Positions 1 through 64,000 of a stretch of 64,000 nucleotides of DNA are shown here, one piece after another. The notes beneath the pieces are model-generated. The model searched no databases and was not told where the DNA came from. It saw only the letters and a program-made list of their open reading frames with translations. Position numbers and translations under genes: made by a program. Position 1 is the first letter of the stretch. Each line of letters opens with the position of its first letter. Origin of the DNA: Beijerinckiaceae bacterium. GTDB lineage: Bacteria; Pseudomonadota; Alphaproteobacteria; Rhizobiales; Beijerinckiaceae. Location of the stretch: the NCBI GenBank assembly GCA_947453205.1, contig CANGFT010000011.1, forward strand, positions 1 through 64,000, given 5' to 3'.

Positions 1-1
1 C

Positions 2-3000
2 ACCTCTGCCCAGGCCAAGGCCCTGAGCACGGAACAGCTCTACGCTTTCAGCACATCGCAGGTGCGCGCCATTGAGACCAAAGATCTCAATAATATGACC
101 TCCGATCAAATACAGGCGCTGTCCTTCGCACAGATCGCCAGCCTGACGACCGACCAGATCACAAATCTCGTCCTTAACCTTGTCCAGAATCTCAAAGAAT
201 CGCAAATCGCATCGCTGATCACCGACCAGATCCTCGCCTTGAAGACCAGCCAGATCGAAAAGCTTTCGACGAGCCAGGTCGACACGCTGTCGCAGGTTCA
301 GATGAGGGCCTTCACGAGCCAGCAGATCCGCGCCCTCACCACGTTCCAGACCAAAAACCTCCTGGCGTCACAGATCCGGGGCCTGACCGCCGACCAGATC
401 GTGGGTTTGACGCCAGACCAGATCACCGTGCTTGGCACACAGCAGGTGGTCTATCTGACCTCATCTCAGATCACCAATTTCTCAACCGATCAACTGGTCG
501 CGCTCGGGACGAACATTGGATCGCTTAATCCCAACTTCATCTCGGGATTCTCGGGTTATCAGATCGCCGCTCTGACAAACGATCAGGTCAAGGCTTTCAA
601 TACCGCTCAGGCCGCCAATCTGACCACCGCCCAGATCGCCGCTCTGACCACCGCGCAAGTCAACGCGATGGAGACCTCAGACCTCCTGGTCATGTCTAAT
701 GCTCAAATCAATGCGCTGGCGACTGACCAACTCCGCGCGCTCAAAACCGATCAGATTGCGAGCCTGCTCACCCGGCAGGTCGCAGGCATGACGACGCGTC
801 AGGTCTCAGCCCTGAAGACCGATCAGATCGTCGCGCTCGGCTCGACGGATATCCCCGCCTTGAGCGCTGCGCAGATCATCTCCCTTTCGGCTGAGCAATT
901 CGTCGCGCTGGACACCAGCCAGATCGCTGCGCTGACAACCCAACAGGCGGCCGCGCTGACGAATGATCAGGTCGCGGCGATGACGACCACGCAGATCACG
1001 GCCATGGAGACGCAGGATCTCCAGGCGGTGAAGACGGTTCAACTGACCAGATTGCAGGCGGACCGCATCGCCGCCTTGAGCACTTTGCAAGCGGCCGCGC
1101 TCACGCTGCCCCAGGTCTCCGCATTGACCCTCGAACAGATTAAAAGCCTCGGCGCTGGAAACATCGCCGCCATGTCGACGGCGCAGATCGCCCGCATGAA
1201 CACGGATCAGATCGCCACCCTGTCGACTCTCCAGATCCAGAATCTGCGCACAGATCAGGTGGCGAACCTTGCGGTGCGGCAGGTGAGCGCTCTTAGCGTC
1301 AAGCAGCTCGCAGCCCTGAATACGGATCAGATCGTCGCTCTCAACTCCAGCCAGATCATGGCGCTTGACACCGACCAGATCCTCGCGCTCACAACCACAC
1401 AGGCCGAGGCCCTCAAATCCGAGCAGGTCGCCGCCATGAAAGCGGCTCAACTCGCAGCCCTTACGACGGCGCAGTTCTATGCCCTCAAGAGCGAGGACAT
1501 GCAGGGGCTGAACTACATCCAGATCGCTGCGCTGAGAAATGATCAGCTCGCCGTGCTCCGCACAGGGCAAATCGACGCGCTGAAGACCAACCAGGTCGCG
1601 GCGCTCACGGCAAGCCAGATCCCGAGCCTGACCGAGGAACAAATCAAAGCTCTGAAAACAAGCACGATTTCGTTTATGAAACTGGACCAGATCGCGGCGC
1701 TGACAGATGCTCAGGTCACGGCGCTGACCACGGGCCAGATATTCGCCATGACGGGAGGCCAACTGTCTGGCCTCACGAACATCCAGATCGGCGCTCTTCA
1801 GTCTCAGCAGATCGCGGCTATCGATACGGACATTCAGTCGATGAAAGCGAGCCAGATCGCCGCCTTCTCCACTGATCAGATCCGCGCGCTCGGAACTGGC
1901 CAGATCGCGGTCTTGACCGCCCTGCAGATCTCGCGGCTCAGCAACGAACAGGTCACCGCGCTGGAGACGGCTGACATCAAGGCCATGTCGTCTGTCCAGA
2001 TCCGGTCGCTGCTGCCCAACCAGGTGGGCGCCCTGACGACGGAGCACATCCAGACGCTGGGTACGGCGGGCGTCCAGTGGCTCAAGACCAGCCAGATCAC
2101 CGGCTTGACGGCTGAGCAGATCAAGTCGCTGAGCACGGCGCAGATCCAGGCTCTGCAAACGGATCAGTATGCGGCCTTGACCGGCGTCCAGCTCGCGTCG
2201 CTGACCACCACGCAGATCGAGAAGCTGGAGTCGCTCGATATCCAGGCCATCAAGTCGCGCCAGATAAAGTCGCTGACAGGCGAGCAGATCAACGCCTTCA
2301 CCACGACGCAGATCCGGCAGTTGATGACGGCCCAGACCGCTGCGCTCACCTCGGATCAGATCACCGCGCTGAACACGGCTCAGACGCAAAGCCTGTTCAC
2401 AAACCAGGTCGCCTCATTCACCTCGGTGCAGATCGCGGGTCTCGAAATCAGCGATCTCGCCGTGATGAAGAGCGACCAGGTCAATGCGCTTCAGACGAGC
2501 GCAGTGAAGAGCTTCTCCATCGATCAGATCGCCGGATTGACTTCGGCTCAGATCGCCGGCCTCAACCTCTCGCAGATACAGGCTCTCAACGCTATTCAGA
2601 TCGGCGCCATTGAAACAGCCGACCTGAGAAGCTTCACGACCACACAAATCAACTACCTGAAGACCGCGCAGATCCAGGCGTTGAGCATCGGACAGGTGGC
2701 CGCTCTCACGAGCACCACCCAGATCCCATCGCTCAACTCTCAGCAGATCGCCGCACTGAGCACCGATCAGATCGGCGCCCTCAGCACGACTTCGATCGCG
2801 AACCTGAAGACAGGCCAGATCCAGGCGCTTGGGGACAAGATCGCCACGCTGCTTCCGGAACAGTTCGCGGCGCTGACCTCTGCGCAGATCCCCGGGCTCT
2901 CGACCTCTCAGATCGTCGCGCTGTCGGTCGATCAGGTGATTGCGCTCACGGTTCCGCAATCAACTGCGCTCAACACCGCACAGGTCCACGCACTGACGAC

Positions 3001-4114
3001 AAGCCAGTTGGTCAGCCTGCAGACCGCCAACATCAATGCATTGGACTCCGCGCAGATCGCCGCCATCGTCAGCGTCAACATCGGGGTCCTTGCAGCCGAG
3101 CAGATCGGGGCGCTGAAGACAGATCAGGTCGCAGCTCTGTCGACCGCTCAGGCTCAGTTCCTGACGTCGTCTCAGATCTCTTCCCTTGGCTCAGCTGGCA
3201 TCAAGGCGCTCAGCACCGACAAGATCAATCTGCTCTCGACGGATACGGTCGCTGCGCTCACCCCGGACCAGATCGCCGCGCTGGCCTCGGCTGCGAGCGC
3301 CGCCTTCACGACCACACAGATCACGGCGCTCACAGCAGAACAGGTTCAGAGCCTTGGGGTCAGCGGAGCCGCGGTCCTCACGTCAAGCCAGCTCAATGTG
3401 ATGTCGACCGATCAGATCATCAGCCTGGATCTGGAGCAGGTCAGCGCCCTCGGCACCAATCAGGTCCGCAACCTGTCGACGGACAGGGTCGCCGTCCTGA
3501 CCAGCCTGCAGATCCCTGGTCTGTCGAGCGCCCAGTTGCGCGTGTTGCAATCGAGCCAGATCAGCGTCCTGACAACCGATCAGATCGCCCTGTTGAACAT
3601 CGATACGCAGCTCAACAAGCTCGATACGGAGCAGCTGGCGGGCCTGCAGTCCGATCAGATCGTGGCGCTGACCACCCAGCAGGTGTCCCAGCTGTCCACG
3701 CTGCAGCTCACGTTGCTCACGACATCGCAGCTGCAATATTTCGAGATGGCCGACATCCAGGTTCTGGAGCCAGACCAGATCGCAAGCCTGTCGACCAGCA
3801 TATCGGCGCTGACCACAGACCAGATCATGGCGCTCACACCCGAACAGATCGCATCGATCAATACGACGCAGTTCACGTCCTTGACCACCGAACAGATCGC
3901 AAACCTGACGGCAGGCCAGGAAAACGTGCTCACCACCAGTCAGATCGCGAACTTGACGACAGACCAGGTCAGGGCCCTTACGGACGACCAGATCCGCCTG
4001 CTGACGACAGAACAGGCGGCCGCCTTGACACCGCTGCAGGTAGGCGCTCTGACGAACCTGCAGAACCAGGCGATGACGGACGACAATCTGGCCGTTCTTG
4101 CAACCCCGGCTTAA
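2..4114 (+). CDS. Giant octapeptide-repeat protein, 5' end outside window
   Basis: The open frame runs in from the window edge, so the true start and N-terminus are missing; GTG at 62 is only the first start-like codon. The visible ~1370 residues are almost wholly about 170 tandem 8-residue units with consensus A-L-x-T-x-Q-I-x (for example ALTTDQIA, ALKTSQIE). Leu/Met/Phe at position 2 and Ile/Val/Leu at 7 are the hydrophobic anchors, Ser/Thr dominates position 4, Gln (sometimes Asp, as in METSDL) position 6. Register slips of one or two residues occur, e.g. at LGTNIGS and LSTSISA. I saw no Cys and very few aromatic residues. Repeats are conserved at protein level but divergent in codons, arguing against recent expansion. 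The Thr-x-x-Gln pattern suits helix N-caps, so a solenoid is likely (inference). It ends in repeats, with no recognisable C-terminal domain. The glycosyltransferase gene follows after 2 nt. Function unknown; a surface or secreted structural protein is my best guess. Confidence 0.9.
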   Translation, partial: TSAQAKALSTEQLYAFSTSQVRAIETKDLNNMTSDQIQALSFAQIASLTTDQITNLVLNLVQNLKESQIASLITDQILALKTSQIEKLSTSQVDTLSQVQMRAFTSQQIRALTTFQTKNLLASQIRGLTADQIVGLTPDQITVLGTQQVVYLTSSQITNFSTDQLVALGTNIGSLNPNFISGFSGYQIAALTNDQVKAFNTAQAANLTTAQIAALTTAQVNAMETSDLLVMSNAQINALATDQLRALKTDQIASLLTRQVAGMTTRQVSALKTDQIVALGSTDIPALSAAQIISLSAEQFVALDTSQIAALTTQQAAALTNDQVAAMTTTQITAMETQDLQAVKTVQLTRLQADRIAALSTLQAAALTLPQVSALTLEQIKSLGAGNIAAMSTAQIARMNTDQIATLSTLQIQNLRTDQVANLAVRQVSALSVKQLAALNTDQIVALNSSQIMALDTDQILALTTTQAEALKSEQVAAMKAAQLAALTTAQFYALKSEDMQGLNYIQIAALRNDQLAVLRTGQIDALKTNQVAALTASQIPSLTEEQIKALKTSTISFMKLDQIAALTDAQVTALTTGQIFAMTGGQLSGLTNIQIGALQSQQIAAIDTDIQSMKASQIAAFSTDQIRALGTGQIAVLTALQISRLSNEQVTALETADIKAMSSVQIRSLLPNQVGALTTEHIQTLGTAGVQWLKTSQITGLTAEQIKSLSTAQIQALQTDQYAALTGVQLASLTTTQIEKLESLDIQAIKSRQIKSLTGEQINAFTTTQIRQLMTAQTAALTSDQITALNTAQTQSLFTNQVASFTSVQIAGLEISDLAVMKSDQVNALQTSAVKSFSIDQIAGLTSAQIAGLNLSQIQALNAIQIGAIETADLRSFTTTQINYLKTAQIQALSIGQVAALTSTTQIPSLNSQQIAALSTDQIGALSTTSIANLKTGQIQALGDKIATLLPEQFAALTSAQIPGLSTSQIVALSVDQVIALTVPQSTALNTAQVHALTTSQLVSLQTANINALDSAQIAAIVSVNIGVLAAEQIGALKTDQVAALSTAQAQFLTSSQISSLGSAGIKALSTDKINLLSTDTVAALTPDQIAALASAASAAFTTTQITALTAEQVQSLGVSGAAVLTSSQLNVMSTDQIISLDLEQVSALGTNQVRNLSTDRVAVLTSLQIPGLSSAQLRVLQSSQISVLTTDQIALLNIDTQLNKLDTEQLAGLQSDQIVALTTQQVSQLSTLQLTLLTTSQLQYFEMADIQVLEPDQIASLSTSISALTTDQIMALTPEQIASINTTQFTSLTTEQIANLTAGQENVLTTSQIANLTTDQVRALTDDQIRLLTTEQAAALTPLQVGALTNLQNQAMTDDNLAVLATPA

Positions 4115-4116
4115 TC

Positions 4117-6282
4117 ATGGAAAAAACACCGGATGTTAAAACCCAACCCCGGAGCCTGAACGAGGTCGCAGGCGACCTCGGCAGAGCTCTGGGATTGCAA
4201 GCGTCAGGACATGCCGAGGAGGCCGTAACCGCCTTCCTCGGCATCATTGCGTCCGAACCTCACAATGTGATCGCCCGCTATTCGCTCGCTTGCGTCCTGA
4301 CGCAGCTGGCCCGGCCCGAACAGGCCCTCGAACATATCAACGAGGCGATACGCGCCAATCCAGTCTTTGCGCCGTCCTATCTGGCGCGCTCGCAGATCCT
4401 GGCTAACATGCGGCGCTTTGATGAATCGATCCGCGACGCCGAAGCGGCGATCCTGATAGATCCTGCGACGGATGGCCTGCTGGCCCATTGGAGCAAGCTC
4501 AGACGTCTATTGCCAGGCCTTCCAGCGCCTTTACAAAATCTTCCCGACATCTTGCAACAGACAGCGAAACTCTCGGAGGATGGACGCGACGCCGAAGCTA
4601 TCGCGCTCTACAGGAAAAGCCTGATCCAGTGCGATCCCGCCTTCATCTATGTCGTCCTTTTCAATCTCAGCGTCATCTATCACAAGCTGGGCTTGCCAAG
4701 TGAAGCAGAGAGCCACCTGTCCGCAGCCATCAAGCTGAAGCCGGACTTCTTCGAGGCTCATCTCAATCTCGGGACCGTCCTTGAGTCGACAGGCAGGAAC
4801 GACGAGGCGCTCGCCTGCTGGCGCGCGGCCCTTGAAGTTCCAAGCGTGAACGAGCCCGACCAACTGCCCAACAAAACGCGGCTCCTGAACAACATCGGTC
4901 GGCTCAATGAGCTGATGCGAAACTATGCCGGGGCTGAACATGCGCTCTACGAGAGCCTGCTGCTCGACATCGACCAGAGCCCGGTTCTGCATCACTGGAT
5001 TCATCTGCGCCAGAAGCAGTGCAAATGGCCCGTCGTCGAGGGCCTGCCGACCGATCTGGAAGCGGTCATGCAGCACGCTTCACCTCTCGCCATGCTCGGC
5101 ATGACCGATGATCCGGCTTTGCAGAGACGCTCGGCGCAGAGATTTGTGGAAGAAAAAGTCGGCGTCTTCGAACGCATGGCGCCGGCCTCGCTGCGTTATG
5201 GCCACGACAAGATCCGCATCGGCTATCTGTCCTCCGACCTGTCCATGCACGCCGTCTCCCTTCTGACGGTCGAGCTCTACGAGACCCATGACCGCTCGCG
5301 TTTCGAGGTCCACGCCTTCTGCTGGAGCAAGGAGGACGGCACGCCCTTCCGCGAGCGTGTGCGCGGGGCCTTCGACCATTTCCACAGGATTGTCGACCTC
5401 GACGACGAGGCCGCAGCCAGGCTCATCCGCGCTCAGGAAATCGACATTCTCGTCGATCTCCAGGGCCTCACCGGAAACGCCCGCCCCAACATTCTCGCGC
5501 GTGGCCCGGCGCCGATCCAGATCGCCTATCTCGGCTATCCCGGCACGACATGCCTGCCCTATGTCGACTATGTCGTGGCCGACCACTTCATCTTCCCCGA
5601 GGAGCTCAAGCCCCATTTCAGCGAAGCCCCGCTCTATGTGGAGACAGGTTTTCAGGTCAGCGATTCCAAGCGCGCCTTTGGCCCACGCCCGACCCGCGCG
5701 CAATTCGGCCTGCCCGAAGACGCCTTCGTCTTCTGCGTCTTCAACAACAGCCACAAGATCACCCAGCCAATGTTCGAAAGCTGGATGCGGATCCTGAGGG
5801 CGAGCCCAAAAAGCGTTCTGTGGCTGCTTGAGGACAATGTCTGGGCGAAAGAGAATCTGCGCCGGGCGGCGGAGCGAAGCGGCGTCGACGTCAATCGCCT
5901 CCACTTCGCCGGACGCATCGATCCGAAGGATTACCTCGCCCGATTCCAGGTCGCCGATCTCTTCCTCGACACAACGCCCTACAACGCGGGCACCACGGCC
6001 AACGACTGCCTCTGGGCGGGCTTGCCGATCCTGACCCTGTCCGGCCGCACCTATGTCTCGCGCATGGCGGGAAGCCTGCTCACGAGCGCGGGCCTTTCCT
6101 ATTTCGTGTGCCATACGCTGGAGCAATACGAAGCCAGAGCCATCCACCTCTCGATTGAACGCAAGGAGGCCGCCGCCGCCTCGGCCGCCCTCGCCCAGCG
6201 CAAGGCGCAGGGCTGGCTCTTCAACACCAGCAATTTCTGCGCGCGGTTTGAAGGCCGCCTGTACGAACTGGTGAACGGCTAG
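4117..6282 (+). CDS. TPR-containing GT41 glycosyltransferase (OGT/SPINDLY-like)
   Basis: 721 residues. The first ~260 contain TPR-like helical pairs (around residues 30-130 and 190-255). A GT41 catalytic domain follows from about residue 365: [10 protein letters not shown] (the His equivalent to the active-site His of human OGT), [28 protein letters not shown] (Lys near residue 547, equivalent to the UDP-contacting Lys of OGT), and [14 protein letters not shown] near 613-626. In many OGTs this last motif reads H-T-T; here it is G-T-T. The family transfers GlcNAc or another sugar from a UDP-sugar to Ser/Thr (or Asn in the HMW1C branch) of proteins in the cytoplasm. ATG lies 2 nt after the stop of the octapeptide-repeat gene, so the two are almost certainly co-transcribed and translationally coupled, making the Ser/Thr-rich repeat protein the obvious candidate substrate. 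Sugar donor and linkage cannot be told from sequence. Confidence 0.9.
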
Positions 6283-6365
6283 GGCCACGCCGCTCCGTCG
6301 CATCCGGCTCTGGCGTCCTGCGCGCCGGGCGCTTATGGTCGACCCCGCATAGCCTCCTGAGAGCG

Positions 6366-10016
<3,651 letters not shown>

Positions 10017-10021
10017 CGCGC

Positions 10022-10525
10022 TCACTTCACCTTCAGCGGCAGGCCCGCGACGGTGAGCACCACATGCTCCGCCGCTTGCGCAAGGGCCTGATTCAGAGCC
10101 CCGAGCTCATCGCGGAAACGGCGGGCCAGCGCATTCTCGGGAACGACGCCAAGCCCGACCTCGCCGCTGACAACCACGAGCGGCCCCTGCGCAGCGCGGC
10201 AAGCCCCCAGGAGATCGGCGCGGGCCGCCGACACATCAGCGTCCGACAACATCAGATTTGTAAGCCAAAGGGTCAGGCAGTCCACGAGAATGGGGCGGCC
10301 CTGCGGCGCTGCGCGCATGGCTTGCGGCAATTCGATCGGCGCGTCGATCGTGGTCCACTGGCTGGAGCGGCGCGCGCGATGCAGGGCGATGCGCGCGCGC
10401 ATTTCATCGTCGAAGGCCTGCGCCGTCGCGATATAGGTCCAGGGACCGGGCGCGGCCTCGATCAAGCCTTCGGCGTGACGGCTCTTGCCCGACCGCGCGC
10501 CGCCAAGGACCAGCGTGAGCGTCAT
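10022..10525 (-). CDS. cobP: Bifunctional adenosylcobinamide kinase / guanylyltransferase
   Basis: 167 residues. Phosphorylates adenosylcobinamide and then transfers GMP to give adenosyl-GDP-cobinamide, in nucleotide-loop assembly of B12. Walker A GGARSGKS lies at residues 8-15; the C-terminal part carries the family signature EVGLGVVPENALARRFRDELG and ends VAGLPLKVK. The start chosen (ATG 10525) gives the expected length and overlaps the stop of the upstream cobalt-transporter gene by 4 nt (ATGA), the spacing used throughout this cluster; longer in-frame extensions run into that gene. Last gene of the cobB-NiCoT-cobP operon. Confidence 0.95.
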   Translation of the reverse strand: MTLTLVLGGARSGKSRHAEGLIEAAPGPWTYIATAQAFDDEMRARIALHRARRSSQWTTIDAPIELPQAMRAAPQGRPILVDCLTLWLTNLMLSDADVSAARADLLGACRAAQGPLVVVSGEVGLGVVPENALARRFRDELGALNQALAQAAEHVVLTVAGLPLKVK

Positions 10526-11577
10526 GGCAGCGCGACCCTCTTCGAACGATAGACCAGCCACGCGCCGAGCCACACCGCAGCAAAGAGCGCGACGATCACA
10601 AAGCCGAGGTCGCCATAATAGGCGTTCAGCGCAGCGACCGCCTTCCAGAATCCATCGGATAATTCGAGCTTGGCGCCGAACAGGGCCAGGGTCTCCAGCA
10701 AGCCGATGAACAGGGCGACGACCACCGACAGGGTGGTGATCGCAAGATTGTAGATGAGTTTGCGGCGCGGCTGCACATAGGCCCACCGGTAGGCCCCAAG
10801 CATCAGGACGCCGTCCGTCGTGTCGATCAAGGCCATGCCTGCGGTGAAGAGCAGTGGAAAGATCATGATGGAGGCGAGCGAAAATCCGCGCGCGGACTCA
10901 GTGGCGGCGATGCTGAAGAGGCTGATTTCGGTGGCCGTGTCAAAACCAAGACCGAACAAAAATCCGAGCGGCAGCATATGCCAGCCCTTCGAGATCAGCG
11001 CGAAGAGGGGCTGCATGACGCGCGCCAGAAAGCCCCGGCCCTTCAGCATCTCCTCAAGCTGGTCTTCTGCGTAATGACCCGTGCGCTGCAAGGCGCGATA
11101 GGTCTTCCAGACATTGACGAGCACGATCATGTTGAAGACGGCGATGGTGAAGAGAAACAGCGCCGAACAGATCGTGCTGACGACGCCGCCGATCTCCCGC
11201 CAGCTTTCGAATCTTTCATCCGACAGGGACGTTGCGGTGAGGGCTATGGCGCAGACGGCGATGCAGATCAGGGCGGAATGGCCCAGAGCGAACCACAGAC
11301 CCACCGAAATTGGCTCGCGCCCCTCCTGCATCAATTTGCGCGTCACATTGTCGATGGCGGCGATATGGTCGGGGTCGACCGCATGGCGCAGTCCCAGCAC
11401 ATAGGCGAGAGCGCAGGTGCCCAGCAGGACCGGATGATCGTGAAAGGCCGCGAAAGCCCAGATCCAGACGCCGATATTGGCGGCGATCAGCGGCACATAC
11501 ATGAGCATGACGCGCCTCTTGAGGGTGGACGAGGCGCCCCTCGAAAACAGTCCGCGCGCATTTTCATTCATCGTCAT
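10522..11577 (-). CDS. NiCoT-family cobalt/nickel permease (HoxN-like)
   Basis: 351 residues, inner-membrane secondary transporter with about eight predicted helices. The family's metal-binding H-x4-D-H motif is intact in helix II: H65-AVDP-D70-H71. Further typical segments are LGHSALIC and LGFDTATEI. Position between cobB and cobP, with 4-14 nt overlaps on both sides, argues for cobalt import for B12 synthesis rather than nickel for hydrogenase or urease; since a urease operon lies in the same window, nickel cannot be excluded. Start at 11577 is supported by a purine-rich Shine-Dalgarno (GGGGAGGGGGG) about 7 nt upstream; the 11-residue longer version would lack one. Confidence 0.9.
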   Translation of the reverse strand: MTMNENARGLFSRGASSTLKRRVMLMYVPLIAANIGVWIWAFAAFHDHPVLLGTCALAYVLGLRHAVDPDHIAAIDNVTRKLMQEGREPISVGLWFALGHSALICIAVCAIALTATSLSDERFESWREIGGVVSTICSALFLFTIAVFNMIVLVNVWKTYRALQRTGHYAEDQLEEMLKGRGFLARVMQPLFALISKGWHMLPLGFLFGLGFDTATEISLFSIAATESARGFSLASIMIFPLLFTAGMALIDTTDGVLMLGAYRWAYVQPRRKLIYNLAITTLSVVVALFIGLLETLALFGAKLELSDGFWKAVAALNAYYGDLGFVIVALFAAVWLGAWLVYRSKRVALP

Positions 11578-12931
11578 CTGCGCCCCCCTCCCCTGCCCGC
11601 GCCACCACATGAAAGAAGGTTCCGCTCACAAGCCCGCGCCTGCTTCCTGAGGGCGCAGGGGCCGAGCCATAGGCGTCCTGCGCCATGGCGAGCGGCTCGT
11701 CTGCGCCCCTGTCGATGATCGTCGCATAGTGGAATTCATGGCCGCGCAGGCGCTCGCCGCGCCCGCCAAGGCAGCAATCCTGCGACAGCATCACATCGCG
11801 ATAGCCAAGGTTCATCTTGCGGGTGGCGAAGCTCGTCTTCACATCGAGCAAGCCCGCCATGGGCCATTCGCAGCCTGCTGCGTCGGTGATGCTGGCGCCC
11901 AGCGTCATATAGCCCCCGCATTCCCCATGCACGGGCCGCGTCTGCGCGAAAGCGCGCAGGCCGCCAAGAAACCCCTGCGCGTTCGAAAGTCGCTCGGCAT
12001 GAAGTTCGGGATAGCCGCCGGGCAGCCAGCAGACGTCGCACTCATCGGCCGGCGCCTCGTCGAGCAGCGGCGAGAAGGGAACGATCTGCGCCCCCGCCCG
12101 TCGCCATCCCTCGAGATGATGCGCATAGACGAAGGAGAAGGCGACGTCGCGGGCGAGGGCGACGCGCTGGCCCGGCGGCTTCAGCGCGAGGCCGGCGGGC
12201 GTGGCGCTGACCGATGGCGCCCGCGCCGCCGCGCGAATGGCGGCGAGATCGACATGGGCTTCGACAAGATCAGCCATGCGCTCGAGAATGACCTCGAGAC
12301 CCGCCGTCTCCCCGGCCTGCACGAGGCCCAGATGGCGCTCGGGCAGGGTGACCGTTGCGTCACGGGGAATGGCGCCCAGCACGGGAACCCCCGTGCGCGC
12401 GATGGCCTCGGTGACGAGCCTGCGATGGCGCTCGCTGCCGACCTTGTTGAGGATGACGCCTGCGATGGAGATGCGCGAGTCATAGGTCAGGCAACCCTGC
12501 ACGATGGCCCCTGCCGATTGCGACTGGCCGCTCACGTCAAGCACCAGCAGAACCGGCCAGCCGACAGCCGCCGCAACGTCCACGGAAGAGCCGCTGCGGC
12601 CCTCCGGCGCCGGCACGCCGTCGAAGAGGCCCATGAGCCCCTCGCAAAGCGTGAGCTCCGCCCCTTCGCCCGCCGCAGCGGCCAGCGTCGCCAGCAGCGC
12701 GGGGTCCATGGCCCAGGCGTCGAGGTTGAGGCTGGAGCGGCCTGCGGCGACGGCGTGAAAGGCCGGGTCGATATAGTCCGGCCCGCATTTCAAACCGCGC
12801 ACCTTCACGCCCCCGCGCGCAAAGGCCCGCAACAGCCCCAGCGTCAGCGTGGTCTTGCCGCTGGAGGAGCGCGGGGCGGCGATGACGAGGCCCGGGGCCG
12901 CGCCTTGCGTCATGTCGTGCGGCATCGTCAT
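11564..12931 (-). CDS. cobB: Hydrogenobyrinic/cobyrinic acid a,c-diamide synthase
   Basis: 455 residues. Uses ATP and glutamine to amidate the a and c acetate side chains of the corrin ring. N-terminal P-loop domain with APRSSSGKTT near residue 18 and the family's CGPDYIDPAFH; C-terminal class-I glutamine amidotransferase domain with the nucleophile in HGECGGYM and a late conserved GHEFHY. First gene of a minus-strand operon with the cobalt transporter and cobP. Its ATG (12931) is only 17 bp from the divergent cbiD start, so promoter elements must overlap coding sequence. Confidence 0.95.
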   Translation of the reverse strand: MTMPHDMTQGAAPGLVIAAPRSSSGKTTLTLGLLRAFARGGVKVRGLKCGPDYIDPAFHAVAAGRSSLNLDAWAMDPALLATLAAAAGEGAELTLCEGLMGLFDGVPAPEGRSGSSVDVAAAVGWPVLLVLDVSGQSQSAGAIVQGCLTYDSRISIAGVILNKVGSERHRRLVTEAIARTGVPVLGAIPRDATVTLPERHLGLVQAGETAGLEVILERMADLVEAHVDLAAIRAAARAPSVSATPAGLALKPPGQRVALARDVAFSFVYAHHLEGWRRAGAQIVPFSPLLDEAPADECDVCWLPGGYPELHAERLSNAQGFLGGLRAFAQTRPVHGECGGYMTLGASITDAAGCEWPMAGLLDVKTSFATRKMNLGYRDVMLSQDCCLGGRGERLRGHEFHYATIIDRGADEPLAMAQDAYGSAPAPSGSRRGLVSGTFFHVVARAGEGGADDDE

Positions 12932-12948
12932 GGCGCGGCCTCCATGCT

Positions 12949-14061
12949 ATGAATCGCGCCATGAGCGATGAGGACAGGCCGAACCTGCGCAGAGGCTGGA
13001 CCACGGGCGCCTGCGCCACGGCGGCGGCCCGCGCGGCCTATGAGGCGCTGATGCGCGGCGTCTTTCCCGACCCCGTCAGCATCACACTGCCCAACGGCGC
13101 GCGCCCCGCCTTTGCGCTGGCTTGCAGCGAAGCCGGCGAGGGTTTCGCGCGCGCGGGCGTCATCAAGGATGCGGGCGACGATCCGGACGTCACCCATGGC
13201 GCGCTCATCCTCGCGACGGTGCGCCTCGCTCAGCCCGGCAGCGGCGTGGGCTTCAGGGCAGGCGCGGGGGTCGGCACCGTCACGCGTCCCGGCCTTGCGC
13301 TCCCGCCCGGCGAGCCCGCCATCAATCCCGTTCCGCGCGACATGATGCGCAAGGCCATCGCCGAGGCTGCCGCGGCCCTTGGAGGGCCAGAGGACATCGA
13401 GATCGAGATCAGCGTGCCCGATGGCGAGAAGCTCGCGGAGCGCACCCTGAACGGGCGCCTTGGCGTCGTGGGCGGCCTGTCCATCCTCGGCACGACCGGC
13501 GTCGTCATCCCCTTTTCCTGCGCGGCCTGGATCAGCTCGATCCATCGCGGCGTCGACGTCGCGCGCGCCGTGGGGGCGGAGCATCTCGTGGGCGCCACAG
13601 GCCACACCTCCGAAAAGGCCCTGCAGGCCCATTTCGGACTGCCCGATGTGGCGATGATCGAAATGGGCGATTTCGTCGGGGGCATGCTCAAATATCTGCG
13701 CCAGCATCCCGTGCGCCGCGTGACCGTCGGCGGCGGCTTCGCCAAGATGACGAAGCTCGGGCAAGGCATGCTCGATCTTCATTCGAAGCGCGGCGCGGTG
13801 GATCTCGACTGGCTGGCGCAGCGGGTGCGCGAAGCGGGCGGCGATGAAGCGCTGGCGCAGGGCGTCAGCGGCGCCAACGCCGCCAACGAAGCGCTGGACC
13901 GCTGCGCGGCGGCGGGCGTGGACATAGCCGCCGCAGTCGCCCGCCATGGCTGGCGCACGGCGGCGAAGGCTCTGGAGGGCTCCGGCGCCCTGCTGGACAT
14001 CGCCATCGTCGATCGCCACGGCGCGGTGATCGCCGTGACGGCAGCGCAGCCTGCGCCCTGA
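12949..14061 (+). CDS. cbiD: Cobalt-precorrin-5B (C1)-methyltransferase CbiD
   Basis: 370 residues, full length. Strong CbiD signatures: RRGWTTGACATAAA at the N-terminus, AGVIKDAGDDPDVTHGA, NLGRLGVVGGLSILGTTG-like central segment, and GATGHTSEKALQ. CbiD methylates C1 of the corrin precursor after loss of the C20 fragment, a step usually assigned to the anaerobic pathway; the aerobic pathway normally uses CobF. No CobF is present here, while CobG and CobN mark an oxygen-dependent, late-cobalt route, so CbiD probably replaces CobF. ATG at 12949 or 12961; neither has a clear ribosome binding site. Monocistronic between divergent cobB and convergent cobM (5 bp). Confidence 0.93.
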   Translation: MNRAMSDEDRPNLRRGWTTGACATAAARAAYEALMRGVFPDPVSITLPNGARPAFALACSEAGEGFARAGVIKDAGDDPDVTHGALILATVRLAQPGSGVGFRAGAGVGTVTRPGLALPPGEPAINPVPRDMMRKAIAEAAAALGGPEDIEIEISVPDGEKLAERTLNGRLGVVGGLSILGTTGVVIPFSCAAWISSIHRGVDVARAVGAEHLVGATGHTSEKALQAHFGLPDVAMIEMGDFVGGMLKYLRQHPVRRVTVGGGFAKMTKLGQGMLDLHSKRGAVDLDWLAQRVREAGGDEALAQGVSGANAANEALDRCAAAGVDIAAAVARHGWRTAAKALEGSGALLDIAIVDRHGAVIAVTAAQPAP

Positions 14062-14066
14062 CGCGC

Positions 14067-14843
14067 TCATTCGCCCGTCCCCCGCCAGCCCGGCGTCCTG
14101 AACCGGCGCTGATACTCGCCGTCATAGAGCGCGCTGTTGCGAAACGCGGGATCGCCAAGGGTGCGGCCGACCATGATGAGCGCCGTGCGCTCCACAGGAT
14201 GCGCCGCGACCTCAGCCACAAGGGCGCCCAGCGTCCCGCGAATGACCTGCTCATCCGACCAGCTCGCGCGATAGACCACGGCGGCGGGGCAATCGGCGCC
14301 GTAATGGGGGATCAATTCGTCAACCACCCGCGCCAGCGCATGGACGGAGAGATGCACCGCCAGCACAGCCCCGGTGCGCGCGAAATTGGCGAGGCTCTCG
14401 CCCTCCGGCATGCCCGAAGCCCGGCCCGACGTGCGCGTGAGCACCACGGACTGCGCGACCTCGGGCAAGGTCAGCTCGCAGCCCAGCGCCGCAGCCGCAG
14501 CCGCGAAGGAGGGCACGCCCGGCGTGATGGTGAAGGGAATGTCGAGGCTTCTGAGCAGGCGTATCTGCTCGCCCATGGCGCTCCACACGGACAGATCGCC
14601 CGAATGAAGCCGGGCGACATCCTCGCCCCTTTCATGGGCCTCGAGGAAGGCGGCGCCGATGTCCTCCAGCGACAGTGCGGCGGTGTTGACGATGCGCGCG
14701 CCGGGCGGACAGACATCGAGGATCTCGCGCGGCACCAGCGAGCCTGCGTAAAGGCACACGGGGCAACGCGCCACGAGGTCGCGGCCGCGAAGGGTGATGA
14801 GGTCTGGCGCGCCCGGCCCCGCGCCGATGAAATGAACGGTCAT
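14067..14843 (-). CDS. cobM: Precorrin-4 C11-methyltransferase
   Basis: 258 residues. SAM-dependent tetrapyrrole methylase that adds the C11 methyl to precorrin-4. N-terminal [18 protein letters not shown] loop and [11 protein letters not shown], then the TPGVPSF segment are diagnostic of the CobM/CbiF subgroup. Start overlaps the cobE stop by 4 nt (ATGA); last gene of cobL-cobE-cobM. Confidence 0.95.
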
Positions 14844-15241
14844 GCGGCGCCATCCTTCGTTTCGCGCGCCCGCGCGATGGCGCAGGTCACGCCCTCCCCG
14901 CTGATGCGCGGCTGGATCAGGACCGCGCCCGGCCCCGCCCCCGCCAACGCGGCGGTCTCGGCGACCGAGGGCAGCCCGAACAGGGACGTCACGCGCGGCG
15001 AGCGCGTCAGGGCCTGCCCGGCGACGGCCTGCAACGCCTCGGCGCTGAGAAAATGCAGGGGCATGCCGAGCGCCGCCGCCGCATCCGACAGGCCCGCCTC
15101 GTCCCGCTTCGCATCAATCGTGAACAGCGCGGCCTCGCCCGCTGGCGCGGCCCCCTCGCACGCTGCGCGCACAAGGCTGGCGATGGCCGCCCCGCTGGCG
15201 CCCCTGCGGCAACCAAGCCCGATGGCGACGCGCGGGCTCAT
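14840..15241 (-). CDS. cobE: CobE (CbiG C-terminal domain-like) cobalamin biosynthesis protein
   Basis: 133 residues matching the small CobE family, related to the C-terminal half of Cbi[12 protein letters not shown] at the start, SVAETAAL and a late GVTCAIA. CbiG opens and deacylates the ring at C20 in the anaerobic route; the exact role of CobE in the aerobic route is unclear. The start at 15241 gives a 4-nt overlap with cobL and family-typical length; the longer in-frame extension is antisense-like sequence inside cobL. Its presence together with CbiD and absence of CobF is noteworthy. Confidence 0.9.
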
Positions 15242-16467
15242 GTCGTCAACCCCTTGGCGATGGACCATTGCATCACCGGCATGGCCGCGCGCCAGCCGTG
15301 GAAGGGCCCGACCGGATCTGCCCGGGCGATCTCGATCTTGATGAGGTCTCCGCCCTTGGCGACATGGCGGCGCATGATCTCGCCCTGCGTCTCCAGCGTC
15401 ACGGCGTTGACGACGAGACGCCCGCCTTCGGGCAGCGCAGCCCATGCCGCGTCGAGGACGCCAGCATCCGTTCCCCCGCCGCCGATGAAGATCGCATCCG
15501 GCGTCGGCAGCCCCTGGAGCGCGTCCGGCGCCGCCCCCTCCACGATCCGCAATTCCGGCACGCCGAACTCCAGGGCGTTGCGCCCGATGCGCGCCGCCCG
15601 GTCGGCCCGCGTCTCGATGGCGATGGCGCGGTTGGCGGGGTGGCGCAGCATCCATTCAATGGAGATCGACCCCGACCCCGCGCCGATGTCCCAGAGCAAT
15701 TCGCCCCGGCGCGGCGCGAGCGTGGACAGCGTGATGGCCCGCACCTCGCGCTTGGTGATCTGCTTGTCATGCTCGAAAAGATCGTCAGGCAGCCCGGAGG
15801 CCAGCGGCAGGATGCGCGCGCCGCGATCCGCCACCACCTCGATGGCGAGCGTGTTGAGGGCGTCGACATCTTCTTTGAAATCGGCGGCGCAGGCCTCGAT
15901 GCGCCGCTCGCGCGGGCCGCCCATGGCCTCGCAGACGATGAGGCGGCTGCGGCCCATGCCAAGGGCCGTCATCCGCTCCGCCACCTTGCGCGGCGTCTGT
16001 CCGTCCCAGGTGAGCGCGAGAATGCGCGCGCCCGGCTGGAGATGCGGCGCAAGGCGCTCCATGGGCCGCCCGTGCAGGGAGAGCAGCGCGCAATCCTGCT
16101 GCGGCCAGCCGAGCCGGGCGCAGATGAGCGAGAAGGCGGAGGGCGCGGGCAGGCAGCGCATCTCCTGCGCAGGCAGATGACGCATCGCCATGGCGCCGAC
16201 GCCATAGTGGAAGGGATCGCCCGAGGCGAGGATGCAGGTCGGGCGGCCACGGCGGGTCAGCACCTCAGAAAAACCTGCCTCCAGCGGCGAGGGCCAGGCC
16301 ATTGTCTGCGCCTGCGTGGGCCCAAGCAGGGCGAGGTGGCGCGCGCCGCCCGCCACAAACTCCGCTTGCTCCAGCGCGCGCCGTGCGGCAGGACTGAGCC
16401 CGTCGAGCCCGTCTTCGCCCATGCCGATCAAGGTCAGCCAGACGGGGTTGGATGTGGGCGCGCTCAT
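15238..16467 (-). CDS. cobL: Precorrin-6Y C5,15-methyltransferase (decarboxylating)
   Basis: 409 residues, two fused methyltransferase domains. N-terminal tetrapyrrole methylase (LIGMGEDGLDGLS; GDPFHYG) corresponds to CbiE, C-terminal Rossmann methyltransferase (LLWDIGAGSGSISIEWM, around residue 240) to CbiT. Together they methylate C5 and C15 and remove the C12 acetate carboxyl. ATG at 16467 is preceded by GGGAGG about 9 nt upstream and gives the standard length; the 54-residue longer frame is not supported. Divergent from cobK with 26 bp between start codons. Confidence 0.95.
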   Translation of the reverse strand: MSAPTSNPVWLTLIGMGEDGLDGLSPAARRALEQAEFVAGGARHLALLGPTQAQTMAWPSPLEAGFSEVLTRRGRPTCILASGDPFHYGVGAMAMRHLPAQEMRCLPAPSAFSLICARLGWPQQDCALLSLHGRPMERLAPHLQPGARILALTWDGQTPRKVAERMTALGMGRSRLIVCEAMGGPRERRIEACAADFKEDVDALNTLAIEVVADRGARILPLASGLPDDLFEHDKQITKREVRAITLSTLAPRRGELLWDIGAGSGSISIEWMLRHPANRAIAIETRADRAARIGRNALEFGVPELRIVEGAAPDALQGLPTPDAIFIGGGGTDAGVLDAAWAALPEGGRLVVNAVTLETQGEIMRRHVAKGGDLIKIEIARADPVGPFHGWRAAMPVMQWSIAKGLTT

Positions 16468-16493
16468 GACCTGCGCCTCCCGAGGGAAAAGCC

Positions 16494-17258
16494 ATGGGTG
16501 ACGAGCAGGCGGGCCGCATTCTGATCCTCGGCGGGACGAGCGAAGCCACGAAGCTCGCCGCCGCGCTCGCCAGCGAGACGGCCCTTCCCGCGCTTCTGTC
16601 TCTCGCAGGGCGCACCAGCAAGCCTGCATTGCCCGCGATCCCCAGCCGCATCGGCGGCTTTGGCGGCGTCGACGGCCTCGCGGACTGGCTCGAAGCGCAT
16701 GAGACGCCGATGGTCATCGACGCGACCCATCCCTTCGCCGCGCGCATGTCGTGGAACGCGGCGCAGGCCTGCGCACGCCGCAAAATCCCCCGCCTCATCT
16801 ACACGCGTCGGCCCTGGGAGCCCGCCCCGCAGGACCGCTGGACCCGCGTGCCCGACATCGAGGCTGCGGTGGCGGCGCTGGGGCGCGAGCCCCTGCATGT
16901 CTTCCTGACGGTCGGGCGTCTCTCGCTGCCCGCCTTCGCGCGCGCGCCCTGGCACAGCTATGTCGCACGCAGCATCGACGCGCCGCAGGCCCATGAGCTG
17001 CCGCCGCGCTGCCGTGTGCTGCTGGCGCGCCCGCCCTTCCGCGAGGCCGATGAAAAGGCCCTGATGAGGGGGGAAAAGTTCGACGTGGTCTGCACCAAGA
17101 ACAGCGGCGGCGCGGCCACCGAAGGCAAGCTCCTCGCCGCGCGCGAGCTTGGCGTTCATGTCATCATGGTCGAGCGCCCGCAGGCGCCGCAGGGGGACGC
17201 GCTGTTCGATCTTGCGGCGGTCATGACGTGGATCAGGGATCATCTGCCCACCCCATAA
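16494..17258 (+). CDS. cobK: Precorrin-6A reductase
   Basis: 254 residues. NADPH-dependent reduction of precorrin-6A. ILILGGTSEATKLA at the N-terminus is the nucleotide-binding turn; DATHPFAARMS and CTKNSGG are conserved CobK/CbiJ motifs. GAGGGA about 8 nt upstream of the ATG is a good ribosome binding site. Monocistronic; the 3' end overlaps the convergent cobJ by 19 nt. Confidence 0.95.
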   Translation: MGDEQAGRILILGGTSEATKLAAALASETALPALLSLAGRTSKPALPAIPSRIGGFGGVDGLADWLEAHETPMVIDATHPFAARMSWNAAQACARRKIPRLIYTRRPWEPAPQDRWTRVPDIEAAVAALGREPLHVFLTVGRLSLPAFARAPWHSYVARSIDAPQAHELPPRCRVLLARPPFREADEKALMRGEKFDVVCTKNSGGAATEGKLLAARELGVHVIMVERPQAPQGDALFDLAAVMTWIRDHLPTP

Positions 17259-18010
17259 TGCCGGGGCGTATAGATCCATGGCGCGAGCCCGTCGGGCCGC
17301 TCAATGAAGCGCGTCTCGCTCGAGCCGATCAGCACGAGGGTGCTCATGTCGCACAAGGAGGGATCGACCTGCGCCAGCGTCGTGACGATGAGCCGCTCAT
17401 CGGGGCGGCCGACCGCGCGCGCCAGAGCGACCGGCGTCGCTCCGTCCTTCAGACTGCGCAGCAGCGCGAAAGCCCGGTGTATGGCGTCAGGCCTTGCGCG
17501 CGAGGCGGGGTTGTAGAAGGCGATCACGAAGTCGCCTTCGCTGGCGGCCGTCAGGCGCCGCTCGATCACCGCCCAGGGCTTGAGATTGTCGGACAAGGAT
17601 ATGGCGCAGAAATCGTGGCCCAGCGGGGCGCCAAGGCGCGCGGCCGCCGCCTGCATGGCGCTGACGCCGGGCATGACGTCGATGCGCACCGCGCGATCGG
17701 CGTCATCGCCATGATCCACCGCTTCGAAAATCGCCGCCGCCATGGCGAAGACGCCGGGATCGCCGCCCGAGACGACAGCCACCACATGCCCCGCTTTCGC
17801 CAAATCCAGCGCGTGACGCGCTCGGTCGATCTCGACGCGGTTGTCGCTGGCGTGCCGCATCTGCCCCTCGCGCAAGGGGATGCGGTCCACATAGGGGCCA
17901 TAGCCAATGAGGTCGCTGGCCATGGCGAGGGCGTCGCTGGCCTGCGGCGTCAGCCATTGCGTCGGACCGGGGCCGAGGCCCACAACAAGGATGCGTCCCG
18001 TCCCGCTCAT
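17240..18010 (-). CDS. cobJ: Precorrin-3B C17-methyltransferase
   Basis: 256 residues. SAM-dependent ring contraction and C17 methylation. Signatures: VVGLGPGPTQWLT at residues 9-21, VVSGGDPGVFAMA, MPGVSAMQAAAARLGAPLGHDFC and IAFYNPASRAR. Last gene of the riboswitch-led operon; its ATG overlaps the cobI stop by 4 nt. Confidence 0.95.
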   Translation of the reverse strand: MSGTGRILVVGLGPGPTQWLTPQASDALAMASDLIGYGPYVDRIPLREGQMRHASDNRVEIDRARHALDLAKAGHVVAVVSGGDPGVFAMAAAIFEAVDHGDDADRAVRIDVMPGVSAMQAAAARLGAPLGHDFCAISLSDNLKPWAVIERRLTAASEGDFVIAFYNPASRARPDAIHRAFALLRSLKDGATPVALARAVGRPDERLIVTTLAQVDPSLCDMSTLVLIGSSETRFIERPDGLAPWIYTPRHYGVGR

Positions 18011-18747
18011 GGCCGCCGCCCCTGTCCGGGCACGATGACGATGGAGAAATAGGGCGCGGCGTCGTCGGCCTTTTGCGCCAGCGGCATGACCTTTTCATCG
18101 GCCATGGAGCCGCGCTCCACATAGATCGCGCGCTCCATGAGCCCTGCGTCCGTCAGCACGCTGCGCACCTTTGCGAAGTTGCGCCCGAGCTTCATGAAGA
18201 CGATGGCGTCAGCGTCGCGTACGCGTCGCGCGAGCTCCTCCTGCGGCAAGGTCGCGGGCAGGACGCTGAGCGCATCATCGCCCCAGGTCATGGGCGCGCC
18301 CGCCGCCGTCCAGCAGCCGGACATGCCGGTGATTCCCGGGCAGATGGTGACGGGAAACTCACCCCGCAGCCGCATGTAAAGATGCATGAAGGAGCCATAG
18401 AACAGCGGATCGCCCTCGCAGAGGAGGGCGACGTCGCGGCCCGCGCGCAGATGCGCGGCGAGGGCGCCTGAGGCCCTTTCGTAGAAGGCGGCGAGCTCAT
18501 CGCGATAGGCGGGGCTGTCGAAGGGAATTTCGACCGTGACGGGATAGACCAGCGGCAATTCGGTCACGCCCGGCTTCAGCAGACCATCGACGATGGTGCG
18601 CGCATGGCCGCGCCGTCCGCGCTTGGCGAAATAGGCGACGACCGGAGCCGCCTGCAAGGCTTTCAGCGATTTGAGCGTGATGAGATCGGGATCGCCCGGC
18701 CCCAGCCCAACGCCGTAGAGACGGCCCGATGGCGCCATCGTGCTCAT
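18007..18747 (-). CDS. cobI: Precorrin-2 C20-methyltransferase
   Basis: 246 residues. SAM-dependent methylation of precorrin-2 at C20. Signatures: GVGLGPGDPDLITLKS, LLCEGDPLFYGSF, and PGITGMSG. ATG at 18747 overlaps the cobH stop by 4 nt and gives family length; an 86-residue upstream extension is only frame noise within cobH. Confidence 0.95.
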   Translation of the reverse strand: MSTMAPSGRLYGVGLGPGDPDLITLKSLKALQAAPVVAYFAKRGRRGHARTIVDGLLKPGVTELPLVYPVTVEIPFDSPAYRDELAAFYERASGALAAHLRAGRDVALLCEGDPLFYGSFMHLYMRLRGEFPVTICPGITGMSGCWTAAGAPMTWGDDALSVLPATLPQEELARRVRDADAIVFMKLGRNFAKVRSVLTDAGLMERAIYVERGSMADEKVMPLAQKADDAAPYFSIVIVPGQGRRP

Positions 18748-19373
18748 TCCCTCTCGCTCGCCAGCGCATTGACCGCCGCCGCCGTCATGGCGCTGCCGCC
18801 CTTGCGTCCGCGCACGATGATGCAGGGCAGGCGCCCGTCCGCCATCAGCGCATCCTTGGATTCCGCCGCGCCGATGAAGCCCACGGGCATGCCGATCACC
18901 GCCGCAGGATGCGGCGCGCCCTCGTCCAGCATCTCGAGCAGGCGAAACAGCGCGGTCGGCGCATTGCCGATGGCGACGACGGCGCCCGCCAGATGCGGCC
19001 GCCACAATTCCATGGCCGCCGCCGTGCGCGTCGTGCCAAGCTCCTGCGCGAGGCGGGCGGTGGCGGGATCATCGAGCGTGCAGATGACCGGGTTCTGGGC
19101 GGGCAGCCGCGCCCGCGTGACGCCGTTGGCGACCATTTTCGCGTCGCACAGAATGGGCGCGCCCTTGCGCAGCGCCTCGCGCGCCACGATGGCCGCATTC
19201 TTCGAAAAAGCGACATCTGCGGCGACCTCGACCATGCCGCAGGCATGGATGACGCGCACCGCGACAATCTCCTCCTCCGGCGTGAAACGCTTGAGGTCGC
19301 TCTCGGCGCGGATCATGGCGAAGGATCGCCGATAGATTTCCGCGCCATCGCGAATATAGGCATAGCCGGTCAA
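18744..19373 (-). CDS. cobH: Precorrin-8X methylmutase
   Basis: 209 residues. Moves the C11 methyl to C12, giving hydrogenobyrinate. Catalytic His43 is present in VIHACGM, with the conserved DAKMVANG, GNAPTALF and GMPVGFIGAAESK segments. Overlaps cobG (upstream) and cobI (downstream) by 4 nt each. Confidence 0.96.
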   Translation of the reverse strand: MTGYAYIRDGAEIYRRSFAMIRAESDLKRFTPEEEIVAVRVIHACGMVEVAADVAFSKNAAIVAREALRKGAPILCDAKMVANGVTRARLPAQNPVICTLDDPATARLAQELGTTRTAAAMELWRPHLAGAVVAIGNAPTALFRLLEMLDEGAPHPAAVIGMPVGFIGAAESKDALMADGRLPCIIVRGRKGGSAMTAAAVNALASERE

Positions 19374-20653
19374 GGCCGCACTCCCTCAGAGGACGCCATG
19401 GCGCGCAGGGCTGCGCGGCAGGCGTCGAGATCAAGACCAGACAGCGCGGCCGCATCGCATGCGCGGCCTGCTGCGATGAGATCGTAAAGCCCGGCCCGCG
19501 CCGTGAGGGTGACAGGTGTGGGCGCAGGCCGCGCGCAACCCTTGGCGCAGCCGGAGACATGCAGCGCGACCCCGGCGGGCGCGAGGGCGCGGGCGAGCGG
19601 GGCGAGGGCCAGCGCATCCTCTTGCGTCGGCGCCTCTGCGCTGGCGCAGGCGGGCGCTCCCGGACAGGCGATGACGGCGAGGCGCGCGTCGGAGGGGTCT
19701 ATGATGATTCTGGCGTCGGCTTGCGCAAGAATCTCCTGCGCAGCCTGCGCATCGACGCCGGGCAGCAGAACCGCACGCCATGGGGTGAGCCGCAATTCGC
19801 GCGCGCCATGCCGCTGCGCCATATCGGCGAGCCATGTCAGATCGCACGCGCCTAAACGACCGAAGGCGAAGCCAAGCCCGAGCCATCCCGAGGCGCCGCA
19901 GGTGTGATGACCAAGGGGCTGAGGTGGCGGACTGGGCTTTGCTTCGCGCGGCAGCGGCGCAAGGCCCGCCGCACGCCAGATGGCGGCGGCGCCTTTCGCA
20001 GCGACAAGCCCGGCCATGCGGCGGGGCGGGGGATCGCAGGTCCGCGCCTGCTCCACAAAAGCCCTCGCGAGGCCTGCCGCAACGTCAGCAAGCGCGCAGG
20101 CATCCACCACCGCCGCCGCCTCGCAGCCCGCAAGGCGGACCTCAAAGCGCTGCGCGCCCGCTTCGCGCAGGGCGAGGAAGCGAATGTCGGCGCTGACGGT
20201 GGAGAGGCTCAAAGGGCCGTCGTCATCAATGATGAAACCGAATTTGGAGGGCAGCGCATGAAGCGCGACATCGCTGACGAGGCGCTGTTCGAGCGCGCGG
20301 ACATGGGCGCTGACATCGAAAGCCGCATCGTCCCCAACGCCCGCAAGCGGCGAGGCCAAGACGTTGCGCACGGATTCGGCCTCTGCGCTTTCGTCGATCA
20401 GACGATGCGCGCGCAGGGCCTCGATCAGGGGCTGCAGACTTGCTTCCTGCACGCCGCGCAGCTGCAGATTGGCGCGGGCGCTCAGATCAATCAGGCCATT
20501 GCCGAACTCTTGCGCGCAACTTGCGATGGCCCTGGCGGCAGCGGCGGACGCAACGCCGCCCCTGATGCGCAGACGCACGAGATAGCCATCGCCGCTCAGC
20601 ATGGGGCGAAGGGCGCCGGGGCACCAGCCCTTGACCTCAGCGGGCGCGCTCAT
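19370..20653 (-). CDS. cobG: Precorrin-3B synthase (CobG), siroheme/Fe-S protein
   Basis: 427 residues. Oxygen-dependent monooxygenase that makes the precorrin-3B lactone; its presence marks the aerobic pathway. Two nitrite/sulfite-reductase-like half domains; N-terminal KGWCPGA, and C-terminal cysteines in ACPGAPAC and GCAKGC that should hold the 4Fe-4S cluster bridging the haem. Overlaps the cobN stop and the cobH start by 4 nt. Confidence 0.92.
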   Translation of the reverse strand: MSAPAEVKGWCPGALRPMLSGDGYLVRLRIRGGVASAAAARAIASCAQEFGNGLIDLSARANLQLRGVQEASLQPLIEALRAHRLIDESAEAESVRNVLASPLAGVGDDAAFDVSAHVRALEQRLVSDVALHALPSKFGFIIDDDGPLSLSTVSADIRFLALREAGAQRFEVRLAGCEAAAVVDACALADVAAGLARAFVEQARTCDPPPRRMAGLVAAKGAAAIWRAAGLAPLPREAKPSPPPQPLGHHTCGASGWLGLGFAFGRLGACDLTWLADMAQRHGARELRLTPWRAVLLPGVDAQAAQEILAQADARIIIDPSDARLAVIACPGAPACASAEAPTQEDALALAPLARALAPAGVALHVSGCAKGCARPAPTPVTLTARAGLYDLIAAGRACDAAALSGLDLDACRAALRAMASSEGVRP

Positions 20654-23600
20654 GACGCGAGTCCCATGGGTTCGCCCAGAATGTCGCGCAGCGCCATCAT
20701 CGCAGAATTGCGCCGCGAGACCCAGAAGCCCCGGCGCGCCGCATTCGAGAAGGTCTGGGCCATGTCGCGCTGCGCGTCAGGATTATGCGCGGCGAGAAAG
20801 GCGCACACGGCCTCATCGCCCAGCGTCGCGTCGAACATGAGATCGAAATGCCGGCTCTCCACCGCATCGCTCAGGGCCGCATAGGCGTAGAGATTGCCGA
20901 GGGTTCTGGCGATCTCCGAGGCGCCGCGATAGCCATGGCGCATCTGCCCCTGGATCCACCGGGGATTGGTGGCGCGGGCGCGCAGCACGCGCGCGACTTC
21001 TTCAGGAAGCGTGCGCACCTTCGGCGCCGTCTCGCGCGTGGCGTCCACATGATAGAGCGCGGGGCTTTGGCCGAGCGCCTGCGCGGCTGCGGCGAAGCCG
21101 CCTTCGTGCTCGGCGAAAGCGTCGGAATCCAGAACATCCTGCCCCGCCATGTCCTGCACATGCACAAAGGCGTCGGCGCCCGCCACCTGGGCGCGGAAGG
21201 CGGCCTTGGCCTCGACGCCCTCCCCCGAGGCGCCATAGGCGTGGGAGGCCGCGTCAAGATAGGCCTCTCCAAGCTCCGCGCGCGATCCCCAGTCTTCGCT
21301 GGCGATGCGCTGCGACAGGCCGGTTCCATAGTCGCCCGGCGCCGCGCCGAAAATGCGCAGGGGCGCCTCAGAGCCCGCGCGGCGGGCTGCGGCGATGGGA
21401 TTATCCTCGTCGCCCTCATCGAGCTGCGCGATGGCCTGAACCGCCGAGTCGAACAGGGCGATCTGCGTGGCGAAGACGTCCCGGAACAGGCCGGAGATCC
21501 GCAGGGTGACGTCGACGCGCGGGCGCCCGAACACAGCCTGCGGCAGAATTTCAAAACCCGACACGCGCGACGACGTCTGGTCCCACAGGGGCCGCGCGCC
21601 GATCAGCGCCATGGCCTGCGCGAGATCATCGCCCCCCGTGCGCATGGTGGCGCTGCCCCAGAGGTCGATGACGATGGCGCGCGGCCAATCGCCGTGGTCC
21701 TGAACATAGCGCGCGACGACCTCCTGCGCAGCGCGCTTGCCGATCTCCCATGCGGTGCGCGTGGGCACGGAGCGCGGGTCGAGGGAGTAGAGGTTGCGGC
21801 CCGTGGGCAGCACGTCGAACCGGCCGCGCGAGGGGGCGCCGGCAGGCCCCGGCTCGACGAAGCGTCCAGCAAGGGCGCGCAGCAGTCCTTCGATCTCGCC
21901 TTGCGGCGAGCGCGCGAGATTGGCGCGGTCCTGCGCCGACAAATCCTCATCGCGCCACTGCGCGCTCCGGCCGAACACATGCAGTCCATCGGCGATGCGC
22001 ATGTCCTTGAGGTCGCAAAGCCAGGCGTCAAGCCCGCCCAGGATCTCGTCAGGATCGCTGCTGGCGATTCCCGCATCCTGCATCAGTCCGGTCTCGGCGG
22101 CGCGGGCGATGATGGCCCTTGAGATGCGCGCCGCGCGGGCGGGATCAAGCGATTGGGCGCTTGAATACTCGTCGAGCAAGGCCTCGACCTCGATGGCCGC
22201 GCCATGGGTCTCGGCGGCGGTGAGCGGCGGCGTCAGATGGCCAAGGGTCAGCGCGCAGAGGCGGCGTTTGGCCTGCGCGGCCTCGCCGGGATTGTTGACG
22301 ATGAAGGGATAGAGGACGGGCGCAGGGCCCAGCAGAACCTCCGGCGCGCAATGGCGGCTCAAAGCGGCCGCCTTGCCCGGCAGCCATTCGAGCGTGCCAT
22401 GGGTTCCACAGTGGATCATGGCGTCGAAGCCATGGACCTCGCGGAGCCAGAGATAGAAGGCGCAATAGGCGTGGGAGGGCGGCAGATTGGCGTTGTGATA
22501 ATCGCCCTTCACATCGCCGCCGCCGCGCAGGGGCTGCAACGCGACAAGGAGATTTCCCGCCTGCACGACGCGAAAGCGGAAGGCGCCCGAGGGCGCGCCC
22601 CAGGCCGCCGCCACCTGATCCTGAAAGGGCTGCGGCAGCCGGGCGAACAGGCGCTTGTATTGCGCGAGCGAAAGGGCCGCTGCAGGCGCGGCATGGTTCA
22701 GCCGCTCCATGAGGCGCGCAGCGTCGACATCCCCGACGTCATAGCCCTGCGCCTTCAGCGCCTGCGCAATGGCTGCGACGCTCGCGGGCGTATCGAGCCC
22801 CACCGCATAACCGGCCTGTCCGCCCCGGTGCGGATAATCCGAGAGGATGCAGGCGATGCGGCGATGGGCTGGCTCAAGGCGGCGCAGATGGGCCCAGGCG
22901 CGCGCGAGGTCAGCGACAAAGGCGATGCGGTCGGGTTCCGGCTCATGAAGGACGCGCGAGAACTGCGCGCCCTCGCTCGGCTCGGCCTGCGTTTTAAAGG
23001 AGATGGCGCGCGTGACGATGCGCCCGTCAAGCTCGGGCAAGGCGACGTTCATGGCGAGATCGACCGCGCCGACGCCCCGTCCCGAGGCCTCCCATTGCGC
23101 CTTGCGCGTGGTCGAGAGCATGGCCTGGAGAACCGGCGCGTCGGCGCGGTCGAGCACGCAGGCGCCGCCATCCTCGCGTCCGGAGAAAGAGGTTGTGTTG
23201 AGGATGACGTCAGGCGCGACATCGGCGAGCAGCGGGGCCAGCTCGGCGATCGCGCCGGGGTCTTTCAGGCTGGTGACGGCGACGCAGGTCACGGCGAAGC
23301 CGCGCGCGCCAAGAGCGTCGGCGAGAGCGATGAGCGGAGCCGCATCATCAGCCGCCACGACGGAGCGATAGGCGACGATGAGGGCGCGGGCGGCGGCGCC
23401 GGGAGCGCAGCGGCAAGCGGCCTCGAATGTGAAGGCTGCGCGCATGGGCGCAGGCTCCGACCATGGAGCGTCGCGGCCGAGGCGCGCGGCGATATAATTC
23501 AGGCATTGCGCGAAATTATCCGCTCCCCCACACTGGAAATAGGCGTGCAGCCTTTGCAGCTCCTGCGGGCTCAGGGTGGAGGCCTGATCGAGCCTGTCAT

Positions 23601-23958
23601 CGGCGCGATGGTCGCCCGGGACGATGGCGAGCTCGAACCCATGCTGGCGCGCGGCCTTCGCGAGCTCCTCGACGCCGTAGCGCCAATAGTCGAGGCCGCC
23701 GAGCAAACGCACCAGCACGAAGCGGGCCTTCGGCGCCATGGTCTCGAGGTAGAGATCCACGGAATAGGGATGCTGCAATTGCGCGATGTTGGCGACGCGC
23801 AGATCAGGAAGCGCGCTGTCCTTGCGCCACGCGCTGGCGAGGCCTGACAGATCGCTGTCGGAGAAGGACAGGAAAAGGATGTCGGCCGGCGTCTGGCCAA
23901 GATCAACCGCAGCGGCGCCTTCGTCGAGAAAAACAGTCTCTGTTCGAAGAAGGTGCAT
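20650..23958 (-). CDS. cobN: Aerobic cobaltochelatase subunit CobN
   Basis: 1102 residues. Large subunit of the ATP-dependent chelatase that inserts cobalt into hydrogenobyrinic acid a,c-diamide. Typical CobN/BchH segments: MHLLRTETVFLDEG N-terminus, HCGTHGTLEWLPGK, ARWIQGQMRHGYRGASEIA-like C-terminus. The CobS and CobT partners are not in the window. ATG 23958 is preferred because GGAAG sits 6 nt upstream; a GTG at 23973 would add five residues and overlap the cobW stop in the GTGA manner. Confidence 0.95.
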   Translation of the reverse strand: MHLLRTETVFLDEGAAAVDLGQTPADILFLSFSDSDLSGLASAWRKDSALPDLRVANIAQLQHPYSVDLYLETMAPKARFVLVRLLGGLDYWRYGVEELAKAARQHGFELAIVPGDHRADDRLDQASTLSPQELQRLHAYFQCGGADNFAQCLNYIAARLGRDAPWSEPAPMRAAFTFEAACRCAPGAAARALIVAYRSVVAADDAAPLIALADALGARGFAVTCVAVTSLKDPGAIAELAPLLADVAPDVILNTTSFSGREDGGACVLDRADAPVLQAMLSTTRKAQWEASGRGVGAVDLAMNVALPELDGRIVTRAISFKTQAEPSEGAQFSRVLHEPEPDRIAFVADLARAWAHLRRLEPAHRRIACILSDYPHRGGQAGYAVGLDTPASVAAIAQALKAQGYDVGDVDAARLMERLNHAAPAAALSLAQYKRLFARLPQPFQDQVAAAWGAPSGAFRFRVVQAGNLLVALQPLRGGGDVKGDYHNANLPPSHAYCAFYLWLREVHGFDAMIHCGTHGTLEWLPGKAAALSRHCAPEVLLGPAPVLYPFIVNNPGEAAQAKRRLCALTLGHLTPPLTAAETHGAAIEVEALLDEYSSAQSLDPARAARISRAIIARAAETGLMQDAGIASSDPDEILGGLDAWLCDLKDMRIADGLHVFGRSAQWRDEDLSAQDRANLARSPQGEIEGLLRALAGRFVEPGPAGAPSRGRFDVLPTGRNLYSLDPRSVPTRTAWEIGKRAAQEVVARYVQDHGDWPRAIVIDLWGSATMRTGGDDLAQAMALIGARPLWDQTSSRVSGFEILPQAVFGRPRVDVTLRISGLFRDVFATQIALFDSAVQAIAQLDEGDEDNPIAAARRAGSEAPLRIFGAAPGDYGTGLSQRIASEDWGSRAELGEAYLDAASHAYGASGEGVEAKAAFRAQVAGADAFVHVQDMAGQDVLDSDAFAEHEGGFAAAAQALGQSPALYHVDATRETAPKVRTLPEEVARVLRARATNPRWIQGQMRHGYRGASEIARTLGNLYAYAALSDAVESRHFDLMFDATLGDEAVCAFLAAHNPDAQRDMAQTFSNAARRGFWVSRRNSAMMALRDILGEPMGLAS

Positions 23959-23969
23959 GGCCGCTTCCG

Positions 23970-25013
23970 TCACAGGGCCGAGAGGGCGGCGGTGATCGCG
24001 GCGCGGTCGATGCCTTTTTCGCCGATGAAGACGAGGCCTCCCGCGCGCGGCGCGCCCGCAGGCCAGGCGCCGTCGAAGTGATGGCGGAACCGCGCGCCCA
24101 CGCCCTGCACCAGCAGCCGCATGGGCTTGCCCGCGACCTCCACATAACCCTTGATGCGCAGGACGTCATGGGCGCCGGCCAGGCCCTGAAGGCCCGCGAC
24201 GAAGGCTGCGGGATCAGCGATGGCGGGAACCGGCAGCGCGAAACTGTCGAAGTCCTCGTGGTCGTGGTCCTCTTCGCCATCGTGATGGGAGGGGCGGTTG
24301 GCGAGGTCATCCTCGGCGCGCGCGTTCAAACCGAGCAGGATGTCCGCTGCGACCTTGCCCTCGCGCGTCTCGACGATCCGCACGGCGCGTGGCACGGCGG
24401 CCATGATGTCAGCCGACACGCGCGCGATCTCGCTTGCGTCCATCAGATCGGTCTTGTTGAGGATGATGAGGTCGGCGCAGAGGAGTTGGTCCGTATAGAC
24501 CTCCTCCAGGGGATCATCATGGTCGATGGCCATGTCCTGCGCGCGCTGGGCCAGAAGCTTCTGCGGATCGTCCGCGAAACGCCCCGCCGCCACGGCCGCG
24601 CCATCGACCACGGCGATGACGGCGTCAACGGTCAGGCGCGCGCGGATGGGCGGCCAGTCGAAGGCCTTCACGAGGGGCTTGGGCAGGGCGAGGCCGGAGG
24701 TTTCGATCACGATATGGTCGGGCCGCTGCGGCAGGGCGAGCAGCCGTTCCATGGCCGGGGCGAAATCGTCGGCGACCGTGCAGCAGATGCAGCCATTGGC
24801 GAGCTCGACGATGTTCTCCTCCGGGCAGGCCTCGACGCCGCAGGACCGCAGGATGTCGCCGTCGACGCCCACATCGCCGAATTCATTGATGATGAGCGCA
24901 AGGCGCCGTCCGCCCGCGTTTTCGATGAGATGGCGCACGAGGGTCGTCTTCCCGGCGCCCAGAAAGCCCGTGATGATCGTGACCGGAATTTTAGCGAAAT
25001 CGGCGGCGGTCAT
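23970..25013 (-). CDS. cobW: CobW, COG0523-family GTPase metallochaperone
   Basis: 347 residues. G3E GTPase thought to deliver cobalt during B12 synthesis. P-loop GFLGAGKT at residues 16-23, metal-binding GCICC (Cys75, Cys77, Cys78), NKTD guanine motif, and a His/Asp/Glu-rich loop HHDGEEDHDHED before the C-terminal domain. Immediately upstream of cobN in the riboswitch operon; overlaps the DUF1636 gene by 4 nt. The longer in-frame start lies within that gene and is rejected. Confidence 0.95.
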   Translation of the reverse strand: MTAADFAKIPVTIITGFLGAGKTTLVRHLIENAGGRRLALIINEFGDVGVDGDILRSCGVEACPEENIVELANGCICCTVADDFAPAMERLLALPQRPDHIVIETSGLALPKPLVKAFDWPPIRARLTVDAVIAVVDGAAVAAGRFADDPQKLLAQRAQDMAIDHDDPLEEVYTDQLLCADLIILNKTDLMDASEIARVSADIMAAVPRAVRIVETREGKVAADILLGLNARAEDDLANRPSHHDGEEDHDHEDFDSFALPVPAIADPAAFVAGLQGLAGAHDVLRIKGYVEVAGKPMRLLVQGVGARFRHHFDGAWPAGAPRAGGLVFIGEKGIDRAAITAALSAL

Positions 25014-25399
25014 GGGGCGGTCTCCAGAGCGGGCGTGAGCGGGGGGACGCGCGAGACGACGCCGCGCTTGAGCGCCTCGGGGCGCTGCTTCCAGGGAATG
25101 AGGCCGTCTGCGGTCGCGCCATAGAGGGCGGCGCCGTCGAGGATCACATCGGCCCCTGCATCGGCGGGCAGATCGCCATAGACATAGGTCCATTTGCCCG
25201 GCGCGGCGAAGCTGATGGTGCAGGCGCGCTTGCACACGCTCAGACATTCGACGGGATGGATATGGACCGCCGCGCGCCGCTGCTCGGCCAACTCGGTCAG
25301 CGCCCGGTGCAGACGCGCGCCCGAACGGTCGGCGGCGGCGACGCCGGCTTCATCAGCCAGCTTGCAGGTGGTGCAGACGTAGATATGCGTGGTCGCCAT
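25010..25399 (-). CDS. DUF1636 cysteine-rich metal-binding protein
   Basis: 129 residues. Resembles the thioredoxin-fold ferredoxin-like DUF1636 family, often found beside cobW. Cys9, Cys12, Cys52, Cys56 and Cys60 could bind a 2Fe-2S cluster or metal ion. First gene behind the B12 riboswitch, so made only when B12 is short; a role in cobalt or electron supply to CobW/CobN/CobG is inferred. Its Shine-Dalgarno (AGGACAGGG) lies in a predicted hairpin. Confidence 0.8.
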   Translation of the reverse strand: MATTHIYVCTTCKLADEAGVAAADRSGARLHRALTELAEQRRAAVHIHPVECLSVCKRACTISFAAPGKWTYVYGDLPADAGADVILDGAALYGATADGLIPWKQRPEALKRGVVSRVPPLTPALETAP

Positions 25400-25442
25400 C
25401 GCCCTGTCCTGTCAACGCCTCGCAGTGAGCGAGGCAGGGGCG
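25398..25442 (-). promoter_or_regulatory. Candidate riboswitch expression platform hiding the ribosome binding site
   Basis: On the minus strand GCCTCGC and GCGAGGC (25435-25429 and 25423-25417) form a perfect 7-bp stem with a 5-nt loop. Outside it, CGCCCCTG (25442-25435) can pair with CAGGGCG (25406-25400), with one bulged C, burying the Shine-Dalgarno that precedes the ATG at 25399. No U-tract follows, so translational rather than transcriptional control is inferred. Confidence 0.5.
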
Positions 25443-25515
25443 CGGCGCCGGCTTAAGCCGTGTTCATGGCCAAAGGCGATAAACAGCCCCGGGGCACCCC
25501 GCCCGGCGCGTTGCA

Positions 25516-25709
25516 TGAGGTCGCTGGCAGGTCTCCTGGCTTGCGGATCAGCGCCCCATGCCGCCTTCCCAGCCCGCCCGAAGGTCAGCCAGTGGCTTTT
25601 TGGCATATGGCTACCCGCTTACAGTTGCGAGGGCAGCTATGGAATAGGCGGCCTGCGCCGCCGTCACCATATTCCCGATTAACCCTCCGGGGAGGGACCA
25701 TCGACCTTC
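25516..25709 (-). promoter_or_regulatory. Cobalamin riboswitch (aptamer)
   Basis: Read on the minus strand, the region carries the conserved B12-aptamer blocks in order: GGGAATATGGTG, TGCCCTCGCAACTGTAAGCGG-like core, AGCCACTGG, GGGAAGGC, and the B12 box GCCAGGAGACCTGCC (25540-25526). AGGTCG (25707-25702) can pair with CGACCT (25523-25518) to close P1. It sits in the leader of DUF1636-cobW-cobN-cobG-cobH-cobI-cobJ and should repress it when adenosylcobalamin binds. TTGACA at 25740-25735 is a possible -35, but I see no good -10. Confidence 0.95.
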
Positions 25710-25827
25710 ACACCGTGCGGGAGCGGGGCATTGATGTCAATCTCCTTTCCGTGGCATCCCTTGTCTCTAGGCATCCATTGCCGTTCCCGGCGCTGCGGGC
25801 GCCTCGCCACCCCACGGACCAAGCCAT
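25710..25827. other. Non-coding stretch between riboswitch and cobO
   Basis: Together with the leader this makes the only gap over 400 bp in the B12 cluster (25400-25827). It must hold the divergent promoters for the riboswitch operon and for cobO-cobQ. Apart from the weak TTGACA noted for the minus strand, I can name no clear box. Confidence 0.4.
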
Positions 25828-26445
25828 ATGAGCGCACTGGATGACGAAGCCGAGCGCCGCCATCGCGAGAAGATGGCGAAGCGCAAGCAGGTTCAGGACG
25901 CGGAGGTCGCCTCCAAGACCATCGCGCAGAAGGCGCTGCTGATCGTCAACACGGGGCCGGGCAAGGGCAAGTCAACGGCGGCCTTCGGGCTGATCCTGCG
26001 GGCGCTGGGCCATGACTGGCGCGTGGGCGTGGTGCAGTTCATCAAGGGAGCCTGGGAGACGGGGGAGCGGCGGGCGCTCGCGCGGTTCGGCGATCAGATC
26101 GCCTGGCACACCATGGGCGAGGGCTTCACCTGGGAGACGCAGGACCGCGCCCGCGACGTCGCCGCCGCCAAGGCCGCATGGGGCAAGGTTCTGGAACTCA
26201 TGGCGGACCCGACCATCCGCCTGCTGGTGCTTGATGAGCTCAACATAGCCCTGCGCTATGATTATCTGCCGCTCACCGAGGTGGTCGAGGCCCTCAAGGC
26301 GCGGCGCGGCGATCTGCATGTGGTGGTCACCGGCCGCAATGCGAAGCCTGAGCTCATCGAGGCCGCCGATCTCGTGACCGAGATGGGCGCGGTGAAACAT
26401 CACTTCGCTGCGGGCGTGAAGGCGCAGGTGGGGATCGAATTTTGA
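25828..26445 (+). CDS. cobO: Cob(I)yrinic acid a,c-diamide adenosyltransferase
   Basis: 205 residues. CobA/BtuR-type enzyme that transfers the 5'-deoxyadenosyl group of ATP to cob(I)alamin precursors. P-loop variant [14 protein letters not shown] near residues 37-50, [20 protein letters not shown], and [19 protein letters not shown] are all typical. First gene of cobO-cobQ; the stop overlaps the cobQ start by 4 nt. Confidence 0.95.
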
Positions 26446-27911
26446 ACGGCAGGCGCGGCAAGGCCCTGATGATTCAGGGCGCAGGCTCCGACGTCGGCAA
26501 ATCGCTGATCGTCGCGGGGCTCTGCCGCGCCTTCCGCAACCGTGGCCTGACGGTGCGGCCCTTCAAGCCGCAGAACATGTCGAACAACGCCGCAGTGACG
26601 GCGGACGGCGGCGAGATCGGCCGGGCGCAGGCCCTGCAGGCGCGGGCCTGCGGCGCCCCGGCCAGCGTCCACATGAACCCGGTGCTCCTGAAGCCCCAGA
26701 GCCAGATCGGCTCGCAGATCGTGGTGCAGGGCAAGGTCAGGGGCAGCGCCAATGCCCGGGATTACCAGACCCTGAAGCCCGAACTCATGGGCGCCGTGCT
26801 GGACAGCTTCGAGCGCCTGCGGTCGGAAGCGGACCTCGTCCTTGTCGAGGGCGCGGGCAGCGCGGCCGAGATCAACCTGCGCGCCAACGACATCGCCAAC
26901 ATGGGCTTCGCCCGCGCCGCCGATGTCCCCGTGGTCGTGCTGGGGGACATCGACCGGGGCGGGGTCATCGCCCAGATCGTGGGCACGCAGGCGGTCATCG
27001 CGCCGGAGGATGCGGCGCTGGTGGTGGGCTTCATGGTCAATCGATTCCGGGGCGACCCCAGCTTGTTCGAGGCAGGGCTGACGGCCATCGCGGAGCGTTC
27101 GGGCTGGCCCTCGCTCGGGCTCATCCCGTGGTTTCCCGACGCCGCCCGCCTGCCGGCGGAGGATGCGCTGGCGCTCGACCAGCGGAAGGCGCCGGGCGAG
27201 GGCCCCGTGACCATCGCCGTCCTGCAACTGCCGCGCATCTCCAATTTCGACGATTTCGACCCGCTGAAGGCCGAGCCTGGCGTGCGGCTCGTCTTCGTGC
27301 GGCGGGGGGAGACCATCCCCGTGGAGGCCGCCCTCGTCATCATCCCCGGCTCCAAGACGACCATCGCGGACCTTGCGGCGCTGCGGGCGCAAGGCTGGCA
27401 TATCGATCTGGCCGCCCATGTGCGGCGGGGCGGGAAGGTGCTGGGTGTCTGCGGGGGCTATCAGATGCTGGGCCGCAGCATCGAAGATCCCCTGGGGATC
27501 GAGGGCGATGCGGGCGCCTGCGAGGGGCTCGGCCTGCTCGACGTCGGCACGGTCATGGAGGCCTCCAAGACCCTCAAGCAGGTCACGGGCCGCTGCCTGG
27601 CGGAGGGCGCGCCCTTCACCGGATATGAAATGCACATCGGCCGCACCGATGGCCCGGACAGGGGGCGGCCCCTGCTGGAGATGGCGGACGGTCGGCGCGA
27701 GGGCGCGTCCTCCGCCGACGGGCGCGTGCGCGGCGTCTATGTGCACGGGCTTTTCAGCGATGATCGGCAGCGCCGGACCTGGCTGAACTGGATCGGCGCC
27801 GACGCGTCCGATTTCGCCTATGAGCAGGGAATTGAGGACACGCTCGACGCGCTCGCGGCGCATCTCGAAAAGCATGTGGATTGCGGCCGCATCCTCAGCC
27901 TTGCGCGATGA
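26442..27911 (+). CDS. cobQ: Cobyric acid synthase
   Basis: 489 residues. Amidates side chains b, d, e and g of adenosylcobyrinic acid diamide with glutamine and [16 protein letters not shown]-loop near the N-terminus, [10 protein letters not shown], and a C-terminal amidotransferase domain with VCGGYQMLG. The TTG start overlaps the cobO stop as TTGA and gives the usual N-terminal length; ATG at 26469 would start directly on the P-loop strand and is less likely. 3' end overlaps convergent cobD by 17 nt. Confidence 0.95.
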
Positions 27912-28869
27912 CGAGCGCCGCTGCGCTGAACAAGGCCAGCGCCTGAATGACGAGGGCGCGGCGGTAGAGGCCAAGGGCGCGGCGGATGTCTCCCGCCCCG
28001 GCCTCGACCCGGCCTGACCCCATGAAGGCGTCCTGCGTCAGTTCCGTCCCATAGACGCGAGGCCCCGCGAGCCTGAGGCCCAGCGCGCCCGCCATGGCCG
28101 CCTCGGGCCAGCCGGCGTTGGGGGAGCGGTGACGGCTTGCGTCGCGCCAGACCGCCTTTGCGGCCTCGCGGGCGGACAACCCCGGGCTCAGGGCGGCGGC
28201 GATCACAAGGAACAGGGCCGTCAGGCGCGAGGCCGGGAGATTGATGACGTCGTCGAACCGCGCCGCCGCCCAGCCGAAGGCCTCGTGGCGCCTGGTGCGA
28301 TGGCCGATCATGCTGTCGGCGGTGTTCGCGGCCTTGTAGAGGACGCCGCCGGGCAGGCCGAGGGCCGCCGTCCAGAACAGGGGCGCGACCACGCCATCGG
28401 AGAAATTCTCCGCGAGGCTCTCGATGGCCGCGCGAGCGACCCCCGCCTCGTCCAGCACCGCAACATTGCGCCCGACGATCATGGAGACGGCGCGCCGCCC
28501 CCCTTCCAGCCCCTGCCCTTCCAGCGCCTCCGCCACAGCCGCGACATGCTCGTAGAGGCTGCGCTGGGCGGGCAGGCTGGCTGCGAGCAGGGCGAGGGCG
28601 AGGAAGCCCAAAGGGCCCGTCAGCGCCCATTGCAGCGCGAGGGCGACGCCCCCCGCGAGCGCGAGCAGGATCGCCAGCGCCGCGCAGCCGGCGAGCCTGC
28701 GGGCGGCGAAGGAGGCGGCCTCGCGGTTCAGCCCGCCATCGAGCCGCCGGATCAGCGCCCCGATCCAGCTCACGGGGTGGCCGATTGCGCGCCAGACCGC
28801 TTGGGGATAACCAAACAGGGCTTCGCAGATCAAAGCTGCGCAGGCGAGGAGCAGGGACGCGGTGAGCAT
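27895..28869 (-). CDS. cobD: Adenosylcobinamide-phosphate synthase (CbiB type)
   Basis: 324 residues, integral membrane protein with several hydrophobic helices. Joins aminopropanol phosphate to adenosylcobyric acid. Conserved [41 protein letters not shown] and [19 protein letters not shown]. Name follows the Pseudomonas denitrificans scheme, where cobD equals cbiB. Its start codon shares bases with the divergent cobC start region. Confidence 0.94.
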
Positions 28870-29902
28870 GAGCCTACCAATGGGCGTAAGCGGCGATGCG
28901 GAGCGGCTTCTCCAGCACGGCGGAAACCTCGCCGCCGCCCGCAGGCTCTATCCGCGCGCGCCAGAACCGTGGATCGACCTCTCCACCGGGATCAACGCCA
29001 GAGCTTACCCGGTGGGGGCATTGTCTGAGGCATCATGGCGGCGTTTGCCAGAAGAAAATGCGGCCCTTGCGCTCGAGGACGCCGCCCGGCGCGCCTATGG
29101 GGCGCCTGAATCGGCCTGCGTCGTGGCGGCGCCCGGCACGCAGGCGCTGATCGGCCTTCTGCCCCTGCTGGCGCCCGCCAAACGGGTGGGCATCCTTGAC
29201 TTCACCTATAGCGAGCATGAGCTGTGCTGGGCGGGCGCGGGCGCGCAGGTCGAGACGGTGGACAGCCTCGACGCGCTCGGGGGGTTCGACCATGCGGTGA
29301 TCGTGAACCCCAACAATCCCGATGGAAGGCTCGTCCCGCCGCCCGCCCTGCTCGCCCTCGCAGAGCGGCTTGCGGCGCGCGGGGGACGGCTGATCGTGGA
29401 CGAAGCCTTCGTCGATTTCCTCCCCCCGGAGGCCAGCGTCGCGCCTCTGCTGCCGCCCTCAGGGATGATCGTGCTGCGCTCCTTCGGCAAGGCCTATGGC
29501 CTCGCGGGCCTGCGGCTAGGCTTCGCCCTCGCAGGCGCTGCGGAGGCCGCGCGGATGCGCCGGGCGCTCGGGCCATGGCCTGTCTCAGGCGCGGCCATCG
29601 AAATCGGCCTTCGCGCCCTTGGCGACGCCCTCTGGCGCGACGAGGCCCGCGCCCGCGCCAATCAGGACGCGGGACGCCTTGATGAAATCCTGCGCGCGGC
29701 AGGCTTCACCCCGGCTGGCGGAACGCCGCTGTTTCGCTGGATCAGATGCGCCGACGCCCACGGGGCTTTTCGAAGGCTCGCGGGCGCGGGCGTTCTGGTG
29801 CGGGCCTTCGAGAGCCAGCCACAGGCCCTGCGCTTTGGAGTCCCGACAGGCGAGGCGATTTGGCAGGAGCTTGCCCGTCGCCTCACAATGGCGGGGCTGT
29901 GA
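28862..29902 (+). CDS. cobC: Threonine-phosphate decarboxylase, PLP-dependent
   Basis: 346 residues, class I/II aminotransferase fold. Provides (R)-1-amino-2-propanol phosphate for the B12 nucleotide loop. LSTGINARAYP, NPNNPDGR, VDEAFVDF, and the PLP-lysine motif SFGKAYGLAGLRLG are present. GTG 28862 is preceded by AGGAG; ATG 28868 is also possible. Either start overlaps the divergent cobD start. Equivalent to Salmonella cobD; cobC is the Pseudomonas denitrificans name. Confidence 0.92.
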   Translation: MSMSLPMGVSGDAERLLQHGGNLAAARRLYPRAPEPWIDLSTGINARAYPVGALSEASWRRLPEENAALALEDAARRAYGAPESACVVAAPGTQALIGLLPLLAPAKRVGILDFTYSEHELCWAGAGAQVETVDSLDALGGFDHAVIVNPNNPDGRLVPPPALLALAERLAARGGRLIVDEAFVDFLPPEASVAPLLPPSGMIVLRSFGKAYGLAGLRLGFALAGAAEAARMRRALGPWPVSGAAIEIGLRALGDALWRDEARARANQDAGRLDEILRAAGFTPAGGTPLFRWIRCADAHGAFRRLAGAGVLVRAFESQPQALRFGVPTGEAIWQELARRLTMAGL

Positions 29903-29911
29903 CGGGACGGC

Positions 29912-30283
29912 TCAGGCCACCCGATGAAATCTTCGGGGATCGGGCTGCGCGGGCGGACCCTCGATCTGACCCTGACGCGACAGGTCGAGGCTCTGCGACA
30001 GGAACCGCTCCAGCACGACGTTCAACGCGGCGGCGTCGAACAAGGGGTGGGATGACGCCTCATCGGCGAGTCCGCGCCAGGCTTCTTCGGCGGCGGCGAG
30101 GGTGAAACATTCCACCGCCCAAAGCGCCGCCTTCGAAAAGGCGACATTGCGGGCGGCGCAGAAGGCGCCCAGACGATCGACAAGCGCCGGGTCGAGCCGC
30201 GCTCGCATCTCCTCCTCAAGCTCCAGCGCAGATACTGAATCTTTACCAAGCTCAAGCAACAGATCAACAAGCGCCGCCATCAT
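29912..30283 (-). CDS. Hypothetical protein, 123 residues
   Basis: Not recognised. Acidic, mostly helical-looking protein without signal peptide or membrane segment. A GGGAGGGCG ribosome binding site directly precedes the double-ATG start, supporting expression. It is convergent with cobC (9 nt apart) and stands alone. Two cysteines only; no catalytic motif seen. Confidence 0.6.
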   Translation of the reverse strand: MMAALVDLLLELGKDSVSALELEEEMRARLDPALVDRLGAFCAARNVAFSKAALWAVECFTLAAAEEAWRGLADEASSHPLFDAAALNVVLERFLSQSLDLSRQGQIEGPPAQPDPRRFHRVA

Positions 30284-30467
30284 CGCCCTCCCTCGAAGAC
30301 CATCGCCGATCCTACATAGGGCGCGCGGCAGACGCGCCCAGCGCCGGACCGCTGATTCAGGGCGCAGAACAAGCGGACAGATCCGTCCCGCGCGGCGCGA
30401 AGGGCGGCTGCGCCTTGGCGGGCGAGGCCATGTCTTCTATCGTTGATCCTGCATAGGGGGATTCGAC

Positions 30468-31475
30468 ATGGGCGTTTCTGGCTCCAGCGCCGACGCAGCG
30501 AAACAGGATGGCCCGGCGCAGCCGCCCCCATCCACGCCGCGCCGCATCGACGTGCATCACCACGTCTATCCCCCCGAATGGTTCGCCGCGAAGAAAGACT
30601 TCATTCTCGCGAGCTCCGACAATCCGCCGACCATCATGACCCAATGGACGCCGCAGCGCTCTCTGGAGCAGATGGATCAATACGGCATCTCGACCGCCGT
30701 CGTCTGTCTGGGCAATCCCGGCGTCTGGTTTGGCGATGTGCAGGAATCGCGCATGCTCATGCGCATCTGCAATGAATATATGGCCCGGCTTGGCGGCGAT
30801 TTTCCGGGCCGTTTCGGCGCCTTCGCGCCCCTCGCGCTGCCCGATGTCGAGGGCTGCCTCAATGAGATCGCCTATGCTTTCGACGTCCTGAAGATGGACG
30901 GCGTGCATGTGCTCTCAAGCTATGGCGAGCGCTGGCCGGGCGATCCCTTCTTCGACCCGGTCTTTGCGGAGCTGGACCGGCGTAAGGCTGTGGTCTTCAT
31001 CCACCCCACGGCCCCTGATTTCTGCGCGAACCTCAACACCGGCGCGCCGCCCTCGATCCTCGAACTGCCCTTTGATGAAGCGCGGGCGGTCGCCAGCCTC
31101 GTCTTCAATGGCGTCGTCACCAGATATCCCGACATCAAATTCATGATCTCCCACGCAGGCGGACCCATTCCGGTGCTCGCCACACGCATGGACCAACTGA
31201 TGCGCAATCCCAGGATCGCCGAGCGCCTGCCGGAAGGCGTGCCGGCCGCCCTGAAGAAACTCTATTTCGAAGTGGCGAATTCGACGGTCAATCCATCGGC
31301 GATGGCCGCGCTGAACGCGCTGGTCCCGCCCTCGCAGATCCTTTTCGGCTCCGACTATCCCTATGTGCGGATTGAAAAGACCGTAGGCGGCCTTGACCGC
31401 CTCGATTATGGACCGGACATGCTGGCGGCGATCAACCACACCACCGCCCTGAAACTGTTCCCGCGCTTCGCCTGA
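30468..31475 (+). CDS. Amidohydrolase family protein, ACMSD-like TIM barrel
   Basis: 335 residues, cytoplasmic. Metal ligands in RRIDVHHH (His30-32), FIHP, SHAGGP and the terminal FGSDYPY match the amidohydrolase-2 / aminocarboxymuconate-semialdehyde decarboxylase group, which hydrolyses or decarboxylates small cyclic or aromatic acids. GGGGG 8 nt before the ATG is a fair ribosome binding site. Shares PG(V/I)WFGD and LPDVEG with the exported amidohydrolase at 40850-41950, so they are paralogues. Lies 97 nt upstream of the ABC/Hyu operon; substrate unknown. Confidence 0.85.
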   Translation: MGVSGSSADAAKQDGPAQPPPSTPRRIDVHHHVYPPEWFAAKKDFILASSDNPPTIMTQWTPQRSLEQMDQYGISTAVVCLGNPGVWFGDVQESRMLMRICNEYMARLGGDFPGRFGAFAPLALPDVEGCLNEIAYAFDVLKMDGVHVLSSYGERWPGDPFFDPVFAELDRRKAVVFIHPTAPDFCANLNTGAPPSILELPFDEARAVASLVFNGVVTRYPDIKFMISHAGGPIPVLATRMDQLMRNPRIAERLPEGVPAALKKLYFEVANSTVNPSAMAALNALVPPSQILFGSDYPYVRIEKTVGGLDRLDYGPDMLAAINHTTALKLFPRFA

Positions 31476-31496
31476 GCGAGGTCCGCGCGCCGAATC

Positions 31497-31538
31497 TTGA
31501 CTTTTCGCACCTGCCCATGAACAAGGTTGCGAAGTCAA
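31497..31538. promoter_or_regulatory. Imperfect inverted repeat, candidate operator
   Basis: TTGACTTTTCGCACC (31497-31511) and GGTTGCGAAGTCAA (31525-31538) are inverted copies apart from a TT insertion and one extra base. It lies in the 97-bp gap before the ABC transporter operon, which otherwise has few features, and could be a regulator site controlling it. Confidence 0.45.
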
Positions 31539-31542
31539 AAGA

Positions 31543-31557
31543 GCCGGACGCTCCGGC
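31543..31557. repeat. Short perfect hairpin
   Basis: GCCGGA-CGC-TCCGGC, 6-bp stem with 3-nt loop, about 15 nt before the ABC ATPase start. No T-run follows, so a terminator is unlikely; it may affect leader folding. Confidence 0.4.
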
Positions 31558-31572
31558 ACTGGGTGGAACGTC

Positions 31573-32379
31573 GTGACCCTAGCCTCAACCAAGGGCGATC
31601 GCCATGGCGCAGACGGCGCGCCCGTCGCCGTGAGCCTGCGCAAGGTCGGCGTCACCTATTCGCCCATTGGCCGCCCCGTTCTCGAAGACATCAGTTTTGA
31701 CGTTCGGGAGGGCGAGTTCCTCAGCATCGTCGGCCCGTCGGGCTGCGGCAAGACGACCTTGCTGCGCATGCTGGCGGGCTTGTTGCGGCCGACGACCGGC
31801 GACGCGCTGTTCAATGGCGCGCCGATCATCGGACCCTCGCGCGAGCGGGCCATCGTGTTTCAGGATTACACCAACGCCCTGCTGCCCTGGCGCACGGTGA
31901 GCGGGAATGTGGCGCTGGCGCTTGAGAAGACCGTTCCGGTGAAGGCCGAGCGCGACGCGAAAGTGGCCGCGCTGGTCGCGAAGATGGGCCTCGCCCATGC
32001 CGCCGACCGTTTCCCCACGCAACTGTCGGGCGGCATGCAGCAGCGCGTTCAGATCGCCCGCTGCCTGTCCCAGGAGCCGCGCATCATGCTGATGGACGAG
32101 CCCTTCGGCGCGCTCGACGCCATGACGCGCCAGACCCTGCAGGATGAATTGCTGGCCCTGGCGGCGGAGCGGCGCACGACCACGGTCTTCATCACCCATG
32201 ACCTCGAAGAGGCCATCTATCTGGGTGATCGCGTCACCGTGCTCAGCGCCAATCCCGGCCGCATCGCGGAAGTGATCGAGGTGGATCTGCCGCGCCCGCG
32301 CAATCAACTGACGACGCGCGAAGACCCTCGTTTCCTCGCTCATCGCCATCATCTCTTCGGCCTGTTGCAGGGGCATTGA
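31573..32379 (+). CDS. ABC transporter ATP-binding protein, NitT/TauT family
   Basis: 268 residues. Walker A GPSGCGKTT, Q-loop FQDYTNALLPWR, signature LSGGMQQRVQIA, Walker B IMLMDEPFGALD and H-loop THDLEEA are all intact. Energises import with the two permeases that follow; the binding protein is encoded after HyuB. GTG start is supported by GGGTGGA 5 nt upstream. The family imports nitrate, sulfonates, pyrimidine precursors and similar small organics. Confidence 0.93.
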   Translation: MTLASTKGDRHGADGAPVAVSLRKVGVTYSPIGRPVLEDISFDVREGEFLSIVGPSGCGKTTLLRMLAGLLRPTTGDALFNGAPIIGPSRERAIVFQDYTNALLPWRTVSGNVALALEKTVPVKAERDAKVAALVAKMGLAHAADRFPTQLSGGMQQRVQIARCLSQEPRIMLMDEPFGALDAMTRQTLQDELLALAAERRTTTVFITHDLEEAIYLGDRVTVLSANPGRIAEVIEVDLPRPRNQLTTREDPRFLAHRHHLFGLLQGH

Positions 32380-32380
32380 G

Positions 32381-33130
32381 ATGAACCGGCTGGCGCGCGG
32401 GGCGCTGATGCCCGTCCTCTTTCTGAGCTTCTGGGAGATCGCGGCGAAAAGCGGCTGGCTGGTCTACGAGTCCCTGTCCTGGCCGAGCGCGATCTTCCTC
32501 GCGGGCATGGGCGCGCTGGCCGACGGCTCCATCCTTCTTTCGACATGGCAGACCTGTCAGGCCGCCCTGCTCGGCCTCTTCATCGGCAGCTGCATCGGCA
32601 TCCTGCTCGGCGCGATCCTTGGCCTGTGGGCGCCGGTCGCGCGCATGGCGGGGCCGACCTTCGACGCGCTGCGCGCCATTCCCTCCATAGCTCTGATGCC
32701 GCTGTTCCTGCTGATGTTCGGCTGGGGCCTCAGCATGGAGGCCGCCGTCGTCGCCTATGCCTGCACATGGCCTGTGCTGATCGCCACCTGGGCCGCCGTG
32801 CGCGGCGTCGAGCCGCGCCTGCTCGAAGTCGCGGACGTGCTGGAGATGCGCTTTGGCGAACGGCTGCGCAAGATCGTCCTGCCCGCCGCCCTCGTGCGCA
32901 TCAATGTGGGCGTGCGCATTGCGCTGGGCGTGGCGCTGGTGGTGGCGGTCACCGTGGAGATCGCGGTCAATCCGCGCGGGCTTGGCTACAGCCTGGTTCT
33001 CGCCCAGCAATCGCTCAAGGCGGATCTCATGTATGCGCAGATCCTGTGGCTGGCGCTGATCGGCTATCTCCTCAACGCCGCGCTCAAAACCATCGAAGCG
33101 CCGGGCGGCGGCGCGGGCAGGGGCGCATGA
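32381..33130 (+). CDS. ABC transporter permease 1, NitT/TauT family
   Basis: 249 residues, inner membrane, about six helices. EAA loop EVADVLEMRFGERLRKIVLPAALVR-like region near residues 147-171 docks on the ATPase. One nt after the ATPase stop; its own stop overlaps the next permease start (ATGA). Confidence 0.92.
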   Translation: MNRLARGALMPVLFLSFWEIAAKSGWLVYESLSWPSAIFLAGMGALADGSILLSTWQTCQAALLGLFIGSCIGILLGAILGLWAPVARMAGPTFDALRAIPSIALMPLFLLMFGWGLSMEAAVVAYACTWPVLIATWAAVRGVEPRLLEVADVLEMRFGERLRKIVLPAALVRINVGVRIALGVALVVAVTVEIAVNPRGLGYSLVLAQQSLKADLMYAQILWLALIGYLLNAALKTIEAPGGGAGRGA

Positions 33131-33888
33131 AGCTGATCCTGCGCCTCGCGCCCCCGCTCGCCTTCGCCGCGGCCCTTCTCGCCATCTGGTTCGTGGTGGC
33201 GGAATTGCGGCTGGTCTCCCCTGTCTTCCTGCCCTCCCCCGGCCGCGCCTTCGGCGATCTGGCCGCGCGCTTCGCCGACGGCTCGATCTGGGAGCCGGTC
33301 GGCGCCACCGTGCAACGCATGATCCTCGGCTGGTTCCTGGCCTCGCTGGCGGGCGTTGCGCTGGGCGCCATGATCGGCCTCACGCCGCTGGCGCGCGACC
33401 TCATCGAACCCACGCTCGAATTCCTGCGCCCCCTGCCCGCCTCCGCCATGATCCCCGTCGCGATTCTCTTTTTCGGACTGTCCGAGAACATGGCCGTCTC
33501 GGTCATCGCCTTCGGCTCGATCTGGCCGGTGCTGATGTCCAGCATCTTCGGCTTTGGCGCGGTGCGCGTGCGCCTGCAGGAGGTCGCGGCGCTGCTCGGG
33601 CTCAGCCGCGCCGAGTTTCTTGCGAAGATCGCCATCCCCTCGGCCATGCCGGACATTCTCGCGGGCATGCGCTCGGGCCTCGCGGTCTCGCTCATCCTCG
33701 CGGTGGTGACGGAGATGCAGGCCTCCCTGCCGGGCCTCGGGCGCGACATCTTCCTCGCCCAGCGCAGCTTCCGCAGCGGCGAACTCTACGCGGGCCTTGT
33801 GATGCTGGGCCTCATCGGCGTCATCATCAACCACGGCCTGCAGATCGCCGAAAACCGCCTCCTGCGCTGGCGCCCGCAACGCTCCTGA
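33127..33888 (+). CDS. ABC transporter permease 2, NitT/TauT family
   Basis: 253 residues, about six membrane helices, with EAA loop QEVAALLGLSRAEFLAKIAIP. Sequence differs from permease 1, so the transporter core is probably a heterodimer, which is uncommon in this family. Start at 33127 is fixed by the 4-nt overlap; the much longer in-frame version would lie inside permease 1. Confidence 0.92.
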   Translation: MKLILRLAPPLAFAAALLAIWFVVAELRLVSPVFLPSPGRAFGDLAARFADGSIWEPVGATVQRMILGWFLASLAGVALGAMIGLTPLARDLIEPTLEFLRPLPASAMIPVAILFFGLSENMAVSVIAFGSIWPVLMSSIFGFGAVRVRLQEVAALLGLSRAEFLAKIAIPSAMPDILAGMRSGLAVSLILAVVTEMQASLPGLGRDIFLAQRSFRSGELYAGLVMLGLIGVIINHGLQIAENRLLRWRPQRS

Positions 33889-33900
33889 CGGATCAACACC

Positions 33901-35991
33901 ATGGGTTTTTTCATCGGCACGGATGTCGGCGGCACTTTCACGGATCTGTGGATCTCCGAGGAAAGCATTGGCGTGCGCGTGTTCAAGACCCCCACCACGC
34001 GCGACGTTCTGGGCGGCGTCATTGACGGCCTGCGCATGGCGGCGGAGGCTTTCGATCTCAGCTTCGAGGCGTTCTGCGCGCGCATCGAACGCTTCGGCCA
34101 TGGCACGACCGTCGGCCTCAACGCACTGCTGACCGGCAATGCTGCGAAAACCGCCGTGCTGACCACGCGCGGCTTCGCGGACACGCTGGAGATCGGCCGT
34201 ATGCGCCGCCAGACCTCCGGCCTCAACGAGATCGAGGTCACCGACTCCTTCCTGCGCAACCGACATCCCCCGCTTGTGCCGCGCCGCCTCATCTTCGAGA
34301 TCGACGAGCGCATCGACGCCAATGGCGCGGTCATACGCGCCCTCGATGAGGCGCAGGCGCGCGGCGTCATCGCGGGCCTTGCAGGCGCGGGCGTGGAGGC
34401 GGTGGCCGTCTGCACCCTCTTCTCCACGGTCAACCCTGTTCATGAAAGGCGCCTGCGCGAGTTGATCGGCGAAGCTCTGCCGCAGGTCTTCATCAGCCTC
34501 TCCCACGAGATTTCGCCCAATGTCGGCGAATATGCGCGCATGTCGACGACCGCAGCCAACGCCGCGCTGGGGCCGCTGGCGGGGCGCTATCTGGCGAAGC
34601 TGGAGCAGACGCTGACGCAGGCGGGCATGCGCGTGCCCGTGCTGATGATGACCTGCGCAGGCGGCGTGCTGCCGACCTCCGTTCTCGACGCGCGCCCCGC
34701 CTATGCGCTCTTCTCGGGCCCTGCCGCAGGCGTCATGGGTTCGCTGGCCATGGGCGCGCAGATCGGTCTGCGCAATGTGCTGACCACCGACATCGGCGGC
34801 ACGAGCTTCGACGTCGGCGCCATCGTCGATGGCAAGCCCATCATGCGCGCCGACATATCGGTCGCGGGCGCAGACATCCGCGTCCATTCCATTGACGTGG
34901 ATTCCATTGGCGCAGGCGGGGGCAGCATCGCGCGGGTGAGCGGCGGCAGCTTGCAGGTCGGGCCGATGAGCGCCGGCGCCAACCCCGGCCCGGCCTGCTA
35001 TGGCAGGGGCGGCGCCGAACCCACCGCCACCGACGCGGACCTTGTGCTGGGCGTGCTCGACGCCGACCATTTCATCGGCGGCCGCATGGCCCTCGACATC
35101 GAAGCAGCCAGACGCGCCATTGAAGAGAAGGTCGCAAAACCGCTCGGCCTCACTGTGATCGAAGCCGCCTGGGGCATCCGCAAGATCCTCGATTCGCGCA
35201 TGGCCGACCTGCTGCGGCGCATGACCATCGAGCGCGGCTATGACCCCCGCGATTTCGCGCTTTTCGCCAATGGGGGCGCGGGCCCCTCGCATGCCTGGGT
35301 GCTGGCGGCGGAGCTCGGCCTGCAATCCTTCGTCGTGCCCGCCGCAGCCACCGCGCAATCAGCCTTCGGCGCCGCCAATGCGGATGTCTCCTTCTCCACC
35401 GAGCGCCCCTGCTATGTGCGCCTGCAGGCGCGGCGCGCCGCCACGGCGCAGGAGGTGGAGCGCATCGCCCGCGCGCTTGAGGACGCGGCTGCCGAAGTCG
35501 GCGCCAACCTTGCGCGGGCGGGCGTTCAGGATGCGCCAAGGCTCGAGCGTTACGCCTCCGTGCGGTTTCGCGGCCAGACCAATCATCTCGATGCGCCGCT
35601 GGCCGACGGCGCCTTCACCCGTGAGTCCGTCGCCGAGGCGATCGCGCGGTTCCAGACCGACTATGACACGCTGTTTGGACGCGGCGCGTCTTTCGCAGGG
35701 GCGGGACACGAGATCCTGTCGGTGCGCGTGACGGGAAGCGGGGCCATGACGCCTCCGCCGCTGCGGACGCAGGGCGATGCGCCCGTCGATCATGGCCTGC
35801 GCGCCGTCATCTTCGATGATCCCGCCAAGCCCGTGGAGACGCGCATCTGGCGCACCATCTTCCCCGCTCCGGGGACCCATTTCACGGGGCCCTGCATCAT
35901 CGAATATCCCGGCCAGAGCGCAGTCCTGCCGCCGGGCGCGCTCGGCGATGTCGACGCCTTCGGCAATCTGCATGTGAGGCTCGCCCCATGA
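33901..35991 (+). CDS. Hydantoinase/oxoprolinase subunit A (HyuA)
   Basis: 696 residues. ATP-dependent ring-opening enzyme subunit with actin-like folds: IGTDVGGTFTDLW at residues 5-17, TTDIGGTSFDVGA near 296, GAGGGSIA and NPGPACYGRGG. With HyuB it should open a cyclic amide or ureide such as a hydantoin or 5-oxoproline in the cytoplasm. ATGA overlap with HyuB; sits between permeases and binding protein of an ABC importer, so the imported solute is likely its substrate. Acetophenone/acetone-carboxylase-type activity is an alternative within the family. Confidence 0.88.
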   Translation: MGFFIGTDVGGTFTDLWISEESIGVRVFKTPTTRDVLGGVIDGLRMAAEAFDLSFEAFCARIERFGHGTTVGLNALLTGNAAKTAVLTTRGFADTLEIGRMRRQTSGLNEIEVTDSFLRNRHPPLVPRRLIFEIDERIDANGAVIRALDEAQARGVIAGLAGAGVEAVAVCTLFSTVNPVHERRLRELIGEALPQVFISLSHEISPNVGEYARMSTTAANAALGPLAGRYLAKLEQTLTQAGMRVPVLMMTCAGGVLPTSVLDARPAYALFSGPAAGVMGSLAMGAQIGLRNVLTTDIGGTSFDVGAIVDGKPIMRADISVAGADIRVHSIDVDSIGAGGGSIARVSGGSLQVGPMSAGANPGPACYGRGGAEPTATDADLVLGVLDADHFIGGRMALDIEAARRAIEEKVAKPLGLTVIEAAWGIRKILDSRMADLLRRMTIERGYDPRDFALFANGGAGPSHAWVLAAELGLQSFVVPAAATAQSAFGAANADVSFSTERPCYVRLQARRAATAQEVERIARALEDAAAEVGANLARAGVQDAPRLERYASVRFRGQTNHLDAPLADGAFTRESVAEAIARFQTDYDTLFGRGASFAGAGHEILSVRVTGSGAMTPPPLRTQGDAPVDHGLRAVIFDDPAKPVETRIWRTIFPAPGTHFTGPCIIEYPGQSAVLPPGALGDVDAFGNLHVRLAP

Positions 35992-38147
35992 GCAAGGACG
36001 CGCTCGGCTCCATCGTCCATGACGTCATCCGCAATCGTCTGGTGGCGATCACCGAGGAGATGCGGATCGCGCTGCAAAGCGTCTCCGGCTCGCCCACGGT
36101 GACCGAGGCCTCGGACTTTTTCACCGGCCTCTTTCTGCCCGACGGCTCCGTCGCCTCCATGGGCTTTCAGGTCGCCTATCAGGCGCCGGTCTGCGGCGCC
36201 TTCATCCGACACATCACGGACAAATCGAGCCATGTGGTGCGCGATGGCGACATGTTCATCGGCAATGATCCCTATATCGGCGCGCTGCATCAGAATGATG
36301 TGCAGATGGTCGGCCCGATCTTCGCGGGCGATGAGATCATCGCATGGGCGGGCGTCGAAGCCCATGAGACGGATGTGGGCGGCATGGACTTCGCGAGCTG
36401 GTCGCCAAAAGCGCGCGAGGTCTTTCAGGAAGGCATGCGCATTCCCTGCGTGAAGCTGATCGACCGCGGCGAACTGCGCGAGGATGTGCTGGAGATGATC
36501 CTTGCGGCCTCGCGGCTGCCCGGCTCTCTGGGGCTCGACATCCGCGCCTTCATCGCGACGCTGAACGTGGCCCGCTCGCGCGTGACCGACCTTGTCGCCC
36601 GCTATGGCGCGCCAACCGTCTCGGGCGCCATCGGGCGCATGATCGAGACCTCGGAAAAGCATATGCGCGCGCGCCTGCGCGCCCTGCCCGACGGCGTCTT
36701 CAGAGCCAGCGACTACCTGGAGCACGACGGCCATGCGAACAAGCTCTACAAACTCGATGTGAAGCTGGAGAAGCGTGGCGACCACCTGTCGCTGGATTTC
36801 TCGGGCTCGAGCCCGCAGGCGCCGGGCTTCATCAACTCCACCCGCTCGGGGCTCGCGGGCGCGGTGAGCGGATCGGTGCTGCCGACCCTCGCCTGGGACA
36901 TGCAATGGAACGAGGGCGCGCTGAAGCCGGTCGAGATCGTCGCGCCCGATGGGCTCGTCTGCACCGCGACCTTCCCCGCGCCCGTGGGCTCGGCCACGGT
37001 GGAGACGATCTGGGTGACCGGCAACGCCATCATGCTCGCGCTCAACAAGATGCTTGCGGCCTGCCCGAACCATGCCTGGCGCGCGCAGGGCGTCAACGAC
37101 GGCGCCATGGCCACCTTCAATCTCGGCGGCGTCAATCAGTTCGGCGAAAACTTCGGCCTGCATCTCATGGACCCGCTGGCGGGCGGCTCCGCCGCCTTCC
37201 CCGCCAAGGATGGCGTGGCGGCGGGCGGGCCCATCACCTCGCCCATGTCCGGCATCGCCGATGTCGAGCGCAACGAACAGGTCGTGCCGCTGTTCTATCT
37301 GCACCGGCGCCTCGCCCCCGACACCGGCGGCGCAGGCCGCCAGCGCGGCGGCCTCAGCGCGGAGGTCGCGCTGACGCTTGGCGGCATCGAACAGGCGCAG
37401 GCCCTCATCATGACCCATGGCGCGGAGACGCCCAACTCCCAGGGGCTTGGCGGCGGCTGGCCGGGCGCCACCATTCGCCAGAGGTTCGGGCGCGGCGCCG
37501 TCGCGCAGGGCCTTGCGGTTGACGCGCCCTTCGAGACCTTCGGCCCCAAGCCGGGCCTCATGACCATGACCAATCGCGACGTCTTCCATGTGACATGGCA
37601 GGGCGGCGGCGGCTATGGCGATCCTCTCGAGCGCGACCCTGACGCCGTGGCGCTGGACGTGGAGAACGCCGCGGTCAGCCTCGAGGCGGCGCGCGAGATC
37701 TATGGCGTCGTCATCGGCGACGACGAGGCGACCGCACGCCTGCGCGAAGCCATGCGGCTGGCCCGCGTCGGCGCCTTCATCAGTGACGAGGCCCGCTTCT
37801 GCCGCGCTGAGCCCTGCGCCATGCTGGGCCCTTCGCTTCATGTGGCGCGCGATGGCCGCGGCCTGCATGTGACGACGCCTGCAGGATTCATTCTGTCGAC
37901 CGGACATTCACGCTGGCGCGAGGGCGCTCATCGGCGCACCATGCAGCAGCCACCTGCCGCCTATGGCGTCAAGCTGCATGACGATCTGGAGGCCACCGCC
38001 TGGCATTGCCCGGCCACCGGCCTGCAACTGACGCTCGACCTGCATCTGCGCGGAACAGACCCCGTGCATGATGTGGAGCTCGATCTGGAAGATCTCGTCG
38101 CCCGCCAGAATGCGGCCGACGCCAATCAAGGAGGAGACCAGTCATGA
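35988..38147 (+). CDS. Hydantoinase/oxoprolinase subunit B (HyuB)
   Basis: 719 residues, the partner of HyuA. Conserved GNDPYIGALHQNDV near residue 93, GSLGLDIRAFIA, and C-terminal GGYGDPLERDP. A C-terminal stretch of about 130 residues continues past the usual HyuB end (residues ~590-719), including a short cysteine-bearing segment; its role is unknown. Stop overlaps the binding-protein start by 4 nt. Confidence 0.88.
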   Translation: MSKDALGSIVHDVIRNRLVAITEEMRIALQSVSGSPTVTEASDFFTGLFLPDGSVASMGFQVAYQAPVCGAFIRHITDKSSHVVRDGDMFIGNDPYIGALHQNDVQMVGPIFAGDEIIAWAGVEAHETDVGGMDFASWSPKAREVFQEGMRIPCVKLIDRGELREDVLEMILAASRLPGSLGLDIRAFIATLNVARSRVTDLVARYGAPTVSGAIGRMIETSEKHMRARLRALPDGVFRASDYLEHDGHANKLYKLDVKLEKRGDHLSLDFSGSSPQAPGFINSTRSGLAGAVSGSVLPTLAWDMQWNEGALKPVEIVAPDGLVCTATFPAPVGSATVETIWVTGNAIMLALNKMLAACPNHAWRAQGVNDGAMATFNLGGVNQFGENFGLHLMDPLAGGSAAFPAKDGVAAGGPITSPMSGIADVERNEQVVPLFYLHRRLAPDTGGAGRQRGGLSAEVALTLGGIEQAQALIMTHGAETPNSQGLGGGWPGATIRQRFGRGAVAQGLAVDAPFETFGPKPGLMTMTNRDVFHVTWQGGGGYGDPLERDPDAVALDVENAAVSLEAAREIYGVVIGDDEATARLREAMRLARVGAFISDEARFCRAEPCAMLGPSLHVARDGRGLHVTTPAGFILSTGHSRWREGAHRRTMQQPPAAYGVKLHDDLEATAWHCPATGLQLTLDLHLRGTDPVHDVELDLEDLVARQNAADANQGGDQS

Positions 38148-39061
38148 TGAAAGCAATCGCACTCGCAGCCGCAACGCTCGGCGCCGCATGGGGCGTCGGC
38201 GCCGCGCAGGCCGAACCGGCCAAGGTCAACATCGGCTACGCCACCGCCTCCGACTATATGGCTGTTTATGTCGCCAAGGAGAAGGGCTTCTTCGACAAGC
38301 ACAACATCGACGCCACTGTGACGCGCGTGCCGATCATCACCAATGTGCCGCCCGCGCTTGTCTCCGGCAGCATGCAGATCGGCGTCACCACCATGCCTTC
38401 GCTTCTGCAGGCCGTGGATGGCGGGCTTGATCTCGTGCTTATCGCGGGCGCCGCGCGCCATATCAAGGAGCGGCCCACCATCAGCCTCACACTGCGCAAG
38501 GATGTGAAGTTTGAAAAGCCCGCCGATCTCCTTGGCAAGAAGATCGCCGTCTCCGGCCTCAACAATGTGATGGACGTCTTCCTGCGCAAGTGGATGCTGA
38601 ATGCGGGCGTGAACCCCAAGGGCGTCACCATCATCGAGGCGCAGCTGCCGCAGATGCCGGACATGCTGCGCAATGGCACCATCGACGGCGCGACGCCGGT
38701 CGAGCCTTTCCGCACGGCCATCGTGGCGAGCGGCGCCGGCTACATCGCCGCCGAATTCTTCGCCGAGGTGAATCCCGACGTGCTCGTGTCCGGCTGGATC
38801 ACGACAGGCGAATGGGCGAAGAAGAACCCCGCCGTCGTCGCCGGTTTCCGCGAGGCGGTGAAGGAGGGGCTCGACTACATCAACACCAACGCCGCCGACC
38901 TCAAGGACATCGAGAAGAAATATCTCGGCTTCAACGCGCCGGGCTGGCCGCGCTTCTCCAATGCGTCCACAACCGATGACATGAAGGTCTATATCGACAT
39001 CGGCAAGGAGCTCTCGCTCTATCGCTCGAACATCGACGCCTCCAAATTCGTCATCAAGTAA
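38144..39061 (+). CDS. ABC transporter substrate-binding protein, NitT/TauT family
   Basis: 305 residues, periplasmic. Sec signal peptide with probable cleavage after AAQA (residue ~23), then NIGYATASDYMAVYVAKEKGF, the common SsuA/TauA/THI5-like opening. Belongs to the ABC transporter at 31573-33888 although split from it by hyuA-hyuB. One GG-less start is fixed by overlap with the HyuB stop. Confidence 0.9.
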   Translation: MMKAIALAAATLGAAWGVGAAQAEPAKVNIGYATASDYMAVYVAKEKGFFDKHNIDATVTRVPIITNVPPALVSGSMQIGVTTMPSLLQAVDGGLDLVLIAGAARHIKERPTISLTLRKDVKFEKPADLLGKKIAVSGLNNVMDVFLRKWMLNAGVNPKGVTIIEAQLPQMPDMLRNGTIDGATPVEPFRTAIVASGAGYIAAEFFAEVNPDVLVSGWITTGEWAKKNPAVVAGFREAVKEGLDYINTNAADLKDIEKKYLGFNAPGWPRFSNASTTDDMKVYIDIGKELSLYRSNIDASKFVIK

Positions 39062-39075
39062 ACAGGGGAGCCTCG

Positions 39076-40872
39076 ATGATGCACGACCCGATCTTCGAGG
39101 CTGGCGACAAGCCGCCCTGCGCCTATGAGCGGGCGGCCGAATATGACGGGATGATCGCCATGCGCGATCAACCCGTCCCCATGCGCGATGGCCTGACATT
39201 GCGCGCCGATGTCTATCGACCGCAGGCGGAAGGACGCTTTCCCGCCCTTCTCGCCTTCGCCATCTACAACAAGGATCTTCAAGGCCCCGATTATGCGGCC
39301 TCGCTGCCGCCCCAGCCCGCATGGGCGCCGCTCTGGGCGGGACTGCTGGAGGCGGGCGACACCCGCTTCTTCGTCTCGCGCGGCTATGTGCATGTCATCG
39401 GCACGCCGCGCGGCATAGGCTCGTCGGAGGGCGGGGGATCACGCGAATGGGATTGCTATGATCTCATCGCCTGGATCGCCCGGCAGCCCTGGTGCGACGG
39501 CAATGTGGGCATGATCGGCATTTCCGGCTTCGGCGCCGAACAGCTCGCCGTCGCCAAGCAAAAGCCGCCCGCGCTCAAAGCGATCTTCCCCTTCGACCCC
39601 CGCGGCGCCTATGGGCTCTTCGGCGGGTTTCGCGATGAGCATCCCGGCGGGATGCTGCATCTCTTCCGCTATCTCATCGGCCATTTCTCGGCGGCGCATC
39701 AGGTGAAGGGTCCGCCGGGCGATCTGGCGCCGGAAAGGGACGAGCTTTGGCGCGCGGCCATGGCCAATCCCGATTACCGGATCTATCCGCATGTCTTCAA
39801 CGTGCTCGCCCAGAAGGGCCAGCACATGACCGCCTTCTTTGATCTGCTGCTCGACCCCTATGATCGCGAGGAGCATGTGCGCAAGAGCGAGGCCGAGTTC
39901 GCCGCGATCGACATTCCCGTTCATACGGGCACCGGCTGGTACGCCTATACCTATAAAACCCACCTGAACGGCGCGCAGAACTGGTACGCCAACCTCAAGG
40001 GCCCGAAGCGCCTCACGCTTGCAGGGCCTTCCCACCTCGAGCGCCCCTTCCATTCCCTGCACAGCGACATTCTGCGCTGGCATGACCATTGGCTGAAGGG
40101 CATGGACACAGGCGCCATGGACGGCCCGCCCGTGCGCTATTGGGTCATGGGCGCCAATGAATGGCGGACCGCCGCCGATTGGCCCCCGCCCGAGGCGCGC
40201 TGGACGAAACTGTGGCTCGACTCATGGGAGCGTCTGCGTGCGCAGCCCATGACCGCCGGCAGCGTGGATGACCTCTCGCCGCCCGACACATTCGCGCAGA
40301 TGCCGCCGACGCAGACCAAGCGCATCGAGAAGCTGCGCTATCTCAGCGAGCCGCTGGCGCGCGACATTTTGGTGGCGGGGCCGATCTCGCTGACGCTCTA
40401 TGCGAGCATAGATCAGGACGACACCAACTGGATCGTGATCTTGAGCGACGTCGGCCCCGATGTCTCCGTGCGCAGCGCACGCGAGGGCGAGCGGGATGTG
40501 CCGGAGCTGCCTGAGCGCGAAGTCTCACGCGGCTGGCTCAAGGCCTCCCATCGCGCCGTCGACGAAAGCCGCTCAAAGCCCGGCCGCCCCTGGCATCCCC
40601 TGACGCGGGACGCCCAAGCCAGGGTGACGCCGGGCGTCGTGGAGGAATATCAGATCGAGATCATGGCCACGGCCAACATGTTCAAGGCGGGCCATCGCAT
40701 CTGCATCGACATCACGTCGCTTGATCTGCCCACGGGCGTCGCAGGCGCGACCAATGCCGAATATGTGCCCTATCACATCTGCTCGGCCCGCACGGTGGTG
40801 CACAGGATCCATCACGACCCCGCGCATCCCTCCCATCTTCTGCTGCCCATCATCCCGCAAGACGGGGCATGA
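39076..40872 (+). CDS. CocE/NonD-family alpha/beta hydrolase
   Basis: 598 residues. X-Pro dipeptidyl-peptidase/cocaine-esterase-like: N-terminal MRDGLTLRADVYRP, nucleophile Ser150 in GMIGISGFG, a His in GPSHLERPF, and a C-terminal jelly-roll region (from about residue 420). Acts on esters or amides; no signal peptide seen, so cytoplasmic. AGGGGAG lies 6 nt before ATG. Probable last gene of the ABC-Hyu operon; it may process the ring-opened product. 3' end overlaps convergent amidohydrolase by 23 nt. Confidence 0.85.
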   Translation: MMHDPIFEAGDKPPCAYERAAEYDGMIAMRDQPVPMRDGLTLRADVYRPQAEGRFPALLAFAIYNKDLQGPDYAASLPPQPAWAPLWAGLLEAGDTRFFVSRGYVHVIGTPRGIGSSEGGGSREWDCYDLIAWIARQPWCDGNVGMIGISGFGAEQLAVAKQKPPALKAIFPFDPRGAYGLFGGFRDEHPGGMLHLFRYLIGHFSAAHQVKGPPGDLAPERDELWRAAMANPDYRIYPHVFNVLAQKGQHMTAFFDLLLDPYDREEHVRKSEAEFAAIDIPVHTGTGWYAYTYKTHLNGAQNWYANLKGPKRLTLAGPSHLERPFHSLHSDILRWHDHWLKGMDTGAMDGPPVRYWVMGANEWRTAADWPPPEARWTKLWLDSWERLRAQPMTAGSVDDLSPPDTFAQMPPTQTKRIEKLRYLSEPLARDILVAGPISLTLYASIDQDDTNWIVILSDVGPDVSVRSAREGERDVPELPEREVSRGWLKASHRAVDESRSKPGRPWHPLTRDAQARVTPGVVEEYQIEIMATANMFKAGHRICIDITSLDLPTGVAGATNAEYVPYHICSARTVVHRIHHDPAHPSHLLLPIIPQDGA

Positions 40873-41950
40873 GCTTTGTGGCGTTGCCGCGCCAGATGGC
40901 GTTGAGCTCGGCCTGCGAGAAGACGCCGTTGCTTTCGAGGCTGGCGACATGCTCCACGCAGGTGCGGAAGGGCACGTCGGTGCCGAAAACGATCTGCGAC
41001 GTCGTGACAAGCTGACGCAGCGCCGTCATGGAGATGGCGTTGCTGGACTGGGCTGTGTCGTAGAAGAACTTGCGGGCCTCGGCGCGGAATCCATCGGGCA
41101 CATTGGCGCGCACGGTCGGCAGTTTCTCGCTCTGGTCGAAACGCTCGATCAGGAAGGGCATGCTGCCGCCCGCGTGGCTCCAGATCATCTTCACATCGGG
41201 GAAGCGGCGGGCTGCGCCAAGGAAGATGTAATTAACGATGGCGCGCGTGGTGTCGGTGCCATATTCGATCATGGCGTCGGGAATATAGGGCAGCGTATTG
41301 ACGCAACAGGCGGGCGAGGTGGGATGCACATAGACCACGGCCTTGCGTCGGTTCAATTCAGCGAAGACCGCATCGAAGGCCTTGTCGCCCAGCCATTTGC
41401 CATCATAGCTGGTGAAGAGCGCGACGCCGTCCGCCTTCAGCACATCGAGGCCGTATTCGATCTCGCGCAGGGAGCCCTCGACATCGGGAAGCGGCAGGGC
41501 GGCGAATTGGCCGAAGCGTTCGGGATGGCTGGTGACAAGCTTGGCGGCGTAATCATTGGTGTAGCGCGACATGCGCCGCGCGCGGTCATTGTCGCCGAAC
41601 CAGATGCCTGGCGTCGTCACCGACAGGATCGTGAGATCGACGCCCGCCTTGTCCATGTCTTCGACGTGATTGGCGGGCGTCCATTTCAACGAGGGCGGCA
41701 GCACAAGGCCGGTTCCCTGGAGATCCTGAATATATTCGGGCGGGGTCAGATGCGCATGGACGTCGACGATGCGGCGCGGAGCCTTGTCCTGCGCGAGCGA
41801 CAGCTGCGGCGCTGCGATGCTGGCGGCGGCCGCGCCAAGCCCAGCCAGAAACCCGCGCCGCCCCGTGTGGCAGGCGCACGGCCCGGTCGACGTCAAAGCC
41901 GTGTCGCAAGCCTCGAAAGAGGGCCTCGCTTTAGTCTCGAACAGACGCAT
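40850..41950 (-). CDS. Exported amidohydrolase, ACMSD-like, Tat signal
   Basis: 366 residues. Twin-arginine signal GRRGFLAG followed by a hydrophobic Ala-rich stretch and AQDKAP, so probably periplasmic after folding in the cytoplasm. Metal-site motifs DVHAH, YVHP, SHAGG and FGTDVPF match amidohydrolase-2 enzymes. Paralogue of the gene at 30468. Third gene of a minus-strand run cupin-TctC-amidohydrolase, 70 nt after the binding-protein gene. Confidence 0.85.
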   Translation of the reverse strand: MRLFETKARPSFEACDTALTSTGPCACHTGRRGFLAGLGAAAASIAAPQLSLAQDKAPRRIVDVHAHLTPPEYIQDLQGTGLVLPPSLKWTPANHVEDMDKAGVDLTILSVTTPGIWFGDNDRARRMSRYTNDYAAKLVTSHPERFGQFAALPLPDVEGSLREIEYGLDVLKADGVALFTSYDGKWLGDKAFDAVFAELNRRKAVVYVHPTSPACCVNTLPYIPDAMIEYGTDTTRAIVNYIFLGAARRFPDVKMIWSHAGGSMPFLIERFDQSEKLPTVRANVPDGFRAEARKFFYDTAQSSNAISMTALRQLVTTSQIVFGTDVPFRTCVEHVASLESNGVFSQAELNAIWRGNATKLMPRLAG

Positions 41951-42020
41951 GGGCGTCCTCCCTGTTTGATTGTCGTCTTGAATCTAACGCCCAGAACGAC
42001 GCTTGTCATCCATCTGCGGG

Positions 42021-42989
42021 CTATTCGGGCTTGATGCCCGCCGCCTTTGCGACCTGCGACCATTTCGCCATTTCGGCTTTTATCAAGGCGGAGAATTCGG
42101 CCGGCGAATTGCCGATGGGCTCTGCGCCTTCGATCGCCAGACGAGCCTTCATGGCGGGCGTCTCAAGGATCTTGGCCGTCTCGGCCTGCAGACGATCCAC
42201 GATGGCCGCAGGCGTGCCCGCTGGCGCGAGAAGACCAAACCACTGGATCGCCTCATAGCCCGGCACGCCGGATTCCGCGATGGTCGGCAAGTCCGGCATG
42301 AAGCGCGAGCGTGCGCTGCTGGACATGGCGAGCGGGCGCAAGGTTCCGCCGTCGATCTGCGGCTTGGCGGAGAGGAAGTTCACCAGCATGCCATCGACGC
42401 GATCGCCGATGATGTCGTTGAGCGCAGGCGCGACGCCTGTATAGGGCACATGCAGCACATCGATGTTCGCGGACACACGCAGCAGCTCCATGGCCATATG
42501 CGGCGCGGTGCCAAGGCCCGCCGAGCCATAGGTGAGGGCGCCGGGCCTCGCCCGCGCCGCAGACAGAAAATCCCCGAAGTTGCGGAAGGGCGTGCCCGTG
42601 CCCACCACCAGCACATTGGGCAGGGAGACCATCTGCGTGATCGGCGCAAAATCGCGCGCCACGTCATAGGGCAGTTGCTTGTACATGACGTGGTTGATGG
42701 CGAGCGTGCTCGCGGACATCAGGAGCGTATAGCCATCCGGCGCCGATTTCGCGACGACATCGCTGCCGCGCACATTGCCAGCGCCGGGGCGGTTCTCCAC
42801 GACGAACTGCTGCCCGATGGGTTTGGCGAGCTCATTGGCGAGCACCCGCGCCACCGTATCCGTGCCGCCGCCCGCTGATGAGGCCACGATGATCTTGATG
42901 ACGCGCTCGTTCGGCCACACGGCTTGCGCAAGGGCGCCCTGCGAGAGGCCAGCGCAAAGGAGGAGCGAGAGTGCTGCTTGCTTCAACAT
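42021..42989 (-). CDS. Bug/TctC-family solute-binding protein
   Basis: 322 residues, periplasmic, Sec signal ending near AQGALA. Family hallmarks: VASSAGGGTDTVAR, VENRPGAGNVRGSD and GTAPHMAMELL. Such proteins serve tripartite tricarboxylate transporters, but no TctA/TctB genes are here. ATG at 42989 has AGGAAG 8 nt upstream; a TTG 18 nt earlier is less likely. 14 nt downstream of the cupin gene. Confidence 0.9.
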   Translation of the reverse strand: MLKQAALSLLLCAGLSQGALAQAVWPNERVIKIIVASSAGGGTDTVARVLANELAKPIGQQFVVENRPGAGNVRGSDVVAKSAPDGYTLLMSASTLAINHVMYKQLPYDVARDFAPITQMVSLPNVLVVGTGTPFRNFGDFLSAARARPGALTYGSAGLGTAPHMAMELLRVSANIDVLHVPYTGVAPALNDIIGDRVDGMLVNFLSAKPQIDGGTLRPLAMSSSARSRFMPDLPTIAESGVPGYEAIQWFGLLAPAGTPAAIVDRLQAETAKILETPAMKARLAIEGAEPIGNSPAEFSALIKAEMAKWSQVAKAAGIKPE

Positions 42990-43003
42990 GAGAGGCTTCC
43001 TGT

Positions 43004-43483
43004 TCAACCGAGCGCGCCAAGCGTCTTGCCGGCGACTTCCACGGGCTTGGCCGCGATCAAGACGAAGGCGATGACGCAGGGAACGGTTCCGCGATTGATC
43101 CAGTCATGCACGGTTCCGCGCTGCACAAGCACATCGCCCTGCTTCAGATGAACCTCCTTGCCGCCGTCGAGCACCATGTCGATCTCGCCCGCCATGACGA
43201 CGGCGTAATCGACGGTCAGGGTGCGGTGCATGCGCGAGGACACGCCGGGCGCATATTCAACAACGCGAAAGATCGCGCCATTGGCCGCGCAATCCGCCAC
43301 ATCGCGCAAGCCGCCGTCACGCTCCTCCGTATTGTCCACCGGCGCATCCGCATGGGACCAGATGACCGTGCTGGAATGGCCGGGGCGGCGCGAGACGATA
43401 TTGCTGGTGATTTCGTCATAACGGACGAGCGAATGGCCTTCGGCGTCGTGGTCCGTGACCACACGGCGGATGGATAAAGTCAT
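43004..43483 (-). CDS. Cupin-domain protein
   Basis: 159 residues. Single cupin barrel: VEYAPGVSSRMHRTLTVDYAVV region and GDVLVQRGTVHDWIN hold likely metal-binding His. GGGAG 7 nt before ATG. Function may be a dioxygenase, isomerase or sensor; position ahead of a binding protein and amidohydrolase suggests a catabolic role. Confidence 0.85.
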   Translation of the reverse strand: MTLSIRRVVTDHDAEGHSLVRYDEITSNIVSRRPGHSSTVIWSHADAPVDNTEERDGGLRDVADCAANGAIFRVVEYAPGVSSRMHRTLTVDYAVVMAGEIDMVLDGGKEVHLKQGDVLVQRGTVHDWINRGTVPCVIAFVLIAAKPVEVAGKTLGALG

Positions 43484-43623
43484 GTTGTCTCCCTTTGCCC
43501 GCGCCTGAGCGAGGCCTGCCTCATGTCTCGACACTGGCGGCTTCAAACGGCGGGGATGATGGCCATAGCCCATGGCCAGGTCAAACCCGCGCTTGAAAGC
43601 CAGGATCAAGGCCACACAGCATC

Positions 43624-43660
43624 ATAGGCGTTTCCTATGAAACTGATCGAATCTTCCCAT
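43624..43660 (+). promoter_or_regulatory. OxyR binding site upstream of ahpC
   Basis: ATAG-N7-CTAT-N7-ATCG-N7-CCAT matches the OxyR consensus of four tetranucleotides with exact 7-nt spacing (13 of 16 conserved bases). It ends directly at a candidate -35. Confidence 0.75.
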
Positions 43661-43689
43661 TTTACCCGATGATTGGCCCGGGCTAGTGT
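43661..43689 (+). promoter_or_regulatory. Candidate ahpC promoter
   Basis: TTTACC (43661-43666), 17-nt spacer, TAGTGT (43684-43689), abutting the OxyR site as expected for an activated promoter. It leaves a leader of roughly 105 nt. The rest of the 43484-43802 gap holds the cupin promoter region, in which I see no clear box. Confidence 0.5.
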
Positions 43690-43747
43690 CAACTCGTCTT
43701 CAGGACACACCCGAAGACAAGCGCCTCACCGCAAGACCCAGCCGCCT

Positions 43748-43790
43748 GAAACCATGGTTTCGGGGGCACGGGAACGCTTGCCCTGAAACC
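43748..43790 (+). other. ahpC leader with alternative hairpins
   Basis: GAAACCATGGTTTC (43748-43761) is a perfect 14-bp palindrome. Its right half GGTTTC also pairs with GAAACC at 43785-43790, extended by GGGCA/TGCCC (43764-43768, 43779-43783), forming a stable stem just before the ahpC ribosome binding site. The two pairings exclude each other. Confidence 0.45.
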
Positions 43791-43802
43791 CGGAGAAGTC
43801 CC

Positions 43803-44366
43803 ATGTCCCTCATCAACACCGAAATCAAGCCCTTCAAGGCGAGCGCCTACAAGAACGGCAAGTTCATCGACGTCGCGCACACCGATCTTCTGGGCAAATG
43901 GTCGGTCGTTTTCTTCTATCCGGCGGATTTCACCTTCGTCTGCCCGACCGAGCTGGAAGACCTCGCGGACAATTACGGCAAGTTCCAGGCGCTCGGCGTC
44001 GAGATCTACAGCGTCTCCACAGACACCCATTTCGCCCACAAGGCCTGGCATGACACCTCGCCCGCCATCGGCAAAATCAACTACACCATGGTCGGCGATC
44101 CCACGGGCACGATCACCCGCAATTTCGACGTGATGATCGAAGAGCTCGGCCTCGCCGACCGCGGAACCTTCGTGGTCGATCCCCAGGGCAAGATCCAGAT
44201 CGTCGAGATCACCGCAGGCGGCATCGGCCGCGATGCGCTGGAGCTGCTGCGCAAGGTGAAGGCCGCGCAATATGTCGCCTCCCACCCCGGCGAAGTCTGC
44301 CCCGCCAAGTGGCAGGAAGGCGAGAAGACCCTCGCCCCCTCGCTGGACCTCGTCGGCAAGATCTGA
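43803..44366 (+). CDS. ahpC: Alkyl hydroperoxide reductase subunit C (2-Cys peroxiredoxin)
   Basis: 187 residues, the classic length. Peroxidatic Cys47 in FVCPTE and resolving Cys166 in EVCPAKW. Reduces H2O2 and organic peroxides in the cytoplasm, recycled by AhpF. GGAGAAG 6 nt upstream fixes the ATG; the 39-residue longer frame is untranslated leader. Followed by ahpF. Confidence 0.97.
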
Positions 44367-44388
44367 GCCTCAGCGCACACAAACCTTC

Positions 44389-44412
44389 CCCGGGCGGGCG
44401 CGCTCGCCCGGG
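44389..44412 (+). repeat. ahpC-ahpF intercistronic hairpin
   Basis: CCCGGGCG (44389-44396) and CGCCCGGG (44405-44412) form a perfect 8-bp GC stem with an 8-nt loop. No T-run, so it may stabilise the ahpC message or partly attenuate ahpF rather than terminate. Confidence 0.6.
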
Positions 44413-44432
44413 CGCAACAAAGGGAGCAAGCC

Positions 44433-46010
44433 ATGCTGGACGCCAATCTGAAGACCCAACTGCAGGGTTATCTCACGCGCATCACCATGCCGATCGAGCT
44501 TGTCGCGTCGCTTGACGACAGCGCGAAGTCGCAGGAGATGCTGGGCCTGCTGCAGGACATCGCCGCCCTCAGCGACAAGATCGAGGTGACGCACGGCGAT
44601 GACGCCCGCAAGCCCTCTTTCCGCATCCGCCGGGTCGGCAGCGAGATCGGCGCCGCCTTCGCGGGCCTGCCCATGGGCCATGAATTCAATTCGCTCGTCC
44701 TCGCCCTGCTGCAGGTCGGCGGCCATCCGTCGAAGGAGGCGCCCGCCCTTCTTGAGCAGATCAGGGGTCTTGAGGGCGACTTCCGCTTCGAAACCTATTT
44801 CTCCCTCTCGTGCCAGAACTGCCCGGATGTGGTGCAGGCGCTCAACCTGATGTGCGCGCTCAACCCGCGCATCCAGCATGTCGCCATCGACGGTGCGCTG
44901 TTCCAGGAAGAGGTCGAGCGGCGCAAGATCATGGCGGTGCCTTCGATCTATCTCAACGGCGAGCCTTTCGGGCAGGGGCGCATGGGGCTGGAGCAGATCC
45001 TCGCAAAGCTCGACACCGGCGCAGCGGCGCGCGCGGCCGAGGCGCTCAGGCGCAAGGCCCCCTTCGATGTGCTTGTGGTTGGCGGCGGGCCTGCGGGCGG
45101 CGCGGCCGCCGTCTATGCGGCGCGCAAGGGCATCCGCACCGGGGTGGCGGCTGATCGCTTCGGCGGCCAGGTGCTCGACACCATGGCCATCGAGAACTTC
45201 ATCTCCGTGCCCCACACCGAGGGACCGAAAATGGTCGCCGCGCTGGAGCAGCATGTCCGGGATTACGACGTCGACATCATGAATCTGCAGAAAGCCGTGG
45301 AGCTGATCCCCGCAAGCGGTCCTTCGGGCCTCATCGGGGTGCGGCTGGAAAGCAGCGCGGTGCTGCAGTCGAAGACCGTCATTCTCTCGACCGGCGCGCG
45401 CTGGCGGCAGATGAATGTGCCGGGCGAAGAGGAATATCGCAACAAGGGCGTCGCCTATTGCCCCCATTGCGACGGCCCCCTCTTCAGAGGCAAGCGCGTC
45501 GCAGTGATCGGCGGCGGCAATTCAGGCGTCGAGGCGGCCATCGATCTCGCCGGCGTCGTCGCCCATGTCACGCTGATCGAGTTCGACGCAACGCTGCGCG
45601 CCGACGCCGTGCTGCAGACAAAACTGCGCAGCCTGAAGAACGTGACCGTCATCACCTCGGGCCTGACGACCGAAGTGCATGGCGACGGCGCGAAGGTGAA
45701 CGGTCTTTCCTACAAGGACCGCAAAAGCGGCGAAACGCACCGGATCGAACTCGAAGGCGTCTTCGTGCAGATCGGCCTTATGCCGAACACGGAATGGCTC
45801 AGGGGCGTCGTTGCGCTTAGCCCGCGCGGCGAGATCGAGGTGGATCAGCGTGGTCAGACATCCGTGCCCGGCGTCTTTGCGGCGGGCGACGCAACGACCA
45901 CGCCCTACAAGCAGATCATCATCGCCATGGGGGATGGCGCCAAGGCCGCGCTCTCCGCCTTCGATCATCTGATCCGCATGGCGCCGGCGGAGCTCGAAAC
46001 GGCCGCCTGA
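44433..46010 (+). CDS. ahpF: Alkyl hydroperoxide reductase subunit F
   Basis: 525 residues. NAD(P)H:AhpC disulfide reductase, FAD protein. N-terminal tandem thioredoxin-fold domain with Cys127-x-x-Cys130 (SCQNCPDVV); FAD site [19 protein letters not shown]; redox pair Cys343-Cys346 in [11 protein letters not shown]-binding [14 protein letters not shown]-terminal [18 protein letters not shown] 8 nt before ATG. Confidence 0.97.
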
Positions 46011-46021
46011 GACGATACGAA

Positions 46022-46051
46022 CCATCCCGGCGGGCGCCGCCGCCGGGATGG
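46022..46051 (+). terminator. Stem-loop after ahpF
   Basis: CCATCCCGGC and GCCGGGATGG form a perfect 10-bp stem with a 10-nt loop, 12 nt past the ahpF stop. No T-run follows, so it is either a weak terminator or an mRNA 3'-end stabiliser between convergent genes. Confidence 0.5.
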
Positions 46052-46176
46052 CCGTGATCTCGGCCCTACGCAATACTCATATGAGCCACGCGCAGGCTCT
46101 GTGAATTTGATTAAAAAACCATCAAGCGGCGCGAGATTGTGATTCCCATCCTGCGACACATCGAATCAATGGACCA

Positions 46177-46452
46177 TCAATAGCGACAAACCCTTCGCAC
46201 CCCATAGGGCGTGCGGCGCATGACGCAGCCCGGCCCCGCATAGCGTGGCGGACCATAGCCATAGCCGCGCGGCCCGACATTGGGGCGACAGGCGCCATAG
46301 GGACCGCGATGCATGCCCGGCCCGCAACCCTGCGCGGCGAGCGTGATGGCGGAGGCGCCAGGGCCTGCATCGCCTGGCGCAGGCATGGCTTGCGCCCCGC
46401 CGCCTGCGCCCAGAGCGAGGGCGAGCCCGAAACCCATTGCGGTTATCTTCAT
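46177..46452 (-). CDS. Small secreted GCG/CRPN-motif protein
   Basis: 91 residues. Signal peptide ending GGAQA (residue ~22), then GCGPGMHRGPYGACRPN and a Gly/Tyr/Arg-rich tail with two further Cys. The GCG..CRPN motif is familiar from many short exported Hyphomicrobiales proteins of unknown function. GAGGAGAA ribosome binding site upstream of ATG 46452. Monocistronic, divergent from the PrmB-like gene. Confidence 0.8.
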   Translation of the reverse strand: MKITAMGFGLALALGAGGGAQAMPAPGDAGPGASAITLAAQGCGPGMHRGPYGACRPNVGPRGYGYGPPRYAGPGCVMRRTPYGVRRVCRY

Positions 46453-46576
46453 GACCCGTTCTCCTCTGCGAGACGTCAGGAAGAACAGCAGCGGGGCCCA
46501 AGGGTTCCCGCCTGATCGCTTTGACAGGCGCGCGGCGAGCCTGCATGAAACAGGAGATCATCAGACGAGTCCCATC

Positions 46577-47605
46577 ATGCCCGCTCCCGCCTCCACGCCC
46601 CTCAGCGATCTTCTCACCCTTCGCGATCTGCTGCGCTGGGCCATCAGCCGCTTCAATGCGGCGGGGCTCGTCTATGGCCATGGCACGACGACGGCGCTGG
46701 ACGAGGCCGCCTTCATCCTGCTGGAGGCGCTGCATCTGCCCATCGACCAGCTTGAGCCATTTCTTGATGCGCGCCTTCTCAGGGATGAGCGCAAGCGCGT
46801 CATTGACCTGATCGAAGCGCGCATAGCCACGCGCAAGCCAGCCTCCTATCTGCTCAACAAGGCCTATGTGGGAGCGGAGCCCTTCTATGTGGACGAGCGC
46901 GTGATCGTGCCGCGCTCCTTCATTGGCGAATTGCTGCGCAGCGAGCATTTCGCGGGCGGGCCGGGCGCGCTCGTTCAAGACCCCTTCGCCCTGCGCAGCG
47001 TGCTTGATCTTTGCACGGGCTCAGGCTGCCTCGCCATTCTCGCCGCACGGCATTTCCCCGCCGCGCTCGTCGACGCCGTCGATCTGTCGGAGGCGGCGCT
47101 GGAGGTGGCGAAAATCAATGTGGCGGCGAGCGGCGAAGAGGGGCGCATCAGCCTCTTGCATGGCGATCTCTTCAAGCCCCTGAAGGGTCGGCGCTATGAC
47201 CTCATCATCACCAATCCGCCCTATGTTGGCGAAGAGGTCATGAGCGAACTGCCCCCGGAATTCGCAGCAGAGCCCGCCATGGCGCTGGCGGGCGGCGGCG
47301 ACGGGCTTGACCTCGTGCGCCGGATCATTCTGGAGGCGCCGGACCACCTCGAAGTCGGCGGCGGCATCCTGTGCGAAATCGGCGAGGACCGCGAGATCCT
47401 CGAAAGCGATTTCCCCGACCTGCCCTTCCTTTGGCTGGACACGGAGGAAAGCCAGGGCGAGGTCTTCTGGCTGTCGGCGGCGGATCTTGGCGTCAAGCCC
47501 CCGCCACATGCAGCAGGAAAAACGCCAGCGCCCCGCAGCCGATCAAGATCAAGGGGTGCAGCTTCGGCCGCCACATCAAAAGGCCGGCGACCAGCACGAC
47601 GGTGA
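46577..47605 (+). CDS. prmB: PrmB-like protein-(glutamine-N5) methyltransferase
   Basis: 342 residues. SAM-dependent methyltransferase of the HemK/PrmB group; PrmB methylates ribosomal protein L3. LDLCTGSGCLAI SAM loop and the catalytic NPPY at 213-216 are intact; the N-terminal helical domain and RSFIGELL fit PrmB. Alignment to the family should end near EVFWL, but the frame continues about 35 residues rich in Ser/Arg/Ala into the convergent chromate transporter gene (113-nt overlap). ATG 46577 is chosen from homology; the ribosome binding site is weak. Confidence 0.85.
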   Translation: MPAPASTPLSDLLTLRDLLRWAISRFNAAGLVYGHGTTTALDEAAFILLEALHLPIDQLEPFLDARLLRDERKRVIDLIEARIATRKPASYLLNKAYVGAEPFYVDERVIVPRSFIGELLRSEHFAGGPGALVQDPFALRSVLDLCTGSGCLAILAARHFPAALVDAVDLSEAALEVAKINVAASGEEGRISLLHGDLFKPLKGRRYDLIITNPPYVGEEVMSELPPEFAAEPAMALAGGGDGLDLVRRIILEAPDHLEVGGGILCEIGEDREILESDFPDLPFLWLDTEESQGEVFWLSAADLGVKPPPHAAGKTPAPRSRSRSRGAASAATSKGRRPARR

Positions 47606-48035
47606 ACCAGCTCAAGGGCCCTGTTTCGCCAAGCCGCAACAGGCCCAGAATGCCCGAGAAGATGAGGCCCGCGGCCACCGGCGACAGGCCCGCCTCGATG
47701 GCCCTGTGCCAGGGCTTGCCGCGATAACGGTTCCACACGCGCGCCGCGCCATAGCAAAGCATGGACGAGGGCAGATAGAGCGCCACCGTCGCGAGCAGCG
47801 CCCCGCCGAAACCCGCAACATTCCAGCCGATGATCGGCGCCAGCATGGAGCCCGGCCCGGGCGCGAGGCGCGACACCGCGAAGAGGTCGATGAATTCGCG
47901 CGGCGTCATCCATTGCCGCAAATCCACCGTCTCATGCTGCAGCGGCGCATAGATGCCGGTCGCCCCGCCGATGGCGGCGATGGAGAGCGGCGCGAGGATC
48001 GTCACCAGCGCAAGATAGATGTTCTCATCCTTCAT
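47493..48035 (-). CDS. Chromate transporter, C-terminal-type half (short-chain CHR)
   Basis: 180 residues, inner membrane, about five to six helices. Conserved AAIGGATGIYAPLQ and RLAPGPGSMLAP. Pairs with the gene upstream to form a two-protein CHR unit; full-length ChrA fuses both halves. Start at 48035 overlaps the first gene by 11 nt. CHR proteins export chromate, but many exist in non-resistant species. Confidence 0.85.
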   Translation of the reverse strand: MKDENIYLALVTILAPLSIAAIGGATGIYAPLQHETVDLRQWMTPREFIDLFAVSRLAPGPGSMLAPIIGWNVAGFGGALLATVALYLPSSMLCYGAARVWNRYRGKPWHRAIEAGLSPVAAGLIFSGILGLLRLGETGPLSWFTVVLVAGLLMWRPKLHPLILIGCGALAFFLLHVAGA

Positions 48036-48582
48036 CGCCGCGCCCCTGCATGTAGGAGATGATGACGCTGATCGGCGCGACGACCGCCACAACGCCCAGC
48101 ATGGGCCAGCGCATGACGCCGACGCCCACGAAAGTGGCGAGCATCGCAAGGGCGGGCGTCAAACCCTTGGCCGCGCCGCGACCCGCCGAAATCCCAAGCC
48201 GCGCCAGCATGCCGAGCGCCACGGCGGCGACGCCCTCCATCACCGACTGCATCCCCTCCCAGCCAATGATCCATTTGTAGAAGATCGCCGCCAGAATCAC
48301 CGCAAAAAAGGGCCCCGTGAGCATGGCCACGATGGCGGCCGTCGCGCCCCACGCCCCCCGCAGACGTTGGCCCACGAAAATCGCGGTATTGGTGGAGTTG
48401 ACCCCGGGAAGGATCTGCGACAGGGCCATGCCCGACAGAAATTCCTCATTGGTCATCCAGCCACGCACAAGCACGACCTCGCGATGAATCCAGCTCGTGA
48501 GCTGCCCGCCGAAGCTGAAAAGACCGATGCGGAAGAACAATCCATAGATCATGGCGAGGGAAACGGGGGGCGGATGGTTCAT
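48025..48582 (-). CDS. Chromate transporter, N-terminal-type half (short-chain CHR)
   Basis: 185 residues, inner membrane. RIGLFSFGGQ (close to the family FGGP signature), LPGVNSTNTAIFVGQRLRG, and several hydrophobic helices. First gene of the pair. 150 bp separate it from the divergent MmgE/PrpD gene. Confidence 0.87.
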   Translation of the reverse strand: MNHPPPVSLAMIYGLFFRIGLFSFGGQLTSWIHREVVLVRGWMTNEEFLSGMALSQILPGVNSTNTAIFVGQRLRGAWGATAAIVAMLTGPFFAVILAAIFYKWIIGWEGMQSVMEGVAAVALGMLARLGISAGRGAAKGLTPALAMLATFVGVGVMRWPMLGVVAVVAPISVIISYMQGRGDEG

Positions 48583-48732
48583 CGGGCGGCGGTTTCCTCA
48601 ATCGATCTGGTTTGCGCGCAGCATAAAGGCGCCAGCGGCGCATGCAACGTCCCACCGCTCCCTTGCCCCTGCCCCTCAATCTGGCTATGCCCTCACGCGG
48701 AAAGTTTCTCATCATCGCAAAAGGGGCCCGCC

Positions 48733-50076
48733 ATGTCGCAAGAAGTCACCCGCACGCTCGCCCGCTGGATCGTAGGCACAGAGATCGCCGACATTCCGGC
48801 CGAAGTGCGCCAGTCCGGCGTTTCGTCCTTCCTGAACTGGATGGGCTGCGCCGTCGGCGGCTCGCAGCATGAGACGCTCGACCGCGCCATCGCCGCCCTC
48901 GGCCCCTTCTGCGGCCCCAAGCAGGCGACGATCCTGGGGCGCAAGGAACATTTCGATGTGATGCACGCCGCTCTCCTGAACGGCATCTCCAGCCATGTGT
49001 TCGACTTTGACGACACCCATCTGAAGACCATCATCCATCCCGCCGGGCCCATCGCCTCGGCCGTCCTCGCGCTCGCTGAATATCAGCCGGTGACGGGCGC
49101 AGAATTGCTGCATGCCTTCATCATCGGCATCGAAGTCGAATGCCGCATCGGCAACGCCGTCTATCCCGCCCATTACGACATCGGCTGGCACATCACCGGC
49201 ACCGCAGGCGTCTTCGGCGCCGCCGCCGCCGCAGGCAAGCTGCTGGGCCTCGACGAGCAGCAGATGACCTGGGCGCTGGGCATTGCGGGCACGCAGTCCG
49301 CGGGCTTCCGCGAAATGTTCGGCACGATGTGCAAGAGCTTCCACCCCGGCCGCGCCGCGCAGAACGGCATCGCCTCGGCGCTGCTCGCCAAGCAGAACTT
49401 CACCAGCTCCAACCGGGTGCTGGAAGCCCCGCGCGGCTTCGCCCATGTGATGTCCGCAGCCCGCGACTTCGACGAGGTCACGCGCGATCTAGGCAAAGTC
49501 TGGGAGACCGCGCTCAATTCCTACAAGCCCTTCGCCTGCGGCATCGTGATTCATCCCTCCATCGACGGCTGCATCCAGCTTCGCAACGAACATGGCCTTA
49601 AGGCCGAGGACATCAAGAAGATCGACCTCATCGTCGATCCGCTCGTCCTCGAACTCACGGGCAAGCGGACGCCGCAGACCGGCCTCGAAGGCAAGTTCAG
49701 CGTCTATCATTCCTGCGCAGCCGCCATCATCTATGGCGCGGCGGGCGAGAATGAATATGGCGACGCCATCGTGCGCGATGCGCGCGTCATCACCCTGCGC
49801 GACAAGGTGGAGGCCGTGGCCAAGGACGACATCAACGAGGATGAGGCCTATCTCACCATCACCCTGAACGACGGCCGCGTGCTGAAGAAGCATGTCGAGC
49901 ACGCCATCGGCAGCATCGAGAAGCCCATGAGCCGCGAACAGCTCGTGGCCAAGTTCGACTCGCTCGTGCGCGACGTTCTGCCCGTGGAGCGCGCCGACGC
50001 CCTGCGCGAGCTCTGCTGGAAGATGGAAGGCTTGAGCGACGCTGGCGAACTCGCCCGCGCAGCAGCGGCTGTCTAA
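48733..50076 (+). CDS. MmgE/PrpD family protein
   Basis: 447 residues, cytoplasmic. The family includes 2-methylcitrate dehydratase and cis-aconitate decarboxylase-like enzymes. SFLNWMGCAVGGS, HVFDFDDTH, HPAGPIASAVLALAE, GWHITGTAG and KSFHPGRAAQNG are typical. No prpB/prpC is nearby, so the substrate is open; neighbouring transport and hydrolase genes suggest an organic-acid catabolic role. AAGGGG before ATG 48733. Ends at a clear terminator. Confidence 0.88.
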   Translation: MSQEVTRTLARWIVGTEIADIPAEVRQSGVSSFLNWMGCAVGGSQHETLDRAIAALGPFCGPKQATILGRKEHFDVMHAALLNGISSHVFDFDDTHLKTIIHPAGPIASAVLALAEYQPVTGAELLHAFIIGIEVECRIGNAVYPAHYDIGWHITGTAGVFGAAAAAGKLLGLDEQQMTWALGIAGTQSAGFREMFGTMCKSFHPGRAAQNGIASALLAKQNFTSSNRVLEAPRGFAHVMSAARDFDEVTRDLGKVWETALNSYKPFACGIVIHPSIDGCIQLRNEHGLKAEDIKKIDLIVDPLVLELTGKRTPQTGLEGKFSVYHSCAAAIIYGAAGENEYGDAIVRDARVITLRDKVEAVAKDDINEDEAYLTITLNDGRVLKKHVEHAIGSIEKPMSREQLVAKFDSLVRDVLPVERADALRELCWKMEGLSDAGELARAAAAV

Positions 50077-50088
50077 TAAAAAAACTCT

Positions 50089-50119
50089 GGCCGCGCTTTG
50101 ACAGGCGCGGCCATTTTTT
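50089..50119 (+). terminator. Rho-independent terminator after MmgE/PrpD gene
   Basis: GGCCGCGC (50089-50096) and GCGCGGCC (50105-50112) form a perfect 8-bp stem followed by A and six T. An A-run just before the stem could let it act on the other strand too. Confidence 0.85.
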
Positions 50120-50230
50120 GATTCAAGTCATTTTAAAGCGTCGCAGAAGGCGCATGCCCAAGCCCTCGCTTGAAAATTTTATGCAACAGGCGTTTTCTCA
50201 AACCGGACGAACCGCGCCGCAAGCTTCGCC

Positions 50231-51628
50231 ATGGCCACCCGGAATGTTGCTGACATGCCAAAGTCCAGCCTGCGAATGCAGCCGCCTGATGCGCTGGCGA
50301 AGCACGATTCCGAGGCGCTTCTGGCCGCGATCATCGCCTTCTCGCGAGACGCCATCATCAGCGTGTCCCCTGCTGGCGTGATCCAGACATGGAACGAGGG
50401 CGCGCAGAGCCTGCTGGGATGGAGCGCGCAGGACGCCATCGGGCGCAATCTCAATGATCTCCTAGCGGATGAGGCGCATCGCGGCGCCGATGCTTTGCTT
50501 GAGCGCGCCATGGAGGGGGCGCGGCTCCAGATGGAGCTTGAAGTGGTCGACCAGCAGGGAAAACGCCTTGAGGTCTCCGTCGGCGCAGCGCCCATCCATG
50601 ATCGCGATGGCGCCGTCACAGCCATCGCCTTCGTCATGCGCGACCTGCGCAGGCGGCGCCGTTCGCAGGCCAATGACGCGCTGCTCGCCTCGCTTGTGCG
50701 GCAAAGCGGCGACTCCATTTTCAGCGTCAACCGCGACGGGCTGATCTCTACCTGGAACCCGGCGTCAGAAAAGCTCTACGGCTATGGCGCCGATGAAGCC
50801 ATAGACCACCCGCTGAGCATGATCGTACCCGACGACAAGCGCGACGAATCCCGGGCCATGTTCACATCGGTGATGCAGGGAGAGATGGTTTTTCTGGAGA
50901 CGGTGCGCCAGCGCAAGGATGGCTCACGCGTGGACGTCGCCATCAGCGGAGCGCCCCTGCGGGACGCCAAGGGCGCCATCGTCGGCATATCCGTGATCCA
51001 CCGCGACATCACCCTGCAACGCCAGCATGAGCAGGAGATGCGCCTCGTGATGCGCGAGCTTGCGCATCGCTCGAAAAATCTGCTGGCGATCATTCTGTCC
51101 ATGGCCGCGCAGACCGCGCGCAACGCTCCGTCGCTGACAGAATTCAACGCGCGCTTCACCCAGCGTGTGCAGGGCCTCGCTCACTCCCACGATCTGCTGG
51201 TTGAAAAGAACTGGCTGGGCGCGCCGATCCGCGACCTCATCCAATCCCACCTCGAACCCTTCCTGGAGAATGGCGCGACGCGCGTCGTTCTGAGCGGGCC
51301 AGACGTCATCGTCGATCCGAAGGCGGCGCAAAACATCGGCCTCGCCCTGCATGAACTCGCCACCAACGCCTCAAAATATGGCGCGCTCTCAAGCCCCAAC
51401 GGGCGGGTGGAGATATCATGGGAGCGCAGTTCGGGTTCGCAATTCATGGTGGAATGGAAAGAAAGCGGAGGCCCGCGGGTGGAGGCGCCAAGGCGCAGGG
51501 GATTTGGCCAGACGGTGCTGGAGCGACTGGCGTCGCAGGCGCTTGAAGGCGCCGCACACCTGTCCTTCAATGAGGAAGGCGTCGTCTGGCGCATGGAGAT
51601 CCCTGCGGCCTATCTGGTCGAGCCTTGA
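50231..51628 (+). CDS. PAS-PAS HWE-family sensor histidine kinase
   Basis: 465 residues, no membrane segments, so a soluble sensor. Two PAS domains (about residues 28-140 and 150-265), then a HWE-type core: phosphoacceptor His279 in ELAHRSKNLLA, N-box Asn379 in HELATNASKYGALS, and W-x-E in VEWKESGG. HWE kinases are frequent in alphaproteobacteria, often in light, redox or general stress signalling. No response regulator is adjacent. ATG 50231 (MATRN) lies well past the terminator. Confidence 0.9.
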   Translation: MATRNVADMPKSSLRMQPPDALAKHDSEALLAAIIAFSRDAIISVSPAGVIQTWNEGAQSLLGWSAQDAIGRNLNDLLADEAHRGADALLERAMEGARLQMELEVVDQQGKRLEVSVGAAPIHDRDGAVTAIAFVMRDLRRRRRSQANDALLASLVRQSGDSIFSVNRDGLISTWNPASEKLYGYGADEAIDHPLSMIVPDDKRDESRAMFTSVMQGEMVFLETVRQRKDGSRVDVAISGAPLRDAKGAIVGISVIHRDITLQRQHEQEMRLVMRELAHRSKNLLAIILSMAAQTARNAPSLTEFNARFTQRVQGLAHSHDLLVEKNWLGAPIRDLIQSHLEPFLENGATRVVLSGPDVIVDPKAAQNIGLALHELATNASKYGALSSPNGRVEISWERSSGSQFMVEWKESGGPRVEAPRRRGFGQTVLERLASQALEGAAHLSFNEEGVVWRMEIPAAYLVEP

Positions 51629-51635
51629 TCCGCCT

Positions 51636-52658
51636 TCACCCGATCTTGCCTACTTTCGCCTCAAGCAGGCTCCATGCCTTTGCGCCGATCTGGGCCTTCC
51701 AGCGCGGATAAAATCCTCCAGCAAGCTTCGCCTTGAACGTCGCGACATCCGGCTGGTCAAAGGTCATCCCGCGATCCGTCAGAGTGGTCAAAAGAGACTG
51801 GTTGAGCGCCATGGTCACGCGCCGCTGCGCCGCCACGCCAAGCTTGACGTTGCGCTCGACGACCTTGCGGACGTCGTCGGTCAGCTCCTTCGAGAAAAAG
51901 GCGTCATTGGCGAGCAGATTAAAGCCTGACCATGAATGATGCGTCGTCGATATGAATTTCGTGACCTCATAAAGGCGATTGGTCTCGCAGACCACCAGTG
52001 GATTTTCCTGCGCGTCGACCTCCCGATTTTTCAAAGCGTCGTAAAGCTTGTCGATATTCAGCGTCACCGGCTCGGCGCCGAGCGTTGAAAACAGGTCGCG
52101 AAAGAGATTCCCGTCGGGCACACGCACCCGCAGCCCCGCCATATCATCGGCTGCGCGCACGCGGCGCTCGACCGTATTGAGATCACGAAAGCCGTTTTCA
52201 AAAAGTCCTCCGGGCAAAAGATAGACGGCTTTGGCTTTGCATTCGCTGCGCAAGTGAAGGCCCAGCTTCCCATCCATCGCCTCGAAGATCTGCTCAGGAT
52301 GTTTGAAGGCGAAGGGCAGGCCCTGAATGTCCATAGAAGGAACCGCATTCGAAAGTATGCCGCCCATCAGGGTGTAAAACTCCAGCTCCCCATTGCGCAG
52401 CATCGTGAGCGCAGCAGGATCAGAGCCGGCGATCCCGTTGTTTCTGGGGTGAACTGTGACGACAAGCTTTCCATTCGTCTCCCTGGCGACCCGCTCCCAG
52501 ATTCCCACCAGCGCCTCATGCAGGGGGCTCGCCTCGGGTTGATTGTGAAACTGCCGCGCTGTCCACAGGGGCGTGACCGCGCGAGCCATAGGGCTGATGA
52601 GAGGCGTCGCAGATGCGGCCCAGAGCAGGCTTCGCCTTGTCAGTTTTAAATGCGGCAT
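51636..52658 (-). CDS. TRAP transporter substrate-binding protein, DctP type
   Basis: 340 residues, periplasmic, with LTRRSLLWAA signal resembling Tat/Sec. DctP family pattern: ELEFYTLMGGILSNAVP, LRVRVPDGNLFRDLFSTLGAEP, and DAQENPLVV. No DctQ/DctM membrane genes nearby. ATG 52658 has GGGGA 5 nt upstream, better than the earlier ATGs at 52670 and 52697. Convergent with the kinase gene (7 nt apart). Confidence 0.88.
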   Translation of the reverse strand: MPHLKLTRRSLLWAASATPLISPMARAVTPLWTARQFHNQPEASPLHEALVGIWERVARETNGKLVVTVHPRNNGIAGSDPAALTMLRNGELEFYTLMGGILSNAVPSMDIQGLPFAFKHPEQIFEAMDGKLGLHLRSECKAKAVYLLPGGLFENGFRDLNTVERRVRAADDMAGLRVRVPDGNLFRDLFSTLGAEPVTLNIDKLYDALKNREVDAQENPLVVCETNRLYEVTKFISTTHHSWSGFNLLANDAFFSKELTDDVRKVVERNVKLGVAAQRRVTMALNQSLLTTLTDRGMTFDQPDVATFKAKLAGGFYPRWKAQIGAKAWSLLEAKVGKIG

Positions 52659-52817
52659 CGCAATCCCCATGCTTGACCATTGTCTGGCGTCAGCCATGAG
52701 AAGCTAATTTGTCCCCGTGCGGCGGTTTAAAAGAGGCAAGACCTTTTTTTATGGCTCACCTCTTAATTTTAACGCATTGTTCCTGTGAAGAAACATGATC
52801 GTCAACGGGGTTGCGTC

Positions 52818-53954
52818 ATGTTGAAAACGATCATCCGGCTTGGCTGCGTGCTGGCGACCTGCCTGACAGCCTTCACCGCAACGGCGCAAGCGCCTGCATC
52901 AAAAGCGCCGCCGCAGCTTTCCGAAGCCGAGTTACGCGCGAGACGAAACGCCTGGACTGTGGGTCTTGAATCAGGCCAGCTTGAGGGGCTCTATCCGCGC
53001 CTCGCCGCCGACATTCAGCGCGTGCTCGACGATGGCGACAATCTGCGCGTGCTGCCTTTGCTCGCCTATGGCGCCTCATCCAATCTCGAAGACCTGCTTT
53101 ATCTGCGCGGCGTGGACATCGCCTTCACGCAGTCCGATGTCTTCGAATATTTCCGCACGGTGCGGAAGATCCCCAATCTGCAAGCCCGCGTCAATTACAT
53201 CATGCGGCTTTACAATACGGAGCTGCATGTGCTGGCGGGACCGGACATCAGGAGCTTTGAGGATTTGCGCGGCAAGAAAGTGAGCTTCGGCCCGCCGGGT
53301 AATTCAGCGACGCTGACGGGGCCCATCATTCTGCAACGGCTTGGCGTCGAATATCAGCCGCTGTTCCTCGATCATACGAGCGGCCTTGAGCAGTTGAAGC
53401 GCGGGGACATCGCGGCTGTTGTGCGCGTGGTCGGCAAGCCCATCGACCAACTGGCGAAACTGCCTGCGGGGAGCGGGCTGCATTTCCTCGCCATTCCCGG
53501 CATGACGCTTTTCGACGACATCTACACCCTCGGCGAACTTACGAATAAGGACTATCCGACCTTGATCGCGTCAGGCGAGAAGGTCGAGACCATAGCCGTG
53601 CCGACAGTGCTCGCCGCCTATAATTGGCGGAAGGGCAGCGACAAACATCGTCGCCTCGAACGCTTCACCCAGCAGCTCTTCGCCAAATGGGATAAACTGC
53701 AATCCGAACCCTCTTCGCCCAAGTGGCGGGAAGTAAACCCATCGGCCTCTGTGCCGGGCTGGACAAGGTTCGGCGTGGCGGAGACGCTGGTGAACGCATC
53801 TGCAGGTGAAGCTGCGCCGTCTCCCGCCACCAGCGAGGAGTTCGAGGCCTTTGCTGCGCAGCGCGGCTCAAAAAGCGCGCGCACCAGAGCGCAGAAGGAG
53901 CAATTGTTCAGGGAGTTCGAAGCCTGGCGCGCCAAACAGGGCGGCCCGCGCTGA
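52818..53954 (+). CDS. TAXI-family TRAP solute-binding protein
   Basis: 378 residues, periplasmic; signal peptide ending TATAQA. DIAFTQSDVFEYF, LHVLAGPDIRSFEDLRGKKVSFGPPGN, and VPTVLAAYNW fit TAXI proteins. A C-terminal Arg/Glu/Ala-rich extension of ~60 residues is atypical. ATG 52818 with GGGG upstream is favoured over GTG 52785. Fused DctQM genes are absent here. Divergent from the DctP gene over a 159-bp A/T-richer gap. Confidence 0.87.
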   Translation: MLKTIIRLGCVLATCLTAFTATAQAPASKAPPQLSEAELRARRNAWTVGLESGQLEGLYPRLAADIQRVLDDGDNLRVLPLLAYGASSNLEDLLYLRGVDIAFTQSDVFEYFRTVRKIPNLQARVNYIMRLYNTELHVLAGPDIRSFEDLRGKKVSFGPPGNSATLTGPIILQRLGVEYQPLFLDHTSGLEQLKRGDIAAVVRVVGKPIDQLAKLPAGSGLHFLAIPGMTLFDDIYTLGELTNKDYPTLIASGEKVETIAVPTVLAAYNWRKGSDKHRRLERFTQQLFAKWDKLQSEPSSPKWREVNPSASVPGWTRFGVAETLVNASAGEAAPSPATSEEFEAFAAQRGSKSARTRAQKEQLFREFEAWRAKQGGPR

Positions 53955-53983
53955 AAGAAATGGCCGGAGCTTTCGCTCCGGCC
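53954..53983 (-). terminator. Terminator between convergent genes
   Basis: GGCCGGAGC and GCTCCGGCC form a perfect 9-bp stem; on the minus strand it has a GAAA tetraloop and is followed by ATTTCTTTC, fitting a terminator for the Rieske-amidohydrolase operon. Confidence 0.75.
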
Positions 53984-54002
53984 CTGCATCGTGGATCCGG
54001 CC

Positions 54003-55232
54003 TTATTTGAACGACCCGACAGGCGGTATGTTCTTCACCGGCGTGGGATCAAGGTTGAAAAGCCTTGCGGCATTGCCGCCGAGAATGTTGCGCTTTGATT
54101 GTTCGCTCAGGAAGGGCAGATCATAGATCACGCCCGGCAGGTCGAAATCCCAGTGCGGATAGTCCGAGGACCAGACGAGCTGCGTCTCGGCGTTGATCAT
54201 CTTGAAGGTCGCCTCGAGGATCGAGGGATCGTCGGGCATCTCCATGGGCTGAGTCGAGAAATACATCTCGCGCATATATTCGCTGGGCTTGCGCTTCAGC
54301 GAGGGGCAATCGGACGTGCGCATCTTGTAGGAATGGTCGAGGCGCTGCATCAGGCTATAGGCCCAGGTGAGGCCGCTCTCGATCCACATGACCTTCAACT
54401 TGGGGAAGCGCTCGGGAAGGCCGTTCACCACCCAGTTCGTCATATGCACCATGTTGAACCACATGAAGCCCAGCGCATGCACGCCGATGAAGCGGTTGGT
54501 GAGCTGCAGCGACTGGTCGTTCCAGTTATAGGCGGCATGGAAGGAGATCGGCAGGCCCATCTCCTCCAGAAGGCGATAGGTCTTCATATAGGCGTTGTCA
54601 TGCACGGGCTTGTAGCGCGGCGCCGTCACCATGAAGCCCTTCACGCCCTTGCGATGGCCAAAATCCCGCACCATCTGATAGGTCGCCTCGGGATCATTGA
54701 AGGGCAGATAGAGCATCGAGATGATGCGCGGCTCGTGATCGAGAATGGTGTCGCAGAGCCAGCGGTTGTAGGCGCGCGCCATGGCGACTTCGATCTCGAC
54801 CTGCGGATGCGTGCCAAGGAACAGCATGGGCGTTGGGAAGAGGCAGGCGTAATCGACGCCCATGGCGTTCATCCAGCGCAGGGTCGTGGTGATGTCGCGA
54901 TGCTCCGGGCCTTCGGTCTTCTCGTGCTTGCGCAGCCAGTGGCGCGTGATGCGCCCGCCGATGTCCTGATAGCCGACGGAGCCGCCGAGCATGCTGGAGC
55001 GCCCGCCGCGGCTCGCCGATTCCAGCGCCTGCCTACGGATGACGGGGTTCTCGATATATTTGAAGATCTCGCCATAGGATTCGCTTTCGTAGTGATGCGA
55101 ATCGACGTCGACGATCAGGAAATCCTTGTAGTTGCGCTTGTGCGCCTGTTCGGCCGCTTTGATGAGCGAGCCCGAAGAGGAGAATTCATCGAAGCGCACT
55201 TCGCGGACATTGTTGGGGGTCTTGGCGTTCAT
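54003..55232 (-). CDS. Amidohydrolase family metal-dependent hydrolase
   Basis: 409 residues, no signal peptide. VDVDSHHYES at the metal site, FHAAYNWND, MWIESGLTW, and SSDYPHWD at the C-terminal Asp are typical of amidohydrolase-2 enzymes acting on aromatic or cyclic substrates. 11 nt downstream of a Rieske ferredoxin gene, likely same operon. More divergent than the two ACMSD-like paralogues in this window. Confidence 0.85.
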   Translation of the reverse strand: MNAKTPNNVREVRFDEFSSSGSLIKAAEQAHKRNYKDFLIVDVDSHHYESESYGEIFKYIENPVIRRQALESASRGGRSSMLGGSVGYQDIGGRITRHWLRKHEKTEGPEHRDITTTLRWMNAMGVDYACLFPTPMLFLGTHPQVEIEVAMARAYNRWLCDTILDHEPRIISMLYLPFNDPEATYQMVRDFGHRKGVKGFMVTAPRYKPVHDNAYMKTYRLLEEMGLPISFHAAYNWNDQSLQLTNRFIGVHALGFMWFNMVHMTNWVVNGLPERFPKLKVMWIESGLTWAYSLMQRLDHSYKMRTSDCPSLKRKPSEYMREMYFSTQPMEMPDDPSILEATFKMINAETQLVWSSDYPHWDFDLPGVIYDLPFLSEQSKRNILGGNAARLFNLDPTPVKNIPPVGSFK

Positions 55233-55243
55233 GGTCTCTTCCC

Positions 55244-55606
55244 TCAGGCGATGACGAACACATCGTCGCCGCGCTCGACGACCTCGTATTTGCGCAGGAA
55301 CTGGCGGCGGTCGCCGATGCTCTGCCCGGTCTTGATGTCATATTCCCAGCCATGCCACGGGCAGACGAAATGCATTTCGCTCTCGTCGAAATCCTGGCCC
55401 TGATAGGTCCGGTCCTCAGCGATGATGTCCACAACCCTGGGCATCAGCAGGCCTTCGCAGGCGGGCCCGCCCGAGTGCAGGCACGTGTTGGAATAGGCGT
55501 AAAAAGCGCCCTCGTGGTGGAACACGCCGATCTCGCCACGTTCTGATTGCACGATCCTGCGGTCGCTGACCTTGAACTCGGCTTTCTTCGCCACAAAAAT
55601 CTCCAT
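55244..55606 (-). CDS. Rieske [2Fe-2S] ferredoxin
   Basis: 120 residues. Cluster ligands Cys42-x-His44 and Cys82-x2-His85 (CLH; CPWHGW). Ferredoxin component type, as used by ring-hydroxylating oxygenases, but no oxygenase or reductase gene is present here. GGAGAGGAG before ATG. Co-transcribed with the amidohydrolase. Confidence 0.92.
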   Translation of the reverse strand: MEIFVAKKAEFKVSDRRIVQSERGEIGVFHHEGAFYAYSNTCLHSGGPACEGLLMPRVVDIIAEDRTYQGQDFDESEMHFVCPWHGWEYDIKTGQSIGDRRQFLRKYEVVERGDDVFVIA

Positions 55607-55833
55607 GGGCTCCTCTCCTGCATCGTTTCGATTGATTCATCCCGGCTCACGCGGACCCCGGCCACCGTCCCCTGGCCCTGGGCGCGGCGAGATGCGCGGC
55701 CACAGAGCGGCGAAAGCCGGGCCCAGCGAAGCGGGCCTTGTCTCCTCCTTGGGCTCGGCTGTGACGCCGCAGTCCCGCAGGGCCTTCGCCCCTATGCGCG
55801 CACCCTAGACCAGAGCGTGGCGGGTTTCCAGCC
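55607..55833. other. 227-bp spacer without recognised gene
   Basis: Separates two minus-strand genes; should hold the promoter of the Rieske operon. I see no convincing box or gene in it. Confidence 0.4.
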
Positions 55834-56748
55834 TCAGAGCCGCTCGGCCAGAAACCGCAGCAGGCGCGGGGCGAAGAAAGCGGAATGGCTGCCGGGCTCG
55901 TCGATGGGGTCAGTGAGCCAGTAATGTCCGGCGCCCTGCATCACATAGCGGCGCACGAAATTGCCGGATTGCTTGAGCGCCAGAAAGAACGCGTCGGTCT
56001 GCGCCCGGTCCACGACATCATCCTCGGTGCCATTGGCCAGCAGAACCGAGACGCTGGACGACGCCTTTATGGCGTAGCTCAGGGGGGAGCCGTCGAAATA
56101 AAGCTTGCGGTCCACGGAGGGCGGGGCGCCAAGATATTTCTCGGCGATGTTGTCGCCCGGCCGATTCAGCAGATCGTGATCCCATTGCTGGGCCATGTCG
56201 AAGACGCCGTAAATCGGGATCACCGCCTTCACCCTGGCGCTTGTCGCGGCATAGGGGTCGTCCTTGTAGGCCTTGTCGAAGGCGTCGCCGCCCAGCGCCA
56301 CAAGGGCCGCCAGATGCGCCCCCGCCGAATCGCCCATGAGCGCGATCCGATCAGGATCGACCTTCAGCTCGACCGCCTGGCTGCGCACGAACTGGACTGC
56401 AGCCTTCACGTCATAGACGGATTCGGGGAACATTTTCTTGCCCGGCTTCACCAGCCTGTAGTCGATGGAGAAGACCACATAGCCGCGCTGGGCGAGCCAG
56501 GGGCCCCAGAAACGATAGGCGCTCTTCGAGCCGCCCTGCCATCCCCCGCCATGCACAGCGACCACGGCGGGATATTTGCCCGCAGCCTTGGGGCTCCAGA
56601 CGTCGCCGAGCAGAGCCTCCCCGTCGTGGCGGCCATATTCCACATTGGCGCGCGTCTCCACTTCGCCCAAAGTTTGGGCGCCAGATGGCCCGGCGGCGGT
56701 CATGGCGCATATGAGGCCCGCAACGAATAGACGCCTGTCGATCAGCAT
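55834..56748 (-). CDS. Exported alpha/beta hydrolase (BD-FAE-like esterase)
   Basis: 304 residues. Signal peptide ending PSGAQ (near residue 24). HGGGW (66-70) oxyanion motif, nucleophile Ser141 in GDSAGAH, Asp in GTEDDVV, and His in GAGHYW complete the triad. Acts on esters in the periplasm or outside. Monocistronic; divergent from urtA. Confidence 0.9.
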   Translation of the reverse strand: MLIDRRLFVAGLICAMTAAGPSGAQTLGEVETRANVEYGRHDGEALLGDVWSPKAAGKYPAVVAVHGGGWQGGSKSAYRFWGPWLAQRGYVVFSIDYRLVKPGKKMFPESVYDVKAAVQFVRSQAVELKVDPDRIALMGDSAGAHLAALVALGGDAFDKAYKDDPYAATSARVKAVIPIYGVFDMAQQWDHDLLNRPGDNIAEKYLGAPPSVDRKLYFDGSPLSYAIKASSSVSVLLANGTEDDVVDRAQTDAFFLALKQSGNFVRRYVMQGAGHYWLTDPIDEPGSHSAFFAPRLLRFLAERL

Positions 56749-56957
56749 AGTCCCCTCCCTTTTTCATCTTCGCAGTGTAACGCGCGGGGTCATGCTGTCC
56801 ATAGCGGCGCATCTCTGGCTTAAAATTAGGCAGCCACGCCGCCACAGTCAGGCGCCCAAGCAGGCGCCGCTCAAAAAATAGGCGAACGCGTGCGGATTCA
56901 GCGGCGGCCAACCGCCCTAGCATCCTGTTAACGCCTGATCTCGCGGCGAAACCCAAC

Positions 56958-56975
56958 TTGGCACACCTGCTGCAT
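56958..56975 (+). promoter_or_regulatory. Sigma-54 promoter for the urt-ure operon
   Basis: TTGGCACACCTGCTGCAT: GG (56960-56961) and GC (56972-56973) are exactly 10 bp apart with a full TGGCAC -24 box and cTGCA -12 box. About 65 nt before the urtA ATG. Fits RpoN/NtrC nitrogen control; no clear NtrC site seen upstream. Confidence 0.85.
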
Positions 56976-57040
56976 TAGACTGTGCGTCCTATTGAGGACC
57001 ATCAGCAAATGGCCAAGCCCAGGGGGGTGCGGCGAAACAA

Positions 57041-58354
57041 ATGGGGATGCGTATGCTTTTCTCTCGACGTTCCATGCTGCGCGCCACCAGCGCACTCGCC
57101 GGCGGCGCTTTTGCGCTCACGTCTTTCGCCGCTCTGGCGGCTGACACCATCAAGGTTGGCGTGCTCCACTCCCTCTCGGGCACCATGGCCATCAGCGAGA
57201 CCACGCTGAAGGACGTCATGCTGATGCTCATTGAAGACCAGAACAAGAAGGGTGGCGTTCTCGGCAAGAAGCTCGAAGCCGTCGTCGTCGATCCCGCCTC
57301 CAACTGGCCGCTTTTCGCTGAAAAGGCGCGTGATCTCGTCGCCAAGGAAAAGGTTGCGGCGGTCTTCGGCTGCTGGACCTCCTCATCGCGCAAGTCGGTT
57401 CTGCCGGTGTTTGAAGAGCTGAACTCGATCCTCTTCTATCCCGTGCAGTACGAGGGCGAAGAGTCCCAGCGCAATGTCTTCTACACGGGCGCAGCCCCCA
57501 ATCAGCAGGCGATCCCCGCCGTTGATTATCTCATGAGCGCCGAAGGCGGCTCGGTGAAGCGCTGGGTTCTCGCGGGCACCGACTATGTCTATCCCCGCAC
57601 CACCAACAAGATTCTGGAAGCCTATCTGAAGTCCAAGGGCGTCAAGGCCGAAGACATCATGATCAACTACACGCCGTTCGGCCATTCCGATTGGCAGACG
57701 ATCGTGACGGACATCAAGAAGTTCGGCTCGGCTGGCAAGAAGACCGCCGTGGTCTCCACCATCAACGGCGACGCGAACGTGCCCTTCTACAAGGAGCTCG
57801 GCAACGCCGGCCTCAAGGCCACGGACATTCCGGTCGTCGCCTTCTCGGTCGGCGAGGAAGAGCTCGCGGGCCTCGACACCAAGCCTCTCGTCGGCCATCT
57901 CGCCGCCTGGAACTATTTCCAGTCGATCGACGACGCCTCCAACAAGGAGTTCATCGAGAAGTGGAAGGCTTTCACCAAGAACCCGAAGCGCGTGACCAAT
58001 GATCCGATGGAAGCCCATGTGATCGGCTTCAACATGTGGATCAAGGCCCTTGAAAAGGCCGGCACCACCGATACGGATGCGGTGATCGACGCCCTCGTCG
58101 GCATCTCCGTTCCGAACCTGACGGGCGGCTATTCGGCGATGATGCCGAACCACCACATCACCAAGCCCGTGCTGATCGGCGAGATCCAGGCCGACGGCCA
58201 GATCAACACGGTCTGGCAGACCTCCGGCACCGTCGTGGCGCAGGAATGGTCGCCCTATCTCGAAGGCTCCAAGGATCTGATCGCCGATTGGCGCAAGCCC
58301 CTCTCTTGCGGCAACTTCAACGTGAAGACCGGCAAGTGCGGCGGCAAGTCGTAA
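57041..58354 (+). CDS. urtA: Urea ABC transporter substrate-binding protein
   Basis: 437 residues, periplasmic. SRRSMLRAT Tat-like signal, cleaved near LAA (residue ~34). KVGVLHSLSGTMAISE, GCWTSSSRKSVLPVFE, FYPVQYEGEE and GTDYVYPRTTN are UrtA hallmarks. Starts at 57041, 57047 or 57053 are possible. Begins the urea operon. Confidence 0.96.
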   Translation: MGMRMLFSRRSMLRATSALAGGAFALTSFAALAADTIKVGVLHSLSGTMAISETTLKDVMLMLIEDQNKKGGVLGKKLEAVVVDPASNWPLFAEKARDLVAKEKVAAVFGCWTSSSRKSVLPVFEELNSILFYPVQYEGEESQRNVFYTGAAPNQQAIPAVDYLMSAEGGSVKRWVLAGTDYVYPRTTNKILEAYLKSKGVKAEDIMINYTPFGHSDWQTIVTDIKKFGSAGKKTAVVSTINGDANVPFYKELGNAGLKATDIPVVAFSVGEEELAGLDTKPLVGHLAAWNYFQSIDDASNKEFIEKWKAFTKNPKRVTNDPMEAHVIGFNMWIKALEKAGTTDTDAVIDALVGISVPNLTGGYSAMMPNHHITKPVLIGEIQADGQINTVWQTSGTVVAQEWSPYLEGSKDLIADWRKPLSCGNFNVKTGKCGGKS

Positions 58355-58427
58355 GCTGACCGATCCCACCCATCCATTCGGGAGGCGCAAGCCGCGCCTC
58401 CCGTCTTTCACAAAAGGAGCGAGCGTC

Positions 58428-58619
58428 ATGTCCCGCAATAGCGCATCCCTCTCGGTCGCGATCCCCTCGCAAGCCTTCGGGCGGCGCGAGCGCCATCAGG
58501 GGCTTCTGGAGGCGCTGGCTTGTCTGTCCGGATGCGCTATCGCCGTGGCCGTCTGGTATGGCCTCAACATGATCATGACGCTGTCCACGCTCAACCTGCC
58601 GGCGATGATCGCCGACTGA
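58428..58619 (+). CDS. Small membrane protein between urtA and urtB
   Basis: 63 residues with one hydrophobic segment (about residues 26-58, ALACLSGCAIAVAVWYG). AAAGGAG lies 8 nt before ATG, a strong ribosome binding site. Not recognised; its place inside the operon suggests a transporter accessory, but no function is assigned. Could also be non-functional. Confidence 0.6.
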   Translation: MSRNSASLSVAIPSQAFGRRERHQGLLEALACLSGCAIAVAVWYGLNMIMTLSTLNLPAMIAD

Positions 58620-58663
58620 CTGCGGGCAAGGCGCAAAGCTCTCCCCGCCAAAGGAATCAAAAC

Positions 58664-60325
58664 ATGAGGATGACGCGCTTGATCGGCGCAGCCCTGGGCC
58701 GCGCAATGGCAGGGCTTACCCGCAAGGCCGCCGTGGCCGGCCTTGCGATCGGACTGCTCGGCGGCGCCCTCGCGCCTTGCGCCGCCCGCGCCGATGCAGC
58801 CGATGACGTGCTCGCAAAATTCGCCACCGACCGCTTCCCCGATACGGAAAAGGGCATTCAGGATCTCGCCGCCTCCGGCCTCGCCACTGGCCCCGCCATG
58901 CTTGAGGCCCTGAACGGAAACCAGCTCTATTTCGACCCCGCCAGCAAAGCCGTCTACTTCACCAACGCCGCAGGCGAACTGATCGTCGCGCGCACCGGCG
59001 CCAAGGCGGACGGCGTCGCGCAGGCGCGGCTCAAGAAAGTGCGCATGAACAATTCGGTTCGCGGCGCCATGCAGGCGGCGCAAGGGGCCCTCAGCCTGAT
59101 GTCGCCAGATCCCGCCAAGCGCCTCAGCGGCGCCGAATCTGTCTTCAAGTCCCGCGACCCCGCATCGTTGGCCGCCGTCGAGACGGCGCTGAAGGCGGAG
59201 AAAGACGCCAGGATCCGCCGCGCATTCGAGAACGCGCTGGCAGCCATCGTCGCGACCGACAAGAGCCAGGATGAGATCAAGCGGCTTGAGGCGATGGATG
59301 TCATCAAGGAGCGCGGCGATCAGGATGCGGCCTCCTTGCTGTCCACCATCGCAGCCGCCAATGACGGCCGCGTGAAGGCCTCCGCCGAAGAGGGCGCGCG
59401 CGCCATCCAGTCGCGGCTGGCGCTCTGGGCCCATGTGCAGAATGTCTGGTATGGCCTCTCGCTCGGCTCCGTCCTGCTGCTCGCCGCCATCGGCCTCGCC
59501 ATCACCTTCGGCGTCATGGGCGTCATCAACATGGCCCATGGCGAGATGGTCATGCTCGGCGCCTACACCACCTTCGTGGTGCAGGAATGGATCCGCAGCC
59601 ATAACCCGGCCCTTTTCGACTATTCGCTCTTCATCGCCATTCCCCTGGCCTTCGTCATCACGGGCTTCATCGGCGTCATCATCGAACGCTGCATCATCCG
59701 CTTTCTCTATGGCCGCCCGCTCGAAACCCTGCTCGCCACCTTCGGTCTGTCGCTCATGCTCCAGCAAGCCGTGCGCAGCATGTTCGGGGCGAACAACCGC
59801 GAGGTGGGCGCGCCCGCCTTCATGTCCGGGGCCTTTGATTTCGGCGCCATCTCCATCACCTCCGGCCGCATGTGGATCATCGTCTTCGCCCTTGCGGTCT
59901 TCATCGGCCTTCTGCTGCTGCTGCGGGTGACGCCCTTCGGCCTTCGCATGCGCGCCGTCACCCAGAACCGCCGCATGGCCTCGGCCATGGGCGTCGACAC
60001 CAACCGCATCGACGCTCTGGCCTTCGGCCTTGGCTCGGGCATCGCGGGCATCGCAGGCGTCGCCCTCTCGCAGATCGACAATGTCTCGCCCAACCTCGGC
60101 CAGAGCTACATCATCGACAGCTTCATGGTCGTGGTCTTCGGCGGGGTCGGCAATCTCTGGGGCACTTTGGTCGCCGCGCTGTCGCTGGGCATCGCCAACA
60201 AGTTCCTCGAGCCCATCGCTGGCGCTGTGCTCGGCAAGATTCTGCTGCTGGTCTTCATCATCTTGTTCATCCAGAAACGCCCACGCGGGCTCTTCGCCCT
60301 CAAGGGCCGCGCGGTGGAGGCCTGA
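58664..60325 (+). CDS. urtB: Urea ABC transporter permease UrtB
   Basis: 553 residues. N-terminal signal and a ~230-residue periplasmic-type domain, as usual for UrtB, then the LivH-like permease with MGVINMAHGEMVMLGAY and the FGGVGNLWGT segment. AAGGA 8 nt before ATG 58664; a longer frame into the small-protein gene is rejected. Forms the channel with UrtC. Confidence 0.95.
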   Translation: MRMTRLIGAALGRAMAGLTRKAAVAGLAIGLLGGALAPCAARADAADDVLAKFATDRFPDTEKGIQDLAASGLATGPAMLEALNGNQLYFDPASKAVYFTNAAGELIVARTGAKADGVAQARLKKVRMNNSVRGAMQAAQGALSLMSPDPAKRLSGAESVFKSRDPASLAAVETALKAEKDARIRRAFENALAAIVATDKSQDEIKRLEAMDVIKERGDQDAASLLSTIAAANDGRVKASAEEGARAIQSRLALWAHVQNVWYGLSLGSVLLLAAIGLAITFGVMGVINMAHGEMVMLGAYTTFVVQEWIRSHNPALFDYSLFIAIPLAFVITGFIGVIIERCIIRFLYGRPLETLLATFGLSLMLQQAVRSMFGANNREVGAPAFMSGAFDFGAISITSGRMWIIVFALAVFIGLLLLLRVTPFGLRMRAVTQNRRMASAMGVDTNRIDALAFGLGSGIAGIAGVALSQIDNVSPNLGQSYIIDSFMVVVFGGVGNLWGTLVAALSLGIANKFLEPIAGAVLGKILLLVFIILFIQKRPRGLFALKGRAVEA

Positions 60326-60326
60326 C

Positions 60327-61451
60327 ATGCACGCTTCCTTCCTCGACGCCAGAAGCCGCATCTTCCTGGTCATCCTTGCTGGCGCCGCGACGTTGGTGCC
60401 GATCCTGTTCCTGGCGGTTCCCGCGGGCTCGGCGCTGCATATGCCCGCCTATCTCGTGGCGCTCTTCGGCAAATATCTCTGCTTCGCCCTGCTCGCCCTG
60501 TCGCTTGACCTCGTCTGGGGCTATTGCGGCATCCTCTCTCTGGGACACGGCGCCTTCTTCTCGCTCGGCGGCTACGCCATGGGCATGTATCTGATGCGCC
60601 AGATCGGGCCGCGCGGCGTCTACGCCAATCCGATCCTGCCGGACTTCATGGTCTTTCTGAACTGGAAGGAGCTGCCCGTGACCTGGTGGGGCTTCAACTC
60701 CTTCTCCTACGCCATGCTGATGGTCCTGCTGGTTCCGGGCGCGCTCGCCTTCTGCTTCGGCTGGTTCGCCTTCCGCTCGCGCGTGACGGGCGTCTATCTC
60801 TCCATCATCACGCAGGCCATGACCTATGCGCTGCTGCTCGCCTTCTTCCGCAACGACATGGGCTTTGGCGGCAACAACGGCCTGACCGATTTCAAGGATC
60901 TGCTCGGCTTCAACGTTCAGTCGGACGGCATGCGCGCGGCGCTCTTCTCGATCTCCGCCATCGCGCTGGGCGTCGGCTATCTCATCGCCCGCGCCGTCGT
61001 GACGTCAAAGTTCGGCAAGGTTCTGATCGCCATCCGCGATGCGGAATCGCGCACGCGCTTCATCGGCTACCGCGTCGAGACCTACAAGCTCGTGGTCTTC
61101 ACGCTCTCGGCCATGATGGCGGGGGTGGCGGGCGCGCTTTATGTGCCGCAGGTCGGCATCATCAACCCCAGCGAATTCTCGCCCGCCAACTCCATCGAAG
61201 CCGTCATCTGGGTGGCGGTGGGCGGACGCGGCACGCTGGTCGGCGCGGCGCTGGGCGCGGTGCTCGTCAACTTCGCCAAGACCTGGTTCACCGGCGCCTT
61301 GCCTGAACTCTGGCTCTTCGCGCTCGGCCTCCTCTTCATTCTCGTGACCCTGTTCCTGCCCAAGGGCATCGTCGGCACGCTGAGCGGGCTTTCGATCTGG
61401 CCGCGCCGCAATCCGCCGCAAGCCCGGCCCCAGCCAACCCCTGCGGAGTGA
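60327..61451 (+). CDS. urtC: Urea ABC transporter permease UrtC
   Basis: 374 residues, LivM-like permease with about nine helices. GYCGILSLGHGAFF and FRNDMGFGGNNGLTDFK are typical of UrtC. One nt after the urtB stop. Confidence 0.95.
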   Translation: MHASFLDARSRIFLVILAGAATLVPILFLAVPAGSALHMPAYLVALFGKYLCFALLALSLDLVWGYCGILSLGHGAFFSLGGYAMGMYLMRQIGPRGVYANPILPDFMVFLNWKELPVTWWGFNSFSYAMLMVLLVPGALAFCFGWFAFRSRVTGVYLSIITQAMTYALLLAFFRNDMGFGGNNGLTDFKDLLGFNVQSDGMRAALFSISAIALGVGYLIARAVVTSKFGKVLIAIRDAESRTRFIGYRVETYKLVVFTLSAMMAGVAGALYVPQVGIINPSEFSPANSIEAVIWVAVGGRGTLVGAALGAVLVNFAKTWFTGALPELWLFALGLLFILVTLFLPKGIVGTLSGLSIWPRRNPPQARPQPTPAE

Positions 61452-61455
61452 CGCC

Positions 61456-62223
<768 letters not shown>

Positions 62224-62224
62224 C

Positions 62225-62920
62225 ATGCTGGCGGTTGAATCCATCGATCTCTTCTATGGCGCCGCGCAGGCCCTGCGCTCCGTGAGCCTTGAGGCGAAGC
62301 CGGGACGCGTGACCTGCGTGCTTGGCCGCAATGGCGTCGGCAAGACCTCCTTGATGCGCGCCATCATCGGCCATCAGGGCATCGCCTCCGGCCGCATCAT
62401 GTGGGGCGGCGAAGACATGTCCCGGCTCGCCCCGCACCAGCGCGCGCGGCGCGGCGTCGCCTATGTGCCGCAGGGCCGCGAAATCTTCCCCCTGCTGACC
62501 GTGCGCGAGAATCTCGAAACGGGCTATGCGCCTGTGCCCCGCGCCCAGCGTTTCGTGCCTGATGAAATCTTCGAGCTCTTCCCGGTGCTCAAGGACATGC
62601 TGTGGCGGCGCGGCGGCGATCTTTCGGGCGGGCAGCAGCAGCAGCTCGCCATCGGCCGCGCGCTCGTCACACGGCCGAAGCTTCTGGTGCTCGATGAGCC
62701 GACCGAAGGCATCCAGCCCTCCATCATCAAGGACATCGGCCGGGCCATTGATTATCTGCGCGCCAAGGGCGACATGGCCATCGTGCTGGTGGAGCAGTAT
62801 TTCGACTTTGCCCGCGACCTCGGCGATGATTTCGTCGTGATGGACCGCGGCGCGGTCGTGCTGGCGGGTGAGAAGTCGACGATGGTCGAGTCTGAAATGC
62901 GCAGCTATATGTCGGTGTGA
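62225..62920 (+). CDS. urtE: Urea ABC transporter ATP-binding protein UrtE
   Basis: 231 residues, LivF-like. Walker A GRNGVGKTS, signature LSGGQQQQLAIG, Walker B LLVLDEPTEGIQPSI, H-loop region VEQY. One nt after urtD; stop overlaps ureD start. Confidence 0.96.
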   Translation: MLAVESIDLFYGAAQALRSVSLEAKPGRVTCVLGRNGVGKTSLMRAIIGHQGIASGRIMWGGEDMSRLAPHQRARRGVAYVPQGREIFPLLTVRENLETGYAPVPRAQRFVPDEIFELFPVLKDMLWRRGGDLSGGQQQQLAIGRALVTRPKLLVLDEPTEGIQPSIIKDIGRAIDYLRAKGDMAIVLVEQYFDFARDLGDDFVVMDRGAVVLAGEKSTMVESEMRSYMSV

Positions 62921-63744
62921 CCTTGAGCCATGTTCCCGCCCACGTCCCCTCATATGTCCGCGCCGTCGGGGAGCTGCGCGCGGATTTTCAGCGCGTGGGC
63001 GACAAGACCTTCGCGATGAACATTTTCGAAACAGGGGGGCTGCGCCTGCGCTGTCCGCGCGTGGCGCAGGGCTGCGAAGGCGTGCTCATCAACACCGGCG
63101 GCGGGGTCGCAGGCGGCGACCGGGCCTCTTATGATTTCGACATCGGGCCCGACGCCCGGCTCACGCTCACCACGCAATCGGCCGAAAAGATCTACCGCGC
63201 GCAATCGGATCCCGCTGAGATCGACGTGGCCCTGCGCATCGGCGCGGGCGCCGCCGTGGAATGGCTGCCGCAGGAGACCATCCTGTTTGATGGCGCGCGC
63301 CTGAACCGGCGCCTCGACATGGACCTTGAGGAGACCAGCAGCCTCACCCTGCTGGAGAGCGTCGTCTATGGCCGCATGGCCATGGGCGAGACGGCGATCG
63401 GCGGCTCCTTCCGCGACCGTTGGCGCATTCGCCGGGGCCGACGCCTCATCTTCGCCGAAGACATGAAGATCGACGGCGACCTGACCGGCGCGCTGGATCG
63501 CCCGGCGGTCGGCGGCGGCGCAAGGGCGAGCGCCATTTTCGTCCATATCGCGCCGGATGCGCAGGCGCGGCTGGAAGAGATCCGCGCCCGCCTCGCCGAC
63601 GCCCCCTGTGAAGTGGGCGCAAGCGCCTGGAACGGCATGGTGGTCGTGCGCCTTCTGTCGCCCTCGCCTGAAAAGGTCCGCGCTGCTATCATGGCGCTGC
63701 TTCAATCGTTCCGCGGGCGCGACGCGCCGCGCGTCTGGCAATGA
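62917..63744 (+). CDS. ureD: Urease accessory protein UreD
   Basis: 275 residues. Scaffold for nickel delivery to urease with UreF and Ure[31 protein letters not shown] and [10 protein letters not shown] are typical. GTG start overlaps urtE stop (GTGA). Followed by ureA. Confidence 0.94.
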
Positions 63745-63757
63745 TCCGGGTGCTTCC

Positions 63758-64000
63758 ATGAATTTGACTCCTCGTGAAAAGGACAAGCTGCTGATCGCCA
63801 TGGCCGCCATCGTGGCGCGCCGCAGGCTGGAGCGCGGCGTCAAGCTCAACCATCCCGAGGCCATCGCGCTCATCACCGACTTTGTGGTGGAAGGCGCGCG
63901 CGACGGGCGCAGCGTGGCGGACTTGATGGAGGCGGGCGCCCATGTGGTGCAGGCCCACCAGGTGATGGATGGCGTCGCCGACATGATCCACGACATCCAG
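63758..64000 (+). CDS. ureA: Urease subunit gamma, cut by window end
   Basis: First 81 codons. [30 protein letters not shown] and GRSVADLM are diagnostic of urease gamma. No stop inside the window; ureB, ureC and remaining accessory genes should follow. 13 nt after ureD. Confidence 0.96.

Follow-up and report, generated by a model that had tools for sequence, protein, structure and literature searches.

Architecture of the octad repeat protein and the adjoining glycosyltransferase

The first genes in a 64,000-nucleotide stretch of Beijerinckiaceae DNA (contig CANGFT010000011.1 of assembly GCA_947453205.1, positions 1–64,000; the window) encode a giant eight-residue repeat protein and a GT41 glycosyltransferase. 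The question raised by this locus is whether the enzyme modifies the repeat protein. The features of the locus are as follows.

2..4114, + strand: octad (ALTTAQ, PF20080) solenoid protein, C-terminal 1370 residues (ORF, Pfam, lag and segmentation analyses)
4115..4116, + strand: 2-nt gap between the TAA stop codon (4112–4114) and the enzyme ATG (4117)
4117..6282, + strand: TPR-GT41 glycosyltransferase, 721 residues (ORF, Pfam, OGT-type matches, model)
4156..5016, + strand: predicted helical TPR part, residues about 14–300 (Pfam, model)
5212..6282, + strand: predicted GT-B catalytic part with alternating strands and helices, residues about 366–721 (Pfam, alignment, model)
5248..5250, + strand: His378, identical in all 8 linked GT41 enzymes aligned; counterpart of a conserved OGT His
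5755..5757, + strand: Lys547, identical in all 8 linked GT41 enzymes aligned; counterpart of a conserved OGT Lys

The coordinates confirm the 2-nt spacing reported in a preliminary description of the window, which was made from the DNA letters without database searches. The repeat ORF is open at the contig start. Its 5' part, which that description sought together with a signal peptide, is located on contig C30, where it runs from 7256 or 7268 to 9067 (locus L035). An intact ortholog of 1970 residues aligns with the C30 and window pieces placed end to end. A signal peptide was not seen by eye at the N-terminus on C30 or in the ortholog, and Sec export of the octad protein was rejected on the appearance of these two N-termini.

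Profile segmentation, using a profile trained on the same protein, assigns 1328 of the 1370 residues to 166 octads with a score of +1528. All 20 residue shuffles of the protein score below 0, which together with the PF20080 (ALTTAQ repeat) match of 750.2 bits in 51 stretches (curated Pfam cut-off, 26.4) rules out a chance or low-complexity artefact. Residue identity reaches 33% at lag 8 and approximately 30% at lags 16, 24 and 32, versus 5–10% at the remaining lags up to 31. The preliminary count of ∼170 near-perfect octads with Ser/Thr in nearly every unit is borne out in number and composition, with Ser/Thr in 154 of the 166 octads (303 of 1370 residues), but not in perfection. All 166 octads differ, and the regularity, interrupted briefly six times, resides in the register and an L...Q[IVL] skeleton. 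The raw count of N-x-S/T sequons is nine in the 1370 residues.

In the AF2 model of the repeat, helices mostly occupy octad residues 3–8. Column 1 is therefore the N-cap position, and its Ser/Thr residues are probably structural, as judged from the model. An octad protein in the PDB, 9zem (HeliScrew4), matches the window repeat with an E value of 1.7e-25, and its name suggests a designed protein. The 9zem structure is not among the best 50 Foldseek matches of the repeat model. The best match is mesothelin (8cx3; E 1e-3, TMq 0.52), a weak likeness of the model that may be purely geometric.

The enzyme scores 256.3 bits against the GT41 family PF13844 (curated cut-off, 25) and 76.4 bits against TPR_2 (cut-off, 27), with the TPR part N-terminal to the GT-B domain. 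Its model (pLDDT 82.9, pTM 0.72) likewise places helices first and the alternating strand-helix part after them. This arrangement of a TPR N-terminal domain and a GT-B domain is of the FlmG type, and matches to OGT, XcOGT and SPINDLY reach 300 bits. The catalytic residues are kept: His378 and Lys547 align with the conserved catalytic-site His and Lys of OGT. An HMW1C-like N-glycosyltransferase (NGT) is ruled out by a score of 15.6 bits against the NCBIfam NGT model NF049992 (cut-off, 1000); the enzyme contains TPRs and not the AAD fold of that group.

Co-occurrence of octad and GT41 genes

In an evenly drawn sample of 297 genomes of the order, PF20080 is present in 20 genomes and a GT41 gene above a threshold of 700 bits (next best, 555) in 13, all of which are among the 20 (hypergeometric p 4.5e-18). 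When the two genomes that contributed to the profile are omitted, 11 of 11 GT41 genomes contain an octad gene (p 1e-15). In each of the 13 genomes, the octad gene immediately precedes the GT41 gene and shares its strand; a contig break splits one gene of the pair in three of them (G000, G173 and G332). In the phylum sample, octads are present in 16 genomes (E ≤ 1e-8), and 15 of them have a GT41 gene (E ≤ 1e-120), compared with 61 of 398 genomes overall (p 1.7e-12). The adjacency also occurs in Beta- and Gammaproteobacteria and Geobacteraceae, in several gene orders and with the two genes on the same or opposite strands. The genomic co-occurrence predicted by the preliminary description is thus found within the order, out of sample and in further lineages.

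Among the named loci, 42 of 80 contain an octad ORF, which is within 500 nt of the enzyme gene in 36 (same strand in 29). All 51 GT41 entries that have an octad ORF no more than 1 kb away belong to clade A or B, and none is found among the other 39. Many related GT41 genes have no octad neighbor: the stretch fetched for 30 of 87 clade-B entries contains no octad ORF, and another 12 entries are near an edge. Within the phylum sample, most of the octad and GT41 matches listed for family f90 are on separate contigs. Three further octad genes of the window's genome (C32, C71 and C4) have no GT41 gene beside them.

In the window's genome, Ser/Thr density does not distinguish linked from unlinked octad proteins. 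The linked protein contains 20–22% Ser/Thr, versus 22, 25 and 21% in the unlinked proteins C32, C71 and C4, which refutes for this genome a Ser/Thr enrichment through linkage. Because the unlinked proteins have as much Ser/Thr, density by itself argues only weakly for glycosylation, although the unlinked proteins could be modified in trans.

Correlation between GT41 clade and hydroxyl columns

The position of Ser/Thr within the octad follows the clade of the enzyme, a correlation whose two variables lack phylogenetic independence. Where a clade-A enzyme is encoded, Ser/Thr is at the fourth octad residue (column 3); where clade B occurs alone, it is mainly at the third (column 2); and where both clades occur, it is at both. 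Of the 27 loci that encode a clade-A enzyme, 25 have at least 52% Ser/Thr in column 3, whereas the figure does not exceed 44% in any of the 26 loci with clade B only. In the eight loci with both clades, Ser/Thr makes up 86–100% of column 2 and 77–88% of column 3. The exceptions are two clade-A loci (L074 and L075) with column 3 at 26–28%. Even within one genus, column 3 values are 83–92% in G026 and G008 and 21–26% in G005 and the window.

These counts comprise only octads fitting a pattern and retain 57 of 63 octad loci; L038, L071, L111, L115, L148 and L201 (fewer than 20 octads) were dropped. Separately fetched pieces of one pair were pooled, and L117 and L187, which repeat L071 and L072, were left out. 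The window is not one of the 26 clade-B-only loci, and its column values were computed apart. Two entries of the GT41 tree, L077 and L219, represent a single gene.

Sugar and secretion genes beside related pairs

Nucleotide-sugar genes are found at many octad–GT41 loci and type I secretion genes at some. Contiguous ABC-HlyD-octad-GT41 genes are observed in Methylobacterium sp. Leaf118 (L185) and Roseomonas sp. HF4 (L167), and the order octad-ABC-HlyD-GT41 in a Burkholderiales MAG (L110). In total, 18 loci contain ABC and HlyD genes, four of them without an octad ORF. Sugar-gene matches occur in 47 loci, including 18 without an octad label, one of which (L201) is a piece of a linked pair. A UDP-glucuronate decarboxylase gene lies within about 5 kb of the GT41 gene in eight loci, and two of these decarboxylases match solved UDP-glucuronate decarboxylase 1 chains at 413–416 and 389–392 bits. 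Rml or Fdt genes are located beside some relatives' pairs.

No sugar gene was seen adjoining the window's own pair. The linked ABC subfamily is absent from the window's genome (best match, 251 bits and 33% identity with the L072 ABC as query), and no HlyD label was found around the four best own ABC genes in a one-seed search. A type I exporter from that subfamily was accordingly rejected for this organism.

A candidate substrate–modifier pair

The two genes probably encode a substrate–modifier pair in which the octad solenoid would be O-glycosylated before export, as judged from sequence comparisons. The dedicated modifier and substrate envisaged in the preliminary description fit the co-occurrence, the clade–column match and the sugar and secretion neighbors of some pairs; its appeal to dense Ser/Thr carries little weight. 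We infer catalysis on the repeat, an acceptor residue, a donor, export and a surface role. The octad protein (about 1970 residues in full) is predicted to fold as a thin solenoid with one helix of 5–6 residues per octad. The soluble TPR-GT41 enzyme would bind it in the cytoplasm via the TPR part and O-glycosylate Ser/Thr on the first helix turn of many octads. For the clade-B enzyme of the window, the acceptor would most likely be the third octad residue (column 2 of L-T-T-D-Q-I-A-A). The glycosylated rod would then be exported, in some relatives via the adjacent type I ABC/HlyD pair. The donor may vary by lineage, with UDP-xylose likely beside UDP-glucuronate decarboxylase and dTDP-sugars beside Rml or Fdt genes.

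A more tentative proposal, which we hold to be plausible but rather doubtful, is a positional code. Clade A would address the fourth octad residue, clade B the third and both clades both, while lineage-specific sugar genes (UDP-xylose, dTDP-amino or deoxy sugars, CDP-dideoxyhexose) would choose the sugar on the exported rod. Such a code, if true, would set hundreds of evenly spaced sugars along an exported protein nanorod.

An unlikely alternative substrate is another protein, most likely flagellin; the octad protein would then be a partner or a companion in export and not the acceptor. Caulobacter crescentus FlmG is described in PMC7591256 as a soluble enzyme with a substrate-binding TPR N-terminal domain and a GT-B domain, which modifies flagellin with pseudaminic acid as the donor before export. 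Flagellar-seed matches occur in 10 of 156 loci. Six of these also contain an octad ORF, with directly adjacent pairs in L142 and L143 (Paraburkholderia) and L214 (genome G318, with FlgE/K/L, FliS and FliD) and a more distant octad ORF in L110, L115 and L138. FlhF- and FlhA-like genes were seen by eye in L148 (Stutzerimonas), and the 30 clade-B entries without an octad ORF are also compatible with a flagellin substrate. However, 146 of 156 loci lack a flagellar-seed match (seeds from one genome), and the window's genome has its flagellar set on contig C1 (FliP by search, others by eye), versus C11 and C30 for the pair. A flagellin substrate also leaves unexplained the octad gene beside the enzyme in all 13 order genomes and the octad columns that track the enzyme clade.

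A slightly less probable alternative casts the octad protein as a docking scaffold with purely structural Ser/Thr, the enzyme glycosylating a third partner or a surface polysaccharide. The N-cap position of column 1 and the equal Ser/Thr content of unlinked octad proteins agree with a scaffold, and the sugar genes, present also beside GT41 genes without an octad ORF, could serve a polysaccharide. N-capping, however, leaves unexplained the hydroxyl-rich column 3 that accompanies clade-A enzymes even inside one genus. To our knowledge, TPR-GT41 enzymes of known function modify proteins. One such TPR-type enzyme is FlmG (PMC7591256). Finally, fortuitous or merely co-inherited neighbors, for which the three octad genes without an adjoining GT41 gene might speak, are highly improbable, being contradicted by the p value in the even order sample and by adjacency across lineages, gene orders and both relative strands.

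Comparison with known systems

The putative substrate–modifier pair shares features with several glycosylation systems. OGT, XcOGT and SPINDLY, GT41 enzymes of a type that transfers GlcNAc or fucose to Ser/Thr and acts on many nucleocytoplasmic proteins, have in common with the window enzyme the TPR and GT-B parts and the conserved His and Lys; unlike them, the window enzyme has one giant neighbor as its candidate substrate. Serine-rich repeat adhesins and GtfA/GtfB combine a giant repeat acceptor, dedicated glycosyltransferases and an exporter in one locus, but are Gram-positive systems with Ser-rich repeats and accessory Sec, whereas the octad solenoid is predicted to be folded and occurs in Gram-negatives. 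The HMW1A/HMW1B/HMW1C system of Haemophilus influenzae (PMC3983070) likewise encodes a cytoplasmic GT41-family enzyme beside a giant exported protein substrate. HMW1C forms N-linkages, has an AAD fold in place of TPRs and works with two-partner export, whereas the window pair features TPRs, an octad solenoid, the low NGT score and, in some relatives, neighboring type I genes. FlmG resembles the window enzyme in domain architecture and, on the proposed reading, in acting before export; it differs in its flagellin substrate and pseudaminic acid donor, whereas the window enzyme adjoins an octad solenoid and its relatives have UXS, Fdt or Rml genes beside them.

In the open-licence PMC literature, no description of an ALTTAQ–GT41 pair was found among the matches listed, and no paper was found on ALTTAQ, PF20080 or HeliScrew (9zem). 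That the pairing recurs in many distantly related bacteria suggests a route to sugar-coated protein rods that has yet to be described. The pairing offers PF20080 repeat proteins, whose function was not found described in the open literature, a candidate role and partner across Alpha-, Beta- and Gammaproteobacteria and Geobacteraceae, and the pair would give TPR-GT41 (OGT-like) enzymes a dedicated bacterial substrate. Because of the UDP-glucuronate decarboxylase neighbors, bacterial protein O-xylosylation is possible. A strictly periodic acceptor, on which two enzyme clades apparently pick neighboring positions, would provide a model for residue choice, and periodic glycosylated rods would be of interest to protein designers.

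The octad array and the adjoining glycosyltransferase gene

Two genes separated by 2 nt lie at the start of the window:

2-4114, + strand: octad ORF, open at the contig start and almost entirely composed of eight-residue units (octads)
4117-6282, + strand: TPR-GT41 glycosyltransferase (GT41), with matches to OGT, XcOGT and SPINDLY chains

The octad ORF belongs to the Pfam family PF20080 (ALTTAQ repeat). Profile segmentation yields 166 octads (columns 0-7), the most frequent residues being Leu at column 0 (in 130), Gln at column 4 (in 138), Ile at column 5 (in 90), Ala at column 7 (in 84) and Thr at columns 1 (in 58) and 2 (in 81). No two octads are identical, so the array is old and held by its skeleton rather than the product of a recent expansion.

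Contig C11, whose positions 1-64000 form the window, belongs to a genome of 4.2 Mb, in which a second contig (C30; 47066 bases) also stops within an open octad frame. In the same-genus genome G005 the octad gene is intact; it encodes 1970 residues and overlaps the beginning of a GT41 gene (70% identity). On this ortholog, residues 17-600 are matched by the C30 piece at 42% identity and residues 601-1966 by the window piece at 47%. Because the two pieces cover the ortholog end to end, C30 and C11 abut inside the octad gene, and the full protein contains about 1970 residues, nearly all of them repeat. The kup gene preceding the octad gene and window positions 6378-10008 exhibit 80-81% DNA identity to G005, in which extra genes separate the GT41 from the counterpart of 6378-10008. 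The octad repeat has diverged more than the neighbouring genes, yet the array length is conserved. An ORF of 1216 residues at 6366-10016 (81% DNA identity to G005) resembles, by eye, fused hydantoinase/oxoprolinase-like subunits.

Three more octad proteins (C32, 681 aa; C71, 1010 aa; C4, 228 aa) are encoded elsewhere in the window's genome, as is a single additional GT41 (C8); none of these four genes is adjoined by a partner-type gene. Several TctC-like tricarboxylate-receptor genes were seen by eye near the unlinked genes (loci L037, L038 and L039). The control genome of Caulobacter vibrioides contains matches to both PF20080 and PF13844.

Predicted fold of the octad repeat

An AlphaFold2 model of a 160-residue octad stretch, computed with 30 octad rows, has a mean pLDDT of 98 and a pTM of 0.89. 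Each octad is predicted to contribute one helix of 5-6 residues, starting mostly at octad residue 3. Searched against the PDB with Foldseek, the model finds its best matches in mesothelin chains, to which it bears a weak likeness (E 1e-3, TMq 0.52). The sole close PDB sequence relative of the repeat is HeliScrew4 (9zem), and the whole ORF also gives weak leucine-rich-repeat matches.

Co-occurrence of octad and GT41 genes

Among forty regions fetched around GT41 matches in 60 relatives, an octad ORF adjoins the GT41 in seven, all within the 11 top-scoring loci; it is absent from the rest of these 11 (L076, L079, L080 and L082) and from the 29 weaker loci. A profile built from eight linked GT41 (those with an adjoining octad ORF), the window's among them, was used to search 297 evenly sampled genomes of the order. 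GT41 matches above 700 bits occur in 13 genomes, the next score down being 555 bits, and PF20080 octad matches occur in 20. The co-occurrence in other genomes that the preliminary description had proposed as a check is borne out, as all 13 GT41 genomes fall within the 20 and carry the octad gene directly upstream on the same strand, 11 of them from outside the search profile. A contig break cuts through the octad or GT41 gene in three (G000, G173 and G332). Among the 24 candidates scored per genome, at least 20 octad matches were obtained in 14 genomes, namely the 13 and G299, whose listed octad gene runs past the contig end. The remaining six (G157, G186, G234, G284, G293 and G301) have 1-5 octad matches each and no GT41 above 700 bits.

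In a phylum sample of 398 genomes, 15 of the 16 octad-bearing genomes contain a GT41 at E<=1e-120, versus 61 of 398 overall, and 11 of the 16 genomes with a GT41 above 700 bits are octad-bearing. The adjacency is plain in G000, G646 and G665; in family f90, the octad and GT41 genes among the matches listed mostly sit on separate contigs. Family f90 (e.g. G388, G423 and G433) has up to 779 first-look octad candidates per genome, and its GT41 matches lie within open frames of >2000 residues. The octad-bearing genome without a GT41 at E<=1e-120 is G284. Its octad-like protein, a 4152-residue ORF with a few octads (L221 3664-16119 and L222, on G284:C37), adjoins genes that by eye resemble a type III secretion set (FliQ/FliR-like and SctI/SctJ-like).

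In named genomes, of which the best 80 of 564 relatives were retained, an octad ORF is present in 42 loci, within 500 nt of the GT41 in 36, of which 29 have both genes on the same strand. Among the hosts with an octad ORF are Duganella, Rugamonas, Roseomonas, Methylobacterium, Azospirillum, Paraburkholderia, Stutzerimonas and Geobacteraceae. Of the other 38 loci, several sit at the end of a contig and many come from Oxalobacteraceae or Methylococcaceae. In Duganella, Rugamonas and kin (L125, L132, L146), an octad gene of >3100 codons precedes the GT41, which is followed by GT2, FdtA and FdtB (seen in L119); several loci contain a second or third GT41. Candidatus Magnetaquicoccus inordinatus (L180 7355-14872) has an open frame of ~2500 residues with a GT41, with RmlA/RmlB-like matches and an octad ORF nearby. 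In G027, a 60-codon octad stretch (L071 6658-6837) lies immediately downstream of the GT41, and more octads lie at the contig start.

Octad columns and GT41 clades

On a GT41 tree of 157 rows, the 51 linked rows require 22 changes; under shuffling the mean is 43.5, and none of 500 shuffles came as low. All 51 fall into clades A and B, and none into the remaining 39 rows. Of the 31 rows of clade A, 23 are linked, 3 have an octad ORF at a greater distance, 4 sit close to an edge and 1 has none; for the window's clade B (87 rows) the corresponding counts are 28, 17, 12 and 30.

Ser/Thr (%) at octad columns 1, 2 and 3 in loci with at least 20 octads (medians)
Clade A only (19 loci): 79, 59, 68
Clade B only (26 loci): 55, 88, 15
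Both clades (8 loci): 66, 94, 82
No clade-A or clade-B enzyme in the stretch (4 stretches: C32, C71 and the C30 end of the window's genome; G284): 69, 58, 16

Column 3 Ser/Thr is >=52% in 25 of 27 loci having a clade-A enzyme and <=44% in all 26 clade-B-only loci. Rank tests distinguish A from B at columns 3 (p 7e-8) and 2 (p 3e-5), A from both at column 2 (p 9e-5) and B from both at column 3 (p 3e-5), with p-values that assume independence among related loci and a grouping set after the first column counts were seen. In the window, Ser/Thr makes up 64% of column 2 and 21% of column 3. Within the genus, column 3 reaches 83-92% in G026 and G008 (clade A) versus 21-26% in G005 and the window (clade B). 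The exceptions are the clade-A genomes G002 and G025 (L074 and L075), at just 26-28%.

Nucleotide-sugar and export genes

Nucleotide-sugar gene matches lie near the GT41 in 47 loci; 29 of these loci have an octad ORF in the same stretch and 18 have none, so the sugar genes are a property of these GT41 loci generally. They comprise UDP-glucuronate decarboxylase, alone or together with UDP-glucose dehydrogenase (G246, G101, G222, G318 and named L175, L176, L181, L188), FdtA/FdtB (Duganella and kin), RmlA/RmlB (L071, L115, L180), UDP-galactopyranose mutase (L074, L075) and RfbH (L140). The decarboxylase name is based on two of the proteins, which score 413-416 and 389-392 bits against solved chains of UDP-glucuronate decarboxylase 1; none of the NCBIfam models attained its threshold with these two. 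The window's genome has one such match (contig C9; 498 bits, 68%).

An ABC and HlyD pair resembling that of locus L157 is present in 18 of 156 loci searched, 14 with an octad ORF (L187 and L072 being the same contig) and 4 without. By Pfam, the gene order is ABC-HlyD-octad-GT41 in Methylobacterium sp. Leaf118 (L185) and Roseomonas sp. HF4 (L167) and octad-ABC-HlyD-GT41 in L110.

Discussion

The octad protein and GT41 are individually known families. The papers listed in searches of the open literature included no description of their pairing, an octad acceptor, the neighbour-suggested donors or the column rule. Serine-rich repeat adhesins are among the closest systems in logic. So are HMW1A/HMW1C of Haemophilus influenzae (PMC3983070) and FlmG/flagellin of Caulobacter crescentus (PMC7591256).

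An easy reading as a dedicated pair is tempered by the equal Ser/Thr density in linked and unlinked octad proteins of the window's genome, by column 1 Ser/Thr, which is probably structural, and by the many clade-B enzymes without an octad gene in view. The acceptor residue and sugar donor are both putative. The simplest account of the sequence data is that the two proteins are a dedicated substrate and enzyme: the GT41 would modify the octad protein as its dedicated substrate, and in some lineages the octad protein may be exported by type I secretion.
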